From Marinobacter excellens HL-55 (GTDB lineage: Bacteria; Pseudomonadota; Gammaproteobacteria; Pseudomonadales; Oleiphilaceae), in assembly GCA_001314845.1 (NCBI GenBank), contig LJZQ01000002.1:128765-192764 (forward strand): DNA of 64,000 nucleotides, read 5' to 3'. A program made the translations under genes and the position numbers. Shown here in pieces: positions 1 through 64,000 of the stretch; within the stretch, counting starts at the first letter, position 1; each line of letters starts with the position of its first letter. The notes below the pieces were generated by a model. The model was not told where the DNA came from. It ran no database searches and worked only from the letters and a program-made list of their open reading frames with translations.

Positions 1-581
1 CAGCCGATGGCTGTGGGGTAAATCAACAGTTCGGCTCCGGCCAGTGCCATCAGGCGTGCGGCTTCCGGGTACCACTGATCCCAGCACACCAGCACTCCGA
101 GTTTGCCGAGGGAGGTGGAGATGGGGGTGAAGCCGCTGTGGCCTTCGTTAAATTGGGCGTCGCCGGGGGTGAAATAGAATTTCTCGTAAAAGCCCGGGTC
201 ATCCGGAATGTGCATCTTGCGATATATGCCGGCCAGGCTGCCGTCGGTATCAAACACGACGGATGTATTGTGATAGACCCCGTTCATCCGGCGCTCAAAA
301 ATTGAGCCGACCAGAACAACGTTCAGTTCGTCTGCCAGGGCCGACAAGCGGTTGCTGGTCGGCCCTGGGATGGGTTCCGCCAACTCGAACACGGAGGTGT
401 CTTCGGTCTGGCAAAAATACAGGGTGGCGTGCAGTTCCTGCAATACGATCAATTGCGCGCCGCCTTTGGCGGCTTCACGAATCAGCATTTCCGAGGTGGC
501 CAGGCTGGCGGATTTATCCTCGCTGCATTTTTGCTGGATTGCGGCAATTTTGAGCTGGTTGGCGTCGGCTTTTTCTCTCAT
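1..581 (-). CDS. aguB: N-carbamoylputrescine amidase, C-terminus cut by window edge
   Basis: Nitrilase-superfamily enzyme that hydrolyses N-carbamoylputrescine to putrescine, CO2 and ammonia, the step after agmatine deiminase. 193 residues are present and the C-terminal third lies outside the window. The nitrilase triad is visible: Glu49 in LQELHATLYF, Lys122 in YRKMHIPD and Cys166 in LVCWDQWYPEA. These local sequences are typical of the AguB subfamily. The ATG at 581 overlaps the aguA stop as ATGA, and an AGGAG ribosome site sits just upstream inside the aguA end. The pair is therefore co-translated for cytosolic arginine/agmatine catabolism to putrescine. Confidence 0.93.
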   Translation of the reverse strand, partial: MREKADANQLKIAAIQQKCSEDKSASLATSEMLIREAAKGGAQLIVLQELHATLYFCQTEDTSVFELAEPIPGPTSNRLSALADELNVVLVGSIFERRMNGVYHNTSVVFDTDGSLAGIYRKMHIPDDPGFYEKFYFTPGDAQFNEGHSGFTPISTSLGKLGVLVCWDQWYPEAARLMALAGAELLIYPTAIG

Positions 582-1630
582 AGATCAATCACTCCTGAGG
601 GAATCTGCATGGTGACGCAATGAAGGCTGCCATGTTGGTGAATCAGGGGGCGACAGTTGATGGGTATGATTTCCCGGTCGGGGAAAATCTCAGCCAGGAT
701 GCGAATCGCTTCTTGATCTTGCGGTACGTCGTATACCGGCAGTAAAACGGCCCCGTTGATAATGAGGAAGTTGGCATAGGTGGCGGGCAAGCGTTCGCCA
801 TCCTCATCATGGATGGCATCGGGCCACGGCAAGACTGTGAGCTTGTAAGGGCTGCCGTCTTGCTGGCGGAATTCCTGGAGCTCTTCTTCCATGGCCGCCA
901 GCGCACTGTAGTGCTCGTCCGCGACACCGGGGCAGGACACGTAACAGATATGGTCGCGGGCGCAGAACCGGGCCAGGGTGTCGATGTGGCTGTCGGTGTC
1001 GTCACCTGCCAGATAACCGTGGTTGAGCCAGAGAATTCGATCCGCTCCAAGCATTTCCGATAGCAGTTGCTCAATGGCTGAGCGGTCCATCGTGGGGTTT
1101 CGGGACGGCGTCAACATGCATTCGCTGGTGGTCAGAATGGTGCCATTGCCATCAGATTCTATGGAGCCACCTTCAAGTACGAAGTCAACGGGTTGCAGCG
1201 GGTGCTTGCCAAAAACGCCGGCATTGGCCAGGTGCTGGTTCAGGGCGTTGTCTTTTTCCCAAGGAAACTTGCCACCCCAGGCGTTGAAGCTGAAATCCAG
1301 TATTTCAAAGCTCTCACCGGTGTTCACGGTAATCGGCCCATGATCGCGGGCCCAGGTGTCGTTGGCCGGGGCAGGCACTGTGATAACCCGACCGGGCAGG
1401 CCTTCTGCCTCGGCGTAGTTGTTCAGCTCCCGCCCCAGCTCCTGCAGGCGTGCCACAAACTCACAGCTGATCAAAAGATGCTCAAATCGAAGCACCTGCC
1501 GGGCAATGGTCAGGAACACCGGCTCGACATCTGCCATGATGCGGGCCCAGTCTGTACCGGGGTGAGGCCAGGTCAACATCACTGCGCTCTGGGGTGCCCA
1601 CTCCGCAGGCAACATTCGCTTGGAAGTCAC
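578..1630 (-). CDS. aguA: Agmatine deiminase
   Basis: Converts agmatine to N-carbamoylputrescine plus ammonia (guanidine-modifying fold), feeding AguB directly downstream. The N-terminal block PAEWAPQSAVMLTWPH and the C-terminal block HGSLHCVTMQIP, with the catalytic Cys near residue 338, are family hallmarks. A middle block, NDTWARDHGPI, binds the guanidino group. Start choice: the frame is open to a TTG at 1654, but the GTG at 1630 has an AAGGTGA ribosome site eight bases upstream, giving 350 residues. An ATG at 1615 is a further option. The start is uncertain, the function is not. It is first gene of a two-gene operon. Confidence 0.93.
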   Translation of the reverse strand: MTSKRMLPAEWAPQSAVMLTWPHPGTDWARIMADVEPVFLTIARQVLRFEHLLISCEFVARLQELGRELNNYAEAEGLPGRVITVPAPANDTWARDHGPITVNTGESFEILDFSFNAWGGKFPWEKDNALNQHLANAGVFGKHPLQPVDFVLEGGSIESDGNGTILTTSECMLTPSRNPTMDRSAIEQLLSEMLGADRILWLNHGYLAGDDTDSHIDTLARFCARDHICYVSCPGVADEHYSALAAMEEELQEFRQQDGSPYKLTVLPWPDAIHDEDGERLPATYANFLIINGAVLLPVYDVPQDQEAIRILAEIFPDREIIPINCRPLIHQHGSLHCVTMQIPSGVIDL

Positions 1631-1728
1631 TGTATTTGTCACCTTGGTTCGCAAAAGTCGCCATTCTATCTGACCGTTGCGATAACGTCAGGCCATGAAC
1701 AGAGAAAATTGAACGCTTAGAAGAGCTG

Positions 1729-2031
1729 TCAGCGGTTGCGCTTGACGACGGAGTGCAACACCCGATCCTGTTCAAAATAAACAATGAAGTCCGGGTAGTG
1801 CCACTGGCTGATGGGTGGTTCGCCAACCGGGCCTTTCATGTCCTGCGGAGCACCCCAGCGATTACGAACTGAATCCTGGCTCATGCCGGTGGTGGGCAAG
1901 CTTATCTCACTGCGGTCAGCCTGGCTGCCGACCGGAACGGCCAGCTGCTCGGCGTGTGACTGGCTGGCAATGCCGGTCGACATCAGCCCGGTCAGGGCCA
2001 TTGCAGTGATCAGTGTTGATCTGTTTTTCAT
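1729..2031 (-). CDS. Small exported protein with a BamE/SmpA-like core
   Basis: A 100-residue protein with a Sec signal peptide (MKNRSTLITAMALTGLMSTG, cleavage probably after SHA). The mature part has GMSQDSVRNRWGAPQ followed by a WHYPDFIVYFEQDRVLH stretch. That order, a helix-turn 'GM..V...WG.P' then a W-Y-x-D/F beta hairpin, resembles BamE/SmpA-fold periplasmic proteins, but I cannot name the family. The ATG at 2031 is preferred over the ATG four codons upstream because GGAG lies six bases before it. It is a single gene between aguA and the PilZ gene, all on the same strand. Confidence 0.72.
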   Translation of the reverse strand: MKNRSTLITAMALTGLMSTGIASQSHAEQLAVPVGSQADRSEISLPTTGMSQDSVRNRWGAPQDMKGPVGEPPISQWHYPDFIVYFEQDRVLHSVVKRNR

Positions 2032-2133
2032 TGAGTTCTCCATTAATGCCAGTTCCCCGCGACACGGACCGCGAGATATGGATAAAACGTAATATCCCGA
2101 AAAAACGGATAAAAGTCAGTGTTTTTTGTCAGT

Positions 2134-2721
2134 TTACTCTTTTTGACGTTGCCGGATTTGCCAGCGCATCACATGGCGGGCAATTTGTTGGCGATCGCTG
2201 TCTTCCAATTGCACAAATTTGGTGTGAACCCTTGCGCCACCACGCTCGTCCGGTTCTGCGGTCAGGATTTCGGCGACCGCTTGTGGCTGGTAGAGTTCGG
2301 GTGGCAGGGTCATGCGGACTGCGATACGGTCCCCGGGGCTCCAGGCTGGTGTGTTGCTGTAAAAAGACAGGCCGCCCTCGCTCAGGGTCACATCCTGCCA
2401 GTCTTCCGGTTGCAACGGATTTTGCTCAAAGGCGATAATGCGCGCCAGCGTGTCGAGCTTGCTGTTCATTGATTTGATCAATCCGGTCAACAAACGATCG
2501 CGTTCAGCCAAGCTGGCAAGTTGCGCTTTGACGTCCTGATCAAGTCGGCGAAATTCAGCTTTGAGACTTTCCAGCGGAGTGCCATCGAACGCATCCTGGT
2601 GGTTGTCTTCATCACGGTTGAGTCGCCGGATTTCGAGGCCAATATGATCCTCAATCCGAAAATACTCTCTCCGGTCGGATTTTGAGTCAGTGGTCTGAGG
2701 CGTAGCGCGTGAACCTGGCAT
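2134..2721 (-). CDS. PilZ domain protein (probable c-di-GMP effector)
   Basis: A 195-residue cytosolic protein. Near the N-terminus it has RREYFRIED, an R-x3-R-type element found in PilZ proteins, then a charged, probably coiled middle (residues 50-100). The C-terminal beta-barrel contains DVTLSEGGLSFYS, matching the PilZ D/N-x-S-x-x-G motif, so c-di-GMP binding is likely. The ATG at 2721 was chosen because GGAGAAAG immediately precedes it; a longer open frame reaches 2835 but lacks a ribosome site. It is divergent from lolC. The output it controls (motility, biofilm or polysaccharide) is unknown. Confidence 0.85.
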   Translation of the reverse strand: MPGSRATPQTTDSKSDRREYFRIEDHIGLEIRRLNRDEDNHQDAFDGTPLESLKAEFRRLDQDVKAQLASLAERDRLLTGLIKSMNSKLDTLARIIAFEQNPLQPEDWQDVTLSEGGLSFYSNTPAWSPGDRIAVRMTLPPELYQPQAVAEILTAEPDERGGARVHTKFVQLEDSDRQQIARHVMRWQIRQRQKE

Positions 2722-2841
2722 TCTTTCTCCGCTGGGCAAATTTTTTATTAGTACAGAGTAGTTTAGCAGTTTCCCGGGAGCGAGTAAGGGCCCCGGGATA
2801 TCAAACCACGACCGACCCGAAGGTAGCGCAGGCACCTCCTC

Positions 2842-4086
2842 ATGTTCAGACCTTTATCGTTCTATATTGGCTTGCGATACACCGCCGCCAAACGACGTAA
2901 TCACTTTATCTCCTTCATATCCCTGACCTCCATGCTCGGGCTGATGCTCGGGGTGGCAGTGCTGATCATCGTGCTGTCGGTCATGAACGGTTTTGACCGT
3001 GAACTCAAGCAGCGCATTCTGGGCATGGTGCCTCACGCCACGATTCAGGGTGCGTCTGGCCCCCTCGAAGACTGGGAAGAGATCGACCGCCGCGTTCAGG
3101 AGCATCCTCGGGTTCTTGCCGCTGCTCCGTTTATTCAGGGGCAGGGCATGGTGACTGGTGGTGGTGATGTTCGGGGTGTCATGCTGAACGGCATCCTGCC
3201 TGAGGAAGAAGCCTCAGTATCGATCATTGAGAATCATTTTATCGAGGGCGACCTCGGTCAGCTCAAATCCGGTGAATTTGGCATCATCATCGGCCGTTTG
3301 ATGGCCTCCAGCTTGCGTTTGCAGGTCGGGGACAAGTTGACGGTCGTGCTGCCGGAAGCCTCAGTGACGCCTGCCGGGGTGCTACCCAGGCTGAAGCGGT
3401 TTACGGTCAAGGGTATTTTCAGTGTCGGAGCCGAACTGGACGGCAACTATGCCCTGATCCATATGGACGATGCCGCGCGGCTGATGCGCACCGGTGGTCG
3501 CGCAGAGGGTGTCCGGCTGCTGGTGGATGATCTGTTTGCGGCACCCCGTGTCGTCAATCAGGTGGCTCAGGACCTGGGCGGGCGTTATTACGTGTCTGAC
3601 TGGACGCGTACCCACGGCAACCTGTTCCAGGCGATCCGCATGGAAAAAACCATGATCGGACTGCTGCTGATGTTTATCGTGGCGGTGGCGGCGTTCAATA
3701 TCGTGTCCACACTGGTCATGGTGGTCACCGACAAGACCGCAGATATCGCGATTCTTCGTACCATGGGTGCCACGCCGGGCCGGGTTATGCGGATTTTCAT
3801 CATCCAGGGTGCGGTTATAGGGGTTTTTGGAACCCTCATGGGTACAGCGTTGGGCATTCTAGGCGCCTTGAACATCAGCGCCTTCATTGCCTGGCTGGAA
3901 AACCTGTTAGGGCACCAGTTCCTGAGCTCGGACGTCTATTTTATCAGCTACCTGCCGTCACAACTGCAATGGAGTGATGTGGCTGTTATCAGCAGTGCCG
4001 GGTTGGTCCTCAGTTTACTGGCAACCATCTACCCGGCATGGCGGGCGTCAAGAATCGAACCAGCGGAGGCATTGCGTTATGAGTAA
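2842..4086 (+). CDS. lolC: Lipoprotein-releasing ABC transporter permease (LolC/LolE/LolF type)
   Basis: Inner-membrane permease of the LolCDE-type machine that extracts outer-membrane lipoproteins and passes them to LolA. 414 residues. It starts FRPLSFYIGLRYTAAKRRN, the family N-terminus, then TM1 around residues 25-50 (GLMLGVAVLIIVLSVMNGFD). A periplasmic domain spans about 50-265, and three TM segments in the C-terminal third include the FtsX-like region MIGLLLMFIVAVAAFNIVS. It overlaps lolD by eight bases. No second permease gene follows lolD, unlike the Pseudomonas lolC-lolD-lolE order, so it could be a LolF-type homodimer subunit or have a partner elsewhere. Confidence 0.9.
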   Translation: MFRPLSFYIGLRYTAAKRRNHFISFISLTSMLGLMLGVAVLIIVLSVMNGFDRELKQRILGMVPHATIQGASGPLEDWEEIDRRVQEHPRVLAAAPFIQGQGMVTGGGDVRGVMLNGILPEEEASVSIIENHFIEGDLGQLKSGEFGIIIGRLMASSLRLQVGDKLTVVLPEASVTPAGVLPRLKRFTVKGIFSVGAELDGNYALIHMDDAARLMRTGGRAEGVRLLVDDLFAAPRVVNQVAQDLGGRYYVSDWTRTHGNLFQAIRMEKTMIGLLLMFIVAVAAFNIVSTLVMVVTDKTADIAILRTMGATPGRVMRIFIIQGAVIGVFGTLMGTALGILGALNISAFIAWLENLLGHQFLSSDVYFISYLPSQLQWSDVAVISSAGLVLSLLATIYPAWRASRIEPAEALRYE

Positions 4087-4786
4087 TCCTGAACAGAACG
4101 CGGGCAAGCCCCTGGTCATCGATTGTCGGCACGTGACCCGCACCTATTCCGAGGGGCCGGAGGTACTGACTATTTTTTCCGACATTTCCCTGGAAGTAAG
4201 CGCTGGTGAGACTGTGGCTATTGTGGGCAGTAGCGGTGCGGGTAAAACTACCCTGCTGAATCTATTGGGGGGGCTGGACCGTCCGTCTTCGGGGCAGATC
4301 CATATTTGTGATGTGGATATTCATCGACTGTCGGAGGCGGGCCGTGCCCGGTTCCGAAATGGCCATCTGGGCTTTGTATATCAGTTTCACCACCTACTGC
4401 CGGAGTTTTCGGCCCTCGAGAATGTCATGATGCCCTGCGCCCTCGGTGGGCAAACTCTGACAAGCGCCAAGGCGAAAGCCGAATCGCTGCTGGTGAGGGT
4501 AGGGCTTGGAGAGCGCCTCAGGCACAAACCTTCGGAGCTGTCTGGTGGCGAACGTCAACGAGTGGCCATCGCTCGTGCTCTGGTGAACGAGCCGGACTGT
4601 GTGTTGATGGATGAGCCCACCGGCAATCTGGATGAGCACACGGGAGAGGGCATCAGGGCGTTAATCGAGGATCTGCGGGATCAGTCAGGCATTGCCTTCG
4701 TCATGGTCACGCACGACATGAAAATGGCCCGCAGCCTTGGTAGGGTGCTTCGGCTCGAGCAGGGGCGACTGGTTCAGGAGGCCTGA
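4079..4786 (+). CDS. lolD: Lipoprotein-releasing ABC transporter ATP-binding protein
   Basis: ATPase of the lipoprotein-release complex, 235 residues, cytosolic. Walker A is GSSGAGKTT (about residue 49), the signature is LSGGERQRVAIARAL, and Walker B is CVLMDEPTGNLD, the last typical of the LolD/MacB/FtsE group. The ATG at 4079 lies inside the end of lolC (eight-base overlap), so translation is coupled. A longer in-frame reading back to 3974 is internal to lolC and not credible. Its 3' end overlaps the convergent DUF2062 gene by 13 bases. Confidence 0.95.
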   Translation: MSNPEQNAGKPLVIDCRHVTRTYSEGPEVLTIFSDISLEVSAGETVAIVGSSGAGKTTLLNLLGGLDRPSSGQIHICDVDIHRLSEAGRARFRNGHLGFVYQFHHLLPEFSALENVMMPCALGGQTLTSAKAKAESLLVRVGLGERLRHKPSELSGGERQRVAIARALVNEPDCVLMDEPTGNLDEHTGEGIRALIEDLRDQSGIAFVMVTHDMKMARSLGRVLRLEQGRLVQEA

Positions 4787-5331
4787 TTGCGGGCGTCTTT
4801 ACGAGCCTTTTTTTCGGCCCTTCTGGCTTGACGGCGAACCTGCCAGTCCGTTCGGATCTTGCGCCGCCATAAAAACTGGATAGCCAGATAGGCGGTGCAG
4901 GCGGCCACGGTGGCGACGATTAGCGAGCCGACATAGAGTGGGACGCCAATATCCATCAGGCGACTGCTCAACCAGGTCCAGGAGACTTGAAATTCAAAGG
5001 CCAACACCGGCCGGTCGAGTATCCATGCACCCACTTTGTAGTTGAAGTAGAACATCGGCGGCATAGTTAGTGGATTACTGATCCAGACCAGAGCGACCGA
5101 GAGCGGCAGGTTGGCATTGATCCAGATCGCCATGAACGCAGCAGCGACCATCTGAAAGGGCATAGGGATAAACGCCAGGAAGATACCGATCAGGAATGCC
5201 CGTGACACACAGTGGCGGTTTATGTGCCACAGGTTTGGTTCATGAAGGATATCGCCAAGAAAGTGCAGCGATTTAATCGATCGCACTTTCTCTGGAGTGG
5301 GCAGATACCGTTTCATGAACTTCTTGGGCAT
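4774..5331 (-). CDS. DUF2062 inner-membrane protein
   Basis: A 185-residue protein beginning MPKKFMKRYLPTPEKV, followed by the DUF2062 core LWHINRHCVSRAFLIGIF and FIPMPFQM. It has three to four predicted membrane helices and a very basic C-terminal tail (RRQARRAEKKARKDA). The family is common next to comEC in pseudomonads, and here it is divergent from comEC. Its biochemical role is not established. The ATG at 5331 was chosen by similarity to the recalled family start; the open frame extends 16 codons further without support. No strong ribosome site is visible. Confidence 0.85.
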   Translation of the reverse strand: MPKKFMKRYLPTPEKVRSIKSLHFLGDILHEPNLWHINRHCVSRAFLIGIFLAFIPMPFQMVAAAFMAIWINANLPLSVALVWISNPLTMPPMFYFNYKVGAWILDRPVLAFEFQVSWTWLSSRLMDIGVPLYVGSLIVATVAACTAYLAIQFLWRRKIRTDWQVRRQARRAEKKARKDARNQAS

Positions 5332-5411
5332 CGGAAGTTCGGCCTGTTGCGTCGCAATGAATATTATCCGGCACATCATAGAGGCCGGGCTTACGCACTG
5401 GAGGACAAGGA

Positions 5412-7865
5412 TTGTCCGGTTTACTTTGCAATGATCGAACGCCTGAAAATGGCGCGAGTGGCGTTACCTGCGTTATCGCATTCTCGTGCGGCGTCATCTT
5501 ACTGTATCAGCTGACAGTTTTACCACCGTACCCTTTGTTGTTTGTGGCCATTGCGATGATGGCGGGGAGCGCGCTGTGCTGTAAATCGCCCCTTGTCCGC
5601 TGGTTGTGCCACGGTTTGCTTTTTATGCTGTTGGGCCTGCTTTGGTCTGTCTGGCATGCCGATTCCCGGTTGTCTGAGCGGCTGCCTGCGGAGATCGAAG
5701 GTGAGCGGCTGACGGTGTCCGGCTATCTCTGTGATCTGCCGCAACGAGGGAGTTTTGACAGCCTGCGGTTCAGTCTTTGTGTTTCTGGCTGGCATGGACT
5801 TGATACCTCCGCCGATATCGAGAAACTGCCTGAGAAAATCCGGTTGTCGTGGTATGGCCGCGATGGCCAGTCTCTTCCCGGTCATCTGCTCAAACTCGAT
5901 GTTGTACTAAAGCAACCCCACGGAACCCTTAATGGAAAGGGCTTCCGATATGAGGACTGGCTGTTTCGGCATGGCTATCGGGCCACGGGGACGGTCAGGG
6001 CGGTGGCTGAGGATGCCTCCGTCCTCTGTGGCTGGCATTGCCGCTACCATCACTGGCACCAGTCTGTGGCCGTTGCTACGCACCATCAGTTCTCCAATGC
6101 CCAGAGCTACCCGTTGATTGCTTCACTTCTGATCGGTAACCGGGGTTATTTGAGCGACGCACATTGGCAAACGCTCAGGTCAACCGGGACCATTCATCTG
6201 GTCGCTATTTCAGGGCTTCATCTTGGCCTGGTGGCCATCGGTGCCGGTTTGCTTGCTCGCAGGGCAGGCCTGGTCTTGCCTGCCCGATGGGGGCGGGAGC
6301 ATGGGCGCCGAAGGGTGGCGTTTGTTCTGGTGTTGGTTGCCTGTCTGTTCTATGCCCTGGTGGCCGGATTCTCGGTGCCTACACGGCGAGCTTTTGTGAT
6401 GGTTGTGGTTGGTGGTGCCTATCTTCTGATTGCCCGCGAGGTCAGTGTCTGGCGACCTTTTGCAGTGGCCCTGTTTCTGGTGCTTGTACTGGACCCTTTT
6501 GCGCCTCTGGATCAGGGGTTCTGGCTGTCATTTGGCGCAGTGGCAGCGCTGCTGATGGTATTCTCCGGCACGCTGGGCAGTCCCGGATGGCTGAAGGGTT
6601 TGTTGCTCGCCCAAGTGTCGGTTTTTGCGGGTTTGTGGCCATTGCTTGTCGGGCTCGGGCAATCGCAACCGGCGGCCGGTTTGCTTGCCAATCTGCTGGC
6701 CATTCCCTGGGTGTCACTGGTGGTTATGCCGCTTTTGTTTGTCGGCACATTTCTGGTTCTGGTCTCTGGTGGTGCGCTTGTGGAGTGGGTCGCCAGTGCG
6801 TTTGATCTGGCTCTTGGCGTGCTGATGGCCTGGCTTGAGTGGGTTGAGTCCTGGGCAACGTTCGTTTCGGTGATGGCGCCGACGGCTTCTCCCGGCTTGC
6901 TGGCAATACTGGCGATGGTGGTTCTGGTGTTGCTCCGTTACCCAGACCGGTCGTTTCGCCTGATGGCCGCCTGCGTTATCGGTCTATGGGTGATTCTGGC
7001 GGGAGGAGGCGGACAGTTATCGTCGAATAGCTATATCGAAGAGCCGGAGATAAGGATCTGGGATGTCGGGCAGGGGTTGGCTGTTCTGGTGCGGGCAGGC
7101 GACAAAGCGCTGGTGTACGATACTGGCCCGGAGCTGCGGGGCGTATTTTCGGCAGTCGACTCTACCTTGATCCCGGGTTTGCAGGCTCTGGGTGTGCGCA
7201 GAATTGACCACCTTGTACTCAGTCATGGCGACAACGATCACGCCGGTGGGCTCGAGCCATTAGCGGCGGCTGTTGAGATCGGGCGCATCAGCAGCGGCGA
7301 GCCTGAGGTTGTTGGTGAGACGTTGTCGGAAAGAGAGTTGATTGTCGGTGAATGCCCGCGACAGGGTTTTGGCTGGCAGGGCTTGTCTTTCGAGTTCTGG
7401 CGATCAAAAGCTGGGCGTTCAGGCAACGACGCCTCCTGTGTTTTGCGCATCCATCACGAGTTGTCGTCCACCGACCTGTGGTTGACCGGTGACATTACTC
7501 GCAAGCAAGAAGCTGAAATGCTCGGGCCATACGGTGTGGACTGGTTTGATCAGACCGTCGAGCATCGAGTGGTGCTGGCTCCCCATCACGGCAGTAAAAC
7601 GTCTTCATCGACGAGCTGGGTGAGCGCTTTACGAGCCGACTGGGTAATCTACACCGCCGGATACCGCCATCGTTTTGGCCACCCACATCCGGATGTTGCG
7701 CGTGGTTACCGGACTGCAGGTGTGCCGGCATTGAACACGGCCTGCTCCGGCGAGATCGTGATTACGTTGGGCCGGGATGGTCCGGAAATCAGTGAATTGC
7801 GGCATTCTTCCCCCTTCTGGATAAGCGGCCCCGGCCTCACCCGTGATCAATGTAATACACCGTGA
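5412..7865 (+). CDS. comEC: DNA internalization/competence channel ComEC (Rec2)
   Basis: An 817-residue polytopic inner-membrane protein that moves single-stranded DNA into the cytosol during natural transformation. Order: N-terminal DUF4131 region with two to three TM helices, an OB-like periplasmic segment, the Competence domain (GTIHLVAISGLHLGLVAIG near residue 262, then many helices), and a C-terminal metallo-beta-lactamase domain. The last carries LSHGDNDHAGG (around residue 603) and APHHGSKTSS. It is full length. It starts at a TTG at 5412 behind a strong GGAGG site seven bases upstream. Presence of a complete comEC suggests, but does not prove, competence. Confidence 0.95.
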   Translation: MSGLLCNDRTPENGASGVTCVIAFSCGVILLYQLTVLPPYPLLFVAIAMMAGSALCCKSPLVRWLCHGLLFMLLGLLWSVWHADSRLSERLPAEIEGERLTVSGYLCDLPQRGSFDSLRFSLCVSGWHGLDTSADIEKLPEKIRLSWYGRDGQSLPGHLLKLDVVLKQPHGTLNGKGFRYEDWLFRHGYRATGTVRAVAEDASVLCGWHCRYHHWHQSVAVATHHQFSNAQSYPLIASLLIGNRGYLSDAHWQTLRSTGTIHLVAISGLHLGLVAIGAGLLARRAGLVLPARWGREHGRRRVAFVLVLVACLFYALVAGFSVPTRRAFVMVVVGGAYLLIAREVSVWRPFAVALFLVLVLDPFAPLDQGFWLSFGAVAALLMVFSGTLGSPGWLKGLLLAQVSVFAGLWPLLVGLGQSQPAAGLLANLLAIPWVSLVVMPLLFVGTFLVLVSGGALVEWVASAFDLALGVLMAWLEWVESWATFVSVMAPTASPGLLAILAMVVLVLLRYPDRSFRLMAACVIGLWVILAGGGGQLSSNSYIEEPEIRIWDVGQGLAVLVRAGDKALVYDTGPELRGVFSAVDSTLIPGLQALGVRRIDHLVLSHGDNDHAGGLEPLAAAVEIGRISSGEPEVVGETLSERELIVGECPRQGFGWQGLSFEFWRSKAGRSGNDASCVLRIHHELSSTDLWLTGDITRKQEAEMLGPYGVDWFDQTVEHRVVLAPHHGSKTSSSTSWVSALRADWVIYTAGYRHRFGHPHPDVARGYRTAGVPALNTACSGEIVITLGRDGPEISELRHSSPFWISGPGLTRDQCNTP

Positions 7866-7937
7866 CATTCCGGGTGTGGCCTCAACCGGTAGCTATGCTA
7901 AAGTAGCGCGGCTTGTCATTAATCAGGGAGATCAAGC

Positions 7938-8564
7938 GTGTTCGAGCTGTTGAAAGCTGGTGGCATCCTGATGGTGCCGATTGTTGCCTGTTCCATCCTG
8001 GCGCTTGCCATTGTTCTGGAGCGATTCTGGACGCTCAGGCCCTCAAGGGTCGCGCCCGTTCAGTCCATTAATGAACTCTGGCGCTGGATCAAGAAGAAAG
8101 AACTTAACGGGCGCAAGCTAAAGGCGTTGCAGGGGTCTTCTCCCCTTGGGCGCATCCTCGCTGGCGGGCTGATCAATGCCAAGCACGGCCGGGATATCAT
8201 GAAAGAAAGTATTGAGCATGAGGCCAGTCAGGTTATTCATGAACTCGAACGCTTCCTGAACCCGCTGGGCACCATTGCCACGATTACCCCGTTGCTGGGC
8301 TTGCTTGGCACCGTTATCGGTATGATCAAGGTCTTTGCCGAGATCCAGCTGGCAGGTGTTGGCAATGCCGGCAACCTTGCCGGTGGCATTTCCGAAGCAT
8401 TGATTACCACGGCCTCAGGGTTGAGTGTCGCCATTCCGGCACTGATCTGTCATCGTTATTTCATTCGTCGTGTTGATGAGCTGGTGGTCAATATGGAGCA
8501 GGAAGCCATCAAGCTGGTCGAAGTGGTTCATGGTGACCGTGAAATCGACGTGGAAGGAGCCTGA
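7938..8564 (+). CDS. exbB: MotA/TolQ/ExbB proton-channel family protein
   Basis: A 208-residue inner-membrane protein with three TM segments: about residues 10-30, then a pair around 110-180 containing GLLGTVIGMIKVF and AEISEALITTASGLSVAIPA-like sequence, the ExbB/TolQ signature. It pairs with the ExbD-like protein encoded five bases downstream to use the proton gradient for an energized outer-membrane process. This is not the Tol system copy, which lies at 35 kb. The exbBD-msbA-lpxK order is common in gammaproteobacteria. It starts at GTG with AGGGAG nearby. First gene of the eight-gene envelope operon. Confidence 0.88.
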   Translation: MFELLKAGGILMVPIVACSILALAIVLERFWTLRPSRVAPVQSINELWRWIKKKELNGRKLKALQGSSPLGRILAGGLINAKHGRDIMKESIEHEASQVIHELERFLNPLGTIATITPLLGLLGTVIGMIKVFAEIQLAGVGNAGNLAGGISEALITTASGLSVAIPALICHRYFIRRVDELVVNMEQEAIKLVEVVHGDREIDVEGA

Positions 8565-8569
8565 ACGCC

Positions 8570-8995
8570 GTGAAGTTCAAGCGCCAGAGAAGCCAGGAAG
8601 TCGGGGTCGACCTGACGCCACTGATTGATGTGGTGTTCCTGCTGCTGATTTTCTTTATGGTGTCCACCACCTTCACCCGGGAAAGTCACCTGCAGGTAGA
8701 GTTGCCTGAGGCAAGTGGTGAGCCGGCCTCGCCATCAGAGCTTCGTCAGATTGACGTCGTGATCAATGCTGCAGGTCAGTACATGCTTAATGAACGGACG
8801 CTGGTCAATAACCGTCGTGAGACCCTCGAGCGGGGTGTCAGTGAATTGGCTGAGGGGGACAATAGCCTGCCGTATATCATTACAGCGGATGCCCGGACTC
8901 CCCATGAATATGTTGTACGTGCCATGGATGTGGCCGGTCGCCTGGGGTTTGCCAAACTGAGCATAACCACAGAGCGGGAGGCTGAGAATCCGTGA
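8570..8995 (+). CDS. exbD: ExbD/TolR family biopolymer transport protein
   Basis: A 141-residue protein with one N-terminal TM helix. The sequence DLTPLIDVVFLLLIFFMVS carries the essential membrane Asp of ExbD/TolR proteins, and a periplasmic domain follows. It is the partner of the upstream ExbB-like channel. It starts at GTG 8570 and its stop overlaps the msbA GTG start as GTGA. Which TonB-like energy transducer it serves is not clear, since no tonB gene is adjacent. Confidence 0.88.
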   Translation: MKFKRQRSQEVGVDLTPLIDVVFLLLIFFMVSTTFTRESHLQVELPEASGEPASPSELRQIDVVINAAGQYMLNERTLVNNRRETLERGVSELAEGDNSLPYIITADARTPHEYVVRAMDVAGRLGFAKLSITTEREAENP

Positions 8996-10764
8996 TTGAT
9001 TCCAGGCCTGAGCCGCTCCCGGTCCCGCCCGTCAGCAGCTGGGCAACATACAAACGTCTGCTTCGTTATGTAAAACCGTTCTGGTTTGCGTTTTCGCTTG
9101 CTGTATTCGGCAACATCATTTATGCCGCCGCATCCACCGGTATGGCGGCAGCGATGGAGTATGTGATTACGGCGATCGAAAACCCGACCGATCAGAACCG
9201 GCTGATGCTCACCAGTTTGATCGTCGGTATTTTTGCATTGCGTGGGGTAGGGACGTTTTTCAGTCAGTATTTCATCAGCTATGTTGGCCGTCAGGTCATC
9301 AATGCGCTCAGAAATGACGTGTTTGATCGTCTGATGAGCCTGCCGTCCCGCTACTTTGACGACAACGCGGCCGGGCGTTTGGTGTCCAAGCTCACGTTTA
9401 ACGTGGAGCAGGTGGCCGAGGCCGCCACCAACGCCATTACCATTACCCTGCGCGAAGGCCTGACCATTGTTGGGCTGCTGGGCTTCATGCTTTACACCAA
9501 CTGGAAGCTGACCCTGGTGTTCCTGACGGTGGGGCCGGTGATCGGCCTGGTCGTGAACTATGCCAGTAAGCGTTTTCGCAAGATAAGTCAGCGAATTCAG
9601 GGCTCGATGGGCGATATTACCCATGTCGCCTCGGAGACGATTTCCGGCTACCGCGTGGTTCGGACTTTCGGTGGAGAGGATTATGAGCGTGAACGGTTTC
9701 GTGATGTCAGTAACCGGAACCTGAAGCAGAGCCTGAAGATGGCGTCCACCCAGGCCATCAGCGTGCCGGTGATTCAGGTGTTGGTGGCCATCGCCATAGC
9801 GGCTCTGGTCTGGACCATGCTGGCACCTGAAATTCGAGGTGAAATGAGCACCGGTCAGTTGATTGCCTTTATCACCGCAGCAACCACCATGGCCAAACCT
9901 ATCCGCCAGGTTACTTCAGTACACGCCAAGATTCAGAAAGGTGTTGCCGCGGCCTACGATGTGTTCGAAACCATGGACGAAGAGCCGGAAGAAGACGACG
10001 GCAAGTACTCCCCCGATCGGGTGAACGGCGACATCGAGTTCGATAAGGTGTGCTTCCGTTACCGTGACCAGCTGGATAATGTGCTGGATGGCATCACAGT
10101 CAAGGTTCCTGCCGGTCAGAGCGTTGCGCTGGTGGGCCGCTCTGGCAGTGGCAAGTCGTCCATGGTCAGCCTGTTGCCGCGGTTTTATGAATACACCGAT
10201 GGTGATATCCGGATTGATGGGCGTTCTTTGAAGGAATTTTCTCTCAAAGGCTTGCGATCCCAGATTGCTCTCGTTAACCAGAACGTGGTGCTTTTCAACG
10301 ACACCATCGCCGCTAACATCGCTTACGGTGCGTTGCGTGACTGTAGCCGTGAGGAAGTTCGGGAAGCGGCTGCCAAGGCTCATGCTCTGGAGTTTATCGA
10401 TCGGATGCCGGAAGGTCTGGATACGATGATCGGCGACAATGGCGTCATGCTGTCTGGCGGACAGCGTCAACGTTTGGCGATCGCCCGTGCGCTCTTGAAG
10501 AATGCTCCGATTTTGATTCTGGACGAAGCGACCTCGGCTCTCGATACCGAGTCTGAACGACATATTCAGGAGGCTCTTGAAACCGTGATGGCTGGCCGGA
10601 CCACGCTGGTGATCGCGCACCGCTTGTCCACCATTGAAAAAGCCGACCGGATCCTGGTGATGGACAAAGGGCACATTGTTGAATCTGGCACCCATGAAGA
10701 GCTGCTTGCGGCAGACGGCGCCTACGCCCAGTTGCACCAGATACAGTTCAGCGAGCATGCATGA
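8992..10764 (+). CDS. msbA: Lipid A export ABC transporter MsbA
   Basis: A 590-residue half-transporter that flips core-lipid A across the inner membrane. An N-terminal six-helix domain covers about 25-330, and the nucleotide-binding domain about 345-580. The latter has Walker A GRSGSGKSS, signature LSGGQRQRLAIARALL, Walker B ILILDEATSALD and switch His in VIAHRLST. Immediate coupling to lpxK (ATGA overlap), as in E. coli msbA-lpxK, supports MsbA over other ABC exporters. It starts at a GTG overlapping the exbD stop. Confidence 0.95.
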   Translation: MIDSRPEPLPVPPVSSWATYKRLLRYVKPFWFAFSLAVFGNIIYAAASTGMAAAMEYVITAIENPTDQNRLMLTSLIVGIFALRGVGTFFSQYFISYVGRQVINALRNDVFDRLMSLPSRYFDDNAAGRLVSKLTFNVEQVAEAATNAITITLREGLTIVGLLGFMLYTNWKLTLVFLTVGPVIGLVVNYASKRFRKISQRIQGSMGDITHVASETISGYRVVRTFGGEDYERERFRDVSNRNLKQSLKMASTQAISVPVIQVLVAIAIAALVWTMLAPEIRGEMSTGQLIAFITAATTMAKPIRQVTSVHAKIQKGVAAAYDVFETMDEEPEEDDGKYSPDRVNGDIEFDKVCFRYRDQLDNVLDGITVKVPAGQSVALVGRSGSGKSSMVSLLPRFYEYTDGDIRIDGRSLKEFSLKGLRSQIALVNQNVVLFNDTIAANIAYGALRDCSREEVREAAAKAHALEFIDRMPEGLDTMIGDNGVMLSGGQRQRLAIARALLKNAPILILDEATSALDTESERHIQEALETVMAGRTTLVIAHRLSTIEKADRILVMDKGHIVESGTHEELLAADGAYAQLHQIQFSEHA

Positions 10765-11822
10765 GTGGCAGCCTGATTGACCGTTTGTGGTATGGCCAGA
10801 GCAAACCCCTGGCCATACTGGCGCCGCTAGCCTGGCTGTACCGCGTTGTTTCCGAATCGAAAAGACGCAAAGCCTGGCAGGCCCGAAACGAGGCTTTGCC
10901 GGTCCCGGTTGTTGTGGTCGGTAATATCACCGTCGGAGGCACCGGCAAGTCGCCGTTAACGGCGCGGCTGGTGCAGCGGATGCAGCAGGCTGGATGGCGA
11001 CCGGTCATCCTCAGTCGCGGTTACGGTGGCAAGAGTGATCACTACCCGTTATTGGTCACTGCCTCCACCGCGGTCACTGCCAGTGGGGACGAACCTCTGA
11101 TGTTGGCGTTGGCCACCGGGTGCCCGGTGGTGGTAGATCCGGATCGTTGCCGGGGTGCGCATTGGGCTCTGGAGCAGAATCTGGGCGATGTGCTGATTTG
11201 CGACGATGGCCTTCAGCATTATCGATTGCCAAGAGACATAGAGCTGGCTGTTTTTGATGCCCGGCGCGGCGTTGGCAACGGCGCTCTGATACCGGTAGGG
11301 CCCCTGCGGGAGCCGACCTCGCGACTGGCGACGGTGGATTTTGTCATCCTGAACGGAGCAGAATTCCCGCAGCCAGGCCAGTCGATGGGTGAATTTGCCA
11401 ATATCGAACACCCTGACATTCATGCCATGGCGTTGCGGCCCTCTGCGGTGGTCAACCTGAATTCTGGCGAAACGCTGGCACCTGATGCTCTCAAGGGGCA
11501 GTCGGTGCGCGCTGTTGCCGGTATCGGAAACCCTGCACGTTTCTTTGACACCCTCAGGGCCCTGGGGGCCGAGGTTGAGGAGGTTGCCCTGGCGGACCAT
11601 CATCGATTTCGTCCGGAAGATCTTGGCTCCAGCCCTGGCGAGTGGCTGGTGATGACCGCCAAAGATGCGGTTAAGTGTCGGGAGTTTGCCCCAGAAAATG
11701 CCTGGGTATTGACCGTCGAAGCCTGCTTGTCTGAACCTTTCGAACAACGATTTCTGGAGCGGCTCAGCGCCTGTTCTGAGCTGTTGCAACAACAAAATAT
11801 TGGGAGAACACCTCATGGATAA
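10761..11822 (+). CDS. lpxK: Tetraacyldisaccharide 4'-kinase
   Basis: Phosphorylates the 4' position of the tetraacyldisaccharide 1-phosphate to give lipid IVA, at the inner face of the inner membrane. 353 residues. The P-loop region [18 protein letters not shown] (from about residue 53) and [10 protein letters not shown] are family hallmarks. Its ATG overlaps the msbA stop as ATGA, and its own last eight bases overlap the Trm112 gene start. The length is normal. Confidence 0.96.
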
Positions 11823-12003
11823 AAAATTGCTGGCGATGTTGGCTTGCCCGGTGTGCAAGGGCGAGCTCAAACTCAACGAGGCGCGTACCGAGTTAACCTG
11901 CTACCACGACGCCATGGCCTTTCCGGTTCGCGAAGGCATTCCGGTCATGTTGGCCAGCGAGGCCCGCACACTGAGCACTGACGAGCGCCTCGATAAACAC
12001 TGA
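11815..12003 (+). CDS. Trm112 family small protein (YcaR type)
   Basis: A 62-residue protein with [11 protein letters not shown] at the N-terminus (Cys11, Cys14) and [11 protein letters not shown] at the C-terminus, the UPF0434/Trm112 pattern. In E. coli ycaR sits between lpxK and kdsB, exactly as here. Eukaryotic Trm112 activates methyltransferases; a role for the bacterial form is not established. GGGAG lies nine bases before the ATG. The second zinc-binding pair is reduced to a single Cys (TCYH), usual for this subfamily. Confidence 0.9.
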
Positions 12004-12029
12004 TCCCTCCGCCAGCAGGACGCATCCGC

Positions 12030-12815
12030 ATGTCATTTACCGTTGTCATTCCCGCCCGCTTTGCCTCCAGCCGGTTACCCGGCAAGCCCTTGGCCATGAT
12101 TGCCGGCAAGCCGATGATCCAGCATGTGTGCGAGCGTGCCGGTGAAAGTCGGGCCGACCGGGTTGTGGTTGCCACGGATGACGAACGGATTCAGCAAGCC
12201 TGCCAGCACTTCGGTGCAGAGGTGGTGATGACATCCCCTCATCACGCCAGTGGCACTGACCGGTTGGAAGAAGTCGCCAGAAAGCTGGGTCTGGCCCCTG
12301 AGCACAGGGTTGTGAATGTTCAGGGCGATGAACCCCTGATTCCGCCGGCGTTGATCAATCAGGTGGCGGACAATCTGGATCACTATCCGGAAGTGGCCAT
12401 TGCGACCCTCTGCGAACGTATTCACGATGCCCGCCAGGTGTTCAATCCAAACGTGGTGAAGGTGGTATTTGACGCCCGCGGCATAGCTCACTATTTCACC
12501 CGGGCACCGATTCCCTGGGCTCGGGATTACTGGCCCGCGAACGCCTCGGTAGCGGATGTCGACCTGCCGGATGACATCGGTTATTTCCGCCACATCGGCA
12601 TCTACGGCTACCGTGCCAGTGTGCTAGGTCAGTTTGTCAGCTGGGCACCGGCACCGACCGAGAAGATCGAGGCGCTGGAGCAGTTGCGCGCTCTGTACAA
12701 CGGTGCCCGTATTCATGTGGATATTGCCGACCGCCCGCCCGCGCCAGGGGTTGATACCGAAGAAGACCTGGCCCGGGTCAGAGCTCTGTTAGAAGCAGGA
12801 GGACGTTATGCCTGA
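12030..12815 (+). CDS. kdsB: 3-deoxy-manno-octulosonate cytidylyltransferase (CMP-KDO synthetase)
   Basis: Activates KDO with CTP to CMP-KDO for the inner core of lipopolysaccharide. 261 residues. The N-terminal nucleotide-binding signature [20 protein letters not shown] is diagnostic, followed by VATDDERI and NVQGDEPLI, which hold metal and substrate contacts. The position after lpxK-trm112 matches the known gammaproteobacterial order. The 3' end overlaps the downstream phosphatase gene by eight bases. Confidence 0.96.
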
Positions 12816-13287
12816 GCAGATCAGCGTACTGTTTGTGTGCCTTGGCAACATCTGCCGTTCGCCGACGGCCGAGGGTGTGTTCCGGCAACTCGCCAAGGAT
12901 CAAGGGCTGGCGGATCGCCTGCATATTGATTCCTGCGGCACCGGTAATTGGCATCTTGGAAAAGCGCCGGATGCCCGATCCATGGAGGCGGCTGGCCGCC
13001 GGGGTATCGATATCAGCGGCCTTCGGGCGCGCCAGATCAAGGTGGACGACCTCGATCAGTATGATTATGTGCTGGTGATGGACCGTCAGAACCTGGCGGA
13101 CGTCAGGGATCTGTGGCACCAGAACGGAGGTGCAGAGCCCCGGTTGTTCCTTGAGTTCGGTGAGTCCGGACAGGCTGAAGTGCCAGACCCCTATTATGGC
13201 GGTGAAGACGGGTTTGAGCGGGTCCTGGACTTGATACACGATGCCAGCAAGGGCTTGCTGGACGACATCCGGAGGCGACTCACTTGA
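12808..13287 (+). CDS. Low-molecular-weight protein-tyrosine phosphatase
   Basis: A 159-residue cytosolic phosphatase. The P-loop C-x5-R is at Cys11-Arg17 in [11 protein letters not shown], and the general-acid loop is DPYYGG near residue 128. It dephosphorylates phosphotyrosine proteins; in other bacteria such enzymes regulate Wzc-type polysaccharide kinases, but no kinase gene is in this window. Its coupling between kdsB and murB (eight-base overlap upstream, TTGA overlap downstream) is also seen in pseudomonads. Confidence 0.92.
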
Positions 13288-14309
13288 GCCAGGGCCTCAC
13301 CATTGATGAGCAGGCCAGCCTGAGTGATCTGAACACCCTGGCGGTTGCCGCCCAGGCCCGGTATCTGGTGGCTATTGCCAGCGAGAGACACTTGCGGGAG
13401 GCGCTGAACTGGGCTGCCGATCGCAAGCTGGACACACTGGTGCTTGGCGGTGGCAGCAATCTGGTGTTTGCCGGTGACTATGATGGCCTGGTGCTGCACA
13501 TGGCCATTCGGGGGCGAAGCTGGGAGCAGGTCAGTGGCGATGATGCGGTGCTGATACTGGGCGCCGGCGAGAATTGGCATGATGCCGTAATATACGCAGC
13601 CCGGTCAGGGTACCGCGGCATTGAGAACCTGGCACTGATTCCCGGCACTGCCGGTGCGGCTCCAGTGCAGAACATCGGCGCTTACGGTGTTGAGTTGGGC
13701 GATACCCTGATAAGTGTTACAGCACTCGATCGAAGCACGATGGGATCGGTTACCCTGACGGCAGCAGATTGCGAGTTTGGCTACCGGGATAGTCTGTTCA
13801 AGCGTCACCCCGGCCGCTACATCATTCTGGAAATCCGCCTTGGGTTATCCCGCTCACGCCCCCTCAAACTGGGATATAGAGATCTTCAGGACTACCTGGG
13901 GAATACCGACACGGCCTCCTTAACACCCCTGGATGTGGCCGAAGCCGTTATGGCGGTGCGCCGGCGCAAGTTGCCGGACCCTGCGGTGTTGCCCAATGTG
14001 GGCAGCTTCTTCAAGAACCCGGTCGTTGATGCTGGGTTGTATGAGCGTTTGCATGCGCAGTGCCCTGACCTGGTCTCTTATCCTGCGGAGCAGGGCGTTA
14101 AACTGGCGGCCGCCTGGTTGATCGATCAGGCCGGCTGGAAAGGCTTCCGCAGTGCCCGGGTCGGAATTCATAACCGACAGGCGCTGGTGTTGATTAATCA
14201 CTCGGGTGGTACCGGTGAGGATGTGCTGGCTTTGGCGGATGAGGTGCGTCAGTCTGTGCAGGACAAATTCGGGGTAGAACTTGAGATGGAACCAGGCATC
14301 GTCGGGTGA
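13284..14309 (+). CDS. murB: UDP-N-acetylenolpyruvoylglucosamine reductase
   Basis: Makes UDP-MurNAc for peptidoglycan with NADPH and FAD. 341 residues, the longer type I form as in E. coli. The FAD-binding N-terminus includes LNTLAVAAQARYL and LGGGSNLVF, the substrate region includes GTAGAAPVQNIGAYGVE, and the catalytic Ser region is NVGSFFKNPVV. It starts at a TTG overlapping the phosphatase stop (TTGA), behind GGAGG. Last gene of the exbB-murB operon; a strong hairpin follows. Confidence 0.95.
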   Translation: MSQGLTIDEQASLSDLNTLAVAAQARYLVAIASERHLREALNWAADRKLDTLVLGGGSNLVFAGDYDGLVLHMAIRGRSWEQVSGDDAVLILGAGENWHDAVIYAARSGYRGIENLALIPGTAGAAPVQNIGAYGVELGDTLISVTALDRSTMGSVTLTAADCEFGYRDSLFKRHPGRYIILEIRLGLSRSRPLKLGYRDLQDYLGNTDTASLTPLDVAEAVMAVRRRKLPDPAVLPNVGSFFKNPVVDAGLYERLHAQCPDLVSYPAEQGVKLAAAWLIDQAGWKGFRSARVGIHNRQALVLINHSGGTGEDVLALADEVRQSVQDKFGVELEMEPGIVG

Positions 14310-14324
14310 CGGTAGCCTTGGTGT

Positions 14325-14365
14325 GGCCGCTCCGGGCGATCAACAAAGTGACGCCCGGAGCGGCC
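14325..14365. terminator. Bidirectional hairpin between murB and proS
   Basis: Perfect 14-bp GC-rich stem (arms 14325-14338 and 14352-14365) with a 13-base loop, sitting in the only gap between convergent murB and proS. There is no long T-run on either side, so termination may be incomplete or assisted. Confidence 0.65.
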
Positions 14366-14373
14366 AGAAGAAC

Positions 14374-16107
14374 TTACAGTCCGCCTTTGGGCGAAGCCTT
14401 CACCAGGAACAGCAGGGCATCTTCGACCGCGATATCCTGCTTGTCTTCATCGCGCCGCCCCTTGTATTCCAGGGTGCCAGCTGTGAGACCGCGCTCGGAA
14501 ACCACAAACCGGTGCGGTATGCCCATCAGCTCCATATCCGCAAACTTCACGCCCGGGCGTTCGTTCCGGTCGTCCAGCAGCACGTCATAGCCAGCCTGTC
14601 GCAGCTGCGCGTAGAGCTTTTCGCCAGCTTCTGCAACGACCGGTGACTTATGCGCATTCAGAGTCGCAATGGCGACTTCGAACGGAGCAATGGCATCTGG
14701 CCAGATGATGCCCTTGTCGTCATGGTTCTGCTCAATGGAGGCCGCAACGATGCGTGAAACCCCGATGCCGTAGCAGCCCATTTCCATGATCACGGTCTTG
14801 CCGTTCTCATCCAGTACAGTCGCGTTCATGGCTGAGCTGTATTTGTTGCCCAGCTTGAAGATGTGGCCGACTTCGATGCCGCGACGGATTTCCAGCGTGC
14901 CCTTGCCGTCCGGGCTCAGGTCGCCTTCCACCACGTTGCGCAGATCTTCAACGCGGCCCATCGGCACATCTCTTTGCCAGTTGACGCCGGTCAGGTGGTA
15001 GTCATCTTTGTTGGCACCGCAAACAAAATCGGCCAGATGGGCAGCGCTGCGATCAATAATCACAGGCACCGGAAGGTTCACCGGGCCAATAGAGCCTGGT
15101 TTGCAGCCAATGGCTTTTTCGATCTCTTCATCGGTCGCCATGGTCAGCGGCTCGGCAATTCCTGGCAGGTTTTCCGCTTTGATTTCGTTCAGGGTATGGT
15201 CGCCGCGCAGAATAAGTGCCACCAGGCCGGCATTGCCATTGTCATCGGCCTCAGCCTTGACCAGCAGCGTTTTAACGCTGCGCTCAGCCGGCAGGCCGAG
15301 GAACTGGGACACGGCGTCGATGGTCTTCTGATCCGGCGTGTGCACCTCAGTCAGCGATTCGGTGGCCTCAGGGCGCTCGCCTGCCGGAGCAACCGCTTCG
15401 GCTTTTTCCATGTTGGCGGCGTAGTCGCTGTCTGTGCTGAACACGATGGCATCTTCACCGGAGGACGCCAGCACGTGGAATTCGTGGGATGCACTGCCGC
15501 CGATCGCGCCAGAGTCTGCCTGCACCGGGCGGTAATCCAGGCCCAGACGGTCAAAGATGTTGCAGTAGGTCTGATGCATTACCTGGTAAGTGTCGTCCAG
15601 AGAAGCAGCGTTTACGTGAAAGGAGTAGGCATCCTTCATGATGAACTCACGAGCACGCATAATGCCAAAACGGGGACGGCGCTCGTCGCGGAATTTGGTC
15701 TGGATCTGGTAGAAGTTGGCCGGCAGTTCCTTGTAGCTTTTCAGCTCGTTACGAATCAGGTCGGTGATCACTTCTTCATGAGTCGGCCCGAAGCAGAAGT
15801 CCCGACCGTGACGATCGTTCATGCGCAGCAATTCGCCGCCGTACTGTTCCCAGCGACCGGACTCCTGCCACAGTTCCGCAGGCTGCACGGCCGGCATCAA
15901 CACTTCCTGGGCGCCGCTCTTGTCCATTTCTTCACGAACAATCCGTTCAACCTTGCGCAACGTGCGCAGGCCCATCGGCAGCCAGGAGTATAGGCCGGCG
16001 GCCAGCTTTCGGATCATGCCGGCGCGCAGCATCAGCTGATGGCTGATAATCTCGGCGTCGGCAGGGGTCTCTTTCTGGGTGGCAATCAGGTAACGGCTTG
16101 CTCGCAT
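14374..16107 (-). CDS. proS: Prolyl-tRNA synthetase
   Basis: Class II synthetase charging tRNA-Pro, 577 residues, bacterial type. Catalytic motifs are spread over 1-190 and 380-460 (for example [18 protein letters not shown] and [17 protein letters not shown]). An inserted editing domain at about 225-380 hydrolyses Ala-tRNA-Pro, and a C-terminal anticodon-binding domain follows ([20 protein letters not shown]). It starts at an ATG and appears to be a single gene, convergent with murB. Confidence 0.97.
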
Positions 16108-16264
16108 CGTGTCTTCCGCTTTGATGAAAAGTAGGCATGTCGACTGAACGGCAGCGGGGCGTGCCCGGGTCTGCCTGTCATTGTCGTAAAGTGGCGTTTA
16201 TTGTACGGAGCCTGCGGCACAAGGTACAGACGATGAGGCTCGAATCTAGAGACTGGCAGCCGCT

Positions 16265-16765
16265 TCAGGAAAGGTAACCCAGTGGCAAAGCGGTGCTGTC
16301 TATCACCCGCCGCAGCACAAAGCTGGAATGCACGCCGCTGACCCCCTGGATCCGGGTAATCCGATTGAGCAGAAACTGATGATAGTGGTCCATGTCGGGA
16401 ACCACCACCTTCAGCATGTAATCGGCGCTCTGGCCAGTAATCAGATAGCATTCCTGAACTTCCGGAAATGCCGCGACTTGTTCTTCAAAGGCTGCGAAGC
16501 GTTCAGGAGTATGGCGATCCATGCCGATCAGAATAATAGCGGTCAGCGCGAGTCCCAGTTTTTTGTGATCCAGAATGGTGACGGTACGGACAATGATGCC
16601 GGCCTCTTCCAGGGTGCGGACCCGTCGCAGGCAAGGGGAGGCCGACAAACCGACTTTCTCGGCCAACTGCTGGTTGGTCAGTGATCCGTTCTTTTGCAAT
16701 TGTTCGAGAATTTTCCGGTCGATTTTGTCGATTCTCGCTAAGGCTTTATCATTTGTCGCAATCAT
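16265..16765 (-). CDS. Lrp/AsnC family transcriptional regulator
   Basis: A 166-residue regulator with an N-terminal winged helix-turn-helix (IDKIDRKILEQLQ, then LTNQQLAEKVGLSASPCLRR) and a C-terminal RAM/AsnC ligand domain (VQECYLITGQSADYMLKVVV). It is closest in feel to Lrp-type amino-acid-responsive regulators. The start at 16765 is preferred because a TATAAT at 16791-16796 on this strand would place transcription start downstream of the alternative starts at 16783 and 16792. It is divergent from leuA across a 134-base gap, so control of leuA is plausible but inferred. Confidence 0.88.
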   Translation of the reverse strand: MIATNDKALARIDKIDRKILEQLQKNGSLTNQQLAEKVGLSASPCLRRVRTLEEAGIIVRTVTILDHKKLGLALTAIILIGMDRHTPERFAAFEEQVAAFPEVQECYLITGQSADYMLKVVVPDMDHYHQFLLNRITRIQGVSGVHSSFVLRRVIDSTALPLGYLS

Positions 16766-16790
16766 ATTCTGTATCCAGATCATATTGGGC

Positions 16791-16796
16791 AATTAT
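16791..16796 (-). promoter_or_regulatory. Candidate -10 box for the Lrp-family gene
   Basis: A perfect TATAAT on the minus strand in an AT-rich stretch. The -35 is poor, which would fit a regulated promoter. It also lies in the shared gap with leuA. Confidence 0.4.
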
Positions 16797-16899
16797 ATTG
16801 CATTAAATACTGTCTTTACGTCTAAATAGCAACCAAATAGCGCGCTGCTGGCGTTAAACTCTTTTTCATTGTCACGAATAGCGGAAGGAATGTTCAGAT

Positions 16900-18600
16900 A
16901 TGGCTTTTGACCATCGTAAATACAGTGCCTTTAAGCCCGTTGCGAAGAAGGATCGTCGTTGGCCCGATCAGGTTATTGAAAAAGCGCCGACCTGGTGTGC
17001 CGTTGACCTTCGGGATGGCAATCAGGCGCTGGTCAAGCCCATGTCTGTAGCTCAGAAGCAGCGGCTGTTCGATCTGTTGGTCAAGCTTGGCTTCAAGGAA
17101 ATCGAAATCGGTTTCCCTGCAGCCAGTCAGCCGGATTTTGATTTTTGCCGCAAGCTGATTGAAGAAGAACGCATCCCCGCTGATGTAAAAATTCAGGTGC
17201 TTACCCAGGCCCGCCCGGAACTCATCGAGCGCACATACCAGGCGCTTGCGGGTGTAAAGCAGGCTGTTGTTCACGTGTACAACTCAACGTCTACCGTTCA
17301 GCGTGAGCAGGTGTTCGGTCTCGATAGGGCTGGTATCCGCGACATCGCTGTTCAGGGCGCGACTGTGGTTAAAGAAATTGCCGGGCGTTATCCGGATACT
17401 GACTGGACCTTCCAGTATTCACCTGAGAGTTTTACCGGCACAGAGCTGGATTTTGCTGCGGAAGTGATTGATGCGGTAAATAATGTCTGGCGCCCGGACC
17501 AGGGCCAGCCGGTGATCATCAATTTGCCTGCAACGGTCGAAATGTCGACGCCAAACGTGTTTGCGGACCAGGTGGAGTGGATTTGCGAGAATATCCGGTA
17601 CCGGGAGCATATAAGCATCAGTGTGCATACTCATAATGACCGGGGTTGCGCTGTAGCCGCTGCAGAGTTGGCGGTGATGGCGGGTGCCGACCGGGTCGAG
17701 GGCACACTGATGGGCAATGGCGAACGTACGGGTAACATGGACCTGGTGACCATGGCCATGAACCTGTATTCCCAGGGTATTGATCCGACCCTCGATCTTT
17801 CCGGTATGGCTGAAATCACAGACGTGGTAGAAGCCTGTACTGAGATTTCTACTCACCCACGGCATCCGTACGCGGGCGAGTTGGTGTTCACCGCGTTCTC
17901 CGGCAGCCATCAGGACGCGATTCGCAAGTGCCTGTCACGACTTAAGGAAGGCCAAGCCTGGAATGTCGCTTATCTGCCGATTGACCCGTTTGATCTGGGG
18001 CGGCGTTATGAGGAGGTTGTGCGCATCAACAGCCAGTCCGGTAAGGGTGGCGTGGCTTATGTGCTGGAGCGGGATTACAAGATCAGTCTGCCTCGCTGGT
18101 TGCAGATCGAGTTCAGCAAGGTGGTGCAGCGGGAGGCGGAAACAAACGGAGGTGAAATTGACTCCCACACCATTCACCGGTTGTTTGATGAGCGCTACCT
18201 GAAGGTCCATGCCGATTGGGCGCTCCAGTCCTATGACCTGCATCGGGATAACGATGGCGTTCGGGCTGAAGTTGTTATGGGTCGTGACAGCGCACCGATA
18301 ACGCTTGAAGGGCAGGGCCTCGGGGCCGTGGAAGCGGTATCGGATGCGTTGGCAAAACGGTTCGGCATAACCGTTGCCGTTGAGGCGTATGACGAATTTT
18401 CGTTGGGTGAAGGGACCAATGCCAACGCCTTGGCCTGTATTCGCCTGACCGCCAATGGTGAGCATTGCAGTGCCGCGGCACTGGCGGAAGATACTACGTC
18501 GGCAACCTTGCAGGCGTTGTTCTCCGCGGTCGCTCAGAGCGTGATCCATAAAACTGGCGAGACAGAAGTTTCAAAAGAAGGCGAGACCGCCCAGGTTTGA
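16900..18600 (+). CDS. leuA: 2-isopropylmalate synthase
   Basis: Condenses acetyl-CoA with 2-oxoisovalerate, the first committed step of leucine synthesis. 566 residues, the long LeuA type 2 class used by pseudomonads. The HMGL-like barrel carries CAVDLRDGNQALVKPM near residue 33 and HTHNDRGCAVAAAELAV near 243. A C-terminal LeuA dimer/allosteric domain (from about 435) mediates leucine feedback. GGAAGGAATG lies upstream of the ATG. It is monocistronic, ended by a strong terminator. Confidence 0.96.
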   Translation: MAFDHRKYSAFKPVAKKDRRWPDQVIEKAPTWCAVDLRDGNQALVKPMSVAQKQRLFDLLVKLGFKEIEIGFPAASQPDFDFCRKLIEEERIPADVKIQVLTQARPELIERTYQALAGVKQAVVHVYNSTSTVQREQVFGLDRAGIRDIAVQGATVVKEIAGRYPDTDWTFQYSPESFTGTELDFAAEVIDAVNNVWRPDQGQPVIINLPATVEMSTPNVFADQVEWICENIRYREHISISVHTHNDRGCAVAAAELAVMAGADRVEGTLMGNGERTGNMDLVTMAMNLYSQGIDPTLDLSGMAEITDVVEACTEISTHPRHPYAGELVFTAFSGSHQDAIRKCLSRLKEGQAWNVAYLPIDPFDLGRRYEEVVRINSQSGKGGVAYVLERDYKISLPRWLQIEFSKVVQREAETNGGEIDSHTIHRLFDERYLKVHADWALQSYDLHRDNDGVRAEVVMGRDSAPITLEGQGLGAVEAVSDALAKRFGITVAVEAYDEFSLGEGTNANALACIRLTANGEHCSAAALAEDTTSATLQALFSAVAQSVIHKTGETEVSKEGETAQV

Positions 18601-18615
18601 TGTTCCAGTCTACAA

Positions 18616-18651
18616 ACAAGAACGGCCAGTGTTTAAGCTGGCCGTTCTTGT
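18616..18651. terminator. Bidirectional terminator between leuA and the cold-shock gene
   Basis: Perfect 14-bp stem (18616-18629 with 18638-18651) and eight-base loop. The arms end in CTTGTT on one strand and a matching T-rich end on the other, so it can serve both convergent genes. Confidence 0.8.
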
Positions 18652-18693
18652 TCCGTCTGCCCGTGAGGGGCATCCGGCAGTTAACATAACCGC

Positions 18694-18903
18694 TTACAGG
18701 GGGGTTACGTTTTCCGCCTGCGGGCCTTTAGGACCCTGCGTTACGGTGAACTGTACCTGCTGGCCTTCTGCCAGAGTACGGAAACCGCCGGAGTTGATTG
18801 CACTGTAGTGAACGAAAACGTCACTGCCGCCTTCCTGAGCAATGAAGCCAAAGCCCTTGGATTCGTTGAACCACTTTACTTGGCCAGTCTTGGTATCGGA
18901 CAT
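18694..18903 (-). CDS. Cold-shock-domain RNA chaperone (CspA family)
   Basis: A 69-residue OB-fold protein that melts RNA secondary structure. RNP1 is KGFGFI and RNP2 is VFVHYSAI, and it begins with [18 protein letters not shown] precedes the ATG. Family members are controlled at the level of a long structured leader, and here the likely promoter lies about 200 bases upstream. Whether it is cold-induced or constitutive cannot be told from sequence. Confidence 0.95.
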
Positions 18904-19109
18904 CGATCTTTCCTGTCTTACTGATATGTTGCCCTCACGGGACGTTCTTATTCCGCACAGACGTTTGTCTGCACAGACGAGGCTTCCGCCAGGGCGAAAG
19001 TCATCGCTGGAACATCCGGAGCGTACTGAGGAAGGGGCAACGAAAAGCCGAGGGCAGGACGTTGAAACGCATTCGCCAAATACCGCTGCAGAGGATCACA
19101 GCAATTTTT
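18904..19109 (-). other. Long 5' leader of the cold-shock gene
   Basis: About 200 transcribed bases between the predicted start point and the csp ATG, with no convincing reading frame. It contains repeated GTCTGTGC segments (around 18954-18976) able to form alternative hairpins. Cold-shock mRNAs of the CspA class use such leaders as temperature-sensitive switches; that role here is inferred. Confidence 0.5.
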
Positions 19110-19137
19110 AGTATAGACCGAGTTTAAGGGGCGTCAA
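19110..19137 (-). promoter_or_regulatory. Sigma-70 promoter of the cold-shock gene
   Basis: On the minus strand, -35 TTGACG and -10 TATACT separated by 16 bases. Both boxes are close to consensus. The predicted transcription start is near 19103. Confidence 0.7.
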
Positions 19138-19203
19138 TTGTTTTTTTGAAGATCTTTCGAGACCGCTAAATCTATAAAAAACATGTAGTTGTCATGATAA
19201 TGC

Positions 19204-19240
19204 AATGCAACTCTGCTCTTCTTCGGGGCAGAGTTGCATT
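19204..19240. terminator. Hairpin downstream of the CoA-ligase gene
   Basis: Perfect 13-bp stem (19204-19216 with 19228-19240) and 11-base loop just after the ligase stop. It lacks a strong U-tract. It is the only structure in this gap apart from the csp promoter. Confidence 0.55.
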
Positions 19241-19263
19241 AGTTGTTGGTGGTGATCAGAAAT

Positions 19264-21138
19264 TCAGTGACTGAACTTTTCACTGATTTCGTCAAGGATG
19301 GCGGGGTCGTCTATGGTGCTGGGCACGCTGAACGTTTCGCCATCTGCAATTTGTCGGATAACCCGGCGCAGAATCTTGCCTGACCGGGTTTTGGGCAGTC
19401 GGTCGACGACGATGGCACGCCGGAAGCAGGCAATCGCACCAATTTTCTCCCGAACCATATCCACCAGCTCTTCTTCGAGTTCGTCTTGGTCAATGGTGGC
19501 GCCGTCTTTGATCAATACCAGGCCAATGGGGATCTGGCCTTTCATATCGTCATGGGCGCCGACCACGCAGCATTCGGCGATGGCCGGGTGCGAAGCAACC
19601 ACTTCTTCCATTTCACCGGTCGACAGCCGGTGGCCGGCCACATTGATCACATCGTCTGTGCGGCCCATGATAAATACGTATCCGTCATCATCAATATAGC
19701 CACCGTCGCCTGAGCTGTAAAAACCCTGGATGGGTTCCAGGTAACTGCTCTGGAAACGTTTGTCGTCGCCCCAGACGGTCATCAGGCAACCGGGGGGTAG
19801 CGGCAGTTTCACAGCGACCTGGCCCTGCTCGCCGGCCGGTACCTGGCCGCCTTCCATATCGACTACCTGCACGTTGAATCCGGGCGAGGGGACGGTTGCC
19901 GAGCCGGGTTTGGTGGCCATCATTTCCAGGCCCACCGGGTTGCAGCAGATGGCCCAACCGGTCTCGGTCTGCCACCAGTGATCGAGGATCGGCAGGCCGG
20001 TATGTTCTTTGAGCCATTCGTAGGTGGGTGGGTCCAGTCGTTCACCTGCCAGGAAAATCCGTTTGAGTGAAGACACGTCGTAGCGACTGAGTTGATCCGC
20101 TTCCGGATCTTCCTTACGCACCGCGCGGAATGCAGTGGGTGCAGTAAACAGCATGTTGACCTTGTGGTCCTGCACCACTCGCCAGAACGCCCCTGCGTCC
20201 GGTGTTCTCACTGGCTTGCCTTCATAAAGAATAGTGGTGCAGCCAGCAAACAGGGGCGCGTAGATGATGTAGCTGTGGCCAACCACCCAGCCAACGTCCG
20301 AGGCGGCCCAGAAAACGTCGCCGGGTTTTGCGTCGTACACCAGCTTCATGCTGTATTTAAGCGCGACCGCATGGCCGCCGTTGTCGCGTACCACACCTTT
20401 GGGCTTGCCGGTGGTGCCGGAGGTGTAGAGAACGTAGAGCGGATCGGTTGATTTGACCGCCACGGGCTCAGCCGGTTCCGCGCCGGAGCAGATATCTGCC
20501 CAGTCAAAATCGCGCCCGTCCTTCAGGTTCGCCGTGACTTGCGGCCTTTGAAAGACGACGCACACGTCCGGTTTGTGGCTAGATTGCTCAATGGCCTTGT
20601 CGACCAATGGTTTATATTCGATCACTTTGGTCACTTCAATACCGCAGGAGGCGGTAATCAGTGCCTTTGGCTGAGCATCATCGATGCGCACCGCCAGTTC
20701 ATGGGCGGCGAAACCTCCGAACACGACGGAGTGAACGGCACCCAGGCGAGCACAGGCCAGCATGGCAATAGCGGCCTGGGGAATCATCGGCATATACAGG
20801 ATAACCCGATCGCCTTTCTCAATACCGCGTGCCCGCAAGGCGCCGGCAAATCGCGCAACTTCGTCACGCAACTCGTCATAGGTGTATTTTTGCTGGGAGT
20901 TGGTCACCGGAGAGTCGTAGATCAGGGCCGTTTGTTGGCCGCGGCCGGCACGAATGTTGGCGTCCAGTGCGATATCGCTGGTGTTGAGAGTGCCGTCGGG
21001 AAACCATTCGCCGTGGCCGTTACTGAGCGGCTGCCAGATGGTTTTGGGCGATTCGATCCAGTCAATATCCTGGGACTGTTCGCGCCAAAAATCGTCTCTT
21101 TGATCGATCGATCGGCGGAACTCGGAGTGGTAGTTCAT
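19264..21138 (-). CDS. prpE: Propionyl/acetyl-CoA synthetase (AMP-forming, PrpE type)
   Basis: Activates propionate (or acetate) to its CoA thioester through an acyl-adenylate. 624 residues, cytosolic. The adenylate-forming motif LYTSGTTGKPKGVV is near residue 250, WWQTETGW near 390, and the acetylation-controlled Lys is in PKTRSGKILRR near 590. The N-terminus NYHSEFRRSIDQRDDFW looks like PrpE more than Acs, but substrate choice is not proven. The ATG at 21138 has a GAGGTGG site; 16 extra upstream codons lack support. prpB lies 42 kb away at the right end, so this gene is not in that operon here. Confidence 0.85.
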   Translation of the reverse strand: MNYHSEFRRSIDQRDDFWREQSQDIDWIESPKTIWQPLSNGHGEWFPDGTLNTSDIALDANIRAGRGQQTALIYDSPVTNSQQKYTYDELRDEVARFAGALRARGIEKGDRVILYMPMIPQAAIAMLACARLGAVHSVVFGGFAAHELAVRIDDAQPKALITASCGIEVTKVIEYKPLVDKAIEQSSHKPDVCVVFQRPQVTANLKDGRDFDWADICSGAEPAEPVAVKSTDPLYVLYTSGTTGKPKGVVRDNGGHAVALKYSMKLVYDAKPGDVFWAASDVGWVVGHSYIIYAPLFAGCTTILYEGKPVRTPDAGAFWRVVQDHKVNMLFTAPTAFRAVRKEDPEADQLSRYDVSSLKRIFLAGERLDPPTYEWLKEHTGLPILDHWWQTETGWAICCNPVGLEMMATKPGSATVPSPGFNVQVVDMEGGQVPAGEQGQVAVKLPLPPGCLMTVWGDDKRFQSSYLEPIQGFYSSGDGGYIDDDGYVFIMGRTDDVINVAGHRLSTGEMEEVVASHPAIAECCVVGAHDDMKGQIPIGLVLIKDGATIDQDELEEELVDMVREKIGAIACFRRAIVVDRLPKTRSGKILRRVIRQIADGETFSVPSTIDDPAILDEISEKFSH

Positions 21139-21250
21139 GCTTGCCACCTCAGCTGTGCTGTTTTTTGTTCTGTGATTGTTATGCACAACTGTAGGAGCTT
21201 TAGAATCGGTGGCTACTAGACCATAGGCGAAGTCGCGACCGTTTTGACGA

Positions 21251-22606
21251 TCAATCGGTATCGGAATTGATCTCTATCACTTGAGCCCGCACCGAGCCCC
21301 GGCCCAGTCGCGCCGTGATGGTGCTGTCTTTGTTGAGATGGCTGGCATCGCGAACAATCTCGTTCTGGTCATCTCTCACAATTGCGTAGCCCCGGCCGAG
21401 GGTGGCCAGCGGGCTGACCACATGTAATGTCTGGGCGTTGTATTGAATATGCTCGTGTTTCTGTTTGAGCTGCTGCCGAATGGCGGTTTCCAGTCGATCA
21501 TTGAGCCGGGCGATCTGGTCAATCGCTGTGATCAGGGTTTTTCGCGGTGACTGAGTAGCCAGGCGCTGGCTCAGATGACTGGTTTTTAGTCGAATTTGAG
21601 TAAGCTGCTGGCCTATTGCCTTGTTCAGGCGAACATCCAGTTCGTCCATCCGTTGGGCTTTGTCTTGCAGTTCGCGGCGCGGATCGCGCAGGCGCGCGGC
21701 AAGGTGGCCCAGTTGGGTCTCCAGGCGCTGAAATAAGGGGCGTGCGGATTGGCTCAGTCGTATTTCCTGTTCGCCAAGACGGCGTACCCACTGTAACTGG
21801 TCCGGGGATACCTTTTCCGCCGCGGCCGAAGGTGTAGGCGCCCGGAGGTCGGCAACGAAGTCGGCAATGGTTACGTCCACTTCGTGGCCGACCGCACTGA
21901 CTGTGGCGATTGAACAATTGGCGATTGCCCTGGCGACCGCCTCTTCATTGAAACACCAGAGATCTTCCAGCGAGCCACCGCCGCGGCCAATGATCAGAAC
22001 ATCGGCAACACCGTGGCGCTGGGCCTGCTCGATGGCGCGAACAATGTCAGCGGTGGCTGGTTGGCCCTGAACGGCAGTGGGATACAGTGTGACCGGAATC
22101 GCCGGGCAGCGCCGGGCCAATACCGTCAGGATGTCGTGAATGGCGGCACCGGTCGGCGAGGTCACGACGCCAATGTGGCGCGGTGTTGGTGGTATGGGCT
22201 TCTTTCGGGCAGGATCGAACAGTCCCTCGGACTGCAATTTCAGCTTCAGGGCTTCAAAAGCCTGCTGCAAAGCCCCAAGCCCGGCAGGTTCCATGTGTTC
22301 AACGATGATCTGGAAGTCGCCACGATTTTCATAAAGCGTGACCTTGCCACGAATCCGGATCTGGTCGCCCTCCCGGGGTAATGGGCGGATGCGCTGGTTC
22401 GCGCCCCGGAACATGGCGCAGCGAATCTGGCATTTCTGGTCTTTCAGAGAAAAGTACCAATGCCCGGACGATGGCTTGGAGAATCCGGACAGCTCGCCTT
22501 CCACCCACACCTGCATAAAGCTCGATTCCAGCAGGTGCCGCGCCTGGTGATTGAGCTCACTGACGCTCAGGGCTCTGGGGCGGGTGTCCGGGTAGAGGGA
22601 GTTCAA
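21251..22606 (-). CDS. xseA: Exodeoxyribonuclease VII large subunit
   Basis: Catalytic subunit that degrades single-stranded DNA to oligonucleotides. About 451 residues. The N-terminal OB domain includes [20 protein letters not shown]. The catalytic domain includes [12 protein letters not shown] and [16 protein letters not shown], and a long coiled-coil runs through 290-400. I chose TTG at 22606 because GGAG lies eight bases before it and it matches homologue length. An ATG at 22630 and a TTG at 22636 are alternatives without a ribosome site. It is divergent from guaB. Confidence 0.93.
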
Positions 22607-22705
22607 AGGTGGTTCTCCAAGATTTTTCATACGCAATAGCCGAGAGGGACGAGTAAAAATAACGGAAATTCAAAAAGATGCAACAAGGCAACAAAAACCC
22701 TGCGG

Positions 22706-22734
22706 TTTACTGTGTGTAGCCACCACTTTATAAT
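22706..22734 (+). promoter_or_regulatory. Sigma-70 promoter of guaB
   Basis: TTTACT and TATAAT separated by 17 bases, 87 bases before the guaB start. The -10 is perfect and the -35 matches four of six bases. Confidence 0.65.
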
Positions 22735-22745
22735 AGATTGATTAA

Positions 22746-24284
<1,539 letters not shown>

Positions 24285-24299
24285 TCTTTGCTCGATCTG

Positions 24300-24324
24300 A
24301 CACGGCCCGGTTTCCGGGCCGTGT
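24300..24324 (+). terminator. Intrinsic terminator/attenuator between guaB and guaA
   Basis: 11-bp perfect GC-rich stem (24300-24310 with 24314-24324), three-base loop, then TGTTTCTTT. As guaA follows within 26 bases without an evident promoter, it probably reduces rather than stops transcription into guaA. Confidence 0.75.
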
Positions 24325-24349
24325 TGTTTCTTTACAGCCCGAGGACTCC

Positions 24350-25927
24350 ATGGCTCAGAACATTCACGACCACCGCATCCTGATTCTCGATTTCGGCTCC
24401 CAGTACACCCAGTTGATCGCGCGTCGTGTGCGGGAAATCGGCGTGTACTGTGAGATCAAAGCGTTTGATATCACCGACGACGAACTGAACGCATTCAACC
24501 CCAAAGGTATTATCCTGGCTGGCGGCCCGGAGTCGGTGACGCAACTGGGCGGCCCGAGAGCGCCAGAAGGGTTGTTCGATAAGGGGATTCCGATTCTCGG
24601 CATCTGCTACGGCATGCAAACCATGGCGGAACAGCTGGGTGGCCGCGTGGCCAGCTCCGAGAAGCGTGAGTTCGGTTATGCTCAGGTCAAAGTGAGAGCC
24701 AAGGGCCCGCTGTTGCAGGACATCACCGATCACCTGACCCCGGCGGGTGAGTCCTTGCTGGATGTGTGGATGAGCCACGGTGATAAAGTCGTGGTCATGC
24801 CGGAAGGTTTCGAACTGCTGGCGTCCACTGAAAGCGCTCCGATTGCAGCAATGCAGGATCTCAGTCGTAACCTCTACGGCGTGCAGTTCCACCCGGAAGT
24901 GACCCATACTCTACAGGGCAAGCGCCTGCTTGAGCACTTTATCCTGAATATCAGTGGTTGTGAGGCGCTTTGGACACCCGCCAAGATCGTTGACGACGCG
25001 GTGCGCCAGATTCGTGAACAGGTGGGTAGTAACAAAGTGCTGCTGGGACTGTCAGGGGGAGTGGACTCCTCGGTGACCGCAGCGCTGTTGCACAAGGCCA
25101 TTGGTGATCAGCTGACCTGTGTGTTCGTTGATAATGGTTTGCTGCGTTTGCACGAAGGCGACCAGGTGATGGACATGTTCGCCAGCAACATGGGCGTGAA
25201 AGTGATCCGTGCCGATTCAGAAGACCTGTTCCTGTCCAAACTCAAAGGTGTCAGCGATCCGGAGCAGAAGCGCAAAGTGATCGGCAATACCTTTATTGAT
25301 GTGTTCGATGAAGAAGCCACCCGCATCAAAGATGTTAATTGGCTGGCTCAGGGCACTATCTATCCGGACGTCATCGAATCTGCTGCGTCCAAAACCGGTA
25401 AAGCACATGTCATCAAGTCCCATCACAATGTGGGTGGGCTGCCGGAAACCATGAAGCTGAAACTGGTTGAACCGCTGCGCGAACTGTTTAAAGACGAAGT
25501 GCGCAAGATTGGCCTCGAGCTGGGTCTGCCATACGATATGGTCTATCGTCATCCTTTCCCGGGGCCGGGTCTGGGTGTGCGTATTCTTGGCGAAGTTAAG
25601 AAAGAGTACGCAGAGATTTTGCGCCGCGCCGATGCGATTTTCCTGGAGGAGCTGCACCGTGCTGACCTCTACCACAAGACCAGCCAGGCATTTGCGGTGT
25701 TCTTGCCGGTGAAGTCGGTCGGAGTAGTGGGTGATGCCCGTCGCTACGAATACGTAATTGCTATTCGTGCAGTGGAGACTGTGGACTTCATGACCGCACG
25801 CTGGGCGCGCCTGCCGTACGATCTGCTGGAGACCGTGTCTAACCGGATCATTAACGAAATCTCCGGCGTGTCCCGTGTCACCTATGACATCTCCTCCAAG
25901 CCGCCCGCGACGATTGAGTGGGAGTAA
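24350..25927 (+). CDS. guaA: GMP synthase (glutamine-hydrolysing)
   Basis: Aminates XMP to GMP using glutamine and ATP. 525 residues. An N-terminal class I glutamine amidotransferase has Cys in GICYGMQ (near residue 86) and the His-Glu pair in [10 protein letters not shown]. An ATP-pyrophosphatase domain has [10 protein letters not shown] near 236, and a C-terminal dimer domain ends with the usual PPATIEWE. It follows guaB as in most gammaproteobacteria. Confidence 0.97.
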
Positions 25928-25960
25928 GTCAAGACGGCGGATAGGCCGGGAGCAGTGACC

Positions 25961-26473
25961 GTGAGCGAAATGGCGGAAGATCAGCACTGGATGGCTCGGG
26001 CCCTGGAGCTTGCCTCCCAGGCCGGGGCTGCTGATGAAGTGCCGGTTGGTGCTATTGTTGTTTTGGACGGCAAGGAAATCGGGGCCGGATTCAACGCGCC
26101 GATTTCAGGCTGCGATCCGACCGCCCATGCCGAGATACGGGCGCTTCGGGATGCCGCGGCCCGGGTGGGTAATTACCGGCTGGCGGGTGCTACGCTGTAT
26201 GTGACCCTGGAACCTTGCACCATGTGTGTGGGCGCTATTGTTCACAGTCGCGTCAGCAGACTGGTGTATGGAGCGACGGAGACCAAGGCCGGTGCGGTGG
26301 AATCGGCTCGAAGAACTCTGGAAGAGCCTCACCTGAACTGGCGGGTAGAGGTGGCCGGTGGAGTGATGGCTGACCGATGTGGTCAGGTTATATCCGAATT
26401 CTTCAGTCGGCGCCGTCGGGAGATCCGTCAGCGCCGCCAACAACACTCAGGGAAGGGAAGCAATCGCTCATGA
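25961..26473 (+). CDS. tadA: tRNA adenosine(34) deaminase
   Basis: Converts A34 to inosine in tRNA-Arg(ACG). 170 residues. The zinc/catalytic motifs of the cytidine-deaminase fold are present: PTAHAEIRAL and PCTMCVGAIVHSR. An EVPVGAIVV block near the N-terminus is also typical. I chose the GTG at 25961 because GGGAG is eight bases upstream; a GTG at 25955 is too close and an ATG at 25970 is possible. It overlaps galE (ATGA). Confidence 0.94.
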   Translation: MSEMAEDQHWMARALELASQAGAADEVPVGAIVVLDGKEIGAGFNAPISGCDPTAHAEIRALRDAAARVGNYRLAGATLYVTLEPCTMCVGAIVHSRVSRLVYGATETKAGAVESARRTLEEPHLNWRVEVAGGVMADRCGQVISEFFSRRRREIRQRRQQHSGKGSNRS

Positions 26474-27459
26474 AAGTTCTGGTGACCGGCGGTGCCGGCT
26501 ATATTGGTAGTCATGTGGTCAGGCAACTGGCGCAGGCCGGCCATGACATTGTGGTATTCGACAACCTCTCCACTGGCTATCGCTGGGCGGTGACAGCCGG
26601 TGAGCTCGTGGTGGGCGACCTGGCGGATGAGAGTGCCATTGAAGATGTTTTCGCCCGACACCAGTTTGAGGCGGTTCTGCATTTTGCCGCCAACATTGTG
26701 GTGCCGGAATCGGTTAGCAATCCCCTCAAGTATTACAGCAACAACACCCGTAACACTCTGAATCTGCTTAAAACGGTTGAGCGCCACAAGGTCCCGTCGA
26801 TGGTGTTCTCCTCAACCGCGGCGGTATACGGCATGCCCGAACAGACCGTGTTGACCGAAGATCTGCCTTTGGTACCGATCAATCCCTACGGCGCCTCCAA
26901 GATGATGAGCGAGCGCATGATAATGGATCTTGCTGCTGCCTCGGATCTCAACTACGTCATTCTGCGTTACTTCAATGTCGCCGGTGCCAACCCGGAAGGA
27001 CTGCTGGGGCAGGCAACACCCGAGGCGACTCACCTGATCAAGGTTGCGTGTGAATGCGTGACCGGTCAGCGTGATGGCATGAGCGTGTTCGGTACCGATT
27101 ACGACACCCGCGATGGCACCTGCATTCGTGACTATATACACGTGGAAGACCTGGCCAAGGCTCACGTAATGGCGCTTGATTACATGGCGAACGGCGGCGA
27201 ATCCCAGATTTTGAACTGCGGTTACGGTCGCGGGTTCACCGTGCAGGAAGTGATTGACGTTGTGAAGGCTGAGTCCAGTATCGAATTCCCTGTTGAGCAA
27301 ACCGGCCGTCGGGCCGGCGATCCTGCCGCCTTGATGGCAGACAACACCCGGATCAAAAATGTTCTGGGCTGGCAGCCGGATTACGATGACCTTAATACCA
27401 TCGTGCGCACCGCGCTTGCCTGGGAAGCCATCTGGCAGAAGAAAAAAGCCTCCCAATAA
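26470..27459 (+). CDS. galE: UDP-glucose 4-epimerase
   Basis: Interconverts UDP-glucose and UDP-galactose using bound NAD+. 329 residues of the extended SDR family. The NAD loop is [10 protein letters not shown], the catalytic Ser is in [10 protein letters not shown] and the Tyr-x3-Lys in [11 protein letters not shown]. The ATG overlaps the tadA stop. It sits in line with ugd, so together they supply sugar nucleotides from the UDP-glucose made by GalU at the other end of the window. Confidence 0.93.
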
Positions 27460-27491
27460 GATCTCAATTAACGAATTTCAGGAAGCATTCA

Positions 27492-28838
27492 ATGAAGATC
27501 ACGATTTTCGGAACCGGATACGTGGGCCTGGTTACAGGAGCCTGCCTGGCGGATGTCGGCCACCATGTGCTGTGCATGGACGTGGATCACGGCAAAATTG
27601 ACAAGCTGAAGAACGGCCAGATTCCCATTTATGAGCCGGGGCTCGATAACATCGTCAAACACACCGTGGAAGCGGGCCGTCTGTCCTTCACTACCGATGC
27701 AGAGGAAGCCGTCAAACACGGCACACTTCAGTTTATCGCGGTCGGCACGCCCCCCGATGAGGACGGCTCTGCGGATCTGCAGTATGTTCTGGCGGTTGCC
27801 AAGTCGATTGGCCAGTACATGGAAGACTACAAAGTCGTGGTCGACAAATCCACGGTGCCCGTTGGCACCGGCGACAAAGTCAAAGCAGCGGTCCGGGCGC
27901 AGCTCGACAGTCGAGGGTTGGAGCTGGACTTTGATGTGGTGTCTAACCCCGAGTTTCTGAAAGAAGGGGCGGCCATCAACGATTTCATGAAGCCGGACCG
28001 TATCGTGGTGGGCACTGACAGTGAGCAGGCAGCAGAAGTGTTGAAGGAGGTATACTACCCGTTCAACCGCAACCACGACCGTATGATCTTCATGGACATC
28101 CGTTCTGCCGAGCTGACCAAGTACGCCGCCAACTCCATGCTGGCCACCAAGATCAGTTTCATGAACGAAATATCCAACCTGGCCGAGCGACTGGGGGCTG
28201 ACATCGAAGCCGTTCGTCGTGGCATCGGCTCTGACCCGCGCATTGGCTACCACTTTATCTACCCCGGCTGCGGTTACGGTGGCTCCTGCTTCCCGAAAGA
28301 CGTTCAGGCCCTGGCCCAGACCGCACGTGACTGCGATTACGAAGCCAAACTGCTGAACGCGGTTGAAGCCGTAAACTACGCCCAAAAACATGTGCTTTTC
28401 GATAAAATCAGCCACTTCTTCCAGGGTAACCTGAACGGTAAAGTTGTTGCCCTGTGGGGTCTGGCGTTCAAGCCCAACACCGATGACATGCGCGAAGCCT
28501 CGTCCCGAACCCTGATGGAAGATCTCTGGAAAGCCGGTGCAACCGTTCAGGCCTTTGATCCGGAAGCGATGGAAGAGACTCAGCGCATCTACGGCGATCA
28601 CCAGGGCCTGACACTGTGCGGCACAAAAGAGCAGGCACTTAAAGGCGCCGACGTACTGGCAATCTGCACCGAGTGGAAAGAATTCCGCTCACCGGACTTC
28701 GAAGTCATCGCCAGTGCCCTGAAACAGCCGGCTGTATTCGACGGGCGAAACCTGTATGAGCCTGAAATGCTGGCGCGCTATGGCCTGACTTATTACGCCA
28801 TTGGCCGTGGACGCAACCAGTTCCATTCTGCCGGTTGA
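27492..28838 (+). CDS. ugd: UDP-glucose 6-dehydrogenase
   Basis: Oxidises UDP-glucose twice to UDP-glucuronate. 448 residues. The N-terminal Rossmann domain has [19 protein letters not shown], the catalytic Cys is in [13 protein letters not shown] near residue 262, and the C-terminal UDP-binding domain includes [17 protein letters not shown]. It is 32 bases after galE. The product is substrate for the 4-epimerase-like gene at 48.6 kb. Confidence 0.96.
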
Positions 28839-28855
28839 ACTATGAGGGTCAGGTG

Positions 28856-29266
28856 ATGTTTGAGTTACACCCAAGACTGGCGGCAGACACACAAAGCCTG
28901 GGATGCTCCCGGTTGTGTGAAATCCGTCTGATGAATGACAGCACCTGGCCCTGGATTATTTTGGTGCCGACCGTTCACGACATCCGCGAAATCTACCAGC
29001 TGGAGTCGGCGCAGCAATTCAGGCTGATCGAAGAGTCCTCAGCGCTCAGCAAAGGCATGATGGATCTTTTGGGTGGGGACAAGATGAACGTCGCGGCGCT
29101 TGGCAACATGGTGCCGCAGCTTCACTTGCACCACATTGTCCGTTCTGAAGGCGACCCGGCCTGGCCAGGCCCGGTCTGGGGCAAGCAGGCACCAGTGCCA
29201 TACAGCGAGCGGGCGTTGGCGCAGATGATCGCCAAACTCCAGCCGGTCTTGCAGCACCTGGCCTGA
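28856..29266 (+). CDS. HIT-like domain protein
   Basis: A 136-residue member of the histidine-triad superfamily, a nucleotide hydrolase or transferase fold. The triad-like motif is PQLHLHHIVR near residue 92, followed by DPAWPGPVW, a pattern of the diadenosine-tetraphosphate-hydrolase-like bacterial branch. I prefer ATG 28856 with GAGGGTCAGG before it over a TTG at 28835 that overlaps the ugd stop. The substrate is unknown. It probably rides on the ugd transcript and ends tail-to-tail with fabR. Confidence 0.85.
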   Translation: MFELHPRLAADTQSLGCSRLCEIRLMNDSTWPWIILVPTVHDIREIYQLESAQQFRLIEESSALSKGMMDLLGGDKMNVAALGNMVPQLHLHHIVRSEGDPAWPGPVWGKQAPVPYSERALAQMIAKLQPVLQHLA

Positions 29267-29278
29267 TGGAGTGGCCGG

Positions 29279-29905
29279 TTACTCCCGACCCTGCTGCCAT
29301 TGGGCCAGGGTATGGGAGCCCACCAGAATCATCCGCAACTCTGTTTTCAGCTTGGCTTTCAGCTCTTCGCGCTCTTTGGGTGAGGCATCCAGTGCTTCGG
29401 CGCCCTGATTAAACACCAGCGTTGCCATGGCTTCGGCAACCAGCCGGGCGTCGGCGATCGGTTTGTCCTGCTCATCGGCAAATCGCTGCAGATCATCGGC
29501 CAGCTCGGTGACAAAGTGATCGATCTCCGCCTTAACGGCCGTCCGGAAAGGTTTTGAAACCCCGGTACGCTCTCGCAGCATCAGCCTGAACAGGTTCGAG
29601 TTGTTGCCCAGGTACTCCATAAAGGTGTCTACCGACGTGGCAATGGCGCTGCCATCCCGGGCGATCCGCTTACGGGCCTGACGCATCAGCTGCCGCAGCG
29701 CAACACCACCTTCATCCACCAATGCCAGGCCCAGCTCATCCAGCTCGGAAAAGTGCCGGTAGAACGAAGTCGGAGCGATGCCTGCCTCACGCGCCACCTC
29801 CCGCAAACTCAAACTGCCAAAGCCCCGGTCAGCGCTCAGCTGAGCCAGGGCGGCATCCATCAATGCCCGCCGGGTTTTCAGTTTCTGCTCTGCTCTGGTG
29901 GCCAA
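29279..29905 (-). CDS. fabR: TetR-family repressor of unsaturated fatty acid synthesis
   Basis: A 208-residue DNA-binding regulator; E. coli FabR represses fabA and fabB in response to acyl-CoA/ACP pools. The N-terminal HTH reads [20 protein letters not shown], nearly the E. coli FabR sequence as I recall it, and [16 protein letters not shown] follows. It starts at a TTG at 29905 with GGAG eight bases upstream; this fits the family N-terminus ([14 protein letters not shown]), whereas the frame's extra 17 codons do not. Confidence 0.9.
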
Positions 29906-30018
29906 AATGGCTACTCCAACGACTGCTAAAACCCAGCATTCTAGCCGTCTGTTCACATAGAGTCATCTGCGTGCCTCAAATGCGCTCCGGTACCCCTGAT
30001 TTTCCGCCTCATTGTGTT

Positions 30019-30024
30019 TATAAT
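30019..30024 (+). promoter_or_regulatory. Candidate -10 box for aspS
   Basis: Perfect TATAAT with a poor -35. If used, the inverted repeat at 30081-30191 is transcribed as part of a roughly 210-base aspS leader. Confidence 0.4.
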
Positions 30025-30080
30025 GGGCGGCTTTTCCGGTGTGGCTGCCAAAAGTTCCGGCGGCCAAGACTTTGCTGCAA

Positions 30081-30191
30081 GCAAGCAGGTGGGGATGGCT
30101 TTCCGAAACACGCTGTGAATACGTCCGTGTACGCTCGGCTCCGCCATCCATGGCTCCGCACGGTTTCGGAAAGCCATCCCCACCTGCTTGC
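30081..30191. repeat. Intergenic inverted repeat, 29-bp perfect arms
   Basis: Arms at 30081-30109 and 30163-30191 are perfect reverse complements; the 53-base spacer carries two GGCTCCG direct repeats (30137-30143, 30152-30158). It occupies most of the fabR-aspS gap. It codes for nothing convincing, has no obvious target-site duplication and no transposase. It looks like a REP/MITE-type element, but no second copy occurs in this window. Confidence 0.85.
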
Positions 30192-30239
30192 CCAGACATT
30201 ACGAACTAACGCACACATTCAGAAAAAACGGGAACCGAT

Positions 30240-32039
30240 ATGCGCAGTCACTATTGCGGTGGGATCAACGAATCCCACATTGATCAGGAAGTCACACTCT
30301 GCGGATGGGTACATCGCCGCCGTGACCACGGTGGGGTTATCTTCCTGGATCTGCGAGATCGGGATGGTATGTCTCAGGTGGTTGTTGACCCGGACACCCC
30401 GGAAAGCTTCAGCCTGGCGGAGAAAGTTCGTAGTGAGTTTGTTGTTAAGGTCACCGGCCGCGTGCGTCGCCGTCCGGCAGGCACTGAAAACAACAATATG
30501 CCGACCGGCCAGGTCGAGCTGCTGGGTAAAAAGCTGGTTATCCTGAATGCGGCCGCCACGCCGCCGTTCCCGCTGGATGAGCACGTTGATGTCGGCGAAG
30601 ACGTCCGCCTGCGCTACCGCTTCATCGACCTGCGTCGCCCGGAAATGATCAACCGCTTGCGCTTCCGCTCCCGCGTGACCAGTTACATCCGTAACTTCCT
30701 GGACAGCCGCGGTTTTATGGACGTAGAAACGCCCATTTTGACCCGTGCTACCCCGGAAGGTGCCCGCGATTACCTGGTGCCGAGCCGGACCCACGAGGGT
30801 TCCTTCTTTGCGCTGCCCCAATCACCGCAGCTGTTCAAGCAGATGCTGATGGTGTCGGGTGTTGACCGCTACTACCAGATCGCCAAGTGTTTCCGTGACG
30901 AAGACCTGCGAGCAGATCGTCAGCCCGAGTTTACCCAGGTTGATATCGAGGCCTCCTTCATCGATGAAGAAGTCCTGATGACCCTGAACGAAGACATGAT
31001 TCGTTCGCTGTTCAAAGACGTGCTCGATGTAGAACTGCCGGACTTCCCGCGCATGCCATACTCCGAAGCCATGCAGCGTTTCGGCAGCGACAAGCCGGAC
31101 CTGCGTATCCCGCTGGAACTGCTGGACATCGGCGACCTGGTTGAAAGCGTCGACTTCAAAGTCTTCGCCGGCCCCGCGAAAGATCCGAAAGGCCGGGTTG
31201 CCGCGCTGCGCGTCCCGAAAGGTGGCGAGCTGAGCCGTAAGCAGATCGACGATTACACCAAGTTTGTCGGCATCTACGGCGCCAAAGGCCTGGCCTATAT
31301 CAAGGTCAACGAACTGGCCAAAGGCGTTGAAGGTCTGCAGTCTCCGATTGTGAAGTTCCTGGGTGATGACGTTGCCATGGCCATCATCGAGCGCGTAGGC
31401 GCCGAGGACGGCGACATCGTGTTCTTTGGTGCCGACAAGACCACCATAGTCAACGAAGCCCTGGGCGCACTGCGCATCAAGGTCGGTCACGATCTGAACA
31501 TGCTGACCTGTGAGTGGGCTCCGATGTGGGTGGTCGACTTCCCGATGTTCGAAGAGCTGCCAGACGGCGGCCTGACCGCTATTCACCATCCGTTTACCGC
31601 GCCCTCGTGCACACCGGAAGAATTGGCGGCCAGCCCGGCCACAGCCCTGTCCCGCGCCTATGACATGGTTCTGAACGGCACCGAACTGGGTGGGGGCTCC
31701 ATCCGTATCCACGACGGTAACATGCAGGAAACCGTGTTCCGCATTCTGGGTATTGGTGAAGAAGAAGCCCGCGCCAAGTTTGGCTTCCTGCTAGATGCGC
31801 TGAAGTTTGGTTGCCCGCCGCACGGTGGCCTGGCCTTTGGTCTGGACCGTTTGGTCATGCTGATGACCGGATCGTCGTCGATTCGTGACGTGATTGCCTT
31901 CCCCAAAACCCAGAGCGCCACTTGCTTGATGACCCAGGCACCCGGCGATGTGGATGAAAAGCAGTTGAAAGAACTGCACATTCGATTGCGCCGTTCTGCC
32001 AAGGCTGTCGAAGGCAACAAAGCAGAAGACAAAGAGTAA
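30240..32039 (+). CDS. aspS: Aspartyl-tRNA synthetase, probably non-discriminating
   Basis: Charges tRNA-Asp, and probably tRNA-Asn, with aspartate. 599 residues, bacterial type: N-terminal OB anticodon domain (1-110), class II core with [20 protein letters not shown] and [16 protein letters not shown], a GAD insertion at about 290-420, and motif 3 [12 protein letters not shown]. Residue 30 is His in RRRDHGG where the discriminating E. coli enzyme has Leu, and a Gly is at about 81. Both match residues linked to relaxed tRNA-Asn recognition in P. aeruginosa as I recall. The ATG is at 30240. Confidence 0.96.
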
Positions 32040-32047
32040 GGGCTTGC

Positions 32048-32076
32048 GGCCGAGGGTGGTATCAACGCCCTCGGCC
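32048..32076 (+). terminator. Hairpin between aspS and ruvC
   Basis: Perfect 9-bp GC-rich stem (32048-32056 with 32068-32076) with an 11-base loop and no T-run, so a weak or attenuating site. Confidence 0.45.
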
Positions 32077-32118
32077 AGGCCATACTGGTTTGACGAATGC
32101 ACTTCTGAGGGCAGGTGG

Positions 32119-32646
32119 ATGGCAATCATCCTGGGCGTAGATCCTGGCTCCCGCATTACCGGTTACGGCATCATTCGGGTAGAAGGTCGCCAGATCGAGT
32201 ACATCGACAGCGGCTGCATTCGGGTAGGTGATAAACCGATGGCCGAGCGCCTGCAAACCATATTTCATAGCCTGGCTGTGCTGATTGGTGAATATCGCCC
32301 GGATGAGTTCGCCATCGAGCAGGTGTTCATGGCGCGCAATCCCGATTCTGCGCTCAAACTGGGTCAGGCCCGGGGTGCCGCGATTGTCAGCGCCGCCAAC
32401 AGTGGTCTGGCGGTCCATGAATACTCGGCGAGGCAGGTCAAGCAAGCCGTTGTTGGCACGGGTGGCGCGGATAAAGCTCAGGTCCAGCACATGGTCCAGA
32501 CTTTGCTCTCGCTCTCACGTAAACCTCAGGAAGATGCCGCTGATGCTTTGGCCATTGCTCTGTGCCACGCCCACATGAATCAAAGCATGCTGAAACTTGC
32601 GGGGGTTGGTGGCAAAGTGCGGGGCGGCCGTGTCCGGCGACAATAA
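32119..32646 (+). CDS. ruvC: Crossover junction endodeoxyribonuclease RuvC
   Basis: Resolves Holliday junctions by symmetric nicking. 175 residues, RNase H fold. Acidic catalytic residues are visible: Asp8 in LGVDPGS, Glu near 68 in FAIEQVF, and the pair in [11 protein letters not shown] near 140. A clear GAGGGCAGGTGG site precedes the ATG. It is first of ruvC-ruvA-ruvB. Confidence 0.96.
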
Positions 32647-32676
32647 CAGGCTGGCTACAGCCACAGGAGACCTGCT

Positions 32677-33306
32677 TTGATTGGTCGTATCCGAGGATTG
32701 TTAGTAGAAAAGACCCCAGGCCATGCTCTGGTTGAGTGCTCCGGACTGGGTTACGAAATTGATATTCCTTATACCACCTTCTTCCACCTGCCGGAAACCG
32801 GTCAGGAAGTTACCCTGCATACCCATTTCGCCGTTCGGGAAGATGCCCAGAGTCTGTTTGGCTTTGTCTCCCGCCTGGATCGGGATCTTTTCCGGTTGTT
32901 GATCAAGGTAAACGGCGTGGGGCCAAAACTGGCGGTGGGTATTTTGTCAGGGCTGGATGCACAACAGTTTATCCGTTGTGTTGAAGCGCGAGACGTCAAC
33001 TCACTGGTCAAATTGCCGGGTGTCGGCAAGAAAACGGCCGAGCGATTATTGATTGAAATGACCGACCGCATAGGTCAGCTCGAGGGGCAGTTTATACCGA
33101 CTGCGCCTGGCGTGACCGGTTCGGGCGGGCTTCAGGCAGCGCCTGTGGCAAATCATGATCCCAGAGAAGAAGCGGAATCCGCTTTGATTTCACTCGGTTA
33201 CAAGCCCCAGGAGGCGGCCAGGGCGATTGCGAAGGTCGCAGAGCCCGACATGACCAGCGAGTCGCTGATCCGTCTCGCCTTGCGCAACATGATCCCGGCC
33301 GGGTAA
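32677..33306 (+). CDS. ruvA: Holliday junction helicase subunit RuvA
   Basis: Tetrameric junction-binding protein that loads RuvB. 209 residues. Domain I is an OB fold starting IGRIRGLLVEK, domain II has tandem helix-hairpin-helix motifs (VNGVGPKLAVGIL and LPGVGKKTAERLL), and the C-terminal UBA-like domain III contacts RuvB. It starts at TTG with CAGGAG before it. A terminator overlaps its stop codon. Confidence 0.96.
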   Translation: MIGRIRGLLVEKTPGHALVECSGLGYEIDIPYTTFFHLPETGQEVTLHTHFAVREDAQSLFGFVSRLDRDLFRLLIKVNGVGPKLAVGILSGLDAQQFIRCVEARDVNSLVKLPGVGKKTAERLLIEMTDRIGQLEGQFIPTAPGVTGSGGLQAAPVANHDPREEAESALISLGYKPQEAARAIAKVAEPDMTSESLIRLALRNMIPAG

Positions 33307-33328
33307 TTTCTGATTCCCCGGCTTTTTT
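33298..33328 (+). terminator. Intrinsic terminator at the end of ruvA
   Basis: GCCGGG (33298-33303) pairs with CCCGGC (33317-33322) and six T follow. The left arm is inside the last ruvA codons, so it would uncouple ruvB from ruvCA. Confidence 0.65.
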
Positions 33329-33377
33329 ATGTCGCCTCATGACACCAATGTGTAGAGAGCGTAACGTGACTCCCGTA

Positions 33378-33464
33378 ATGCCCTTTGTACAATTGGTGCA
33401 TCTTGAACATAAGGCTGAACAAGCGGGCAGGTTGTTTATTCCCAGCAAGCGGATATTGCCATGA
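33378..33464 (+). CDS. Possible 28-codon leader ORF overlapping the ruvB start
   Basis: ATG at 33378 opens a 28-codon frame whose TGA overlaps the ruvB ATG (ATGA). It lies after the ruvA terminator, in the leader of ruvB. It has no convincing ribosome site and I recognise no family, so it may be chance. If translated it would couple ruvB translation. Confidence 0.25.
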
Positions 33465-34492
33465 TTGAATCCGACCGACTGATATCGGCAAAGGGCGGTG
33501 AGTACGAAGAAGTGCATGACAGGGCCATTCGCCCCACCTTGCTATCTGAGTACGTTGGTCAACCGACGGTTCGAGAGCAGATGGAAATTTTCATTTCCGC
33601 TGCACGAGCGCGTCAGGAAGCGCTGGATCACGTTCTGATTTTCGGCCCGCCGGGTCTTGGTAAAACCACGCTGGCCAACATCATCGCCAATGAAATGGGG
33701 GTGGCGATTAAAACCACCTCGGGGCCGGTACTTGAAAAAGCCGGCGACCTGGCGGCGATGCTGACCAATCTTGAGGAAGGCGATGTCCTGTTCATTGATG
33801 AGATCCATCGCCTGAGCGCAGCGGTTGAAGAAGTACTCTATCCGGCCATGGAAGACTATCAGCTGGACATCATGATCGGTGAAGGGCCTGCCGCGCGGTC
33901 AATCAAGCTCGACCTGCCGCCATTCACCCTGGTGGGAGCTACCACCCGCGCCGGCTTGCTGACGTCTCCGTTGCGGGATCGTTTTGGCATTGTCCAGCGG
34001 CTTGAGTTCTACAACACAGAGGATCTGACCCACATCATCACCCGGTCGGCGCGGTTGTCGTCGGTCGCCATTGATGGCGCCGGAGCCTTTGAAATCGCCC
34101 GTCGCTCCCGTGGCACGCCACGGATCGCCAACCGCTTGCTCCGGCGGGTAAGGGACTTTGCGGAAGTGCGCGCTGATGGCCGCATCACCGCAGAGATAGC
34201 TGATCAGGCTCTGAACATGTTGAAAGTGGACAGTCAGGGCTTTGACCACATGGACCGCCGGCTGTTGTTGGCGATGATCGAAAAGTTCGATGGTGGTCCG
34301 GTCGGCGTTGAGAGCCTGGCGGCGGCAATCAGTGAGGAGCGGGGCACGATCGAAGACGTTCTGGAGCCGTTTCTGATCCAGCAGGGTTATATGCTCCGGA
34401 CACCAAGAGGCCGAATGGTGACCTCAAGTGCTTATCAGCACTTTGGTGTGGTGCCGCCAAAGTCGGGCAGGGAGGAAAGCTCCTTTGACTAA
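33461..34492 (+). CDS. ruvB: Holliday junction helicase ATPase RuvB
   Basis: AAA+ motor driving branch migration with RuvA. 343 residues. Walker A is [16 protein letters not shown], Walker [11 protein letters not shown], sensor 1 LVGATTRAG, and a C-terminal winged helix includes [11 protein letters not shown]. It is full length. Its last eight bases overlap the ybgC TTG start, tying recombination genes to the Tol-Pal operon as in pseudomonads. Confidence 0.97.
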
Positions 34493-34904
34493 TACCAACG
34501 CCATCTTCGAACTACCCATCCGGGTCTATATCGAAGACACCGATGCCGGTGGTATCGTCTTCCATGCCAAGTATCTCCACTATATGGAGCGGGCTCGGAC
34601 CGAGTGGGTAAGAAGTCAGGGCGTTGGTTTGCGTGCTGGCCTTGAAGACAACATCAGTTACGTGGTGCAGCGCATGAACCTGCACTATGTGGTGCCGGCC
34701 AGGCTGGATGATCAGCTGCTTGCGACCGCAGAGCCCATTGCGTCTTCGCGAGTATGGATGACGTTTCGGCAGCAAGTGCTCAGAGCGGCGGATCGCCAGT
34801 TAATGTGTGAGGCGGAAGTGCGGGTTGCCTGCATTGCGCTGGATACCGGGAAGCCGCGCCGGCTGCCTGAAAACATGCAAAGCATTCTTAACAAAACGAT
34901 TTAA
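34485..34904 (+). CDS. ybgC: Tol-Pal-associated acyl-CoA thioesterase
   Basis: A 139-residue hotdog-fold thioesterase that hydrolyses short or medium acyl-CoA; it is the usual first gene of tol-pal operons. The catalytic block is [20 protein letters not shown], with the Asp of the DTDAGGIV motif. It starts at a TTG overlapping the ruvB stop region, with GGAGG about nine bases upstream. The longer open frame starting at 34428 is inside ruvB and was rejected. Confidence 0.93.
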
Positions 34905-34942
34905 TTAATTGAAAAGCATACAAACTTAGTTGGGAGTACACA

Positions 34943-35629
34943 GTGGAAGCGGAACTTTCAGTCTGGTATCTGATTGCCAATGCCGGTGTCTTGGTACAGT
35001 TGGTCATGCTGTTGCTGGTGCTGGCCTCGGTGGTGTCCTGGGCGTTGATTTTTCAGCGCATTCAGGTGTTCCGAAAGGCAAAGCAGTCGCAACTGGCGTT
35101 CGAGGAGCGGTTCTGGTCCGGGATGGATCTGGGTCAGCTCTATAAAGAGGTGAACGCAGACCCGACTCCGTATTCCGGTATGGAATCGGTATTTCGCGCC
35201 GGCTTCAAGGAGTTCTCCCGATTGCGTCAGCAAAGCCGCGATGCCGACGCCGTGATGGAAGGCACGCAGCGAGCCATGCGAGTCGCGTTCTCCCGCGAGC
35301 AGGAGCGTCTGGAGATGCATCTTCCGTTCCTGGCGACGGTCGGCTCGACCAGTCCTTACGTGGGCCTGTTTGGCACCGTCTGGGGCATCATGAACTCTTT
35401 CCGTGGCCTTGCGCAGGCGCAGCAGGCCACCCTGGCGACGGTGGCGCCGGGTATCTCGGAAGCTTTGATTGCAACTGCCATGGGCCTGTTTGCAGCGATC
35501 CCGGCCGTTATTGCCTATAACCGTTTCTCTGCCATGTCGGACGCACTTTTGAAAAACTATGAAACCTTTGCCGAAGAGTTTTCCAGCATTCTGCATCGGC
35601 GTGTGCACAACAGTGATCAGGCGGCTTGA
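34943..35629 (+). CDS. tolQ: Tol-Pal motor subunit TolQ
   Basis: A 228-residue inner-membrane protein with three TM helices (about 15-38, 135-155, 168-190), homologous to ExbB/MotA. YVGLFGTVWGIMNSF and ISEALIATAMGLFAAIPAV are the TolQ hallmarks. With TolR it uses proton flow to energise TolA for outer-membrane constriction at division. It starts at GTG after TTGGGAG. Confidence 0.96.
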   Translation: MEAELSVWYLIANAGVLVQLVMLLLVLASVVSWALIFQRIQVFRKAKQSQLAFEERFWSGMDLGQLYKEVNADPTPYSGMESVFRAGFKEFSRLRQQSRDADAVMEGTQRAMRVAFSREQERLEMHLPFLATVGSTSPYVGLFGTVWGIMNSFRGLAQAQQATLATVAPGISEALIATAMGLFAAIPAVIAYNRFSAMSDALLKNYETFAEEFSSILHRRVHNSDQAA

Positions 35630-35660
35630 TGGCACTTATCGCTAACGGGAGATTAACGGT

Positions 35661-36110
35661 ATGAGCGGCATGAAAGGCATGATGTCTCAGGATCGGCGCA
35701 AGCCGATGTCAGAGATCAACGTAGTGCCATATATCGACGTTATGCTGGTGTTGCTGGTGATCTTTATGGTGACGGCACCCATGCTGACCCAGGGTGTGAA
35801 AGTCGATCTGCCCCAGACCACATCCGATCCCATTCAGTCTGAAAAGGACGTGGAATCCATCACCGTATCGGTAGACAGCAATGGCGCCTATTACCTCGAG
35901 GTGGGCGACAGCAGCGGTGATCCGATGTCGCTGTCTGAAGTCAGGGAGCAGGTTGCCAGAATCCTGTCGCAGCGCACCGATGGTGAAGTGTTGGTTCGTG
36001 GAGACGAATTTGTTGAGTACGGTGTTGTCGTCAGGCTGATGGCGGAACTTCAGGCCGCGGGCGCAACCGGTGTTGGCTTGATTACCGACACCCCCCGGGA
36101 AAGGCCGTAA
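35661..36110 (+). CDS. tolR: Tol-Pal motor subunit TolR
   Basis: A 149-residue protein with one TM helix holding the essential Asp in VVPYIDVMLVLLVIFMV, then a periplasmic domain. Partner of TolQ. It is distinct from the ExbD copy at 8.6 kb; the MSEINVVPYIDV sequence and context assign this one to Tol. Confidence 0.96.
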   Translation: MSGMKGMMSQDRRKPMSEINVVPYIDVMLVLLVIFMVTAPMLTQGVKVDLPQTTSDPIQSEKDVESITVSVDSNGAYYLEVGDSSGDPMSLSEVREQVARILSQRTDGEVLVRGDEFVEYGVVVRLMAELQAAGATGVGLITDTPRERP

Positions 36111-36128
36111 CAGGGTGGCATTATTGTT

Positions 36129-37157
36129 GTGAAGGGTCACAAACGGGAAGTTATCAGTACCGAACCAGCGCCGCTGAAATCACCGGTGGTAATGTCGGTT
36201 GCCTTGCACCTGCTGATTATGGTGATCGCGCTTGCGGGCTGGTCCTGGACATCGCCGGTGTCGGAACCGGAACCCCGGTTGATTTCTGCGCGTCTGGTCA
36301 GTCCCGAGCCTCGACCGAGCCCGGTGGTGGATGAGCAGGATCAGCGGTATCTTGAGCAGGAGCGGCGCCAGCAGGAGGAGCGTGAGCGTCAGCAGGAAGA
36401 AGCTGAACGCCGGAGACAGCAAGAGCAGGCACGTCAGGAAGCTGAGCGCCAGGCTCAGGCAAGACAGCGCGAGGAAGAACAGGAGCGCCAACAGGCCCAA
36501 GCCCGTGAGCGGGCAGAACAGCAGGCTCGGGAGCAAGAAGCGGCCAGGCAACGAGCAGAAGCCGAGGCCAAAGAACGGGAAAGGCAGCGCGCTGAAGAAG
36601 AGCGTCGTCAGCAGCAAGAGGCTGAGCGTAAAGCCGAAGAAGAGAAACGGAGACAGGAAGAGCGGCGCAAGCAGGAAGAGGCTGAGCGAAAGCGGCAGGA
36701 AGAGGTGGCTCGCCAAGAAGCTGAACGAAAACGCCAGGAAGCTGAGCGCCGTTTGAGAGAGCAGCAACTTGAGGCGCTGGCGGATCAGTCAAACCGTGAG
36801 CGTGAGGCGGAAGCCCGCCGTCAGCAAGAAGCGGCTGCGGCCCGCGCCCGTGAGGCGCAAATGCTGACCGAAAGCGAGAAATACCAGTCGTTGATTCGGG
36901 AGCGGTTGAGTCAGGCCTGGTATCCGCCGTCGTCCGCTACCGAGGACATGACGGCCCGGTTGCAGATAACCCTGCTGCCGACCGGGGAACTGGCCAACGT
37001 AAGACTGGTCAGCAGTAGCGGGAATACTGCGTTTGATAACTCGGCGCTGGGTGCCGTCCGGTCCTTAACCCGGTACCCGGTGCCGTCAGATCGGGATACG
37101 TTCGAGCGCTATTTTCGCCAGTTCACCATCGAATTTAACCCGCAAAGGTTGCGGTGA
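36129..37157 (+). CDS. tolA: Tol-Pal energy transducer TolA
   Basis: A 342-residue protein spanning the periplasm. The N-terminal TM is about residues 18-38. A very long helical/coiled domain (about 65-250) is made almost only of Gln, Arg, Glu, Ala and Lys. The C-terminal TolA domain III (about 255-342, with RERLSQAWYPP) binds Pal/TolB. The helical domain is richer in Gln/Arg than the Lys-Ala-Glu repeat of E. coli TolA. It starts at GTG and its stop overlaps the tolB GTG. Confidence 0.94.
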   Translation: MKGHKREVISTEPAPLKSPVVMSVALHLLIMVIALAGWSWTSPVSEPEPRLISARLVSPEPRPSPVVDEQDQRYLEQERRQQEERERQQEEAERRRQQEQARQEAERQAQARQREEEQERQQAQARERAEQQAREQEAARQRAEAEAKERERQRAEEERRQQQEAERKAEEEKRRQEERRKQEEAERKRQEEVARQEAERKRQEAERRLREQQLEALADQSNREREAEARRQQEAAAARAREAQMLTESEKYQSLIRERLSQAWYPPSSATEDMTARLQITLLPTGELANVRLVSSSGNTAFDNSALGAVRSLTRYPVPSDRDTFERYFRQFTIEFNPQRLR

Positions 37158-38491
37158 GGCCTATGACTTTGATGACACATAACGCTTATCGCCAGGGATT
37201 TCCTTTTGCCACTGCGCTCACAGCACTGGTGCTGTTCATGCTGGTTGCCGGCAGCGCCAGGGCGGAGTTGCTGATTCGCATCACAGAAGGCGCAGATGCG
37301 GCGCTGCCTATTGCTGTGGTGCCGTTCGCCGAGAGCGGAGCGATGCCCGCCGGTGACAAGGTCAGCAGCATTGTTCAGGCCGACCTCACCATGAGTGGCG
37401 AATTTCGCCCGCTGGATCCTTCGAAAATGCTCAGCCTGCCCTCGCAGCGCTCGGAAGTGTACTTCCGCGACTGGCGCCTGTTGGGGCAGCGGTATGTGCT
37501 GGTCGGCCAGCTTAACCGAACAGGGGAGCGGGTCGAGGCCAGATACGAACTGTTCGACGTGAACCGTGAAGAGCGTATTCTGGGGGAAACCGCGGGTGCC
37601 TCCGCTAACAATGTCAGAACGCTAGCCCACCACATCAGTGATCGGGTCTATGAGGCGATCACCGGTGATCCGGGCGTATTTTCCACAAAGTTGGCCTACA
37701 TTACGCTCAACAGGACGGGCGATGAAACCCGTTACCGGTTGCAGGTCAGCGATGTCGACGGAAAGCGTGCAAGAGTGCGCCTGGAAAGCCGTGAGCCGAT
37801 CCTTTCGCCAGCCTGGTCGCCCGATGGAAAGCAGTTGGCCTATGTGTCGTTCGAGACCGGCAAGCCGGTTGTGTTTACTCACGAACTGGCCACCGGTGAG
37901 CGCAAGAAAGCGGCGGATTTCCCGGGTCTGAACTCGGCACCGGCGTGGTCTCCGGACGGCAAGTCGTTGCTTCTGACTTTGTCGAAGGACGGCAATGCCG
38001 AGATTTATCGCCTGGAGATCGCCTCCGGCAATCTGACCAGGCTAACCAACCACTGGGCGATTGACACTGAAGGTGTCTGGGATCATACCGGCCGGGGAAT
38101 TTTCTACACCTCGGACCGCTCCGGCGGGCCACAGATTTATCATATGGAACGCCTGGGTGCTGAGCCCAAGCGCATCACCTTTGGCAGTCGTTACAACGCC
38201 CGCGCGCGCCCGGATGCCAAGGGTGAGTACGTCTACTATGTTCATCAGCGGAACCGGGCGTTTCACATTGCCCGCATCAATCTGAAAAATGGTGAAGAAT
38301 CCGTTATCACCCGGACAGAATCGGATGAATCACCGAGTGTTTCGCCAAACGGACGCATGTTGATTTACGCCACCCAGCAGAACGGTACCAGTGTGCTGAC
38401 GGTCGTGTCAGCGAACGGCGGGGCAGCCTACAGCCTGCCTGCAGCCGACGGTGATGTTCGTGAGCCCGCCTGGGGCCCTATCGTTCGCTAA
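37154..38491 (+). CDS. tolB: Tol-Pal periplasmic beta-propeller TolB
   Basis: A 445-residue periplasmic protein with a Sec signal peptide (cleavage after GSARA near residue 37). An N-terminal domain covers about 38-165, followed by a six-bladed propeller with repeats such as SPAWSPDGKQLAYVSF, APAWSPDGKSLLLTL and SPSVSPNGRMLIYAT. It binds Pal and TolA. Start: GTG 37154 with AAGG upstream; ATGs at 37163 and 37172 are alternatives. Confidence 0.95.
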   Translation: MRPMTLMTHNAYRQGFPFATALTALVLFMLVAGSARAELLIRITEGADAALPIAVVPFAESGAMPAGDKVSSIVQADLTMSGEFRPLDPSKMLSLPSQRSEVYFRDWRLLGQRYVLVGQLNRTGERVEARYELFDVNREERILGETAGASANNVRTLAHHISDRVYEAITGDPGVFSTKLAYITLNRTGDETRYRLQVSDVDGKRARVRLESREPILSPAWSPDGKQLAYVSFETGKPVVFTHELATGERKKAADFPGLNSAPAWSPDGKSLLLTLSKDGNAEIYRLEIASGNLTRLTNHWAIDTEGVWDHTGRGIFYTSDRSGGPQIYHMERLGAEPKRITFGSRYNARARPDAKGEYVYYVHQRNRAFHIARINLKNGEESVITRTESDESPSVSPNGRMLIYATQQNGTSVLTVVSANGGAAYSLPAADGDVREPAWGPIVR

Positions 38492-38531
38492 TAGTGTTTG
38501 ATAAAACCAAGCCAAAAAAGGAAGTGCACAC

Positions 38532-39101
38532 ATGAAATTTTCAGTACAGTCCAAAGCATTCGCAATGTTGTTGTCTGTTGGCCTGGTGGCCGGTTGTAGT
38601 TCTACCGGGGATACCATGGATGAAGAGGGTTACGGTTCAGATGTTGCGCCTTTAGACAAGGACGGCGTTTCCACTGTATACAGCGGCGCGGATGGAGATG
38701 ATGTTTCTTCCTCCGACCTTTCTGACGATCAGCGCCAGGCTGCTCAGCAGCAGGCGGAGCAGGAAGCCCTGCGCAATATCACCGTTTTCTACTTTGACTT
38801 CGATACCTCCGAGATCAAGCAGGAAGCACGGGATGTTCTGGTGGCGCACGCCCGTTACCTGGCTGATAACCCGCGCCAGAACGTGCGCATTGAAGGTCAC
38901 ACAGACGAGCGCGGCACCAAGGAGTACAACCTGGCTCTGGGTGAGCGCCGTGCCAGTGCCATCCAGCGCTTTTTGATCGTAAACGGAGCTTCCCGTGGCC
39001 AGCTTGAAACCATAAGCTATGGTGAAGAGAAGCCAGCGGTGCGTGGTTCATCTGAAAGCGCCTGGGCGCAGAACCGTCGCGTTGAGCTGGTGTTCCAGTA
39101 A
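38532..39101 (+). CDS. pal: Peptidoglycan-associated lipoprotein Pal
   Basis: A 189-residue outer-membrane lipoprotein. The lipobox LVAGC puts the lipidated Cys at 22. An acidic linker follows, then an OmpA-like domain with VRIEGHTDERGTKEYNLALG and ERRASAIQRFL, which binds meso-DAP in peptidoglycan. It lies after tolB with 40 bases between. Confidence 0.97.
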   Translation: MKFSVQSKAFAMLLSVGLVAGCSSTGDTMDEEGYGSDVAPLDKDGVSTVYSGADGDDVSSSDLSDDQRQAAQQQAEQEALRNITVFYFDFDTSEIKQEARDVLVAHARYLADNPRQNVRIEGHTDERGTKEYNLALGERRASAIQRFLIVNGASRGQLETISYGEEKPAVRGSSESAWAQNRRVELVFQ

Positions 39102-39126
39102 TCGAAGTTAACTACCGGAAGGTCCC

Positions 39127-39897
39127 ATGAGAAATCTGCTCATGGCGACAGTGCTGCTCCCGCTGGGCCTTGGCCTGGCGGGAGTCAGTCAGGCACAGTC
39201 GTCCACACCCGCGTTTCAGAACAATACCTCCGAGGCCCAGCGAAAGTCTGGTAATAACCAGGCCACGGCGGAATTGTTTTACATGATTCAACAGCTCCAG
39301 GCGGATGTCCGCCGGCTTCAGGGTCAGGTAGAGGAGCAACAACATCAGGTCAGTCGGCTGCAGCAGCAAAGTCGTGATCGCTATGTCGACCTGGATCAGC
39401 GCATCCTTGAGCTTTCCAAAGCAGTTGAGGCAAACGTATCCTCAGGAAGCGCAACAACGGCGGGGGCGACTGGTCAGGGCGATGAGCAGCCAGTGCCGGT
39501 GAGGGTTTACCGGTCTCCGGGTGCCGACGAGCAAAAATCCTACGATGCCATTATTGATCTCATTCGCAATAAAAAGGATTTCGACACCGCCATCAGTCGG
39601 ATCTATGAGTTTATTGATCAATACCCGGAAGGCGACCTGACCGTTAACGCCTATTACTGGCTTGGCGAAGTGTATCTGGCAGAACCGAAGCTGGAGCAGG
39701 CCAAACAGGCGTTCACCATTGTGGCAACACGCTTCAATGATCATCGCAAGGCACCGGACGCGGTCTATAAGCTCGGTGTAACGCTGAATCGCCTGGGAGA
39801 GAAAGAGGAAGCAAAGCGCAGGATGCAAAGTGTGGTGGAGCGTTATCCGAACACTGGAGCAGCGGATCTTGCCCGTAAGTTTCTTGAGTCTGCGTGA
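39127..39897 (+). CDS. cpoB: Cell division coordinator CpoB (YbgF)
   Basis: A 256-residue periplasmic protein with a signal peptide ending about residue 24 (VSQA-QS). A coiled-coil trimerisation segment runs from about 45 to 100 (IQQLQADVRRLQGQVEEQQ), and C-terminal TPR repeats start at 130 (for example NAYYWLGEVYLAEPKLEQAK). It links PBP1B and Tol during constriction in E. coli. Last gene of ybgC-tolQRAB-pal-cpoB. Confidence 0.94.
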   Translation: MRNLLMATVLLPLGLGLAGVSQAQSSTPAFQNNTSEAQRKSGNNQATAELFYMIQQLQADVRRLQGQVEEQQHQVSRLQQQSRDRYVDLDQRILELSKAVEANVSSGSATTAGATGQGDEQPVPVRVYRSPGADEQKSYDAIIDLIRNKKDFDTAISRIYEFIDQYPEGDLTVNAYYWLGEVYLAEPKLEQAKQAFTIVATRFNDHRKAPDAVYKLGVTLNRLGEKEEAKRRMQSVVERYPNTGAADLARKFLESA

Positions 39898-39974
39898 AAT
39901 TGCTCACGGATTGATCCGGTTGTTTGTATCTTGATCGCATCGTTAAAAAATTTGGCCAATCCCCAAGAAAGGGG

Positions 39975-40002
39975 TTGATCAGCGACGAAATATCAGTAAT
40001 AT
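39975..40002 (+). promoter_or_regulatory. Stable-RNA promoter for the tRNA-Lys genes
   Basis: TTGATC and TAATAT separated by 16 bases, followed by a GC-rich discriminator (GTGCGCC), typical of stringently controlled tRNA promoters. The start point is near 40009, just before the first tRNA. Confidence 0.6.
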
Positions 40003-40015
40003 GTGCGCCTCGTTT

Positions 40016-40091
40016 GGGTCGTTAGCTCAGTTGGTAGAGCAGTTGGCTTTTAACCAATTGGTCGAAGGTTCGAATCCTTCACGACCCACCA
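40016..40091 (+). tRNA. tRNA-Lys (anticodon TTT), copy 1
   Basis: 76 bases with encoded CCA. Acceptor GGGTCGT pairs with ACGACCC, the anticodon loop is CTTTTAA with TTT at 40049-40051, and the T arm contains GGTTCGAATCC. All four arms fold without mismatch. Confidence 0.98.
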
Positions 40092-40152
40092 AACGCAGAA
40101 CAGGGCTCATTTGAACTCTTGTTCGCCGGAAGCAAGGCCGGCATCCAGCTAT

Positions 40153-40228
40153 GGGTCGTTAGCTCAGTTGGTAGAGCAGTTGGCTTTTAACCAATTGGTC
40201 GAAGGTTCGAATCCTTCACGACCCACCA
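40153..40228 (+). tRNA. tRNA-Lys (anticodon TTT), copy 2
   Basis: Sequence identical over all 76 bases to copy 1, 61 bases downstream, with encoded CCA. It is probably processed from the same transcript, which ends at the hairpin at 40258. Confidence 0.98.
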
Positions 40229-40257
40229 ATTAGCAAGTTCGTTTTGCGAATTTGCGG

Positions 40258-40286
40258 AAAAAAGAGCCTCAGGGCTCTTTTTTTTT
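40258..40286 (+). terminator. Intrinsic terminator after the tRNA-Lys pair
   Basis: 11-bp stem, AAAAAAGAGCC pairing with GGCTCTTTTTT, four-base loop and a nine-T run. A textbook rho-independent terminator. Confidence 0.9.
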
Positions 40287-40380
40287 GGCTTCAAGAACCC
40301 ACCATGACTCCAAGGGCCGTATAAACTTACCTGTCGGCTAACACAGTCACGTTGCATGGCCATGAAACCGGGCTCTAAAG

Positions 40381-40389
40381 TGGTATAAT
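40381..40389 (+). promoter_or_regulatory. Extended -10 promoter of nadA
   Basis: TGGTATAAT: a perfect -10 with the TGn extension, 32 bases before the nadA ATG. No good -35 is seen, as is usual for extended -10 promoters. Confidence 0.6.
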
Positions 40390-40420
40390 TTCGCGGTAAA
40401 TCTAATTCAGAGATCCCAAA

Positions 40421-41482
40421 ATGACACGAGCGCAAGACCGTATTCTTGTTCAGGAACACCTGGCCCACGCGGCAGAGCCAAAGGCTTTAAGTGCCAGCGA
40501 AAAGGCTGACCTCGAGGTGCGCATCAAGGCGGCCCTCAAGGACAAGGATGCCGTGCTCGTGGCTCACTATTACACTGACCCTGACATTCAGCGCCTAGCT
40601 GAAGAAACCGGCGGTTGTGTCGCGGATTCCCTGGAAATGGCGCGTTTCGGCAACCAGCATCCTGCGTCGACGGTCGTTGTTGCGGGCGTGCGCTTTATGG
40701 GCGAAACCGCCAAAATCCTTAATCTTGAAAAGCGGGTGTTGATGCCGACACTGGAGGCAACCTGCTCTCTGGACGTTGGCTGCCCGGCCGATGAATTCTC
40801 GGAGTTTTGTGATCAGCACTCCGACCGCACGGTGGTGGTGTATGCCAATACCTCTGCCGCAGTGAAGGCAAGGGCAGACTGGGTAGTGACCTCGAGTTGT
40901 GCTCAGGCCATTGTCGAGCACCTGGACGCGAAAGGTGAAAAGATTCTGTGGGCACCCGACAAACACCTGGGGCACTATGTACAGAAGACCACCGGTGCAG
41001 ACGTGTTGCTGTGGGACGGTTCCTGCATCGTGCACGAAGAGTTCAAGCATCGCGGGCTTGAAGATCTGAAGGCGTTGTACCCGGATGCAGCCATCCTGGT
41101 GCACCCCGAATCTCCCGATGAAGTGGTTCAGATGGCGGATGTTGTCGGCTCAACGTCCCAGCTTATTCACGCGGTCCAGACGTTGCCCAATGAAGAATTT
41201 ATTGTGGCAACCGATAACGGTATTTTTTACAAAATGCAGCAGCTGGCGCCGAACAAAACCTTGATAGAAGCGCCCACCGCTGGCAACGGAGCAACTTGCC
41301 GAAGCTGTGCCCATTGCCCCTGGATGGCAATGAACGGTCTGGAAAATCTGCTGCATGTTCTGGAGCATGGTGATCAGGAAGTGCTGGTCAGTGAGGCATT
41401 GCGTGAGGATGCCCTGAGGCCGCTTCGAAGAATGCTCGATTTCACGGCAAACATGAATTTGCAGGCGGCCGGCAACGCCTGA
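40421..41482 (+). CDS. nadA: Quinolinate synthase
   Basis: Condenses iminoaspartate with dihydroxyacetone phosphate to quinolinate for NAD synthesis, using a 4Fe-4S cluster. 353 residues. [19 protein letters not shown] is the N-terminal substrate site. Candidate cluster Cys residues lie in [22 protein letters not shown] and [15 protein letters not shown]. The usual cofactor ligands of E. coli-type NadA are present in these blocks. It ends tail-to-tail with bepA. Confidence 0.96.
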
Positions 41483-41491
41483 CAGTTGGTC

Positions 41492-42961
41492 TTAACCCCG
41501 GCGGGCCTGCAGGCTGTCGGCAATGTCGTTCAGCCGCTCATTGACGACCTGGCGCTCGGCTGAGCCGGCCGGCAGTTTTTCCTGAGCCTGGCGCAGTTGC
41601 CGCTGGGCCGATTGAAGATCTCCCATCAGGGCATAGTACTCAGCACGTGCCCGATGCACCCCCACAATGTTTCTCGACATACCCTCGGCCTCCGCCAGGC
41701 GCAGCCAGATTTGCTCCCGGTCGGGCAGGCGACGAGTCAGATCCCGAAGCAGGTTGGCCGCACTGCCGCCGTTTCCATCAGCAATGTGAATATTGGCCAG
41801 TGTCCAGGTGATGGGGTAGTTCCGGGGGTTTCTGGCGAGCGCCTCTTGCATTAGTGCTCTGGCGTCATCGTAGCGCTCCTGATCAAGGAGTATCTCGGCT
41901 AGGGTTACCTGAAAGGTTATTCGGCCCGGATTGCTATCCAGAAGCTCACGGAGGATTTGTTCAGCCTTGTCGTACTGACGGTTGTGCTGGTAGGCAATGC
42001 CCAGCCCGAAACGAATGGCGTCGTTGCGTTTGGCATCGTCACGAGCAAGGTAGCTCTCAAAGGTCTGAACGGCGAGCTCTGGCGTCTGGGCGTAGCGCAC
42101 CTGCAGGCGACTGCGTATCAAATGATATTCCTGCCCGTCAGGGATGCGCTCGTCGGGAAATTGCTCGGCCCGGTTTCGGCTGTCGGCAACCCGGTTCTGG
42201 GTCAGCGGGTGAGTAGACAGGTATTCGGGCATCTGTCTGCCCTGCAATCGGTTTTGTCGCATCATGACTTCGAACATTTCCGGCATGCCTCTTGGGTCCA
42301 TGCCGGCATTGGCCAGTATTTCCATGCCCACCCGATCGGCTTCCTGCTCGTGGGACCGACTGTAGGCCAGCATGTTCTGGATTGACAGAGCCTGTGTGCC
42401 GGCAATGGCGGCAATGCCGATGTCTGATTGTGTGACCGCTGACAGCACGATGCCGGCAATCATGCCTGCGATTGTGAGCGGAGCGCTGGTTTCCTGCTGT
42501 TCCATGCGCCGGGCAAAATGCCGCTGGCTCAGGTGCGCGAGCTCGTGCGCCATAACCGAGGCAAACTGTTGTTCAGTTGCCGCATTCAGAAACAGTCCGC
42601 CGTTTACCCCAACGATGCCGCCCGGAACTGCAAAAGCGTTCAGGGCCGGGCTGTCGATCAGAACCAGCTTGAGGTCCCGGTTGTCCAGCGGCGCTGAGGG
42701 TACCAATCGATAAGTAATGGCCTGTAAATAATCATAGATCAGGGGGTCCTGGATCTGCGGTGCGGACCGCCGGATGGACGACATGACCTGTTGGCCGATT
42801 TCGGCTTCCTGCTGGCCGGAAATCAGGCCGCCGCTGCCGCCAATGCTAGGCAGGCTGGTTTCCTGGGCGTAGCCACTCCCGCCGAAGAACAGCAGGGCGC
42901 CAGCCAGGCTAACTCTGGTCAGCAGTTGGGTAACAGAATTCTGGCGGTCAGTTCGATTCAT
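41492..42961 (-). CDS. bepA: Periplasmic M48 metalloprotease/chaperone BepA (YfgC)
   Basis: A 489-residue outer-membrane quality-control protease with chaperone activity toward the LptD/BAM machinery. Signal peptide about 1-32 (cleaved after YAQ). The zinc site HELAH is at His139-Glu140-His143, with a third ligand in HEQEADRVG near 205. A TPR region covers about 290-470 (AIRFGLGIAYQHNRQYDKAE). The length matches the family. Confidence 0.94.
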   Translation of the reverse strand: MNRTDRQNSVTQLLTRVSLAGALLFFGGSGYAQETSLPSIGGSGGLISGQQEAEIGQQVMSSIRRSAPQIQDPLIYDYLQAITYRLVPSAPLDNRDLKLVLIDSPALNAFAVPGGIVGVNGGLFLNAATEQQFASVMAHELAHLSQRHFARRMEQQETSAPLTIAGMIAGIVLSAVTQSDIGIAAIAGTQALSIQNMLAYSRSHEQEADRVGMEILANAGMDPRGMPEMFEVMMRQNRLQGRQMPEYLSTHPLTQNRVADSRNRAEQFPDERIPDGQEYHLIRSRLQVRYAQTPELAVQTFESYLARDDAKRNDAIRFGLGIAYQHNRQYDKAEQILRELLDSNPGRITFQVTLAEILLDQERYDDARALMQEALARNPRNYPITWTLANIHIADGNGGSAANLLRDLTRRLPDREQIWLRLAEAEGMSRNIVGVHRARAEYYALMGDLQSAQRQLRQAQEKLPAGSAERQVVNERLNDIADSLQARRG

Positions 42962-43117
42962 GAAAGTAGGTCACGCCTGGTATTAGATGGCTGCTTTGAC
43001 AACAGCATAGCCATGAAAGTTCTGCTCAGAATTACGAAGTCTTGAGATGCAATAGAGTAACACCCCCGGCATAATGCCTGCTCAATTATTGGATAATGGT
43101 AATGGTGCTCATTAACA

Positions 43118-43345
43118 ATGGCTGATCGAATTCTTGACGCATCTGGACTGCGTTGTCCGATGCCGCTATTAAAGACGAAGCTTGAATTGAACTCCATGGC
43201 CACAGGGGAAGAGCTGGAGGTCATTGCCACCGACGCTGGCTCGGCCCGCGATATTCCCGCCTACCTGGGCATGTCCTCTCATAGTCTTATTAGCCAGTCG
43301 GAGCATCACGGCGAATTTCGATTCGTGATAAAGTGCGGCGGTTAA
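43118..43345 (+). CDS. tusA: Sulfurtransferase TusA/SirA family
   Basis: A 75-residue protein with LDASGLRCPMPLLKTK, the CPxP motif whose Cys carries persulfide sulfur. TusA passes sulfur toward tRNA 2-thiouridine synthesis. Several TusA-like paralogues exist in such genomes, so the exact partner is uncertain. It lies 16 bases before the PerM-like gene. Confidence 0.9.
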   Translation: MADRILDASGLRCPMPLLKTKLELNSMATGEELEVIATDAGSARDIPAYLGMSSHSLISQSEHHGEFRFVIKCGG

Positions 43346-43361
43346 CCTCCCGGAGTTGTTC

Positions 43362-44438
43362 ATGGTCAGGATTTTACGCGGTTTAGCTCATAAGTATTTT
43401 TCTGATGAAGAAGCGGTGATTCTCTTTTTGCTTCTCGTCACCGGTATCGTGTTCATTATTCTGTTCGGGGCCATGCTGGCGCCGGCGATAGCGTCTCTCA
43501 TTATTGCTTTTATTCTTCAGGGTCTGGTCGCTAAGCTTCACAAAATGGGTGTGCCTGAACTGATCGCCATCATCGGTGTGTTTGTGGTGTTTCTGGGTGT
43601 GCTGGTCGGGGTTATCTTTGGCCTGTTGCCGTTGATCTGGACACAGGTAAGCAATCTTGCTGGCGAGGCGCCACGCATCATTCGTGAATTGCAGTCCTAT
43701 CTGGAACTGCTGCCCGATGAGTATCCGCACCTGATCTCGGTGGAGGCGGTCGATACCGTTTATCGTCAGGTCTCAACGGAAGTCGCCCACATGACCCAGG
43801 TTTTGGTGTCGTTTTCGCTCTCCAGCATTCCGGATGTGGTGGCCCTGCTGATCTATATGGTTCTGGTGCCCATCCTGGTGTTTTTCTTCCTGAAGGACCG
43901 CAAGGTGCTGGTGCATTCTGTGGGCCGCTTGCTGCCGCCTCAGCGCCCGATGATGATTCGAATCTGGCAGGAGGTAAATCAGCAATGTGCCAACTACGTC
44001 CGTGGCAAGGCGGTTGAGATTCTTATCGTCGGCGGCGTTACCTACGTTGCGTTCAAGTTCCTGGGCATGCCGTACGCTGCCCTGTTGTCGCTACTGGTAG
44101 GTTTGAGTGTAGTGATTCCGTACATTGGCGCGGCAGTAGTGACTATTCCCGTGGCGATCATTGCACTGTTTGCCTTTGGTTGGGGCAGCCAGTTTATCTG
44201 GGTGATGGTGGCTTACGGCATTATTCAGGCTCTGGACGGCAACGTTCTGGTTCCTGTCCTGTTTTCGGAAGTGAACAACCTTCATCCGGTGGCGATCATC
44301 GTGGCGGTGTTGTTCTTCGGCGGTATCTGGGGGCTGTGGGGTGTGTTTTTCGCGATTCCGCTCGCCACCATGCTGAAAGCGGTTTTTGCCGCCTGGCCAG
44401 TGAAGGAGTCAGAACCCGCACCGGCCATGGCAGAGTAG
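43362..44438 (+). CDS. AI-2E family (PerM-type) membrane permease
   Basis: A 358-residue polytopic protein with about eight helices and a periplasmic/cytosolic loop around residues 80-150. VYVLVPILVFFFLKDRK-like sequence and LLVGLSVVIPYIGAAVVTIP in the second half are typical of the family, which includes E. coli PerM and TqsA. In Pseudomonas and relatives the same tusA-perM-bcp-dapA neighbourhood occurs. The substrate is unknown. The ATG at 43362 has CGGAG six bases upstream. Confidence 0.85.
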   Translation: MVRILRGLAHKYFSDEEAVILFLLLVTGIVFIILFGAMLAPAIASLIIAFILQGLVAKLHKMGVPELIAIIGVFVVFLGVLVGVIFGLLPLIWTQVSNLAGEAPRIIRELQSYLELLPDEYPHLISVEAVDTVYRQVSTEVAHMTQVLVSFSLSSIPDVVALLIYMVLVPILVFFFLKDRKVLVHSVGRLLPPQRPMMIRIWQEVNQQCANYVRGKAVEILIVGGVTYVAFKFLGMPYAALLSLLVGLSVVIPYIGAAVVTIPVAIIALFAFGWGSQFIWVMVAYGIIQALDGNVLVPVLFSEVNNLHPVAIIVAVLFFGGIWGLWGVFFAIPLATMLKAVFAAWPVKESEPAPAMAE

Positions 44439-44439
44439 T

Positions 44440-44907
44440 TCAAAGAGCCTTTACTGCTTCCAGTACGGCGTCAGCATGGCCCGGCACCTTTACGCCACGC
44501 CATGCATGGCGCAGCACGCCTCCTTTATCAATCAGGAAGGTGCTGCGTTCGATGCCCAGGTGCTCTTTGCCGTAGAGTTTTTTCAGTTTGATAACGTCGA
44601 ACAGCTTGCACAGTGTTTCATCTTTGTCTGAAATCAGATGGAATGGAAAGTCGTGCTTGGCCCGGAAATTAGCGTGGGCCTTGAGGCCGTCGCGGGAGAC
44701 GCCGAAAATCTCTGTATCCAGCTGGCTGAACTGAGCGATTCGGTCCCGGAAATCCTGACCTTCAGTGGTACAGCCGGGCGTGTTGTCTTTCGGGTAAAAG
44801 TAGATAATCACGTTTTTACCCTTCAGATCGCTCAGTTTAACGATTTGATCGCCGGTGGCCTCGGCCTCAAAGTCAGGCGCGGGCTGGTTCAATGCTACGG
44901 ATGACAT
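44440..44907 (-). CDS. bcp: Thioredoxin-dependent thiol peroxidase Bcp (PrxQ)
   Basis: A 155-residue peroxiredoxin that reduces H2O2 and organic hydroperoxides. The peroxidatic Cys is in DNTPGCTTEGQDFRD near residue 46, and there is no second Cys five residues on (a Thr/Gln region instead), so it is a one-Cys-like or distal-resolving form. AAAGGAGATGTC precedes the ATG. Divergent from dapA. Confidence 0.93.
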   Translation of the reverse strand: MSSVALNQPAPDFEAEATGDQIVKLSDLKGKNVIIYFYPKDNTPGCTTEGQDFRDRIAQFSQLDTEIFGVSRDGLKAHANFRAKHDFPFHLISDKDETLCKLFDVIKLKKLYGKEHLGIERSTFLIDKGGVLRHAWRGVKVPGHADAVLEAVKAL

Positions 44908-44981
44908 GACATCTCCTTTAATTCCCTTGTGTCAGTTCGAGCCCAACATTACCATAACGGTTTTATTCGGACGGAGTTTTT

Positions 44982-45860
44982 ATGATTACGGGTAGCCTCG
45001 TCGCACTGGTCACGCCCATGCTTCCAAATGGTGATATTCACTGGGAGGATCTGGATAAACTGGTGGACTTTCATATTGAAAACGGCACTCACGGCATTGT
45101 GGCTGTCGGCACCACCGGCGAATCCGCAACGCTGGACCCGGAGGAGCACTGTCGGGTTATCGGTCATATCATAAAACGGGTTGCCGGCCGAATTCCTGTT
45201 ATCGCCGGAACCGGCGGTAACAGCACGCGCGAAGCGATCGAGCTGACCACCGAAGCCCATAAATTGGGTGCCGACGCTTGCCTGCTGGTTGTGCCGTATT
45301 ACAACAAGCCAACCCAGGAAGGTCTGTACCTGCATTTCAAGGCCATTGCTGAGGCAGTACCCGGCATGAGCCAGATTTTGTACAACGTGCCAGGCCGAAC
45401 CGCCTGTGACATGTTGAACGAAACGGTGGTGCGGCTGGCGGATGTCCCCAACATCATCGGTATCAAAGATGCGACCGGTAACATTCCCCGTGGCACCGAG
45501 CTGATCGAGGCCGTCAAAGGTCGATTGACCGTGTACTCCGGCGACGATGCAACCGCGGCCGATCTAATGCTTGCCGGAGCAAAGGGCAATGTGTCGGTCA
45601 CCGCCAACGTGGCACCGAAGGCCATGGCGCAGCTTTGCGAAGCCGCCATCGTCGGTGATCAGGCTGAAACCAGTCGTTTGAATGAACTGCTGATGCCGCT
45701 GAACCGCAAACTGTTCCTCGAAGCTAACCCGATCCCGGTTAAATGGGCTTTGCATCGAATGGGGATGATCGGAGAAGGCATTCGTCTGCCACTGACCCCG
45801 CTCAGCGAGAAATTCCACGCGGAAGTGGAAGATGCACTCAAGGCTTCAGGCGTACTCTGA
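44982..45860 (+). CDS. dapA: 4-hydroxy-tetrahydrodipicolinate synthase
   Basis: Condenses pyruvate and aspartate semialdehyde, the first step of lysine/DAP synthesis. 292 residues, TIM barrel. The Schiff-base Lys is Lys162 in GIKDATGNI, the catalytic Tyr is Tyr134 in ILYNVPGRT, and [10 protein letters not shown] holds pyruvate contacts. It is followed by bamC and purC, the order known from pseudomonads. Confidence 0.97.
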
Positions 45861-45895
45861 GGCCAATCGATTCCCAGTTTTACCGGAGTAACCCG

Positions 45896-46990
45896 ATGCA
45901 GGTTCCTGGAAGAGCCCGTTGTACCCAGTCACATCTGTTCCGGCCTTTGATAGGGTGCCTTTTGGCAGGCACCCTGGCCGGTTGTGGTGTACTGGAAGAT
46001 CGTTCCGAGAGATACGTCCATGCGCCTGAAGGTGAGCCCATTCAGGTGCCCGAGGGTGCGGACAATTCCCGCTTCAATGAAATCATGCCAATCCGCAGCA
46101 TTAACACGGACGATTCCCGGCGCATGTACCCGTCTACGATTCCGCGTCCGCCCGACATGACTTCTGAGATTCTTGACCAGAATTATGTGGTTGAGGAGCT
46201 TGATGGCCGGCTTTGGTTGTTGGTCAACGAAGTGCCTGGCCGGTTATGGCCTGTGGCCAGTGCATGGATGAACGATACCGGGCTTGGCGTTGCCCATGAC
46301 AGCCCTCAGCTGGGCATTTTGCAAAGCGAGCTGGCCAACTTCAGCAAGCGTAGTCGAGAACTGCTGGGTCTTGCCGACGAGCCGACCGCCAGTGAGCCCC
46401 GAGTTGTCTTGCAGGCCCGTCTGGCCCCCGGGATAAGACGTCGCACCACCGAAATCCAGGTGCGAGTGGTCGAACTGGATGACAGCCCTGAAAGCCTGAT
46501 CGCCTGGAACGCGGGGGCCGAGTCAGATGGCATCACCGAGAGCAGACAGCAGGCCTTGCTGGAAAATCTCGGTGAGTTTATGGCCCAGCGCGAGGACAGT
46601 AAGTCGTTCTCACGGGCCGCCTCTGGAATGGTTGCCCAACCGCTGGTCCGCTTGATGTCGGAAGAAGAGCAGGCCGTTGCGGTAAGAGTTGAGCTGGACT
46701 TTGGCCGCACCTGGGCAGAAGTGAATCGCTCCCTGCAAGACATAGGCGCAGAGATTCAGGATCTGAATCGAAGCGAGCGCTGGTTCCATGTTGATTTCCG
46801 CACTGAGGATGAGCGGTCGCCCGGGTGGTTCTCCTGGTTCAGCAATAAAGACGAGCCCCGCCACACTCACACCGTCAATATTGAGCAGCGTGATGACGCC
46901 ATGTATGTGACGGCAGAGCGAATAGAAAACTATACTGGTGAGTACAGCTCTGCCGACCTGCTCACTCAATTATTCGACCATCTGTATTGA
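45896..46990 (+). CDS. bamC: Outer-membrane assembly lipoprotein BamC
   Basis: A 364-residue lipoprotein of the BAM complex. The lipobox LAGC places the lipidated Cys at residue 30. An unstructured N-terminal segment that binds BamD follows (about 31-95, with [15 protein letters not shown] and IPRPPDMT), then two helix-grip domains (about 95-210 and 245-360). The ATG at 45896 follows CGGAGTAACC. Identification rests on this pattern plus position between dapA and purC. Confidence 0.9.
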
Positions 46991-47033
46991 AGCGGGACGG
47001 TCAGTTGGGCCGTCTACCGTTATGGAGAGATCA

Positions 47034-47747
47034 ATGGAAAAGCGTGAAGAACTCTACGCGGGCAAGGCTAAATCTGTTTACCGCACGGACGACCCCAACC
47101 GTTTTGTGCTGGAATTTCGGGATGACACCTCCGCCTTTGACGGCGAGAAGAAAGAACAGCTGAACCGCAAAGGCATGGTGAACAACAAGTTCAATGCCTT
47201 CATTATGGAGAAGCTGGAAGCGGCTAACGTGCCGACTCATTTCGAGGTGCTGTTGTCTGGCACCGAGTCACTGGTCAAAAAACTGGATATGATTCCGGTG
47301 GAGTGTGTGGTTCGCAATATCTCGGCCGGCAGTTTGTGCCGCCGGATTGGCGTAGAGGAAGGTCTGGAGCTGAACCCGCCCACCTTTGAACTGTTTCTTA
47401 AAAACGATGCCCTGCACGACCCGATGGTCAACGAATCCCTGGCGGTCAGCTTTGGTTGGGCCAGCGAGCATGAACTGGCCCGCATGAAAGAACTGACCTA
47501 CCAGGTGAATGACGTGCTCAAGGCGATGTTCGATGCTGCCGGTATGTTGCTGGTGGATTACAAACTGGAGTTCGGCCGCAGTGAAGGCGAAATCGTGCTG
47601 GGTGACGAGTTCAGCCCTGACGGTTGTCGTATCTGGGACAAAGAAACCCGCAAGAAGATGGACAAAGACCGCTTCCGCCAGGGCCTGGGCGACGTGATTG
47701 AGACCTATGAAGAAGTAGGTCGTCGTCTTGGCATCAGCTTTGACTGA
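47034..47747 (+). CDS. purC: Phosphoribosylaminoimidazole-succinocarboxamide synthase
   Basis: SAICAR synthetase of purine synthesis, 237 residues, ATP-grasp-like fold. It begins [14 protein letters not shown], the phosphate-binding N-terminus, and contains [16 protein letters not shown] and DYKLEFGR, both diagnostic. GGAGAG precedes the ATG. It completes the dapA-bamC-purC set. Confidence 0.97.
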
Positions 47748-47777
47748 GCACAATAAAACAAGCATAAAAGGTAATGT

Positions 47778-48509
47778 ATGCGTAAGTTAATCATTGCAGT
47801 AGGTGGCACCCTAATCCTGGCGGCTCCGCTGGCACAGGCCGATATCGTCGGTTTCGGCGCAAGTGCTAACTACTGGGATTCAGATCTTTCCGGTAAGGCT
47901 GGTTCCAATGGCGATACGGTTGATATTGAAAATGACCTGAACCTGGACAGCGATTCCAACACCAATTTGACTGCATATGTTGAGCACCCAGTTCCACTGC
48001 TGCCGAACGTGCGTCTCGACTACACCAAAGTCGATCTCAGCGGCCGTGGTCAACTTGGCGTTCTGGGCTATGACGGTGTGAATGGCGATGTTCGTTCTGA
48101 GCTCGATCTTGAACAGCTTGACCTGACCCTTTACTACGAAGTCCTGGATAACTGGGTCAATCTGGATCTGGGCCTGACTGCCCGACGGCTGGATGCAGAG
48201 CTGTTGGTACAGGAAACCACCGGCACGCTGGATGTGTCTGAAACCAGTGTGGATGCGGTAATTCCCATGGGTTATGCGGCAGCCCGTTTTGATCTGCCTT
48301 TTACCGGCGTTTCAGTCGGTGCGGAGGGTAATTTCATCAGCTTTGACGGTGATTTACTGCACGACATCAACGCTTATGGCCAGTTCGAATTCGCCTTGCT
48401 GCGGGTGCGTGCCGGCTACCGTCAGATGTCCATCGACTATGAAGACGGCGATGACAGCCTGGATATCGAAATTGACGGCCCGTTCGCCAGTGTTGGCGTC
48501 ACCTTCTGA
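47778..48509 (+). CDS. Outer-membrane beta-barrel protein (TIGR04219-like)
   Basis: A 243-residue protein with a signal peptide (about 1-21, cleaved after AQA) and alternating amphipathic strands ending in a C-terminal Phe (FASVGVTF), the BamA recognition signal of barrels. GFGASANYWDSDLSG near the mature N-terminus and the acidic loops resemble the TIGR04219 family of marine gammaproteobacteria. Function unknown. It follows purC by 30 bases and ends in its own terminator. Confidence 0.85.
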   Translation: MRKLIIAVGGTLILAAPLAQADIVGFGASANYWDSDLSGKAGSNGDTVDIENDLNLDSDSNTNLTAYVEHPVPLLPNVRLDYTKVDLSGRGQLGVLGYDGVNGDVRSELDLEQLDLTLYYEVLDNWVNLDLGLTARRLDAELLVQETTGTLDVSETSVDAVIPMGYAAARFDLPFTGVSVGAEGNFISFDGDLLHDINAYGQFEFALLRVRAGYRQMSIDYEDGDDSLDIEIDGPFASVGVTF

Positions 48510-48522
48510 GCAAGCATTAAAA

Positions 48523-48545
48523 GGCGCCTACGGGCGCCATTTTTC
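48523..48545 (+). terminator. Terminator after the barrel protein gene
   Basis: GGCGCC stem (48523-48528 with 48533-48538), four-base loop, then ATTTTT. It lies just before the ribosome site of the next gene. Confidence 0.65.
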
Positions 48546-48559
48546 ATGGAGAACAGATC

Positions 48560-49567
48560 TTGAAAATTCTCGTTACGGGAACCGCCGGCTTTATCGGCTC
48601 ACATCTTGCTCATAGGTTGCTGGATCGCGGCGATGAAGTCATCGGCGTGGACAACGTTAACGACTATTACGACGTAAACCTCAAAGAAGCGCGCCTGGCC
48701 CGGCTGCTGAACAAACCTGGCTTTACCGAAGTGCGCGAGGACGTAGCAGACCGTGCGGTGATGGAGGCACTGTTTCAGGAGCACAAGCCGGAGCGTGTTG
48801 TGCACCTGGCGGCACAGGCGGGCGTCCGTTACTCCCTGGAAAATCCTCATGCTTACGTGGATGCCAACCTGGTAGGGTTCATGAACATCCTTGAGGGTTG
48901 CCGGCACAACGACGTAAAGCATCTGGTGTACGCTTCCAGCAGCTCGGTATACGGTGCTAACGAATCCATGCCGTTCTCGGTACATGACAACGTGGATCAT
49001 CCTCTGAGCCTGTATGCAGCCTCCAAAAAAGCCAACGAGCTGATGGCTCATACCTACAGCCACCTGTATAACATGCCCACCACCGGCCTACGGTTCTTTA
49101 CCGTCTACGGGCCCTGGGGTCGGCCAGACATGGCACTGTTTATCTTCACCAAGAAGATTCTGGCGGGCGAGCCGATCGACGTGTTCAACCATGGCCAGCA
49201 CCGGCGCGATTTCACCTATGTGGACGACATTGTCGAGGGTGTGATCCGTACCCTGGATAATGTTGCCCAGCCGAACGAAGAGTGGAGTGGAGCGCAGCCA
49301 GACCCCGGTACCAGTAAAGGGCCTTACAGGCTCTACAACATCGGTAGTAATAACCCGGTGGAGTTGTCCCGGTTTATCGAGATTATTGAAGAGCGAGTAG
49401 GCAAAAAGGCGGAGAAAAACCTGTTGCCTCTGCAGCCGGGTGACGTGCCTGCCACCTACGCCAATGTGGACGATCTGATCACAGACGTGGGCTACAAACC
49501 CTCCACAAGTGTGGAAGAGGGGATTGCCAATTTTGTGGATTGGTATCGGGACTTCTACAACGTGTAA
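48560..49567 (+). CDS. UDP-glucuronate 4-epimerase-like NAD-dependent epimerase
   Basis: A 335-residue extended SDR. The NAD loop is [16 protein letters not shown], the catalytic Ser region [16 protein letters not shown], the Tyr-x3-Lys [15 protein letters not shown], and [14 protein letters not shown] is characteristic of GAE/LpsL-type enzymes. Likely reaction: UDP-glucuronate to UDP-galacturonate for polysaccharide. Its substrate would come from Ugd. It starts at TTG with GGAG nearby. Confidence 0.88.
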
Positions 49568-49588
49568 CACGCGTTGGGCGCATGAACG

Positions 49589-49618
49589 AAAAAGGCCAGC
49601 TTTGCAGCTGGCCTTTTT
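49589..49618. terminator. Strong terminator after the epimerase
   Basis: 13-bp perfect stem, AAAAAGGCCAGCT paired with AGCTGGCCTTTTT, with a four-base loop. The A- and T-rich flanks make it functional on both strands, serving the convergent PEP-CTERM gene too. Confidence 0.9.
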
Positions 49619-49679
49619 ACTGTGTGGGGGTAAAATAGTTGCTCGATGGAGGCCAGCTGTTTCACCCCGCTTACACAGT

Positions 49680-50501
49680 TTACGCAGTCATCGAACGTCT
49701 GCGGTAACGTGTAAAAATTCCCAACAGTCCAAGCCCGATCAAAGCCAGAGACGACGGCTCAGGAACAGACGCCGAAGGCTGACAAGCCGGGTTGGTTGGG
49801 TTCAGCTGGCAGAAATCCAGGGTTTCCTGCAGTTTGGCATTGGCGAAGTCTGTGACGAACTGTTGTACCACTGCTTGATCAGTAGAGTTGAACAGGTTCA
49901 GGTCAAAGACGTTTCCACCGTGGTTTGTAATCAGTGATGAAAACGAGTTAATGGTTGTGGAGCCTCGCAACACACCGTTATACAGGGCATTGTTGTCGGT
50001 CAACAACTGATCAAGAACCGAGTTTGATACTGCGACACCACCGCTGGTGCCGCGGCTGGCGAAATCACCGTTGGAAGGCTCGTCGGTCAGGATGATTATG
50101 TTCTTGACGGCATTTGAGCGGAATGAGAACAGGTCAGTCTGGCCATCCAATTCGTTCAGGGCAAAAGCAGTAGCCGTGTAGCCAGGCTCAATAAAACCGT
50201 TAGTCCTCAGGCCCTGTGCTGCCGTTGCAAAGTTGGCGGGATCGGTCAGGTCAGTGACCAGGCGTGGCACGGCGGAGTTGTCACCATAGCCCACCAGTCC
50301 ATACTGGGCGTTAACTTGACCGGTTCCGGTCAGGATGCTGGCGAACAGGCCAATGTTATTGCGCAGGTTGGTTTGCACATTGCCCATCGAACCAGACTCA
50401 TCAACCACAAAAATGATGTCACTGAGTATCGCAGAGTGTGCGGGGGTTATGGCAGCTGCCGCTGACAGAACCAAAGCTGAGAAAAAGCGCTTGAGTTTCA
50501 T
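49680..50501 (-). CDS. PEP-CTERM-anchored von Willebrand A domain protein
   Basis: A 273-residue exported protein. The signal peptide is about 1-23 (cleaved after AHS). A vWA domain carries the MIDAS motif DESGS at 34-38, with further metal contacts expected near GYTATAFALN and LTDEPSNGD. The C-terminus has the PEP-CTERM tripartite signal: PEP at about 247-249, helix LALIGLGLLGIF, and basic tail RYRRR. Such proteins are processed by an exosortase, often in exopolysaccharide-producing bacteria. GAGGTAAG precedes the ATG. No exosortase gene lies in this window. Confidence 0.92.
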   Translation of the reverse strand: MKLKRFFSALVLSAAAAITPAHSAILSDIIFVVDESGSMGNVQTNLRNNIGLFASILTGTGQVNAQYGLVGYGDNSAVPRLVTDLTDPANFATAAQGLRTNGFIEPGYTATAFALNELDGQTDLFSFRSNAVKNIIILTDEPSNGDFASRGTSGGVAVSNSVLDQLLTDNNALYNGVLRGSTTINSFSSLITNHGGNVFDLNLFNSTDQAVVQQFVTDFANAKLQETLDFCQLNPTNPACQPSASVPEPSSLALIGLGLLGIFTRYRRRSMTA

Positions 50502-50609
50502 TTTTCTTACCTCATCCAGATTGAGACGGAGCGACGGGTTTCCATACCGTACTGCATTGAACGGTTGAGCCCGATCATTGAGCCTTTTGTTGGCTTAATA
50601 ATCGAAACA

Positions 50610-50624
50610 GCAGATTCTGTGCCA
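50610..50624 (-). promoter_or_regulatory. Candidate sigma-54 (RpoN) promoter of the PEP-CTERM gene
   Basis: On the minus strand TGGCAC, five bases, then CTGC: the -24 GG and -12 GC are at the correct 12-base distance, with one mismatch (C for T) in the -12 box. A perfect palindrome, CCAGCGCTGG, overlaps the -24 side. The start point would be about 100 bases before the gene. Confidence 0.45.
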
Positions 50625-50754
50625 GCGCTGGTTTTTTCTTAAGTATCAAATAAAAACAATATGTTGAATGAGGGTTTTTGGTGGGTAGGAGGTGAATGGC
50701 AGATTAAATGTATAAAAACCTGACATTTTTTCTGGGGGTTCAGGCCGATGACGT

Positions 50755-51549
50755 TCAATCGGGGAGTTTGAATGTTACCTCAACGCCCGATATCGGACAG
50801 GTAAATGCCAGCAACACCGCTTCAAGTTGTAGTCCATCCGGATGGCCGAGACCATAAAGCCGATCGCCAACGATGGCATGGCCAATACCCGCAAGATGCC
50901 GTCGGATCTGATGCTTGCGACCGGTTTCGATAAGCACCTTCACCTGAGTGGTGTTCGACTGATCGTCTAGGGCCAGGGTGGTCACTCGGCTGACGGAGTC
51001 TTTGCCGTCCAGCGGATCGTCAATTAGCCGGTCTGCAGCCTCTAGTTGGCCGATCACCGTCGCGTGGTATATTTTGGTGACCGTGCGGCCAGAGAACAAC
51101 TGTGACAGGGCTCCGGCAGCTTTGGGGTCGTGGGCGATCAGCATCAGCCCGGCGGCATCGGCGTCGAGCCGATGAACCAGAAAGCAGGGTGTGTTCGTGG
51201 CCACTTCGGCCAGTCGCAACAGGCTGCAGTGGTCACCCCACTGTGAGCCCTGAGCCAACAAACCATGGGGTTTGTACCACACACTGTACCGACCCTTGTT
51301 TTCGATCAGCGTCGGTTGTTCCGGTTTGCGAGCAAGCACCTGATCGTCATAGAACAGCTGAATCCGACTGCCAGCCTTGAGCTCGCGCTTGGCTTTGCGC
51401 AGCCGTACCTGCTTGCCTTTTTGCACCCACCAGCAGGCACCTTTGGCCATGGCATCTTTGATCCGCTGCTTGGGCAGACTCGATGCCTCTGCCAGGGCAT
51501 CGACAGCAAGGGTATTGGTCTTGACGGTCAGGTCCAGGGTTTGTCTCAT
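50755..51549 (-). CDS. RluA-family pseudouridine synthase
   Basis: A 264-residue RNA-modifying enzyme with an S4-like N-terminal region (about 1-75, KQRIKDAMAKGACWW) and a catalytic domain. The catalytic Asp is in LVHRLDADAAGLMLIA near residue 128, and TGRKHQIRRHLAGIGHAIVG is the second family motif. The target site (rRNA or tRNA) cannot be told. It starts at an ATG. Confidence 0.9.
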   Translation of the reverse strand: MRQTLDLTVKTNTLAVDALAEASSLPKQRIKDAMAKGACWWVQKGKQVRLRKAKRELKAGSRIQLFYDDQVLARKPEQPTLIENKGRYSVWYKPHGLLAQGSQWGDHCSLLRLAEVATNTPCFLVHRLDADAAGLMLIAHDPKAAGALSQLFSGRTVTKIYHATVIGQLEAADRLIDDPLDGKDSVSRVTTLALDDQSNTTQVKVLIETGRKHQIRRHLAGIGHAIVGDRLYGLGHPDGLQLEAVLLAFTCPISGVEVTFKLPD

Positions 51550-51647
51550 AAGGCACCGGTCACACGGAATGAATTAAGGAAAGACTGGCGATTATACCGG
51601 AAACTTTGCATGCTGATTGGAGGCATCTGAATGGAGAGGAGTCTGAT

Positions 51648-51818
51648 ATGCCGCTGATCGGGTGGTTATTTATTTTGCTGGCGTTTGGTCTGGTGCTGGG
51701 CAGTCTTTTCATGTTGCGCGATAGCAGTAACATGAAGATCTCCGAGCAGAAGATGAAAAAAATCCTGGAACGAAAGGCGGAGCTGGAGGCCGAGGAAAAG
51801 CACAAAAAGGATGACTAG
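51648..51818 (+). CDS. Small membrane protein, DUF2897-like
   Basis: A 56-residue protein: one N-terminal TM helix (PLIGWLFILLAFGLVLGSLF) and a charged, helical cytosolic tail (MKKILERKAELEAEEKH). It matches my recollection of the DUF2897 family of pseudomonads. AGAGGAG seven bases before the ATG at 51648 supports this start over one at 51606. Function unknown. Confidence 0.75.
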   Translation: MPLIGWLFILLAFGLVLGSLFMLRDSSNMKISEQKMKKILERKAELEAEEKHKKDD

Positions 51819-51831
51819 TAAATTCAGACAC

Positions 51832-51866
51832 AAAAAAAGCCGCTCAGCAAAGCTGTCAGCGACTTT
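51832..51866 (-). terminator. Terminator of the tRNA-Val gene
   Basis: Minus-strand hairpin AAAGTCGCT...AGCGGCTTT with a G-T pair and an inner stem, followed by a T7 run, 14 bases past the tRNA 3' end. It also closes the DUF2897-like gene from the other side. Confidence 0.7.
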
Positions 51867-51879
51867 CAATTTGCGAGAT

Positions 51880-51956
<77 letters not shown>

Positions 51957-51974
51957 GTCTCGCAACGGGGACGA

Positions 51975-52003
51975 AATATACGGATTTCGGCCCCGGTGGT
52001 CAA
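51975..52003 (-). promoter_or_regulatory. Stable-RNA promoter of tRNA-Val
   Basis: Minus strand TTGACC and TATATT separated by exactly 17 bases, then a GC-rich discriminator. It lies between the exporter stop codon and the tRNA. Confidence 0.75.
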
Positions 52004-52009
52004 CCTATT

Positions 52010-52960
52010 TCAGGCAGTTTTTCGCGGTTTCATCAGGCCCTTGATGGCGCGGGTCAGAGCGTTCCAGCGGTTAACTAGAAGCGCCATGAAAATCAGGCCG
52101 CAACCGGCCAGTTGCAGGGTTGTCATGGTCTCACCAAACCAGCCAGCGGCAAACAGGGCCACCCAGACCGGTTCCAGTACCAGGATGACAACGCCATGGC
52201 TCTGTGCCGACAAGCTTTGGGCGTAGGTTTGCAGCAGGAAGCGCCCGGCCGTGCCAACCACCGCGCTGGCCAGCACCCACAGGAACAGAATCGGTGGCGG
52301 ATTGTTCAGGGTGGGTGCCCAGGCCTCGCTGATGGCGGATTCGGCCAGCGTTACAACACCAACCGTAAGCAGGGCAAGGGCGGTCAGTGGCAGAGCTGGC
52401 ACCTTGTGCTTTTCAATGAGCTCGCCCTGTTTGCCGGTCACCGTGCGCTGATTGGCGGCGCGGGTGTTCAGGGTGAAATACAGGGCAAAGATAAAGGCTG
52501 CGACCACAAAGTAGAGTTGCCCCGGGTCTGGCTTGAAGCCATTCTCCAGCGACAACAGCGCAAGACCCGCCACCGCAATGGGGATCGCCAGCCAGGTGCT
52601 CAGTGGTTGGGCTTCGCCGAACAGCAGTCGGGCAATGATCGGCACAATAACAACGCCCAGGCTGGTCAAAAAAGCACCTTCGCCCATGCTGTCGCCATGG
52701 AACAGCCCCAATATCCAGCAGCTCATGGCAATGCCAAATACCAGGCCAACACCGACGCTGCGCTTGATTTGATCGCGGTTCAACCGGCGCAGCGCGGGCA
52801 GGGCGATCAGCGCCAGTATACTGCCGGCAATCAGGAACCGGGCGGCCATGAACATCAGCGGTGGCATCATCAGCACGGCTTCTTTCGAGAACATCCAGCT
52901 GATGGCGGCGAGTAAGGTGACCACCACCAGCAACAGGTCGGATTTGTGAGCGTCAGACAT
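52010..52960 (-). CDS. EamA/DMT-family transporter
   Basis: A 316-residue inner-membrane protein with ten predicted helices in two EamA repeats (first about 10-150, second about 155-300). Typical segments are FMAARFLIAGSILALIALPAL and AVVGTAGRFLLQTYAQSL. The family exports amino acids or other metabolites; the substrate is not predictable. The loop at about 180-195 is hydrophilic. It lies downstream of the broken lipase on the same strand but 150 bases away. Confidence 0.87.
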   Translation of the reverse strand: MSDAHKSDLLLVVVTLLAAISWMFSKEAVLMMPPLMFMAARFLIAGSILALIALPALRRLNRDQIKRSVGVGLVFGIAMSCWILGLFHGDSMGEGAFLTSLGVVIVPIIARLLFGEAQPLSTWLAIPIAVAGLALLSLENGFKPDPGQLYFVVAAFIFALYFTLNTRAANQRTVTGKQGELIEKHKVPALPLTALALLTVGVVTLAESAISEAWAPTLNNPPPILFLWVLASAVVGTAGRFLLQTYAQSLSAQSHGVVILVLEPVWVALFAAGWFGETMTTLQLAGCGLIFMALLVNRWNALTRAIKGLMKPRKTA

Positions 52961-53110
52961 CGATACAGCGGCCCCGTGATGGCAGAGTGAAGATCAGCGA
53001 GGGGATAATCTATAGTTTGCGAACTAAAAAGGAAAGCAGCGAAAACCGAGAGGCGAGGACAGGTGGAGAGATCAGTAATGGCTCATCCCTGAGCCGATCG
53101 AACAACGAGA

Positions 53111-54199
53111 TCAGTTGTTGAACGTTGTGTAGAGCAGGTTCGACATGCTGGTCTGGTTTGAGCCGGGTACTTCAACGTACTGGCTGCCAGAACCCCACAG
53201 TTGCCACCAGGCTCGCTGATTATAGGTGCGGCTGGCAAAGTCTACCTGCAACCCGTTAAGCACGGTGTTGTTCACCACAGGCACCGCAATGTTTCCGGTC
53301 TGGGTGTCTTTCACAGCGCTGTGATTGGCGCCTTCGCTCATCAGGATCGGGTAGTGGTTGTAGTAAAGGCCGGAAGGACCGTTCTGACCGGTTACCTGAC
53401 CGCCCAGGCTGATCGAGTTGGAGCAGCTATCAATACCGCTGGCCGTGGTAGCACCGCAGGCCGAGTGAGTGGGAACCACGCCATCGTCGGTGCCGGCAAT
53501 GAACGGCTTGGTAATGCCACCGTATGAGGAGCCGCCGCCCACAAAGCGCAGTCTCGGGGTGGCAGTCGGGCCGGTCGACAGGTTACGGGCGGTGTTGGTT
53601 TGCAGGTCGTTCACCACGCCAAGATTGTAGGGCTGAGGATCAATGCCGGTGAAGGCACGAACAGCCTGCTTGACTGGCCAGTTGTACCAGCTGTCGTTGT
53701 AGGCAATGCTGACCGCCAGGTTGGCCAGCTCAGTGCCACCGCCGGCCCCCGCAAGATCCATCACAGCGAGAATCTTCAGAGGTTGCAGGCCTTCGGACTG
53801 CAGCCAGCGGGCCTGGTTTTCGAGCAGGTGTCTCGTAACAAGATCGCCGGTTGAGTGAGTCACCACTATGCAGTAGTTATTGCACAGGCCCTGCTGGCTG
53901 ATCTGGCGCACTTGCTGGTAGGCCTGCTGCGCAATCTGGCCTTCTACCCGGCCGTCACTGCCCCAGTCAATGCGAGCCTCGGCACGGTTCAGCCAGTAAT
54001 CCCGCCAATAGTCCTCGCCGGCCTGCTTGAGCGCCTATAGGTTGGCTGGCGCTTCAGACAGGTTCTCCATCATAAAGCCGTGTACCAGTATCACGTTGTG
54101 CCCGGCCAGTTGTGCCTGGGCGTTCGTGGCCATCAATCCCCCGGCCAGCGCTAGCGAAAGTGCCGTTTTGTTCAGGCTTCTTTTGTTGTTGTTAATCAT
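53111..54199 (-). pseudogene. Secreted lipase-like alpha/beta hydrolase with in-frame TAG
   Basis: A 362-codon frame broken by TAG at codon 55 (54035-54037). Before it: a signal peptide (cleaved after AQA) and the oxyanion-hole block VILVHGFMMEN. After it, in the same frame, the rest of the enzyme: nucleophile Ser in VVTHSTGDLV, Asp in AGTDDGVVPTH and His in EGANHSAV. The codon is between Leu and Ala, where CAG (Gln) would need only one change. No other damage is seen, so the lesion is recent, a sequencing error, or suppressed. No lipase foldase gene is adjacent. Confidence 0.85.
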
Positions 54200-54235
54200 T
54201 GAAGTGCTCCGTTCTTTCGATTTTATTGTTGTCTA

Positions 54236-54973
54236 TCAGAACTTGTCAGCCAGTTGCCTTAGCAGCGCTGCCCGTTGCTCTGATTCTGGGTTCACAGCCG
54301 GTTCATCACGGAGTCTATCGAGATCCGGCGGTGAAAATTCGTAACCTTCATCGGGGCCGAAAGCATAATGTGTGCGATCGCCTGGCCGGGCGGGCATCTG
54401 GCGAATCTGCAGGTTTTTGAGCTGAAGTTCACCGCTGACATCACGGTTTGCCAGCACGCTGCCATGGGCACGCAGAAGCAGTGTTCCGCTACTACCGCTG
54501 AGAGAGTCCTCGGCGCTGAGTTGGGCCAACGCCCGCTGGCCGTTGTATAACTGGGCCGTTAGCGCGTAGTAGCCGGCATTTTCCGGATCAAACTGAACCG
54601 GGATCACCAGGTCGTTGCCAGAAATGTAAGGCGAGTCAATACCGTTGAAATCGCCCAGGTCGGGTTCAATGGAAAGGGATGAGACATGTCTTACCGGGCG
54701 GCCATCCACCCGAGCCTCGACGATCAGCCGATATTCGCCGGGTTCGTGATCGGAGCTCAAATTGCCCTGGTAGTATCCGGTTTCTTCGGTGGCATGCAGT
54801 TCAGCAGAATCGGCACGATCCTGTTCGGAAGCGGTTTCCAGGGTGGCAGCCAGGGAATCACCAAACACCTGGCGTCCACTCAAGGAGGCAACCACCAGGA
54901 TGGGCTCGCCCCGGGTAAAGCGGAATTTGTCCAGGGTGACGACAAACACGCCGTGTTTAGACGGTGTTCTCAA
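54236..54973 (-). CDS. Hypothetical protein with two Ig-like beta-sandwich segments
   Basis: A 245-residue protein I cannot assign to a family. Two all-beta segments are visible (about 8-90, with FRFTRGEPILVVASL and GEYRLIVEARVDG; and about 95-190, with AGYYALTAQLYNGQRAL). The C-terminal tail (YEFSPPDLDRLRDEP) is disordered-looking. It has no signal peptide although its neighbours are exported, so either the start is wrong, or it is a truncated secreted protein. The TTG at 54973 overlaps the YceI stop (TTGA). It sits between the YceI and lipase genes in one operon. Confidence 0.6.
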   Translation of the reverse strand: MRTPSKHGVFVVTLDKFRFTRGEPILVVASLSGRQVFGDSLAATLETASEQDRADSAELHATEETGYYQGNLSSDHEPGEYRLIVEARVDGRPVRHVSSLSIEPDLGDFNGIDSPYISGNDLVIPVQFDPENAGYYALTAQLYNGQRALAQLSAEDSLSGSSGTLLLRAHGSVLANRDVSGELQLKNLQIRQMPARPGDRTHYAFGPDEGYEFSPPDLDRLRDEPAVNPESEQRAALLRQLADKF

Positions 54974-55563
54974 GGTTTCAATATGGCCTCAAATCCGAAC
55001 CGTAGGGTTACCTCATCCCCGACCATATTCTGATCCAGTCCGTAGGTCATGCCCCAATCGCTGCGTTTGATGACAGCGGAAGCACTGATGCCTAACGTGT
55101 GCTTTTCATGCCCGAACGGGTAGACATCGGCCTTGTTGAGCGTGACATCCACATCCACCGGGTTGGTTTGCCCCAATAGCGTCAAATCGCCGGTTACAAC
55201 GCCTGTGTTGTCGCCTGTGCGCTCAAAACCGGTGACGTCGAAGGTGATGTCTTTATGCCGTCTGGTGTCCAGAAAATCCTTGTTACGCAGGTGATCATCC
55301 CGCTTGTCGTGGTTTGTGAATACGCTATTGGCTTTGAACAGCAGCTGGCCAGAGGACAACTCCCCGGTGTCTTCGTCGTAGACAAACTCACCTTCCACTT
55401 CCTTGAAGATGCCCATGACCGGGGCGTAGCCGATGTGCATCACTTCAAAAGCCATGGAAAAGTGCTCGTCATCCACCTCGAAGGTTGCGGGGGCGGCGAA
55501 AAGTGTTGGTGAGGCGGCCATCAAAAGCGCGGCGGCGGACGTCTTGATAAAATCAGTGTTCAT
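54970..55563 (-). CDS. YceI-family periplasmic lipocalin-like protein
   Basis: A 197-residue exported protein with signal peptide about 1-23 (cleaved after LFA). The YceI fold is recognised from FEVDDEHFSMAFEVMH near residue 28, VFTNHDKRDDHLRNKDFLD, and the C-terminal GDEVTLRFGFEA. YceI proteins bind isoprenoid/polyprenyl lipids in a beta-barrel. Its start overlaps the CDP-alcohol transferase end by 11 bases, and GAGGAG precedes it. Its lipid-binding role fits the membrane-lipid theme of the cluster, which is inference. Confidence 0.9.
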   Translation of the reverse strand: MNTDFIKTSAAALLMAASPTLFAAPATFEVDDEHFSMAFEVMHIGYAPVMGIFKEVEGEFVYDEDTGELSSGQLLFKANSVFTNHDKRDDHLRNKDFLDTRRHKDITFDVTGFERTGDNTGVVTGDLTLLGQTNPVDVDVTLNKADVYPFGHEKHTLGISASAVIKRSDWGMTYGLDQNMVGDEVTLRFGFEAILKP

Positions 55564-56287
55564 GTTGAGTTCTCCTCAGGTAAAGCCAGCGTACATCCAG
55601 ATAAAACGACCAAGCCAGAAGCATTAAAGCCATGGTGAGCGTAATGCTGGCGAATGTAATGGGAATCGGGGGTACAACCGCTACCATCAACGTGACTACC
55701 TGCCACACGCAGACGGTTTTGCGACGGAAGCTTTCAGGCAATGGCTGATTTAGCCAGTCCAGATAATAACTGGCCGCCACGAACAGGTAGCGCATCAATC
55801 CGAGTGCAAGTACCCATATACCGGCCTTGCCCAGTGCCAATACCGCCACACAAAGGCCCAGGATAAACAGAGCATCCAGTTCCATATCAAAGCGGGCGCC
55901 AAACTCGCTGTGACTATTGGTTGCCCGTGCCACCTTGCCATCAGCGCCATCCAGAATCAGAGCGAACAAACAGGCAACAGCATAGAACCAGAGACCGGCG
56001 GAATCCGATGACGACAGAAAGGGCGCCCAGGCCACCAGAGGAACCACCAGTGCAGAGCGCACAAGCGTGGTTCGGTTGGCCCAACCGAAAGAACGGTTTG
56101 CGGGCCAGTAAGCGAGGATCAGGCCGCCCTGAATTATGAACAGCAGTCCTGCCAGTACCAGGAATAAGCCCGGTGGACTGAACGGGTAATCAATGGTCCA
56201 CAGCACAACCATGGTCAAAACAGACGCCCAGCCTAGCTCCTTGGCGGTGCCAGGAATCTGATTTGAAGCCGGTTGAATCGAATCCAT
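55553..56287 (-). CDS. CDP-alcohol phosphatidyltransferase family protein
   Basis: A 244-residue polytopic protein with the complete family motif D-G-x2-D-G-x2-A-R-x8-G-x3-D-x3-D, here from LDGADGKVARATNSHSEFGA on through FDMELDA near residue 130-150. It transfers a phosphoalcohol between a CDP-alcohol and an acceptor, so it makes a phospholipid or related lipid. The acceptor is not predictable; it is not obviously PgsA or PssA. The ATG at 56287 follows GAGAGA. It is divergent from the MDR gene across 111 bases. Confidence 0.88.
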   Translation of the reverse strand: MDSIQPASNQIPGTAKELGWASVLTMVVLWTIDYPFSPPGLFLVLAGLLFIIQGGLILAYWPANRSFGWANRTTLVRSALVVPLVAWAPFLSSSDSAGLWFYAVACLFALILDGADGKVARATNSHSEFGARFDMELDALFILGLCVAVLALGKAGIWVLALGLMRYLFVAASYYLDWLNQPLPESFRRKTVCVWQVVTLMVAVVPPIPITFASITLTMALMLLAWSFYLDVRWLYLRRTQHEH

Positions 56288-56398
56288 ATTCTCTCGCGTC
56301 CGTATTGCCTGTGTATTGTGCGTGTTAGACCCCATTGTGTAACTATAGTTTGGGGGACATGGTTTTGCTTACGGAGCCTATCAACGAATGGACTGTTT

Positions 56399-57379
56399 AT
56401 GACTACACCAGACAACCGGGCATTCTGGGTGACCGGCCCTGGCCGCTGTGAAATCAAGCCTGCGGTGCTTGCGCCGGATATTGATACGGAAGGGCCGATG
56501 GTCACCGTGCGCTCCCTGTATTCCGGAATAAGCCGCGGCACCGAATCTCTGGTGTTCAATAATCGGGTGCCGCCCGGGGAATATCACCGAATGCGGGCGC
56601 CCTGGCAGGAGGGCAGTTTTCCTTTCCCGGTCAAGTATGGCTACGCCAACGTGGGTGTCGTCCTGGAAGGCCCTGCCGAGCTGAAGGGCCGGCAGGTTTT
56701 TTGCCTGTATCCTCATCAGCAGCACTATCGGGTGCCGGCTGGCGCAGTCACGGTGTTACCGGAGCAGGTACCACCGTCGCGTGCAGTGCTTGCCGCGAAC
56801 ATGGAAACTGCCATCAACGGCCTGTGGGATGCTCAGCCTGCGGTGGGGGACAGGGTCGCTGTGGTCGGGTTAGGCGTAGTCGGATTACTGGTTGCCTGGT
56901 TGGTGCGCCAGATTCCCGGGGTGGAGCTGTTGGCCATTGATACCAACTCGACACGACAGGCCGTCGCGGAGGCGCTGGGCCTGCCTTTTTCTACCCAGGC
57001 AAGCGCTGAAGGTTGTGATCTGGTTGTCCATGCGTCCGGCCACAGCGCGGGGCTTGAGTCAGCGCTGGCGATGGCCGGGCAAGAGGCCCGCATTGTTGAA
57101 CTCAGCTGGTACGGAGACGCTGCCGTCAGTGTTCCTCTGGGGCACGCCTTTCACCCCAATCGTCTGGAGTTGAAGTCCAGCCAGGTAGGGCAGATTCCAC
57201 CAGCACGGCAGCCGCGTTGGAGCTATCAACGGCGCCTCGCGTTGGCGCTGTCTTTGTTGCGTGCGCCAGAGCTGGATGTCTTGATCAGCGGTGAAAGCCG
57301 GTTTGACGAGCTACCGGAGATTGCCAATCGCCTTTTTTCACCAGAAGCAAACGCACTCTGCCACCGAATCATTTACTAA
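56399..57379 (+). CDS. MDR-superfamily oxidoreductase without catalytic zinc ligands
   Basis: A 326-residue medium-chain dehydrogenase/reductase-like protein. The Rossmann segment VAVVGLGVVGLLVAWLVR is near residue 155. Where zinc alcohol dehydrogenases have a Cys at the active site, this protein has SLYSGISRGTESLVF. FPVKYGYANVGVV precedes it in the family pattern. It is therefore probably zinc-independent. The substrate is unknown. It heads a four-gene operon with a pterin-synthase-like gene. The ATG at 56399 is favoured by similarity; the frame is open 42 codons upstream across the divergent promoter. Confidence 0.82.
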   Translation: MTTPDNRAFWVTGPGRCEIKPAVLAPDIDTEGPMVTVRSLYSGISRGTESLVFNNRVPPGEYHRMRAPWQEGSFPFPVKYGYANVGVVLEGPAELKGRQVFCLYPHQQHYRVPAGAVTVLPEQVPPSRAVLAANMETAINGLWDAQPAVGDRVAVVGLGVVGLLVAWLVRQIPGVELLAIDTNSTRQAVAEALGLPFSTQASAEGCDLVVHASGHSAGLESALAMAGQEARIVELSWYGDAAVSVPLGHAFHPNRLELKSSQVGQIPPARQPRWSYQRRLALALSLLRAPELDVLISGESRFDELPEIANRLFSPEANALCHRIIY

Positions 57380-57392
57380 CCGAGGAATACCT

Positions 57393-57791
57393 ATGTTCAG
57401 CCTGACCGTTCGAGACCACATGATGATTGCCCACAGCTTTACCGGCGAGCTCTTTGGCCCCGCTCAGGGGCTTCACGGCGCCACCTATGTGGTAGACGTG
57501 ACTTTCGAACGTCATGTTCTGGATGATAATGATCTGATTGTTGATATTGGCCTTGCATCCGATGTGCTTAAAGCCGTACTCGGAGAATTCAATATGAAGA
57601 ATCTGGACGACCTGCCGCAATTTAACGGCCGCAACACCACCACCGAGTTCATGGCGAAGACAGTTTTTGATCGTATGGCGCAGGCGATTCATGAGGGGCG
57701 GCTTGGCGAAGACGGCAAGGGCATTGTCAGCCTCAAGGTTACCCTGGGCGAATCCCACGTGGCCTGGGCCAGTTACCATGCCGGCATCTGA
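57393..57791 (+). CDS. Divergent 6-pyruvoyl/6-carboxy-tetrahydropterin synthase family protein
   Basis: A 132-residue tunnelling-fold protein related to QueD/PTPS. His14 in MIAHSF and His28 in LHGATY match two zinc ligands. The third ligand (His of the usual HGH) is Ala30, and the catalytic Cys that normally precedes this block is absent. The C-terminal ESHVAWASYHAG keeps the substrate Glu. Canonical queuosine or biopterin chemistry is thus doubtful. CGAGGAAT precedes the ATG. Its stop overlaps the next gene by 14 bases, so the two are tightly coupled. Confidence 0.85.
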   Translation: MFSLTVRDHMMIAHSFTGELFGPAQGLHGATYVVDVTFERHVLDDNDLIVDIGLASDVLKAVLGEFNMKNLDDLPQFNGRNTTTEFMAKTVFDRMAQAIHEGRLGEDGKGIVSLKVTLGESHVAWASYHAGI

Positions 57792-59712
57792 CTTCTGGTT
57801 TGTAGTGCCGGGTGATCCGGAGCAGAACACCGGTGGTTATCGTTATGTTCGGCGCCTGGTTGAGTCGCTGAATCATGCTGGCATCAATACGCGGGTTCAT
57901 GGGTTGTCCGGGCGCTATCCCCGGCCAGATCAAGAGGCCGAAAGGGCAATGCAGGACTTTCTTGCGTCTTTGCCTGATGGCGCCCGGGTTGTTTTGGACG
58001 GCCTGGCGATGGGTGCCATGCCTGAAGTATTGCAGCGCCACCGGCGGCGGTTGCAGTTATCCGCGTTGGTGCATCATCCACTGGCCGATGAAACGGGTCT
58101 GGCGGCGGACCAGCAAGTCTGGTTCAAGCAGATTGAAACCCGGGCGCTCGCCCAGGTTGGCCGGGTGTTCACAACCAGCGACTACACGGCCGTGCGCCTG
58201 GAGCAGTCTTACGGTGTGCGAGGGGATCGCATAGCCACGGCGCAACCCGCCGTTGATGATGTGTTCTTCTCGATAGATCGACCCGACCGCGCTGAGGGCC
58301 AGAGCAACCCGCTCAGACTGCTGTGCGTTGGCCATTTGTCACCCCGCAAGGCTCAGCATCAGTTGGTAGATGCGTTGTCGACGCTGACGGATTTGCCCTG
58401 GCAGTGCACGCTCGTGGGCGCACAAGACCGTGACCCGGATTATGCCGCAACGGTGATCAGAGCGATTGCCGACAAAGGTCTCACTGACCGCATTGCGCTG
58501 ATGGGCGAACTCAGCGAGCACCAGATCGCCACCGCCTACGCCGAGGCTGATCTGTTCGTATTCCCGTCGCTTTATGAAGGCTACGGCATTGTGATTGACG
58601 AGGCCCTGGCCGCGGGCCTGCCGGTACTGTCCTCTGATGGCGGGGCGCTGGCGCTCACCACAGAAAAGCCAGGTACCATCACGTATCCGGCCGGGAGCGT
58701 CTCCGAGCTGACGGATCGGCTGCGATCGCTGATCCGCAGGGTCGACGATTTAGCGATGCTGAGCGATCAGGCCCGTTCATCCAGAGCAGGTATTCGCCGG
58801 TGGTCCGATACGGCCCGTGACTTTCTGGAAGGCATGAAGCTTGCCGAGAGGGATGATCCGGCCCGTTTTTCCGGGCAATGGCTCGAAACCCGCGAGCCGG
58901 CCGACCACGCTGCCCGCAGCGAAGCCTTAACCGACACTTTGGCCCAATGGCTGATGACCCGGTATGACCAACGATCGCTGCATGAGGGCTCGGCGCCGCC
59001 GTTGCAGCACGTTGATATCGGCACCGGCCGAGGCTCTAACCCTGCATACCTTGTTCCCCGGGTGCCGGTGCCTCAGCAATGGACCCTGGTAGAGCCTGAC
59101 CTGGGGCTTTTGCAAGCGGCTACCCGCAGGGTGGAAGCATTGGACGCACCGGCAAGCCCCCTCGACCTGGAGCTGAACGCAGATAACCTGGAGTCTGTTT
59201 TACCGGCGGATGCCGATCTGATCACCGCCTCTGCGTTGATTGATCTGGTTTCAGAGCCGTGGCTCGCGGCCTTTGCCGCAGCGATTACTCGCCGGCGCGC
59301 AGCGGTGCTGGTGGTTTTGAGTTATAGCGGTCAGTTTGACTTGGCGCCGGCGCACCCATTGGATTCACTTGTGCAGAGCCTGGTTAATCGTCATCAGCAC
59401 GGCGACAAAGGCAGTGGCAGTGCCCTGGGACCGGAGGCGACCGAGGCATTGGCGCAACATTTGAAGATTGCCGGCTATCAGGTTCAGGTGACCGAAAGTC
59501 CCTGGTGCCTGGGTGGAGACCGCAAAGACGCTGCACTGATCGACATGTTGATGGCCGGCTGGGCGAAGGCGGCCGTTGAGCAGGATGGCCAAGCGATTGG
59601 TGCCGTTAACCGTTGGTTGAGCGATCGACGGGCACAACTGACAAGAAACGAGCTGATGGTGACGGTTGGTCATCTGGACTTGCTGGCCTTTCCTGAAGAC
59701 GAACGCCGCTGA
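57778..59712 (+). CDS. Glycosyltransferase (GT4) fused to a SAM methyltransferase-like domain
   Basis: A 644-residue cytosolic two-domain protein. Residues 1-365 are a GT-B glycosyltransferase: N-terminal acceptor domain (FWFVVPGDPEQNTGGYRYV), a glycine-rich turn at LCVGHLSPRKAQH, and the E-x7-E motif in PSLYEGYGIVIDEALAAGLP near 265. Residues about 420-640 are a class I methyltransferase-like domain, with motif I HVDIGTGRGSNPAYL. No signal peptide. The ATG at 57778 lies inside the PTPS gene end. The sugar donor and the methyl acceptor are unknown. Confidence 0.85.
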   Translation: MPASDFWFVVPGDPEQNTGGYRYVRRLVESLNHAGINTRVHGLSGRYPRPDQEAERAMQDFLASLPDGARVVLDGLAMGAMPEVLQRHRRRLQLSALVHHPLADETGLAADQQVWFKQIETRALAQVGRVFTTSDYTAVRLEQSYGVRGDRIATAQPAVDDVFFSIDRPDRAEGQSNPLRLLCVGHLSPRKAQHQLVDALSTLTDLPWQCTLVGAQDRDPDYAATVIRAIADKGLTDRIALMGELSEHQIATAYAEADLFVFPSLYEGYGIVIDEALAAGLPVLSSDGGALALTTEKPGTITYPAGSVSELTDRLRSLIRRVDDLAMLSDQARSSRAGIRRWSDTARDFLEGMKLAERDDPARFSGQWLETREPADHAARSEALTDTLAQWLMTRYDQRSLHEGSAPPLQHVDIGTGRGSNPAYLVPRVPVPQQWTLVEPDLGLLQAATRRVEALDAPASPLDLELNADNLESVLPADADLITASALIDLVSEPWLAAFAAAITRRRAAVLVVLSYSGQFDLAPAHPLDSLVQSLVNRHQHGDKGSGSALGPEATEALAQHLKIAGYQVQVTESPWCLGGDRKDAALIDMLMAGWAKAAVEQDGQAIGAVNRWLSDRRAQLTRNELMVTVGHLDLLAFPEDERR

Positions 59713-60674
59713 TGATTCATCACAGAGGCTGGCCCAAGCTGTTGCTGCGCTGGTTGACTACGCTTGTAATTCTTGGACTGGTATTTGCCTTTGTCGACTT
59801 GTCGGCACTGGGAGCCAGGCTGGCCACGGTGCCGGTTTCTCTGATCGTTCTCGCGTTGGGCTTCTCGGTTGTGCAAGTGGTGTTATCTGCTTGGCGTTGG
59901 CGATATACCGCGGGCCGATTGGGAATCGCCATTCCGATGGGCTTTGCCGTTCGGGAGTATTACCTGGCCAGTTTCCTGAATCAGGTTTTGCCGGGGGGTG
60001 TGATGGGTGACGTTAACCGCGCCTGGCGCCACAGCAAGATACATACGGAAGCTAAATCCGAGCGTTCAGGACGGTTAGCCGCGATTCACGCGGTGGCGCT
60101 TGAGCGGCTCTCGGGCCAATTGGTGTTGGTGCCAGTGGTTTTAATCGTGTTGGGTGCTCTGTGGGCGAGCGGCCAGTTTGCCTCACGCCGTTTGCCAACG
60201 GACGTGGCGCTGAGCTCAGGATATTGGCTATTGATACCTTTGTTGGTCGGGATAGTGGTGTGGTTGCTGTTTGCCAGTGGCAAGATCACGGCGATGGCCC
60301 GATATGTAGGGCGCCTTTGGGAAGACCTTCAATTGGCGTTTTCTGGTTGGCGGACCGGTTCTGTTCAGCTGATAACATCACTTTCGGTGCTCGGTACTTA
60401 CCTCCTGGTGTTCATGCTGATTGCCGTGGGAATGGGGCTGGCTGAGGACGGTGCAACCCTGGCGTTGACCATGGCTCTGTGCCTGGTGCTTTTGCTGGCT
60501 ATGGTGTTGCCTATTACGGTATCCGGGTGGGGCGTGCGTGAGGGTGCGGCGGCACTGCTTTGGCCGGCGGCGGGGCTGCCGGCCGATCAGGGCGTTGCCA
60601 TCAGCGTTGGCTACGGCGCGCTGATTTTTCTGGGTAGTTTGCCGGGCGCGCTAATGCTGCTCCGAAAGTCCTGA
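59712..60674 (+). CDS. UPF0104/lysylphosphatidylglycerol-synthase-TM-like flippase protein
   Basis: A 320-residue polytopic inner-membrane protein with about eight helices. The family block YYLASFLNQVLPGGVMGDVNRAW near residue 78 is clear, and PITVSGWGVREGAA near 260 is the second. Members of this fold move lipids or lipid-linked groups across membranes. Its ATG overlaps the GT-methyltransferase stop by one base, suggesting that its cargo is that enzyme's product. Its 3' end overlaps the convergent RibD-like gene by 24 bases. Confidence 0.85.
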   Translation: MIHHRGWPKLLLRWLTTLVILGLVFAFVDLSALGARLATVPVSLIVLALGFSVVQVVLSAWRWRYTAGRLGIAIPMGFAVREYYLASFLNQVLPGGVMGDVNRAWRHSKIHTEAKSERSGRLAAIHAVALERLSGQLVLVPVVLIVLGALWASGQFASRRLPTDVALSSGYWLLIPLLVGIVVWLLFASGKITAMARYVGRLWEDLQLAFSGWRTGSVQLITSLSVLGTYLLVFMLIAVGMGLAEDGATLALTMALCLVLLLAMVLPITVSGWGVREGAAALLWPAAGLPADQGVAISVGYGALIFLGSLPGALMLLRKS

Positions 60675-61541
60675 TGGGTGTGCGGTTTTGTCGAAGTCCA
60701 GATCAAACAGCATATCGCTGCCAAGATTGATCAACTGGGCCCGTGGCCGAAGGGCTTCATCCAACTGATCGATTTCTGGCAATGAGAACGCCGGGCGGCC
60801 ACTGCCAATAATCATCGGGGCGACCATCACGTGCAGGCGATCGAGCAAACCCGCATTCAGAAAAGTCGACACCGTGACCCCGCCACCTTCGATAAAAATC
60901 TTGTGCAGTCCCGCATCCTGTAACACGCGCAGAATATGCTCTGGCTGAACCGGAGTCTCACTGTCTGGATCACCCAGGCAGGGGATGGTGGTTACTGTTC
61001 CGTTGGTGTCAGGTTGGCGGGCTGGATCATAGTCACCGGCCACCAGGTGCAGTGTGGGTGCCTCGCCATCGGTAAACAGGTGATGGGTGAGCGGTACCCG
61101 TCGTTTGCGGTCGATCACTACCCGTACTGGATTGCTGCCGCTGGTCCGCCGGACGGTCAGGCGGGGATTGTCTGTGACTGCCGTACCTGCACCCACGACA
61201 ACCGCATCACACAGAGCGCGGATTCGATGCAGGTGAGTAATGCCGTCGTCGCCGTTGATAAAACGCGAACAGCCGGTCACCGTGGCAATCCGGCCGTCCA
61301 GGCTCTGACCCAACTGGCCGATCACCCGGGTGCCAGACGCGCTCTGAACGGGCAGGCACAGCGGGAGAAAAACCGAGAGCAGGTTTTTGACGTCATCGGT
61401 CGCCTGATCAACCAGCTCCCAGCTTTTGCCGTTCAAACGGAGCGCTGGATGATCGCTCCCGGGCACGGGCAGCGTCACATTACTGCGATTGATCGCACTC
61501 AGAATAAGATTCCAGGTGTTGTCTGCGTCCAGGGTGACCAT
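60651..61541 (-). CDS. RibD C-terminal-type (DHFR-fold) reductase
   Basis: A 296-residue protein. The C-terminal 220 residues match the RibD reductase domain: GQLGQSLDGRIATVTG, then RALCDAVVVGAGTAVTDNPR and FIEGGGVTVSTFLNAGLLD. The N-terminal 65 residues are unrelated to the RibD deaminase. It probably reduces a pyrimidine or pterin ribosyl compound with NADPH. Standalone reductases of this sort occur outside riboflavin operons. It faces the pterin-like operon and overlaps its last gene by 24 bases. Confidence 0.85.
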   Translation of the reverse strand: MVTLDADNTWNLILSAINRSNVTLPVPGSDHPALRLNGKSWELVDQATDDVKNLLSVFLPLCLPVQSASGTRVIGQLGQSLDGRIATVTGCSRFINGDDGITHLHRIRALCDAVVVGAGTAVTDNPRLTVRRTSGSNPVRVVIDRKRRVPLTHHLFTDGEAPTLHLVAGDYDPARQPDTNGTVTTIPCLGDPDSETPVQPEHILRVLQDAGLHKIFIEGGGVTVSTFLNAGLLDRLHVMVAPMIIGSGRPAFSLPEIDQLDEALRPRAQLINLGSDMLFDLDFDKTAHPSGLSEQH

Positions 61542-61659
61542 AGCATTCCTGTTCTTTGGATTTCCGGTTTCAGTATAGGCGGATTGTGTGCAAAGCTATA
61601 TGTACGATACATTTCCGGATTGATTCACTTTTCCAGCTGACTTTATTAAGGACACGGTT

Positions 61660-61866
61660 ATGGAGGAGGATGAGTTTGATTCCAGTCAGTTGGAACTGCC
61701 AGGGCTGGCGTTCAGTAGCAGCGAAGATCTGACGGTGGCACTGGACGAACTGGAGCAGGAAATTAGCCGGATACAGTTGTCGGATGAGGAGCGTGAATTG
61801 TTGCGCCGCTTCCGCAAGGCTACGGAAGATAACCGGCGCATGGTGTTGCAGCTTCTGGGCCGTTAA
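61660..61866 (+). CDS. Small acidic hypothetical protein
   Basis: A 68-residue protein of unknown family: an acidic N-terminus (EEDEFDSSQLELPGLAF), then a helical, amphipathic C-terminal part (LDELEQEISRIQLSDEERELLRRF). No signal peptide or membrane helix. The reading frame has normal codon use and the ATG lies 14 bases after AAGGACACGG. It is alone between the RibD-like gene and galU. Confidence 0.55.
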   Translation: MEEDEFDSSQLELPGLAFSSSEDLTVALDELEQEISRIQLSDEERELLRRFRKATEDNRRMVLQLLGR

Positions 61867-61872
61867 CCGCGG

Positions 61873-61895
61873 GGCCGGGCAGCCCCGCCCGGGCC
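61873..61895. terminator. GC-rich hairpin between the small ORF and galU
   Basis: GGCC-GGGC pairs with GCCC-G-GGCC (one bulge), 61873-61880 with 61887-61895, in the 29-base gap of two convergent genes. The T content after it is moderate. Confidence 0.45.
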
Positions 61896-62732
61896 TTATT
61901 TGCCTTTCTTGTAGATGTTCTCGTAGACGTAGTTTGTGGCTTCCACAAAACCATCGATGCTACCGCAATCAAAACGCTGACCTTTGAACTGGTAGGCCAG
62001 CACACAGCCGTTCTTGGCTTGCTCCAGCAGCGCATCGGTAATCTGTACCTCACCGTTCTTGCCGGGCGGGGTGCGCTCGATGATGTCGAAAATATCGGGC
62101 GTCAGAATGTAGCGGCCGATGATGGCCAAGTTGCTGGGCGCATCTTCCGGGGCAGGCTTCTCGACCATGTCGGTTATCCGGTACAGCCCGTCTTTCATCG
62201 ATTCGCCAGCAATTACACCGTACTTGTGGGTCTCATCCTGAGGCACTTCTTCAATCGCCACAATTGAGCAGCGGAACTGGTTGTACAGTTTGACCATCTG
62301 CGCGAGCACACCATCTTCACCTTCGGGCCCCACACAAAAGTCGTCCGCCAGTACCACGGCAAACGGGTTGTCACCGACCAGGTTGCGACCGGTCAGTATC
62401 GCGTGGCCCAGTCCTTTCATCTCATTCTGACGGGTGAACGCAAAGTTGTTGTTATCAATCAGGTCTCTGATAGAGGTCAGCAATCCTTCTTTACCGGAAC
62501 CGGCAATCTGGTGCTCCAGCTCGTAGCTGATGTCGAAGTGATCTTCGATCGCACGCTTGCCCCGGCCGGTTACAAAGCCGAATTCGTGAATGCCCGCGTC
62601 GGCGGCTTCTTCCACGCCGTACTGAACCAGCGGCTTGTTAACAATCGGCAGAATTTCTTTCGGCATCGCCTTGGTGGCGGGAAGAAAGCGTGTGCCGTAG
62701 CCGGCAACGGGGAACAGACACTTTCTGATCAT
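61896..62732 (-). CDS. galU: UTP-glucose-1-phosphate uridylyltransferase
   Basis: Makes UDP-glucose from glucose-1-phosphate and UTP. 278 residues. The N-terminal nucleotide loop is AGYGTRFLPATKAMPKE and VLADDFCVGPEG is the metal-binding block; IADLGEVQITDALLE-type sequence ends the core. It feeds galE and ugd earlier in the window. AAAGGACC precedes the ATG. Confidence 0.96.
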   Translation of the reverse strand: MIRKCLFPVAGYGTRFLPATKAMPKEILPIVNKPLVQYGVEEAADAGIHEFGFVTGRGKRAIEDHFDISYELEHQIAGSGKEGLLTSIRDLIDNNNFAFTRQNEMKGLGHAILTGRNLVGDNPFAVVLADDFCVGPEGEDGVLAQMVKLYNQFRCSIVAIEEVPQDETHKYGVIAGESMKDGLYRITDMVEKPAPEDAPSNLAIIGRYILTPDIFDIIERTPPGKNGEVQITDALLEQAKNGCVLAYQFKGQRFDCGSIDGFVEATNYVYENIYKKGK

Positions 62733-62871
62733 ATTCGGGTCCTTTGTATTTGATCGGATGAAAGTAGTTAAAGGAGTTTACCGGAGTTGTCGGGGCAGGG
62801 GGAGGGGCGCTTTGCGGTAAGGGAATAGTATCTGAGTTTTTGTTAGCAAATAGTCTAACGGCAATCCCGTC

Positions 62872-62883
62872 ATTGTTGACAAT
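62872..62883. promoter_or_regulatory. Upstream GntR-type operator, ATTGTTGACAAT
   Basis: A 12-base palindrome (ATTGT-N2-ACAAT). Its half-sites match those of the second palindrome 52 bases downstream, about five helical turns away. Likely binding site of the adjacent GntR-family protein. Confidence 0.55.
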
Positions 62884-62924
62884 ATGAAGTCATGGGCGTA
62901 ATTTTCACAACATTCCACTAGATA

Positions 62925-62934
62925 TTGTTAACAA
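62925..62934. promoter_or_regulatory. Promoter-proximal GntR-type operator, TTGTTAACAA
   Basis: A perfect 10-base palindrome ending four bases before the regulator ATG. It would block transcription or translation start when bound, giving autoregulation of the prp operon. Confidence 0.55.
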
Positions 62935-62938
62935 CATT

Positions 62939-63619
62939 ATGAATCAACCCGTCATTCAGTCGTTAACCCGCGCCGACGAGGCATTTGATTGTCTGCAAAC
63001 GGCCATTGTAATGGGTGACCTGGCTCCCGGTGAAAAAATTGGCGAAGTGGAGCTTTGTGCTCGTTTTAACCTGACTCGGGGCCCGCTTCGCGAAGCGTTG
63101 GGGCGCTTGGAGTCCCGTGGACTGTTGGTGCGCAAGCCCCATGCTGGCGTCAAAGTGGTGTCTGTCAGTGCCGATGAGTTGATTGAGCTCTACCGCATTC
63201 GTGAAGTGATGGAAGGGCTGGCGGCCAGACAAGCGGCCGAGCGAATGACGGATGCCGAGATTGCCGATCTGAAGGCAACACTCGACAGCCACGAGCAAAT
63301 GATCGAAGAAGCTCAGGGCCAGGCGTACTATCAGGCGGAGGGCGACTACGACTTCCACCACCGCATCGCCACCGGCAGTCGCAATGCCAAGCTTGCCCAG
63401 ATGCTCCTGGGTGACCTTTATTACATGGTGCGCATGTACCGTTACCGGTTAAGCACTTCCGCCGGGCGTCCGCACATGGCGCTGGGTGAACACCGCCGTA
63501 TCGTCGAAGCCATTGCCCAGCGCGATGGTGAGCTCGCCGAATTCCTAATGAAAAGACACATCAATGCCGCACGTCAGAATATCGAACAAAAGATCAAGCA
63601 AGGCGTGCTAACAATCTGA
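62939..63619 (+). CDS. GntR-family (FCD) regulator of the prp operon
   Basis: A 226-residue regulator: N-terminal winged HTH (LAPGEKIGEVELCARFNLTRGPLREALGR-type pattern, seen across residues 29-58) and a C-terminal FCD domain with metal/ligand residues in EGDYDFHHRIATGS and GEHRRIVEAI. GntR genes directly before prpB in pseudomonads control the 2-methylcitrate cycle. Effector is probably methylcitrate or a related acid, by family analogy. No ribosome site is visible before the ATG, which lies against the operator, so the transcript could be nearly leaderless. Confidence 0.88.
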   Translation: MNQPVIQSLTRADEAFDCLQTAIVMGDLAPGEKIGEVELCARFNLTRGPLREALGRLESRGLLVRKPHAGVKVVSVSADELIELYRIREVMEGLAARQAAERMTDAEIADLKATLDSHEQMIEEAQGQAYYQAEGDYDFHHRIATGSRNAKLAQMLLGDLYYMVRMYRYRLSTSAGRPHMALGEHRRIVEAIAQRDGELAEFLMKRHINAARQNIEQKIKQGVLTI

Positions 63620-63637
63620 TCAGAGAGGTAATGTCCC

Positions 63638-64000
63638 ATGGCTAACAAACTTTCCCCCGGTGCCCGTTTCCGCAAGGCCCTGAAAGATAATCATCCGCTG
63701 CAAATCGTGGGCACAATCAACGCCTATTCCGCCATGATGGCGGAGCGAGTAGGGCATCAGGCCATTTACCTGTCTGGTGGCGGTGTTGCAAACGCCTCTT
63801 ACGGCCTGCCCGACCTGGGTATGACCAGCATGAACGACGTTGTTGAAGACGTGCGTCGTATCACTGCAGCAACCGACGTACCTCTGCTGGTCGACATCGA
63901 CACCGGCTGGGGTGGCGCACTCAACATTGCCCGCACCATTCGTGAAATGGAGCGTGCCGGCGCAGCGGCAGTGCACATTGAAGATCAGGTTGCCCAGAAG
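63638..64000 (+). CDS. prpB: 2-methylisocitrate lyase, 5' part
   Basis: First 121 residues, the rest lies beyond the window. It cleaves 2-methylisocitrate to pyruvate and succinate, the last step of propionate breakdown by the methylcitrate cycle. Recognised from [61 protein letters not shown] and [12 protein letters not shown], typical of PEP mutase/isocitrate-lyase superfamily PrpB. The ATG at 63638 has AGAGAGG upstream and lies 18 bases after the regulator stop. Confidence 0.95.

Follow-up and report, generated by a model that had tools for sequence, protein, structure and literature searches.

A conserved gene set around an SCO6650-family PTPS-fold protein in Marinobacter excellens HL-55: a possible pathway from GTP to a glycosylated, methylated and perhaps lipid-linked compound

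Introduction

What compound could be made by the genes that surround a PTPS-fold protein in the genome of Marinobacter excellens HL-55? The window analysed here is a stretch of 64,000 nucleotides (contig LJZQ01000002.1, positions 128,765 to 192,764 of the forward strand; assembly GCA_001314845.1). A preliminary description of its sequence proposed an undescribed pathway to a pterin-like glycoconjugate. We examined the locus by family searches, structure models and comparison with related loci in other genomes.

Gene organization of the locus

The features are listed in Table 1, and the open frames of all named genes are intact. The layout agrees with that originally noted: a coupled operon of the MDR, PTPS, GT4-methyltransferase and UPF0104 genes faces the RibD-type reductase gene and is divergent from the CDP-alcohol phosphatidyltransferase and YceI genes. 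The GT4-methyltransferase fusion occupies 57778-59712 (+) as one reading frame; its gene overlaps that of the PTPS-fold protein by 14 bases, and the UPF0104 gene starts at its final base. The convergent RibD_C and UPF0104 genes overlap at their tails by 24 bases, and the CDP-alcohol phosphatidyltransferase and YceI genes share 11 bases. The YceI gene lies outside the span first outlined (55553-61541), though it had been named as part of the arrangement. A search for a shared promoter found no sigma-70-like site at 56200-56480.

Table 1 Features of the locus (positions in the window) and the matches by which they were assigned.
Feature	Position	Strand	Match
YceI-family protein	54970..55563	-	PF04264 134.9 bits
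CDP-alcohol phosphatidyltransferase, membrane	55553..56287	-	PF01066 68.4 bits
MDR-fold oxidoreductase	56399..57379	+	MDR-fold model, weak NCBIfam matches
PTPS-fold protein, SCO6650 (PDB 3d7j) family	57393..57791	+	PF01242 80.6 bits
GT4 glycosyltransferase half of fusion	57778..58932 (boundary approximate)	+	PF00534 86.3, PF13692 83.6 bits
SAM-dependent methyltransferase half of fusion	58933..59712 (boundary approximate)	+	PF13649 E 0.0023, below cut-off
UPF0104 / LPG_synthase_TM flippase-like membrane protein	59712..60674	+	PF03706 125.3 bits
Stand-alone RibD C-terminal reductase (RibD_C)	60651..61541	-	PF01872 136.2 bits

Conservation of the gene set

The PTPS-fold protein was found in 17 of 369 genomes of the class. 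The MDR protein, at 218 bits or more, occurs in the same 17 genomes and in none of the 352 others (Fisher 1e-29). All 17 likewise carry the CDP-alcohol family (116 bits or more), in two cases (G068 and G279) not beside the PTPS gene. Among the 352 genomes lacking the PTPS-fold protein, two gave CDP-alcohol matches at 107 and 128 bits (G010 and G249, each of which holds a divergent version of the gene set), and five gave matches at 50-59 bits.

For neighbourhood counts, 96 loci from several phyla were picked by their PTPS gene. The neighbours comprised the MDR protein in 95 loci, the glycosyltransferase in 94, the methyltransferase in 92, the CDP-alcohol enzyme in 86, UPF0104 in 74, RibD in 72 and YceI in 42, and gene content is kept while gene order changes. 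By their co-occurrence over the 369 genomes, the families come together far beyond chance, and the previously suggested pairing of MDR and PTPS genes in distant bacteria is real. Among the genomes that retain the YceI-CDP-MDR-PTPS-GT-MT-UPF-RibD set are three that measure 1.0-1.1 Mb (94-99% complete). Correlations between the distance matrices of the families are positive for all pairs (Spearman 0.53-0.80), which is weak evidence without an unrelated control gene. Cytochrome b561 was considered as a further partner and rejected, as it occurs in too few loci (4 of 96, and L121).

PTPS-fold protein

The window protein belongs to the PTPS fold family according to PF01242 and its match to PDB 3d7j, the solved structure of SCO6650 from Streptomyces coelicolor (E 1.3e-50; 61% identity in a local alignment). 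The aligned positions that we take to be the catalytic Cys, Asp and His and the three zinc-binding His of classical PTPS/QueD were compared across the 96 loci. All three catalytic residues are replaced in every locus: the Cys position is Ala24 throughout, position 67 is Asn (87 loci) or Thr (9), and position 68 is Tyr (35), Phe (25), Met (20) or Leu (16). Two zinc ligands, His14 and His28, are kept in all loci, and the third His is replaced by Ala in 95 and Thr in one. Glu120, presumably the pterin-anchoring glutamate of the family, is invariant. The protein shares with QueD and 6-pyruvoyltetrahydropterin synthase the PF01242 family and a conserved late glutamate but differs in its catalytic triad and one zinc ligand. 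Its ligand could be something other than pterin, which would tell against the pathway proposed below.

The same residues bear on an alternative explanation of the gene, namely that it encodes this genome's QueD for queuosine and that its neighbours are unrelated. At the threshold used, the PF01242 search of this genome returned the window protein as the sole PTPS-family match, and QueC is present. However, a further PTPS-family frame, of about 290-500 aa and scoring 26-32 bits, is found in each of the 24 other genomes of the genus, both in those with the window-type protein and in the nine that lack it. Together with the replaced catalytic residues and third zinc ligand and the strict linkage to the MDR and CDP-alcohol families, the PF01242 and PF06508 searches make a queuosine role hardly tenable.

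MDR-fold oxidoreductase and GT4-methyltransferase fusion

The MDR protein had no Pfam match at E 0.01 and only weak matches to NCBIfam MDR dehydrogenase models (best 37 bits, below the model cut-offs). Its structure model is nevertheless a confident MDR fold (pLDDT 92.7), with mostly polyol, sugar and alcohol dehydrogenases as Foldseek neighbours. Ser45 and Gly81-Tyr82 are invariant in all 46 rows of an alignment read by eye, at the expected sites of the Cys and the GHE motif, which we take to be the catalytic zinc ligands of zinc-dependent MDR dehydrogenases. The usual ligands are thus apparently missing.

The methyltransferase half of the window fusion is weakly matched; a separate homologue in another locus (L048) scores 36.1 bits, over the cut-off. 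Glycosyltransferase and methyltransferase are fused in 20 of the 96 loci.

RibD reductase, GTP cyclohydrolase II and creatininase-family proteins

The window RibD matches the reductase domain of bifunctional RibD (PF01872). No N-terminal deaminase domain was matched in it, the eubact_ribD model aligning only from position 143; the deaminase Cys motif occurs in none of the 72 cluster RibD copies, and the letters HAE in two of them. This genome holds two RibD_C copies, the second on another contig (C45) in a 374-aa frame. Two divergent loci (L122 and L123) encode a RibA-RibD_C fusion without the deaminase.

GTP cyclohydrolase II (RibA) and a creatininase-family protein are each found in 54 of the 96 loci. 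Both adjoin RibD in many other genomes, where they cluster with the stand-alone reductase and the PTPS-fold protein, but not at the window locus. A family search found two RibA proteins in this genome, both away from the gene set; no creatininase was found in it, with three control genomes positive. PF02633 places the corresponding proteins of L048 and L095 in the creatininase family. BrbF of Sinorhizobium meliloti, a member of this family, is a demonstrated formamidase acting on a GTP-derived formylaminopyrimidine (AFRPP); there it belongs to riboflavin synthesis, its cyclohydrolase partner not having been identified (PMC9478397). The likeness of the cluster proteins to BrbF is at the family level, and in other genomes they adjoin a cyclohydrolase II.

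One residue position of RibA is Tyr in 41, Met in 11, His in one and Ile in one of the 54 cluster copies. Tyr presumably marks the ordinary type of GTP cyclohydrolase II, which needs no formamidase. A creatininase accompanies 39 of the 41 Tyr-type copies, which counts against the pathway proposed below and also rules out Met as a marker of creatininase loci.

A branch supplying riboflavin for the envelope or for secretion through duplicated RibA and RibD would account for two riboflavin-type enzymes and a protein of the BrbF family, BrbF being part of riboflavin synthesis in Sinorhizobium (PMC9478397). This explanation is very improbable: the cluster RibD has no deaminase, and RibB, RibH and RibE were not recognised among the conserved neighbours in a list read by eye. 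To our knowledge, riboflavin synthesis also has no place for the PTPS-fold protein, the GT4 enzyme, the methyltransferase or the CDP-alcohol enzyme.

Streptomyces relatives

The PTPS proteins of 11 Streptomyces loci are 80-94% identical to SCO6650, and most of these loci are ordered PTPS, glycosyltransferase, methyltransferase, UPF0104, creatininase and RibA. In S. coelicolor, SCO6655 is listed as GTP cyclohydrolase II, and the tags SCO6650 and SCO6655, read with the other Streptomyces loci, suggest the same spacing of five genes from PTPS to RibA. The Streptomyces RibA has Met where that of other loci has Tyr. No YceI was found in the 11 sets, and 10 of the 11 loci have no RibD beside the set; the RibD step is therefore not universal locally. 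The 3d7j structure was reportedly described by Spoonamore, Bandarian and colleagues in 2008, and we know of no function for SCO6650 or any member of its PTPS family.

The Streptomyces arrangement fits a split route to a neopterin-type pterin. Here the cyclohydrolase II and formamidase would give a diaminopyrimidine ribotide, the zinc-poor PTPS-fold protein would close the second ring by an Amadori rearrangement, as in the T-fold GTP cyclohydrolase I related to PTPS, and RibD would be a pterin reductase; the glycosylated product would be soluble and exported by the membrane genes. The loci in which the CDP-alcohol or UPF0104 gene is missing near the core (see below) also favour it. On the other hand, the RibA-RibD_C fusions point to reduction straight after the cyclohydrolase, and the CDP-alcohol family accompanies the PTPS gene in all 17 genomes even where the two are apart. 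We consider this route unlikely, though not negligible.

Membrane and envelope proteins

The CDP-alcohol enzyme contains the motif D..DG..AR....G...D...D, whose residues (Asp113, Asp116, Gly117, Ala120, Arg121, Gly130, Asp134 and Asp138) are invariant in 37 of 37 sequences. VIA-align of its model (pLDDT 91.7) placed PgsA nearest (Z 14.8), followed by PIP synthase (Z 12.0); with a warning level of about Z 13 for helical proteins, PgsA lies above it and the other CDP-alcohol enzymes below. Foldseek gave no match at E <=0.001 (best 0.027), and its sequence profile matches choline phosphotransferases (1.2e-7) better than PgsA (1.8e-4). It has the catalytic motif and fold in common with PgsA and PIP synthases. 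In MtPIPS, Ser132, Lys135, Arg155 and Arg195 are reported to bind inositol phosphate (PMC4634129).

Seventy-nine loci have 5.5 kb or more of flanking sequence to either side. In these, the CDP-alcohol gene is near the core in 73 and missing in six; UPF0104 is near it in 66, in each case together with a CDP-alcohol gene, and missing in 13. YceI, a family of periplasmic lipid-binding proteins, occurs in 37 and is an optional member of the set; it still lies near the CDP-alcohol gene in four rearranged loci (L021, L023, L075 and L107).

These genes could alternatively serve periplasmic glucans, with the CDP-alcohol enzyme making a lipid, UPF0104 flipping it and a sulfatase-fold transferase moving its head group to the glucan. 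Of the 96 loci, 21 have OpgG, 19 OpgH, 18 an FkbM methyltransferase and 16 a sulfatase-like membrane protein; opgG-opgH-MDR-PTPS runs on one strand occur in L077 and L103. L126 has a CDP-FkbM fusion within a separate module with UPF0104 and a sulfatase-like protein, whose domain is over the Pfam cut-off there and in L076; no solved relative of the L126 protein was found. By contrast, no Pfam match was obtained for the sulfatase-like protein of L094, that of L078 falls below the cut-off, OpgG and OpgH are unmatched in the Streptomyces loci and L030-L032, and OpgG of this genome is on a different contig (C24) from the cluster (C51). OpgG occurs in 7 of the 17 PTPS genomes against 52 of 352 others (p 0.0099) and within about 7 kb in one of the 17. 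OPG genes were accordingly ruled out as general partners, being lineage-specific, and the transfer of a head group to glucans is improbable.

Proposed pathway

Our preferred reading, to which we assign a probability of about 0.5, is that the genes form one biosynthetic pathway in which GTP would be converted to a 2-amino pyrimidine or pterin ribotide that is glycosylated, methylated and probably lipid-linked. The pyrimidine or pterin chemistry is likely; the lipid step is weaker. The proposal rests on the conservation and co-occurrence of the genes, on their fusions and on the altered active sites. Weighing against it are the Streptomyces loci without RibD, the Tyr-type RibA copies found with a creatininase, the loci in which the CDP-alcohol or UPF0104 gene is missing near the core, the profile and Foldseek results for the CDP-alcohol enzyme, and the nine genomes of the genus that lack the PTPS-fold protein.

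GTP would be opened by GTP cyclohydrolase II to 2,5-diamino-6-ribosylamino-pyrimidinone 5'-phosphate, either directly or via a formyl intermediate that the creatininase-family formamidase would remove. The Marinobacter studied here would draw on one of its two cyclohydrolases, which both lie elsewhere in the genome. The stand-alone RibD reductase would then reduce this product without deamination, since it lacks a deaminase and relatives have RibA-RibD fusions, and the 2-amino group, the mark of pterins, would therefore stay. The MDR enzyme and the PTPS-fold protein, the latter re-purposed, may act on the ring or side chain, and the GT4-methyltransferase, judging from its families and fusion, would glycosylate and methylate the product. 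Finally, the CDP-alcohol phosphatidyltransferase would probably join a phosphorylated polyol arm to lipid, much as glycerol phosphate is joined by PgsA; UPF0104 would move the lipid-linked product across the membrane, and YceI or other envelope proteins would handle it there. This final step is the weakest of the proposal.

The idea of a pterin-like pathway is upheld in part, as far as one conserved set, pterin or pyrimidine enzymes at its core and the coupling of glycosylation to methylation by the fusion are concerned. Its description as undescribed needs qualification: no paper on the pathway or gene cluster was found in the open-licence literature searched, but the SCO6650 structure has been solved and SCO6655 has an annotation.

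That three genomes as small as about 1 Mb have kept the set argues that its function is a basic one and not that of an optional natural product. Tentatively, and with less confidence than in the pathway itself, the product may represent a new class of membrane lipid in several phyla, including these three marine-type genomes: a glycosylated, methylated, redox-capable pterin head group derived from GTP and flipped outward to serve as a lipid-anchored cofactor or as a donor of head groups. The gene set places a cyclohydrolase beside a creatininase-type formamidase, and its predicted product would be an envelope metabolite derived from guanine. It also gives a testable context to the orphan structure 3d7j, whose PTPS family is encoded at 586 or more loci in one collection scan with no function known to us for any of them.

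Gene arrangement in the window

The source genome is 3.78 Mb in 55 contigs, with the window on C51. Seven genes of the set were verified (Table), and the arrangement proposed in the preliminary description for 55553–61541 proved correct; taking in YceI as well extends the span to 54970. MDR and PTPS are separated by 13 bases, PTPS and the GT4-methyltransferase (GT4-MT) gene overlap by 14 bases, and the UPF0104 start is the last base of GT4-MT; this spacing suggests that the four genes plausibly constitute a single operon. YceI and the CDP-alcohol phosphatidyltransferase gene (CDP) overlap each other and run in the opposite direction to these four, and the RibD reductase gene is convergent with UPF0104. 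Among the matches listed, the nearest named relatives of the window PTPS are from Marinobacter (92% in locus L034). In other Marinobacter loci, a 361-aa lipase-like frame was seen by eye at the place of the window's 266-aa frame, which may be shortened or frameshifted. Past the window end, 2-methylcitrate-type and exopolysaccharide genes were recognized by eye with two Pfam checks.

Table. Coordinates of the features and gene content of the divergent loci (for L122 and L123, coordinates are those of the fusion).
Location	Coordinates	Feature
Window	49680–50501	von Willebrand factor A protein with PEP-CTERM sorting motif
Window	53111–53911	266-aa frame, GTG start
Window	54970–61541	seven set genes
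L048 (Salinicola)	14459–15598	cluster RibA; N-terminal ~165-residue stretch without Pfam match
L077	5135–8841	opgG-like and opgH-like frames just upstream of MDR-PTPS, same strand
L103	3–3183	opgG-like and opgH-like frames just upstream of MDR-PTPS, same strand
L121		CDP, RibD, MDR, PTPS, GT
L122	16070–17413	RibA-RibD fusion without deaminase; MDR, PTPS, MT; CDP, GT and UPF0104 ~10 kb off
L123	8504–9805	RibA-RibD fusion without deaminase; MDR, PTPS, GT
L124		7.9-kb contig with RibA, RibD and MDR; no PTPS match

Co-occurrence and neighbourhoods

The PTPS search covered 369 genomes of the class, and the MDR search and the CDP profile search each an equal-sized sample with the same drawing and handles. 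PTPS matched in 17 genomes, and MDR at ≥218 bits in an identical 17, all with CDP at ≥116 bits; the families thus co-occur beyond chance, contrary to the refuting outcome named in the preliminary description. The other MDR scores fell at 135–153 bits (4 genomes) and at ≤57 bits (12 genomes). Among the 352 genomes without the PTPS match, CDP reached ≥100 bits in two (G010, 107 bits; G249, 128 bits) and 50–59 bits in five more. CDP is still present in three genomes where it does not adjoin PTPS: G068 has PTPS on C1, whereas its C4 carries MDR with CDP; G279 has CDP on C10; and in G138, CDP and PTPS lie at the ends of different contigs. On inspection of fetched loci, the four genomes of intermediate MDR score (G010, G249, G182, and G174) have a divergent version of the set at L121–L124 (Table), with PTPS only 23–30% identical to that of the window. 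By eye, the PTPS of the divergent subfamily to which L122 and L123 belong has an HxH motif (HSH or HAH) and no Cys close by.

Neighbourhoods were compared at 96 PTPS loci, comprising 16 from the class sample (the window's genome excluded) and 80 named loci, which are skewed to close relatives because they are the best 80 of at least 586 (12 Marinobacter, 14 Halomonas or Vreelandella, and 11 Streptomyces included). By BLAST, MDR was present in 95, GT in 94, MT in 92, CDP in 86, UPF0104 in 74, RibD in 72, and YceI in 42; the earlier guess that the MDR-PTPS pairing recurs in distant bacteria is borne out. All-against-all clustering revealed a creatininase-family gene, and inspection a GTP cyclohydrolase II gene (RibA), each in 54 of the 96. 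When the count was restricted to the 79 loci with ≥5.5 kb on either side of PTPS (17 excluded), GT and MT were present in all, MDR in 78, CDP in 73, UPF0104 in 66, RibD in 64, RibA in 51, creatininase in 50, and YceI in 37. RibA and creatininase were both present in 49 of these, both absent in 27, and single in 3, and UPF0104 never occurred without CDP (0 of 79, p = 6e-6), kinship being ignored in these tests. Outside the 79, the short-flanked L103 has UPF0104 without CDP. RibA adjoins the set without creatininase in L021 and L023, and creatininase lacks a RibA match in L024 and L103.

The commonest order is YceI-CDP divergent from MDR-PTPS-GT-MT-UPF0104, followed by RibD-RibA-creatininase; in L021, L023, L075, L105, and L107 the order is altered with the members still clustered. 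L067, titled an archaeal MAG, was taken as putative contamination because its contig is 5 kb. In L097 (Halomonas sulfidaeris), members are doubled or split (order c M M P G G T U d d A A r r), perhaps by frameshifts.

Cyclohydrolase and creatininase

At the position equivalent to E. coli Tyr105, the 54 aligned cluster RibA proteins have Tyr (41), Met (11, all Streptomyces), His (L105), or Ile (L058); the residues of L058 and L077 were taken from the alignment by eye. Met at this position is reported to make Streptomyces coelicolor SCO6655 halt at the formyl product. Creatininase accompanies 39 of the 41 Tyr-type copies. Sinorhizobium BrbF, of the creatininase family, is reported to strip formate from the GTP-derived formylaminopyrimidine (PMC9478397). 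SCO6655 appears in a table of genes, most of which are said to rise in stationary phase (PMC2853524). In the source genome, GTP cyclohydrolase II is encoded twice, by a 239-aa frame on C27 and a 402-aa frame on C45, the latter ~0.8 kb from the genome's other RibD_C (374-aa frame); the C27 copy could serve the putative pathway. Creatininase was not found at the Pfam threshold in the source genome or G142, and the same search was positive in G171, G365, and G279.

Residues of the PTPS-fold protein

The closest solved structure to the window PTPS is Streptomyces coelicolor SCO6650 (PDB 3d7j); 6-pyruvoyl tetrahydropterin synthases and QueD-type enzymes are reached by the family profile at far weaker scores. 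Across the 96 aligned proteins, the residues at the catalytic positions of PTPS enzymes are replaced: Cys by Ala in all, Asp by Asn or Thr, and His by Met, Phe, Tyr, or Leu. The third zinc-binding His is replaced by Ala or Thr, and the late Glu that holds the pterin in such enzymes is retained in 96 of 96. These replacements with the late Glu kept suggest that the protein likely catalyzes an altered reaction on a pterin-like substrate.

Membrane module and gene fusions

None of the 37 CDP proteins compared departs from the CDP-alcohol motif. The CDP model (pLDDT 91.7) had no Foldseek match at E ≤0.001 (best, PgsA at 0.027). VIA-align placed PgsA first (Z 14.8, 2.8 Å over 167 residues), followed by PIP synthases (Z 12.0 to 10.9), with phosphatidylserine synthase at 10.4 and choline phosphotransferase at 10.0 below them, whereas choline phosphotransferases scored best by sequence profile. 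An enzyme of PgsA type could plausibly take a ribityl 5'-phosphate as its substrate. The Foldseek neighbours of the MDR model are chiefly polyol, sugar, and alcohol dehydrogenases (13–21% identity).

Other lineages carry genes for periplasmic glucans (OPG), for an FkbM methyltransferase, and for a sulfatase-like protein close to the set. The opgG-opgH frames of L077 and L103 would link it to periplasmic glucan synthesis in Gemmatimonadales MAGs. In the class sample, OpgG is present in 7 of 17 PTPS genomes versus 52 of 352 others, and near the set (~7 kb) only in G365; OPG is treated as an occasional partner.

GT and MT form a single frame in 20 of the 96 loci (e.g. Marinobacter, some Halomonas, Castellaniella, and a Gemmatimonadales MAG), and in L126 a CDP-alcohol transferase-FkbM fusion adjoins UPF0104 and a sulfatase-like protein. 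Together with the RibA-RibD fusions, these support one predicted chain starting at GTP plus a separable membrane module.

Retention of the set and predicted product

The family's PTPS (≥75 bits) occurs in 15 of 24 other genomes of the genus and is therefore not universal in it. A search of open-licence papers found no description of the pathway. Three 1.0–1.1 Mb genomes of one family (L030, L031, and L032; fetched loci of 28–32% GC) keep the whole YceI-CDP-MDR-PTPS-GT-MT-UPF0104-RibD set. Gene context gives good support to the prediction that the set makes a single pterin-like product, derived from GTP and carrying sugar and methyl groups; lipid linkage of this product is plausible.
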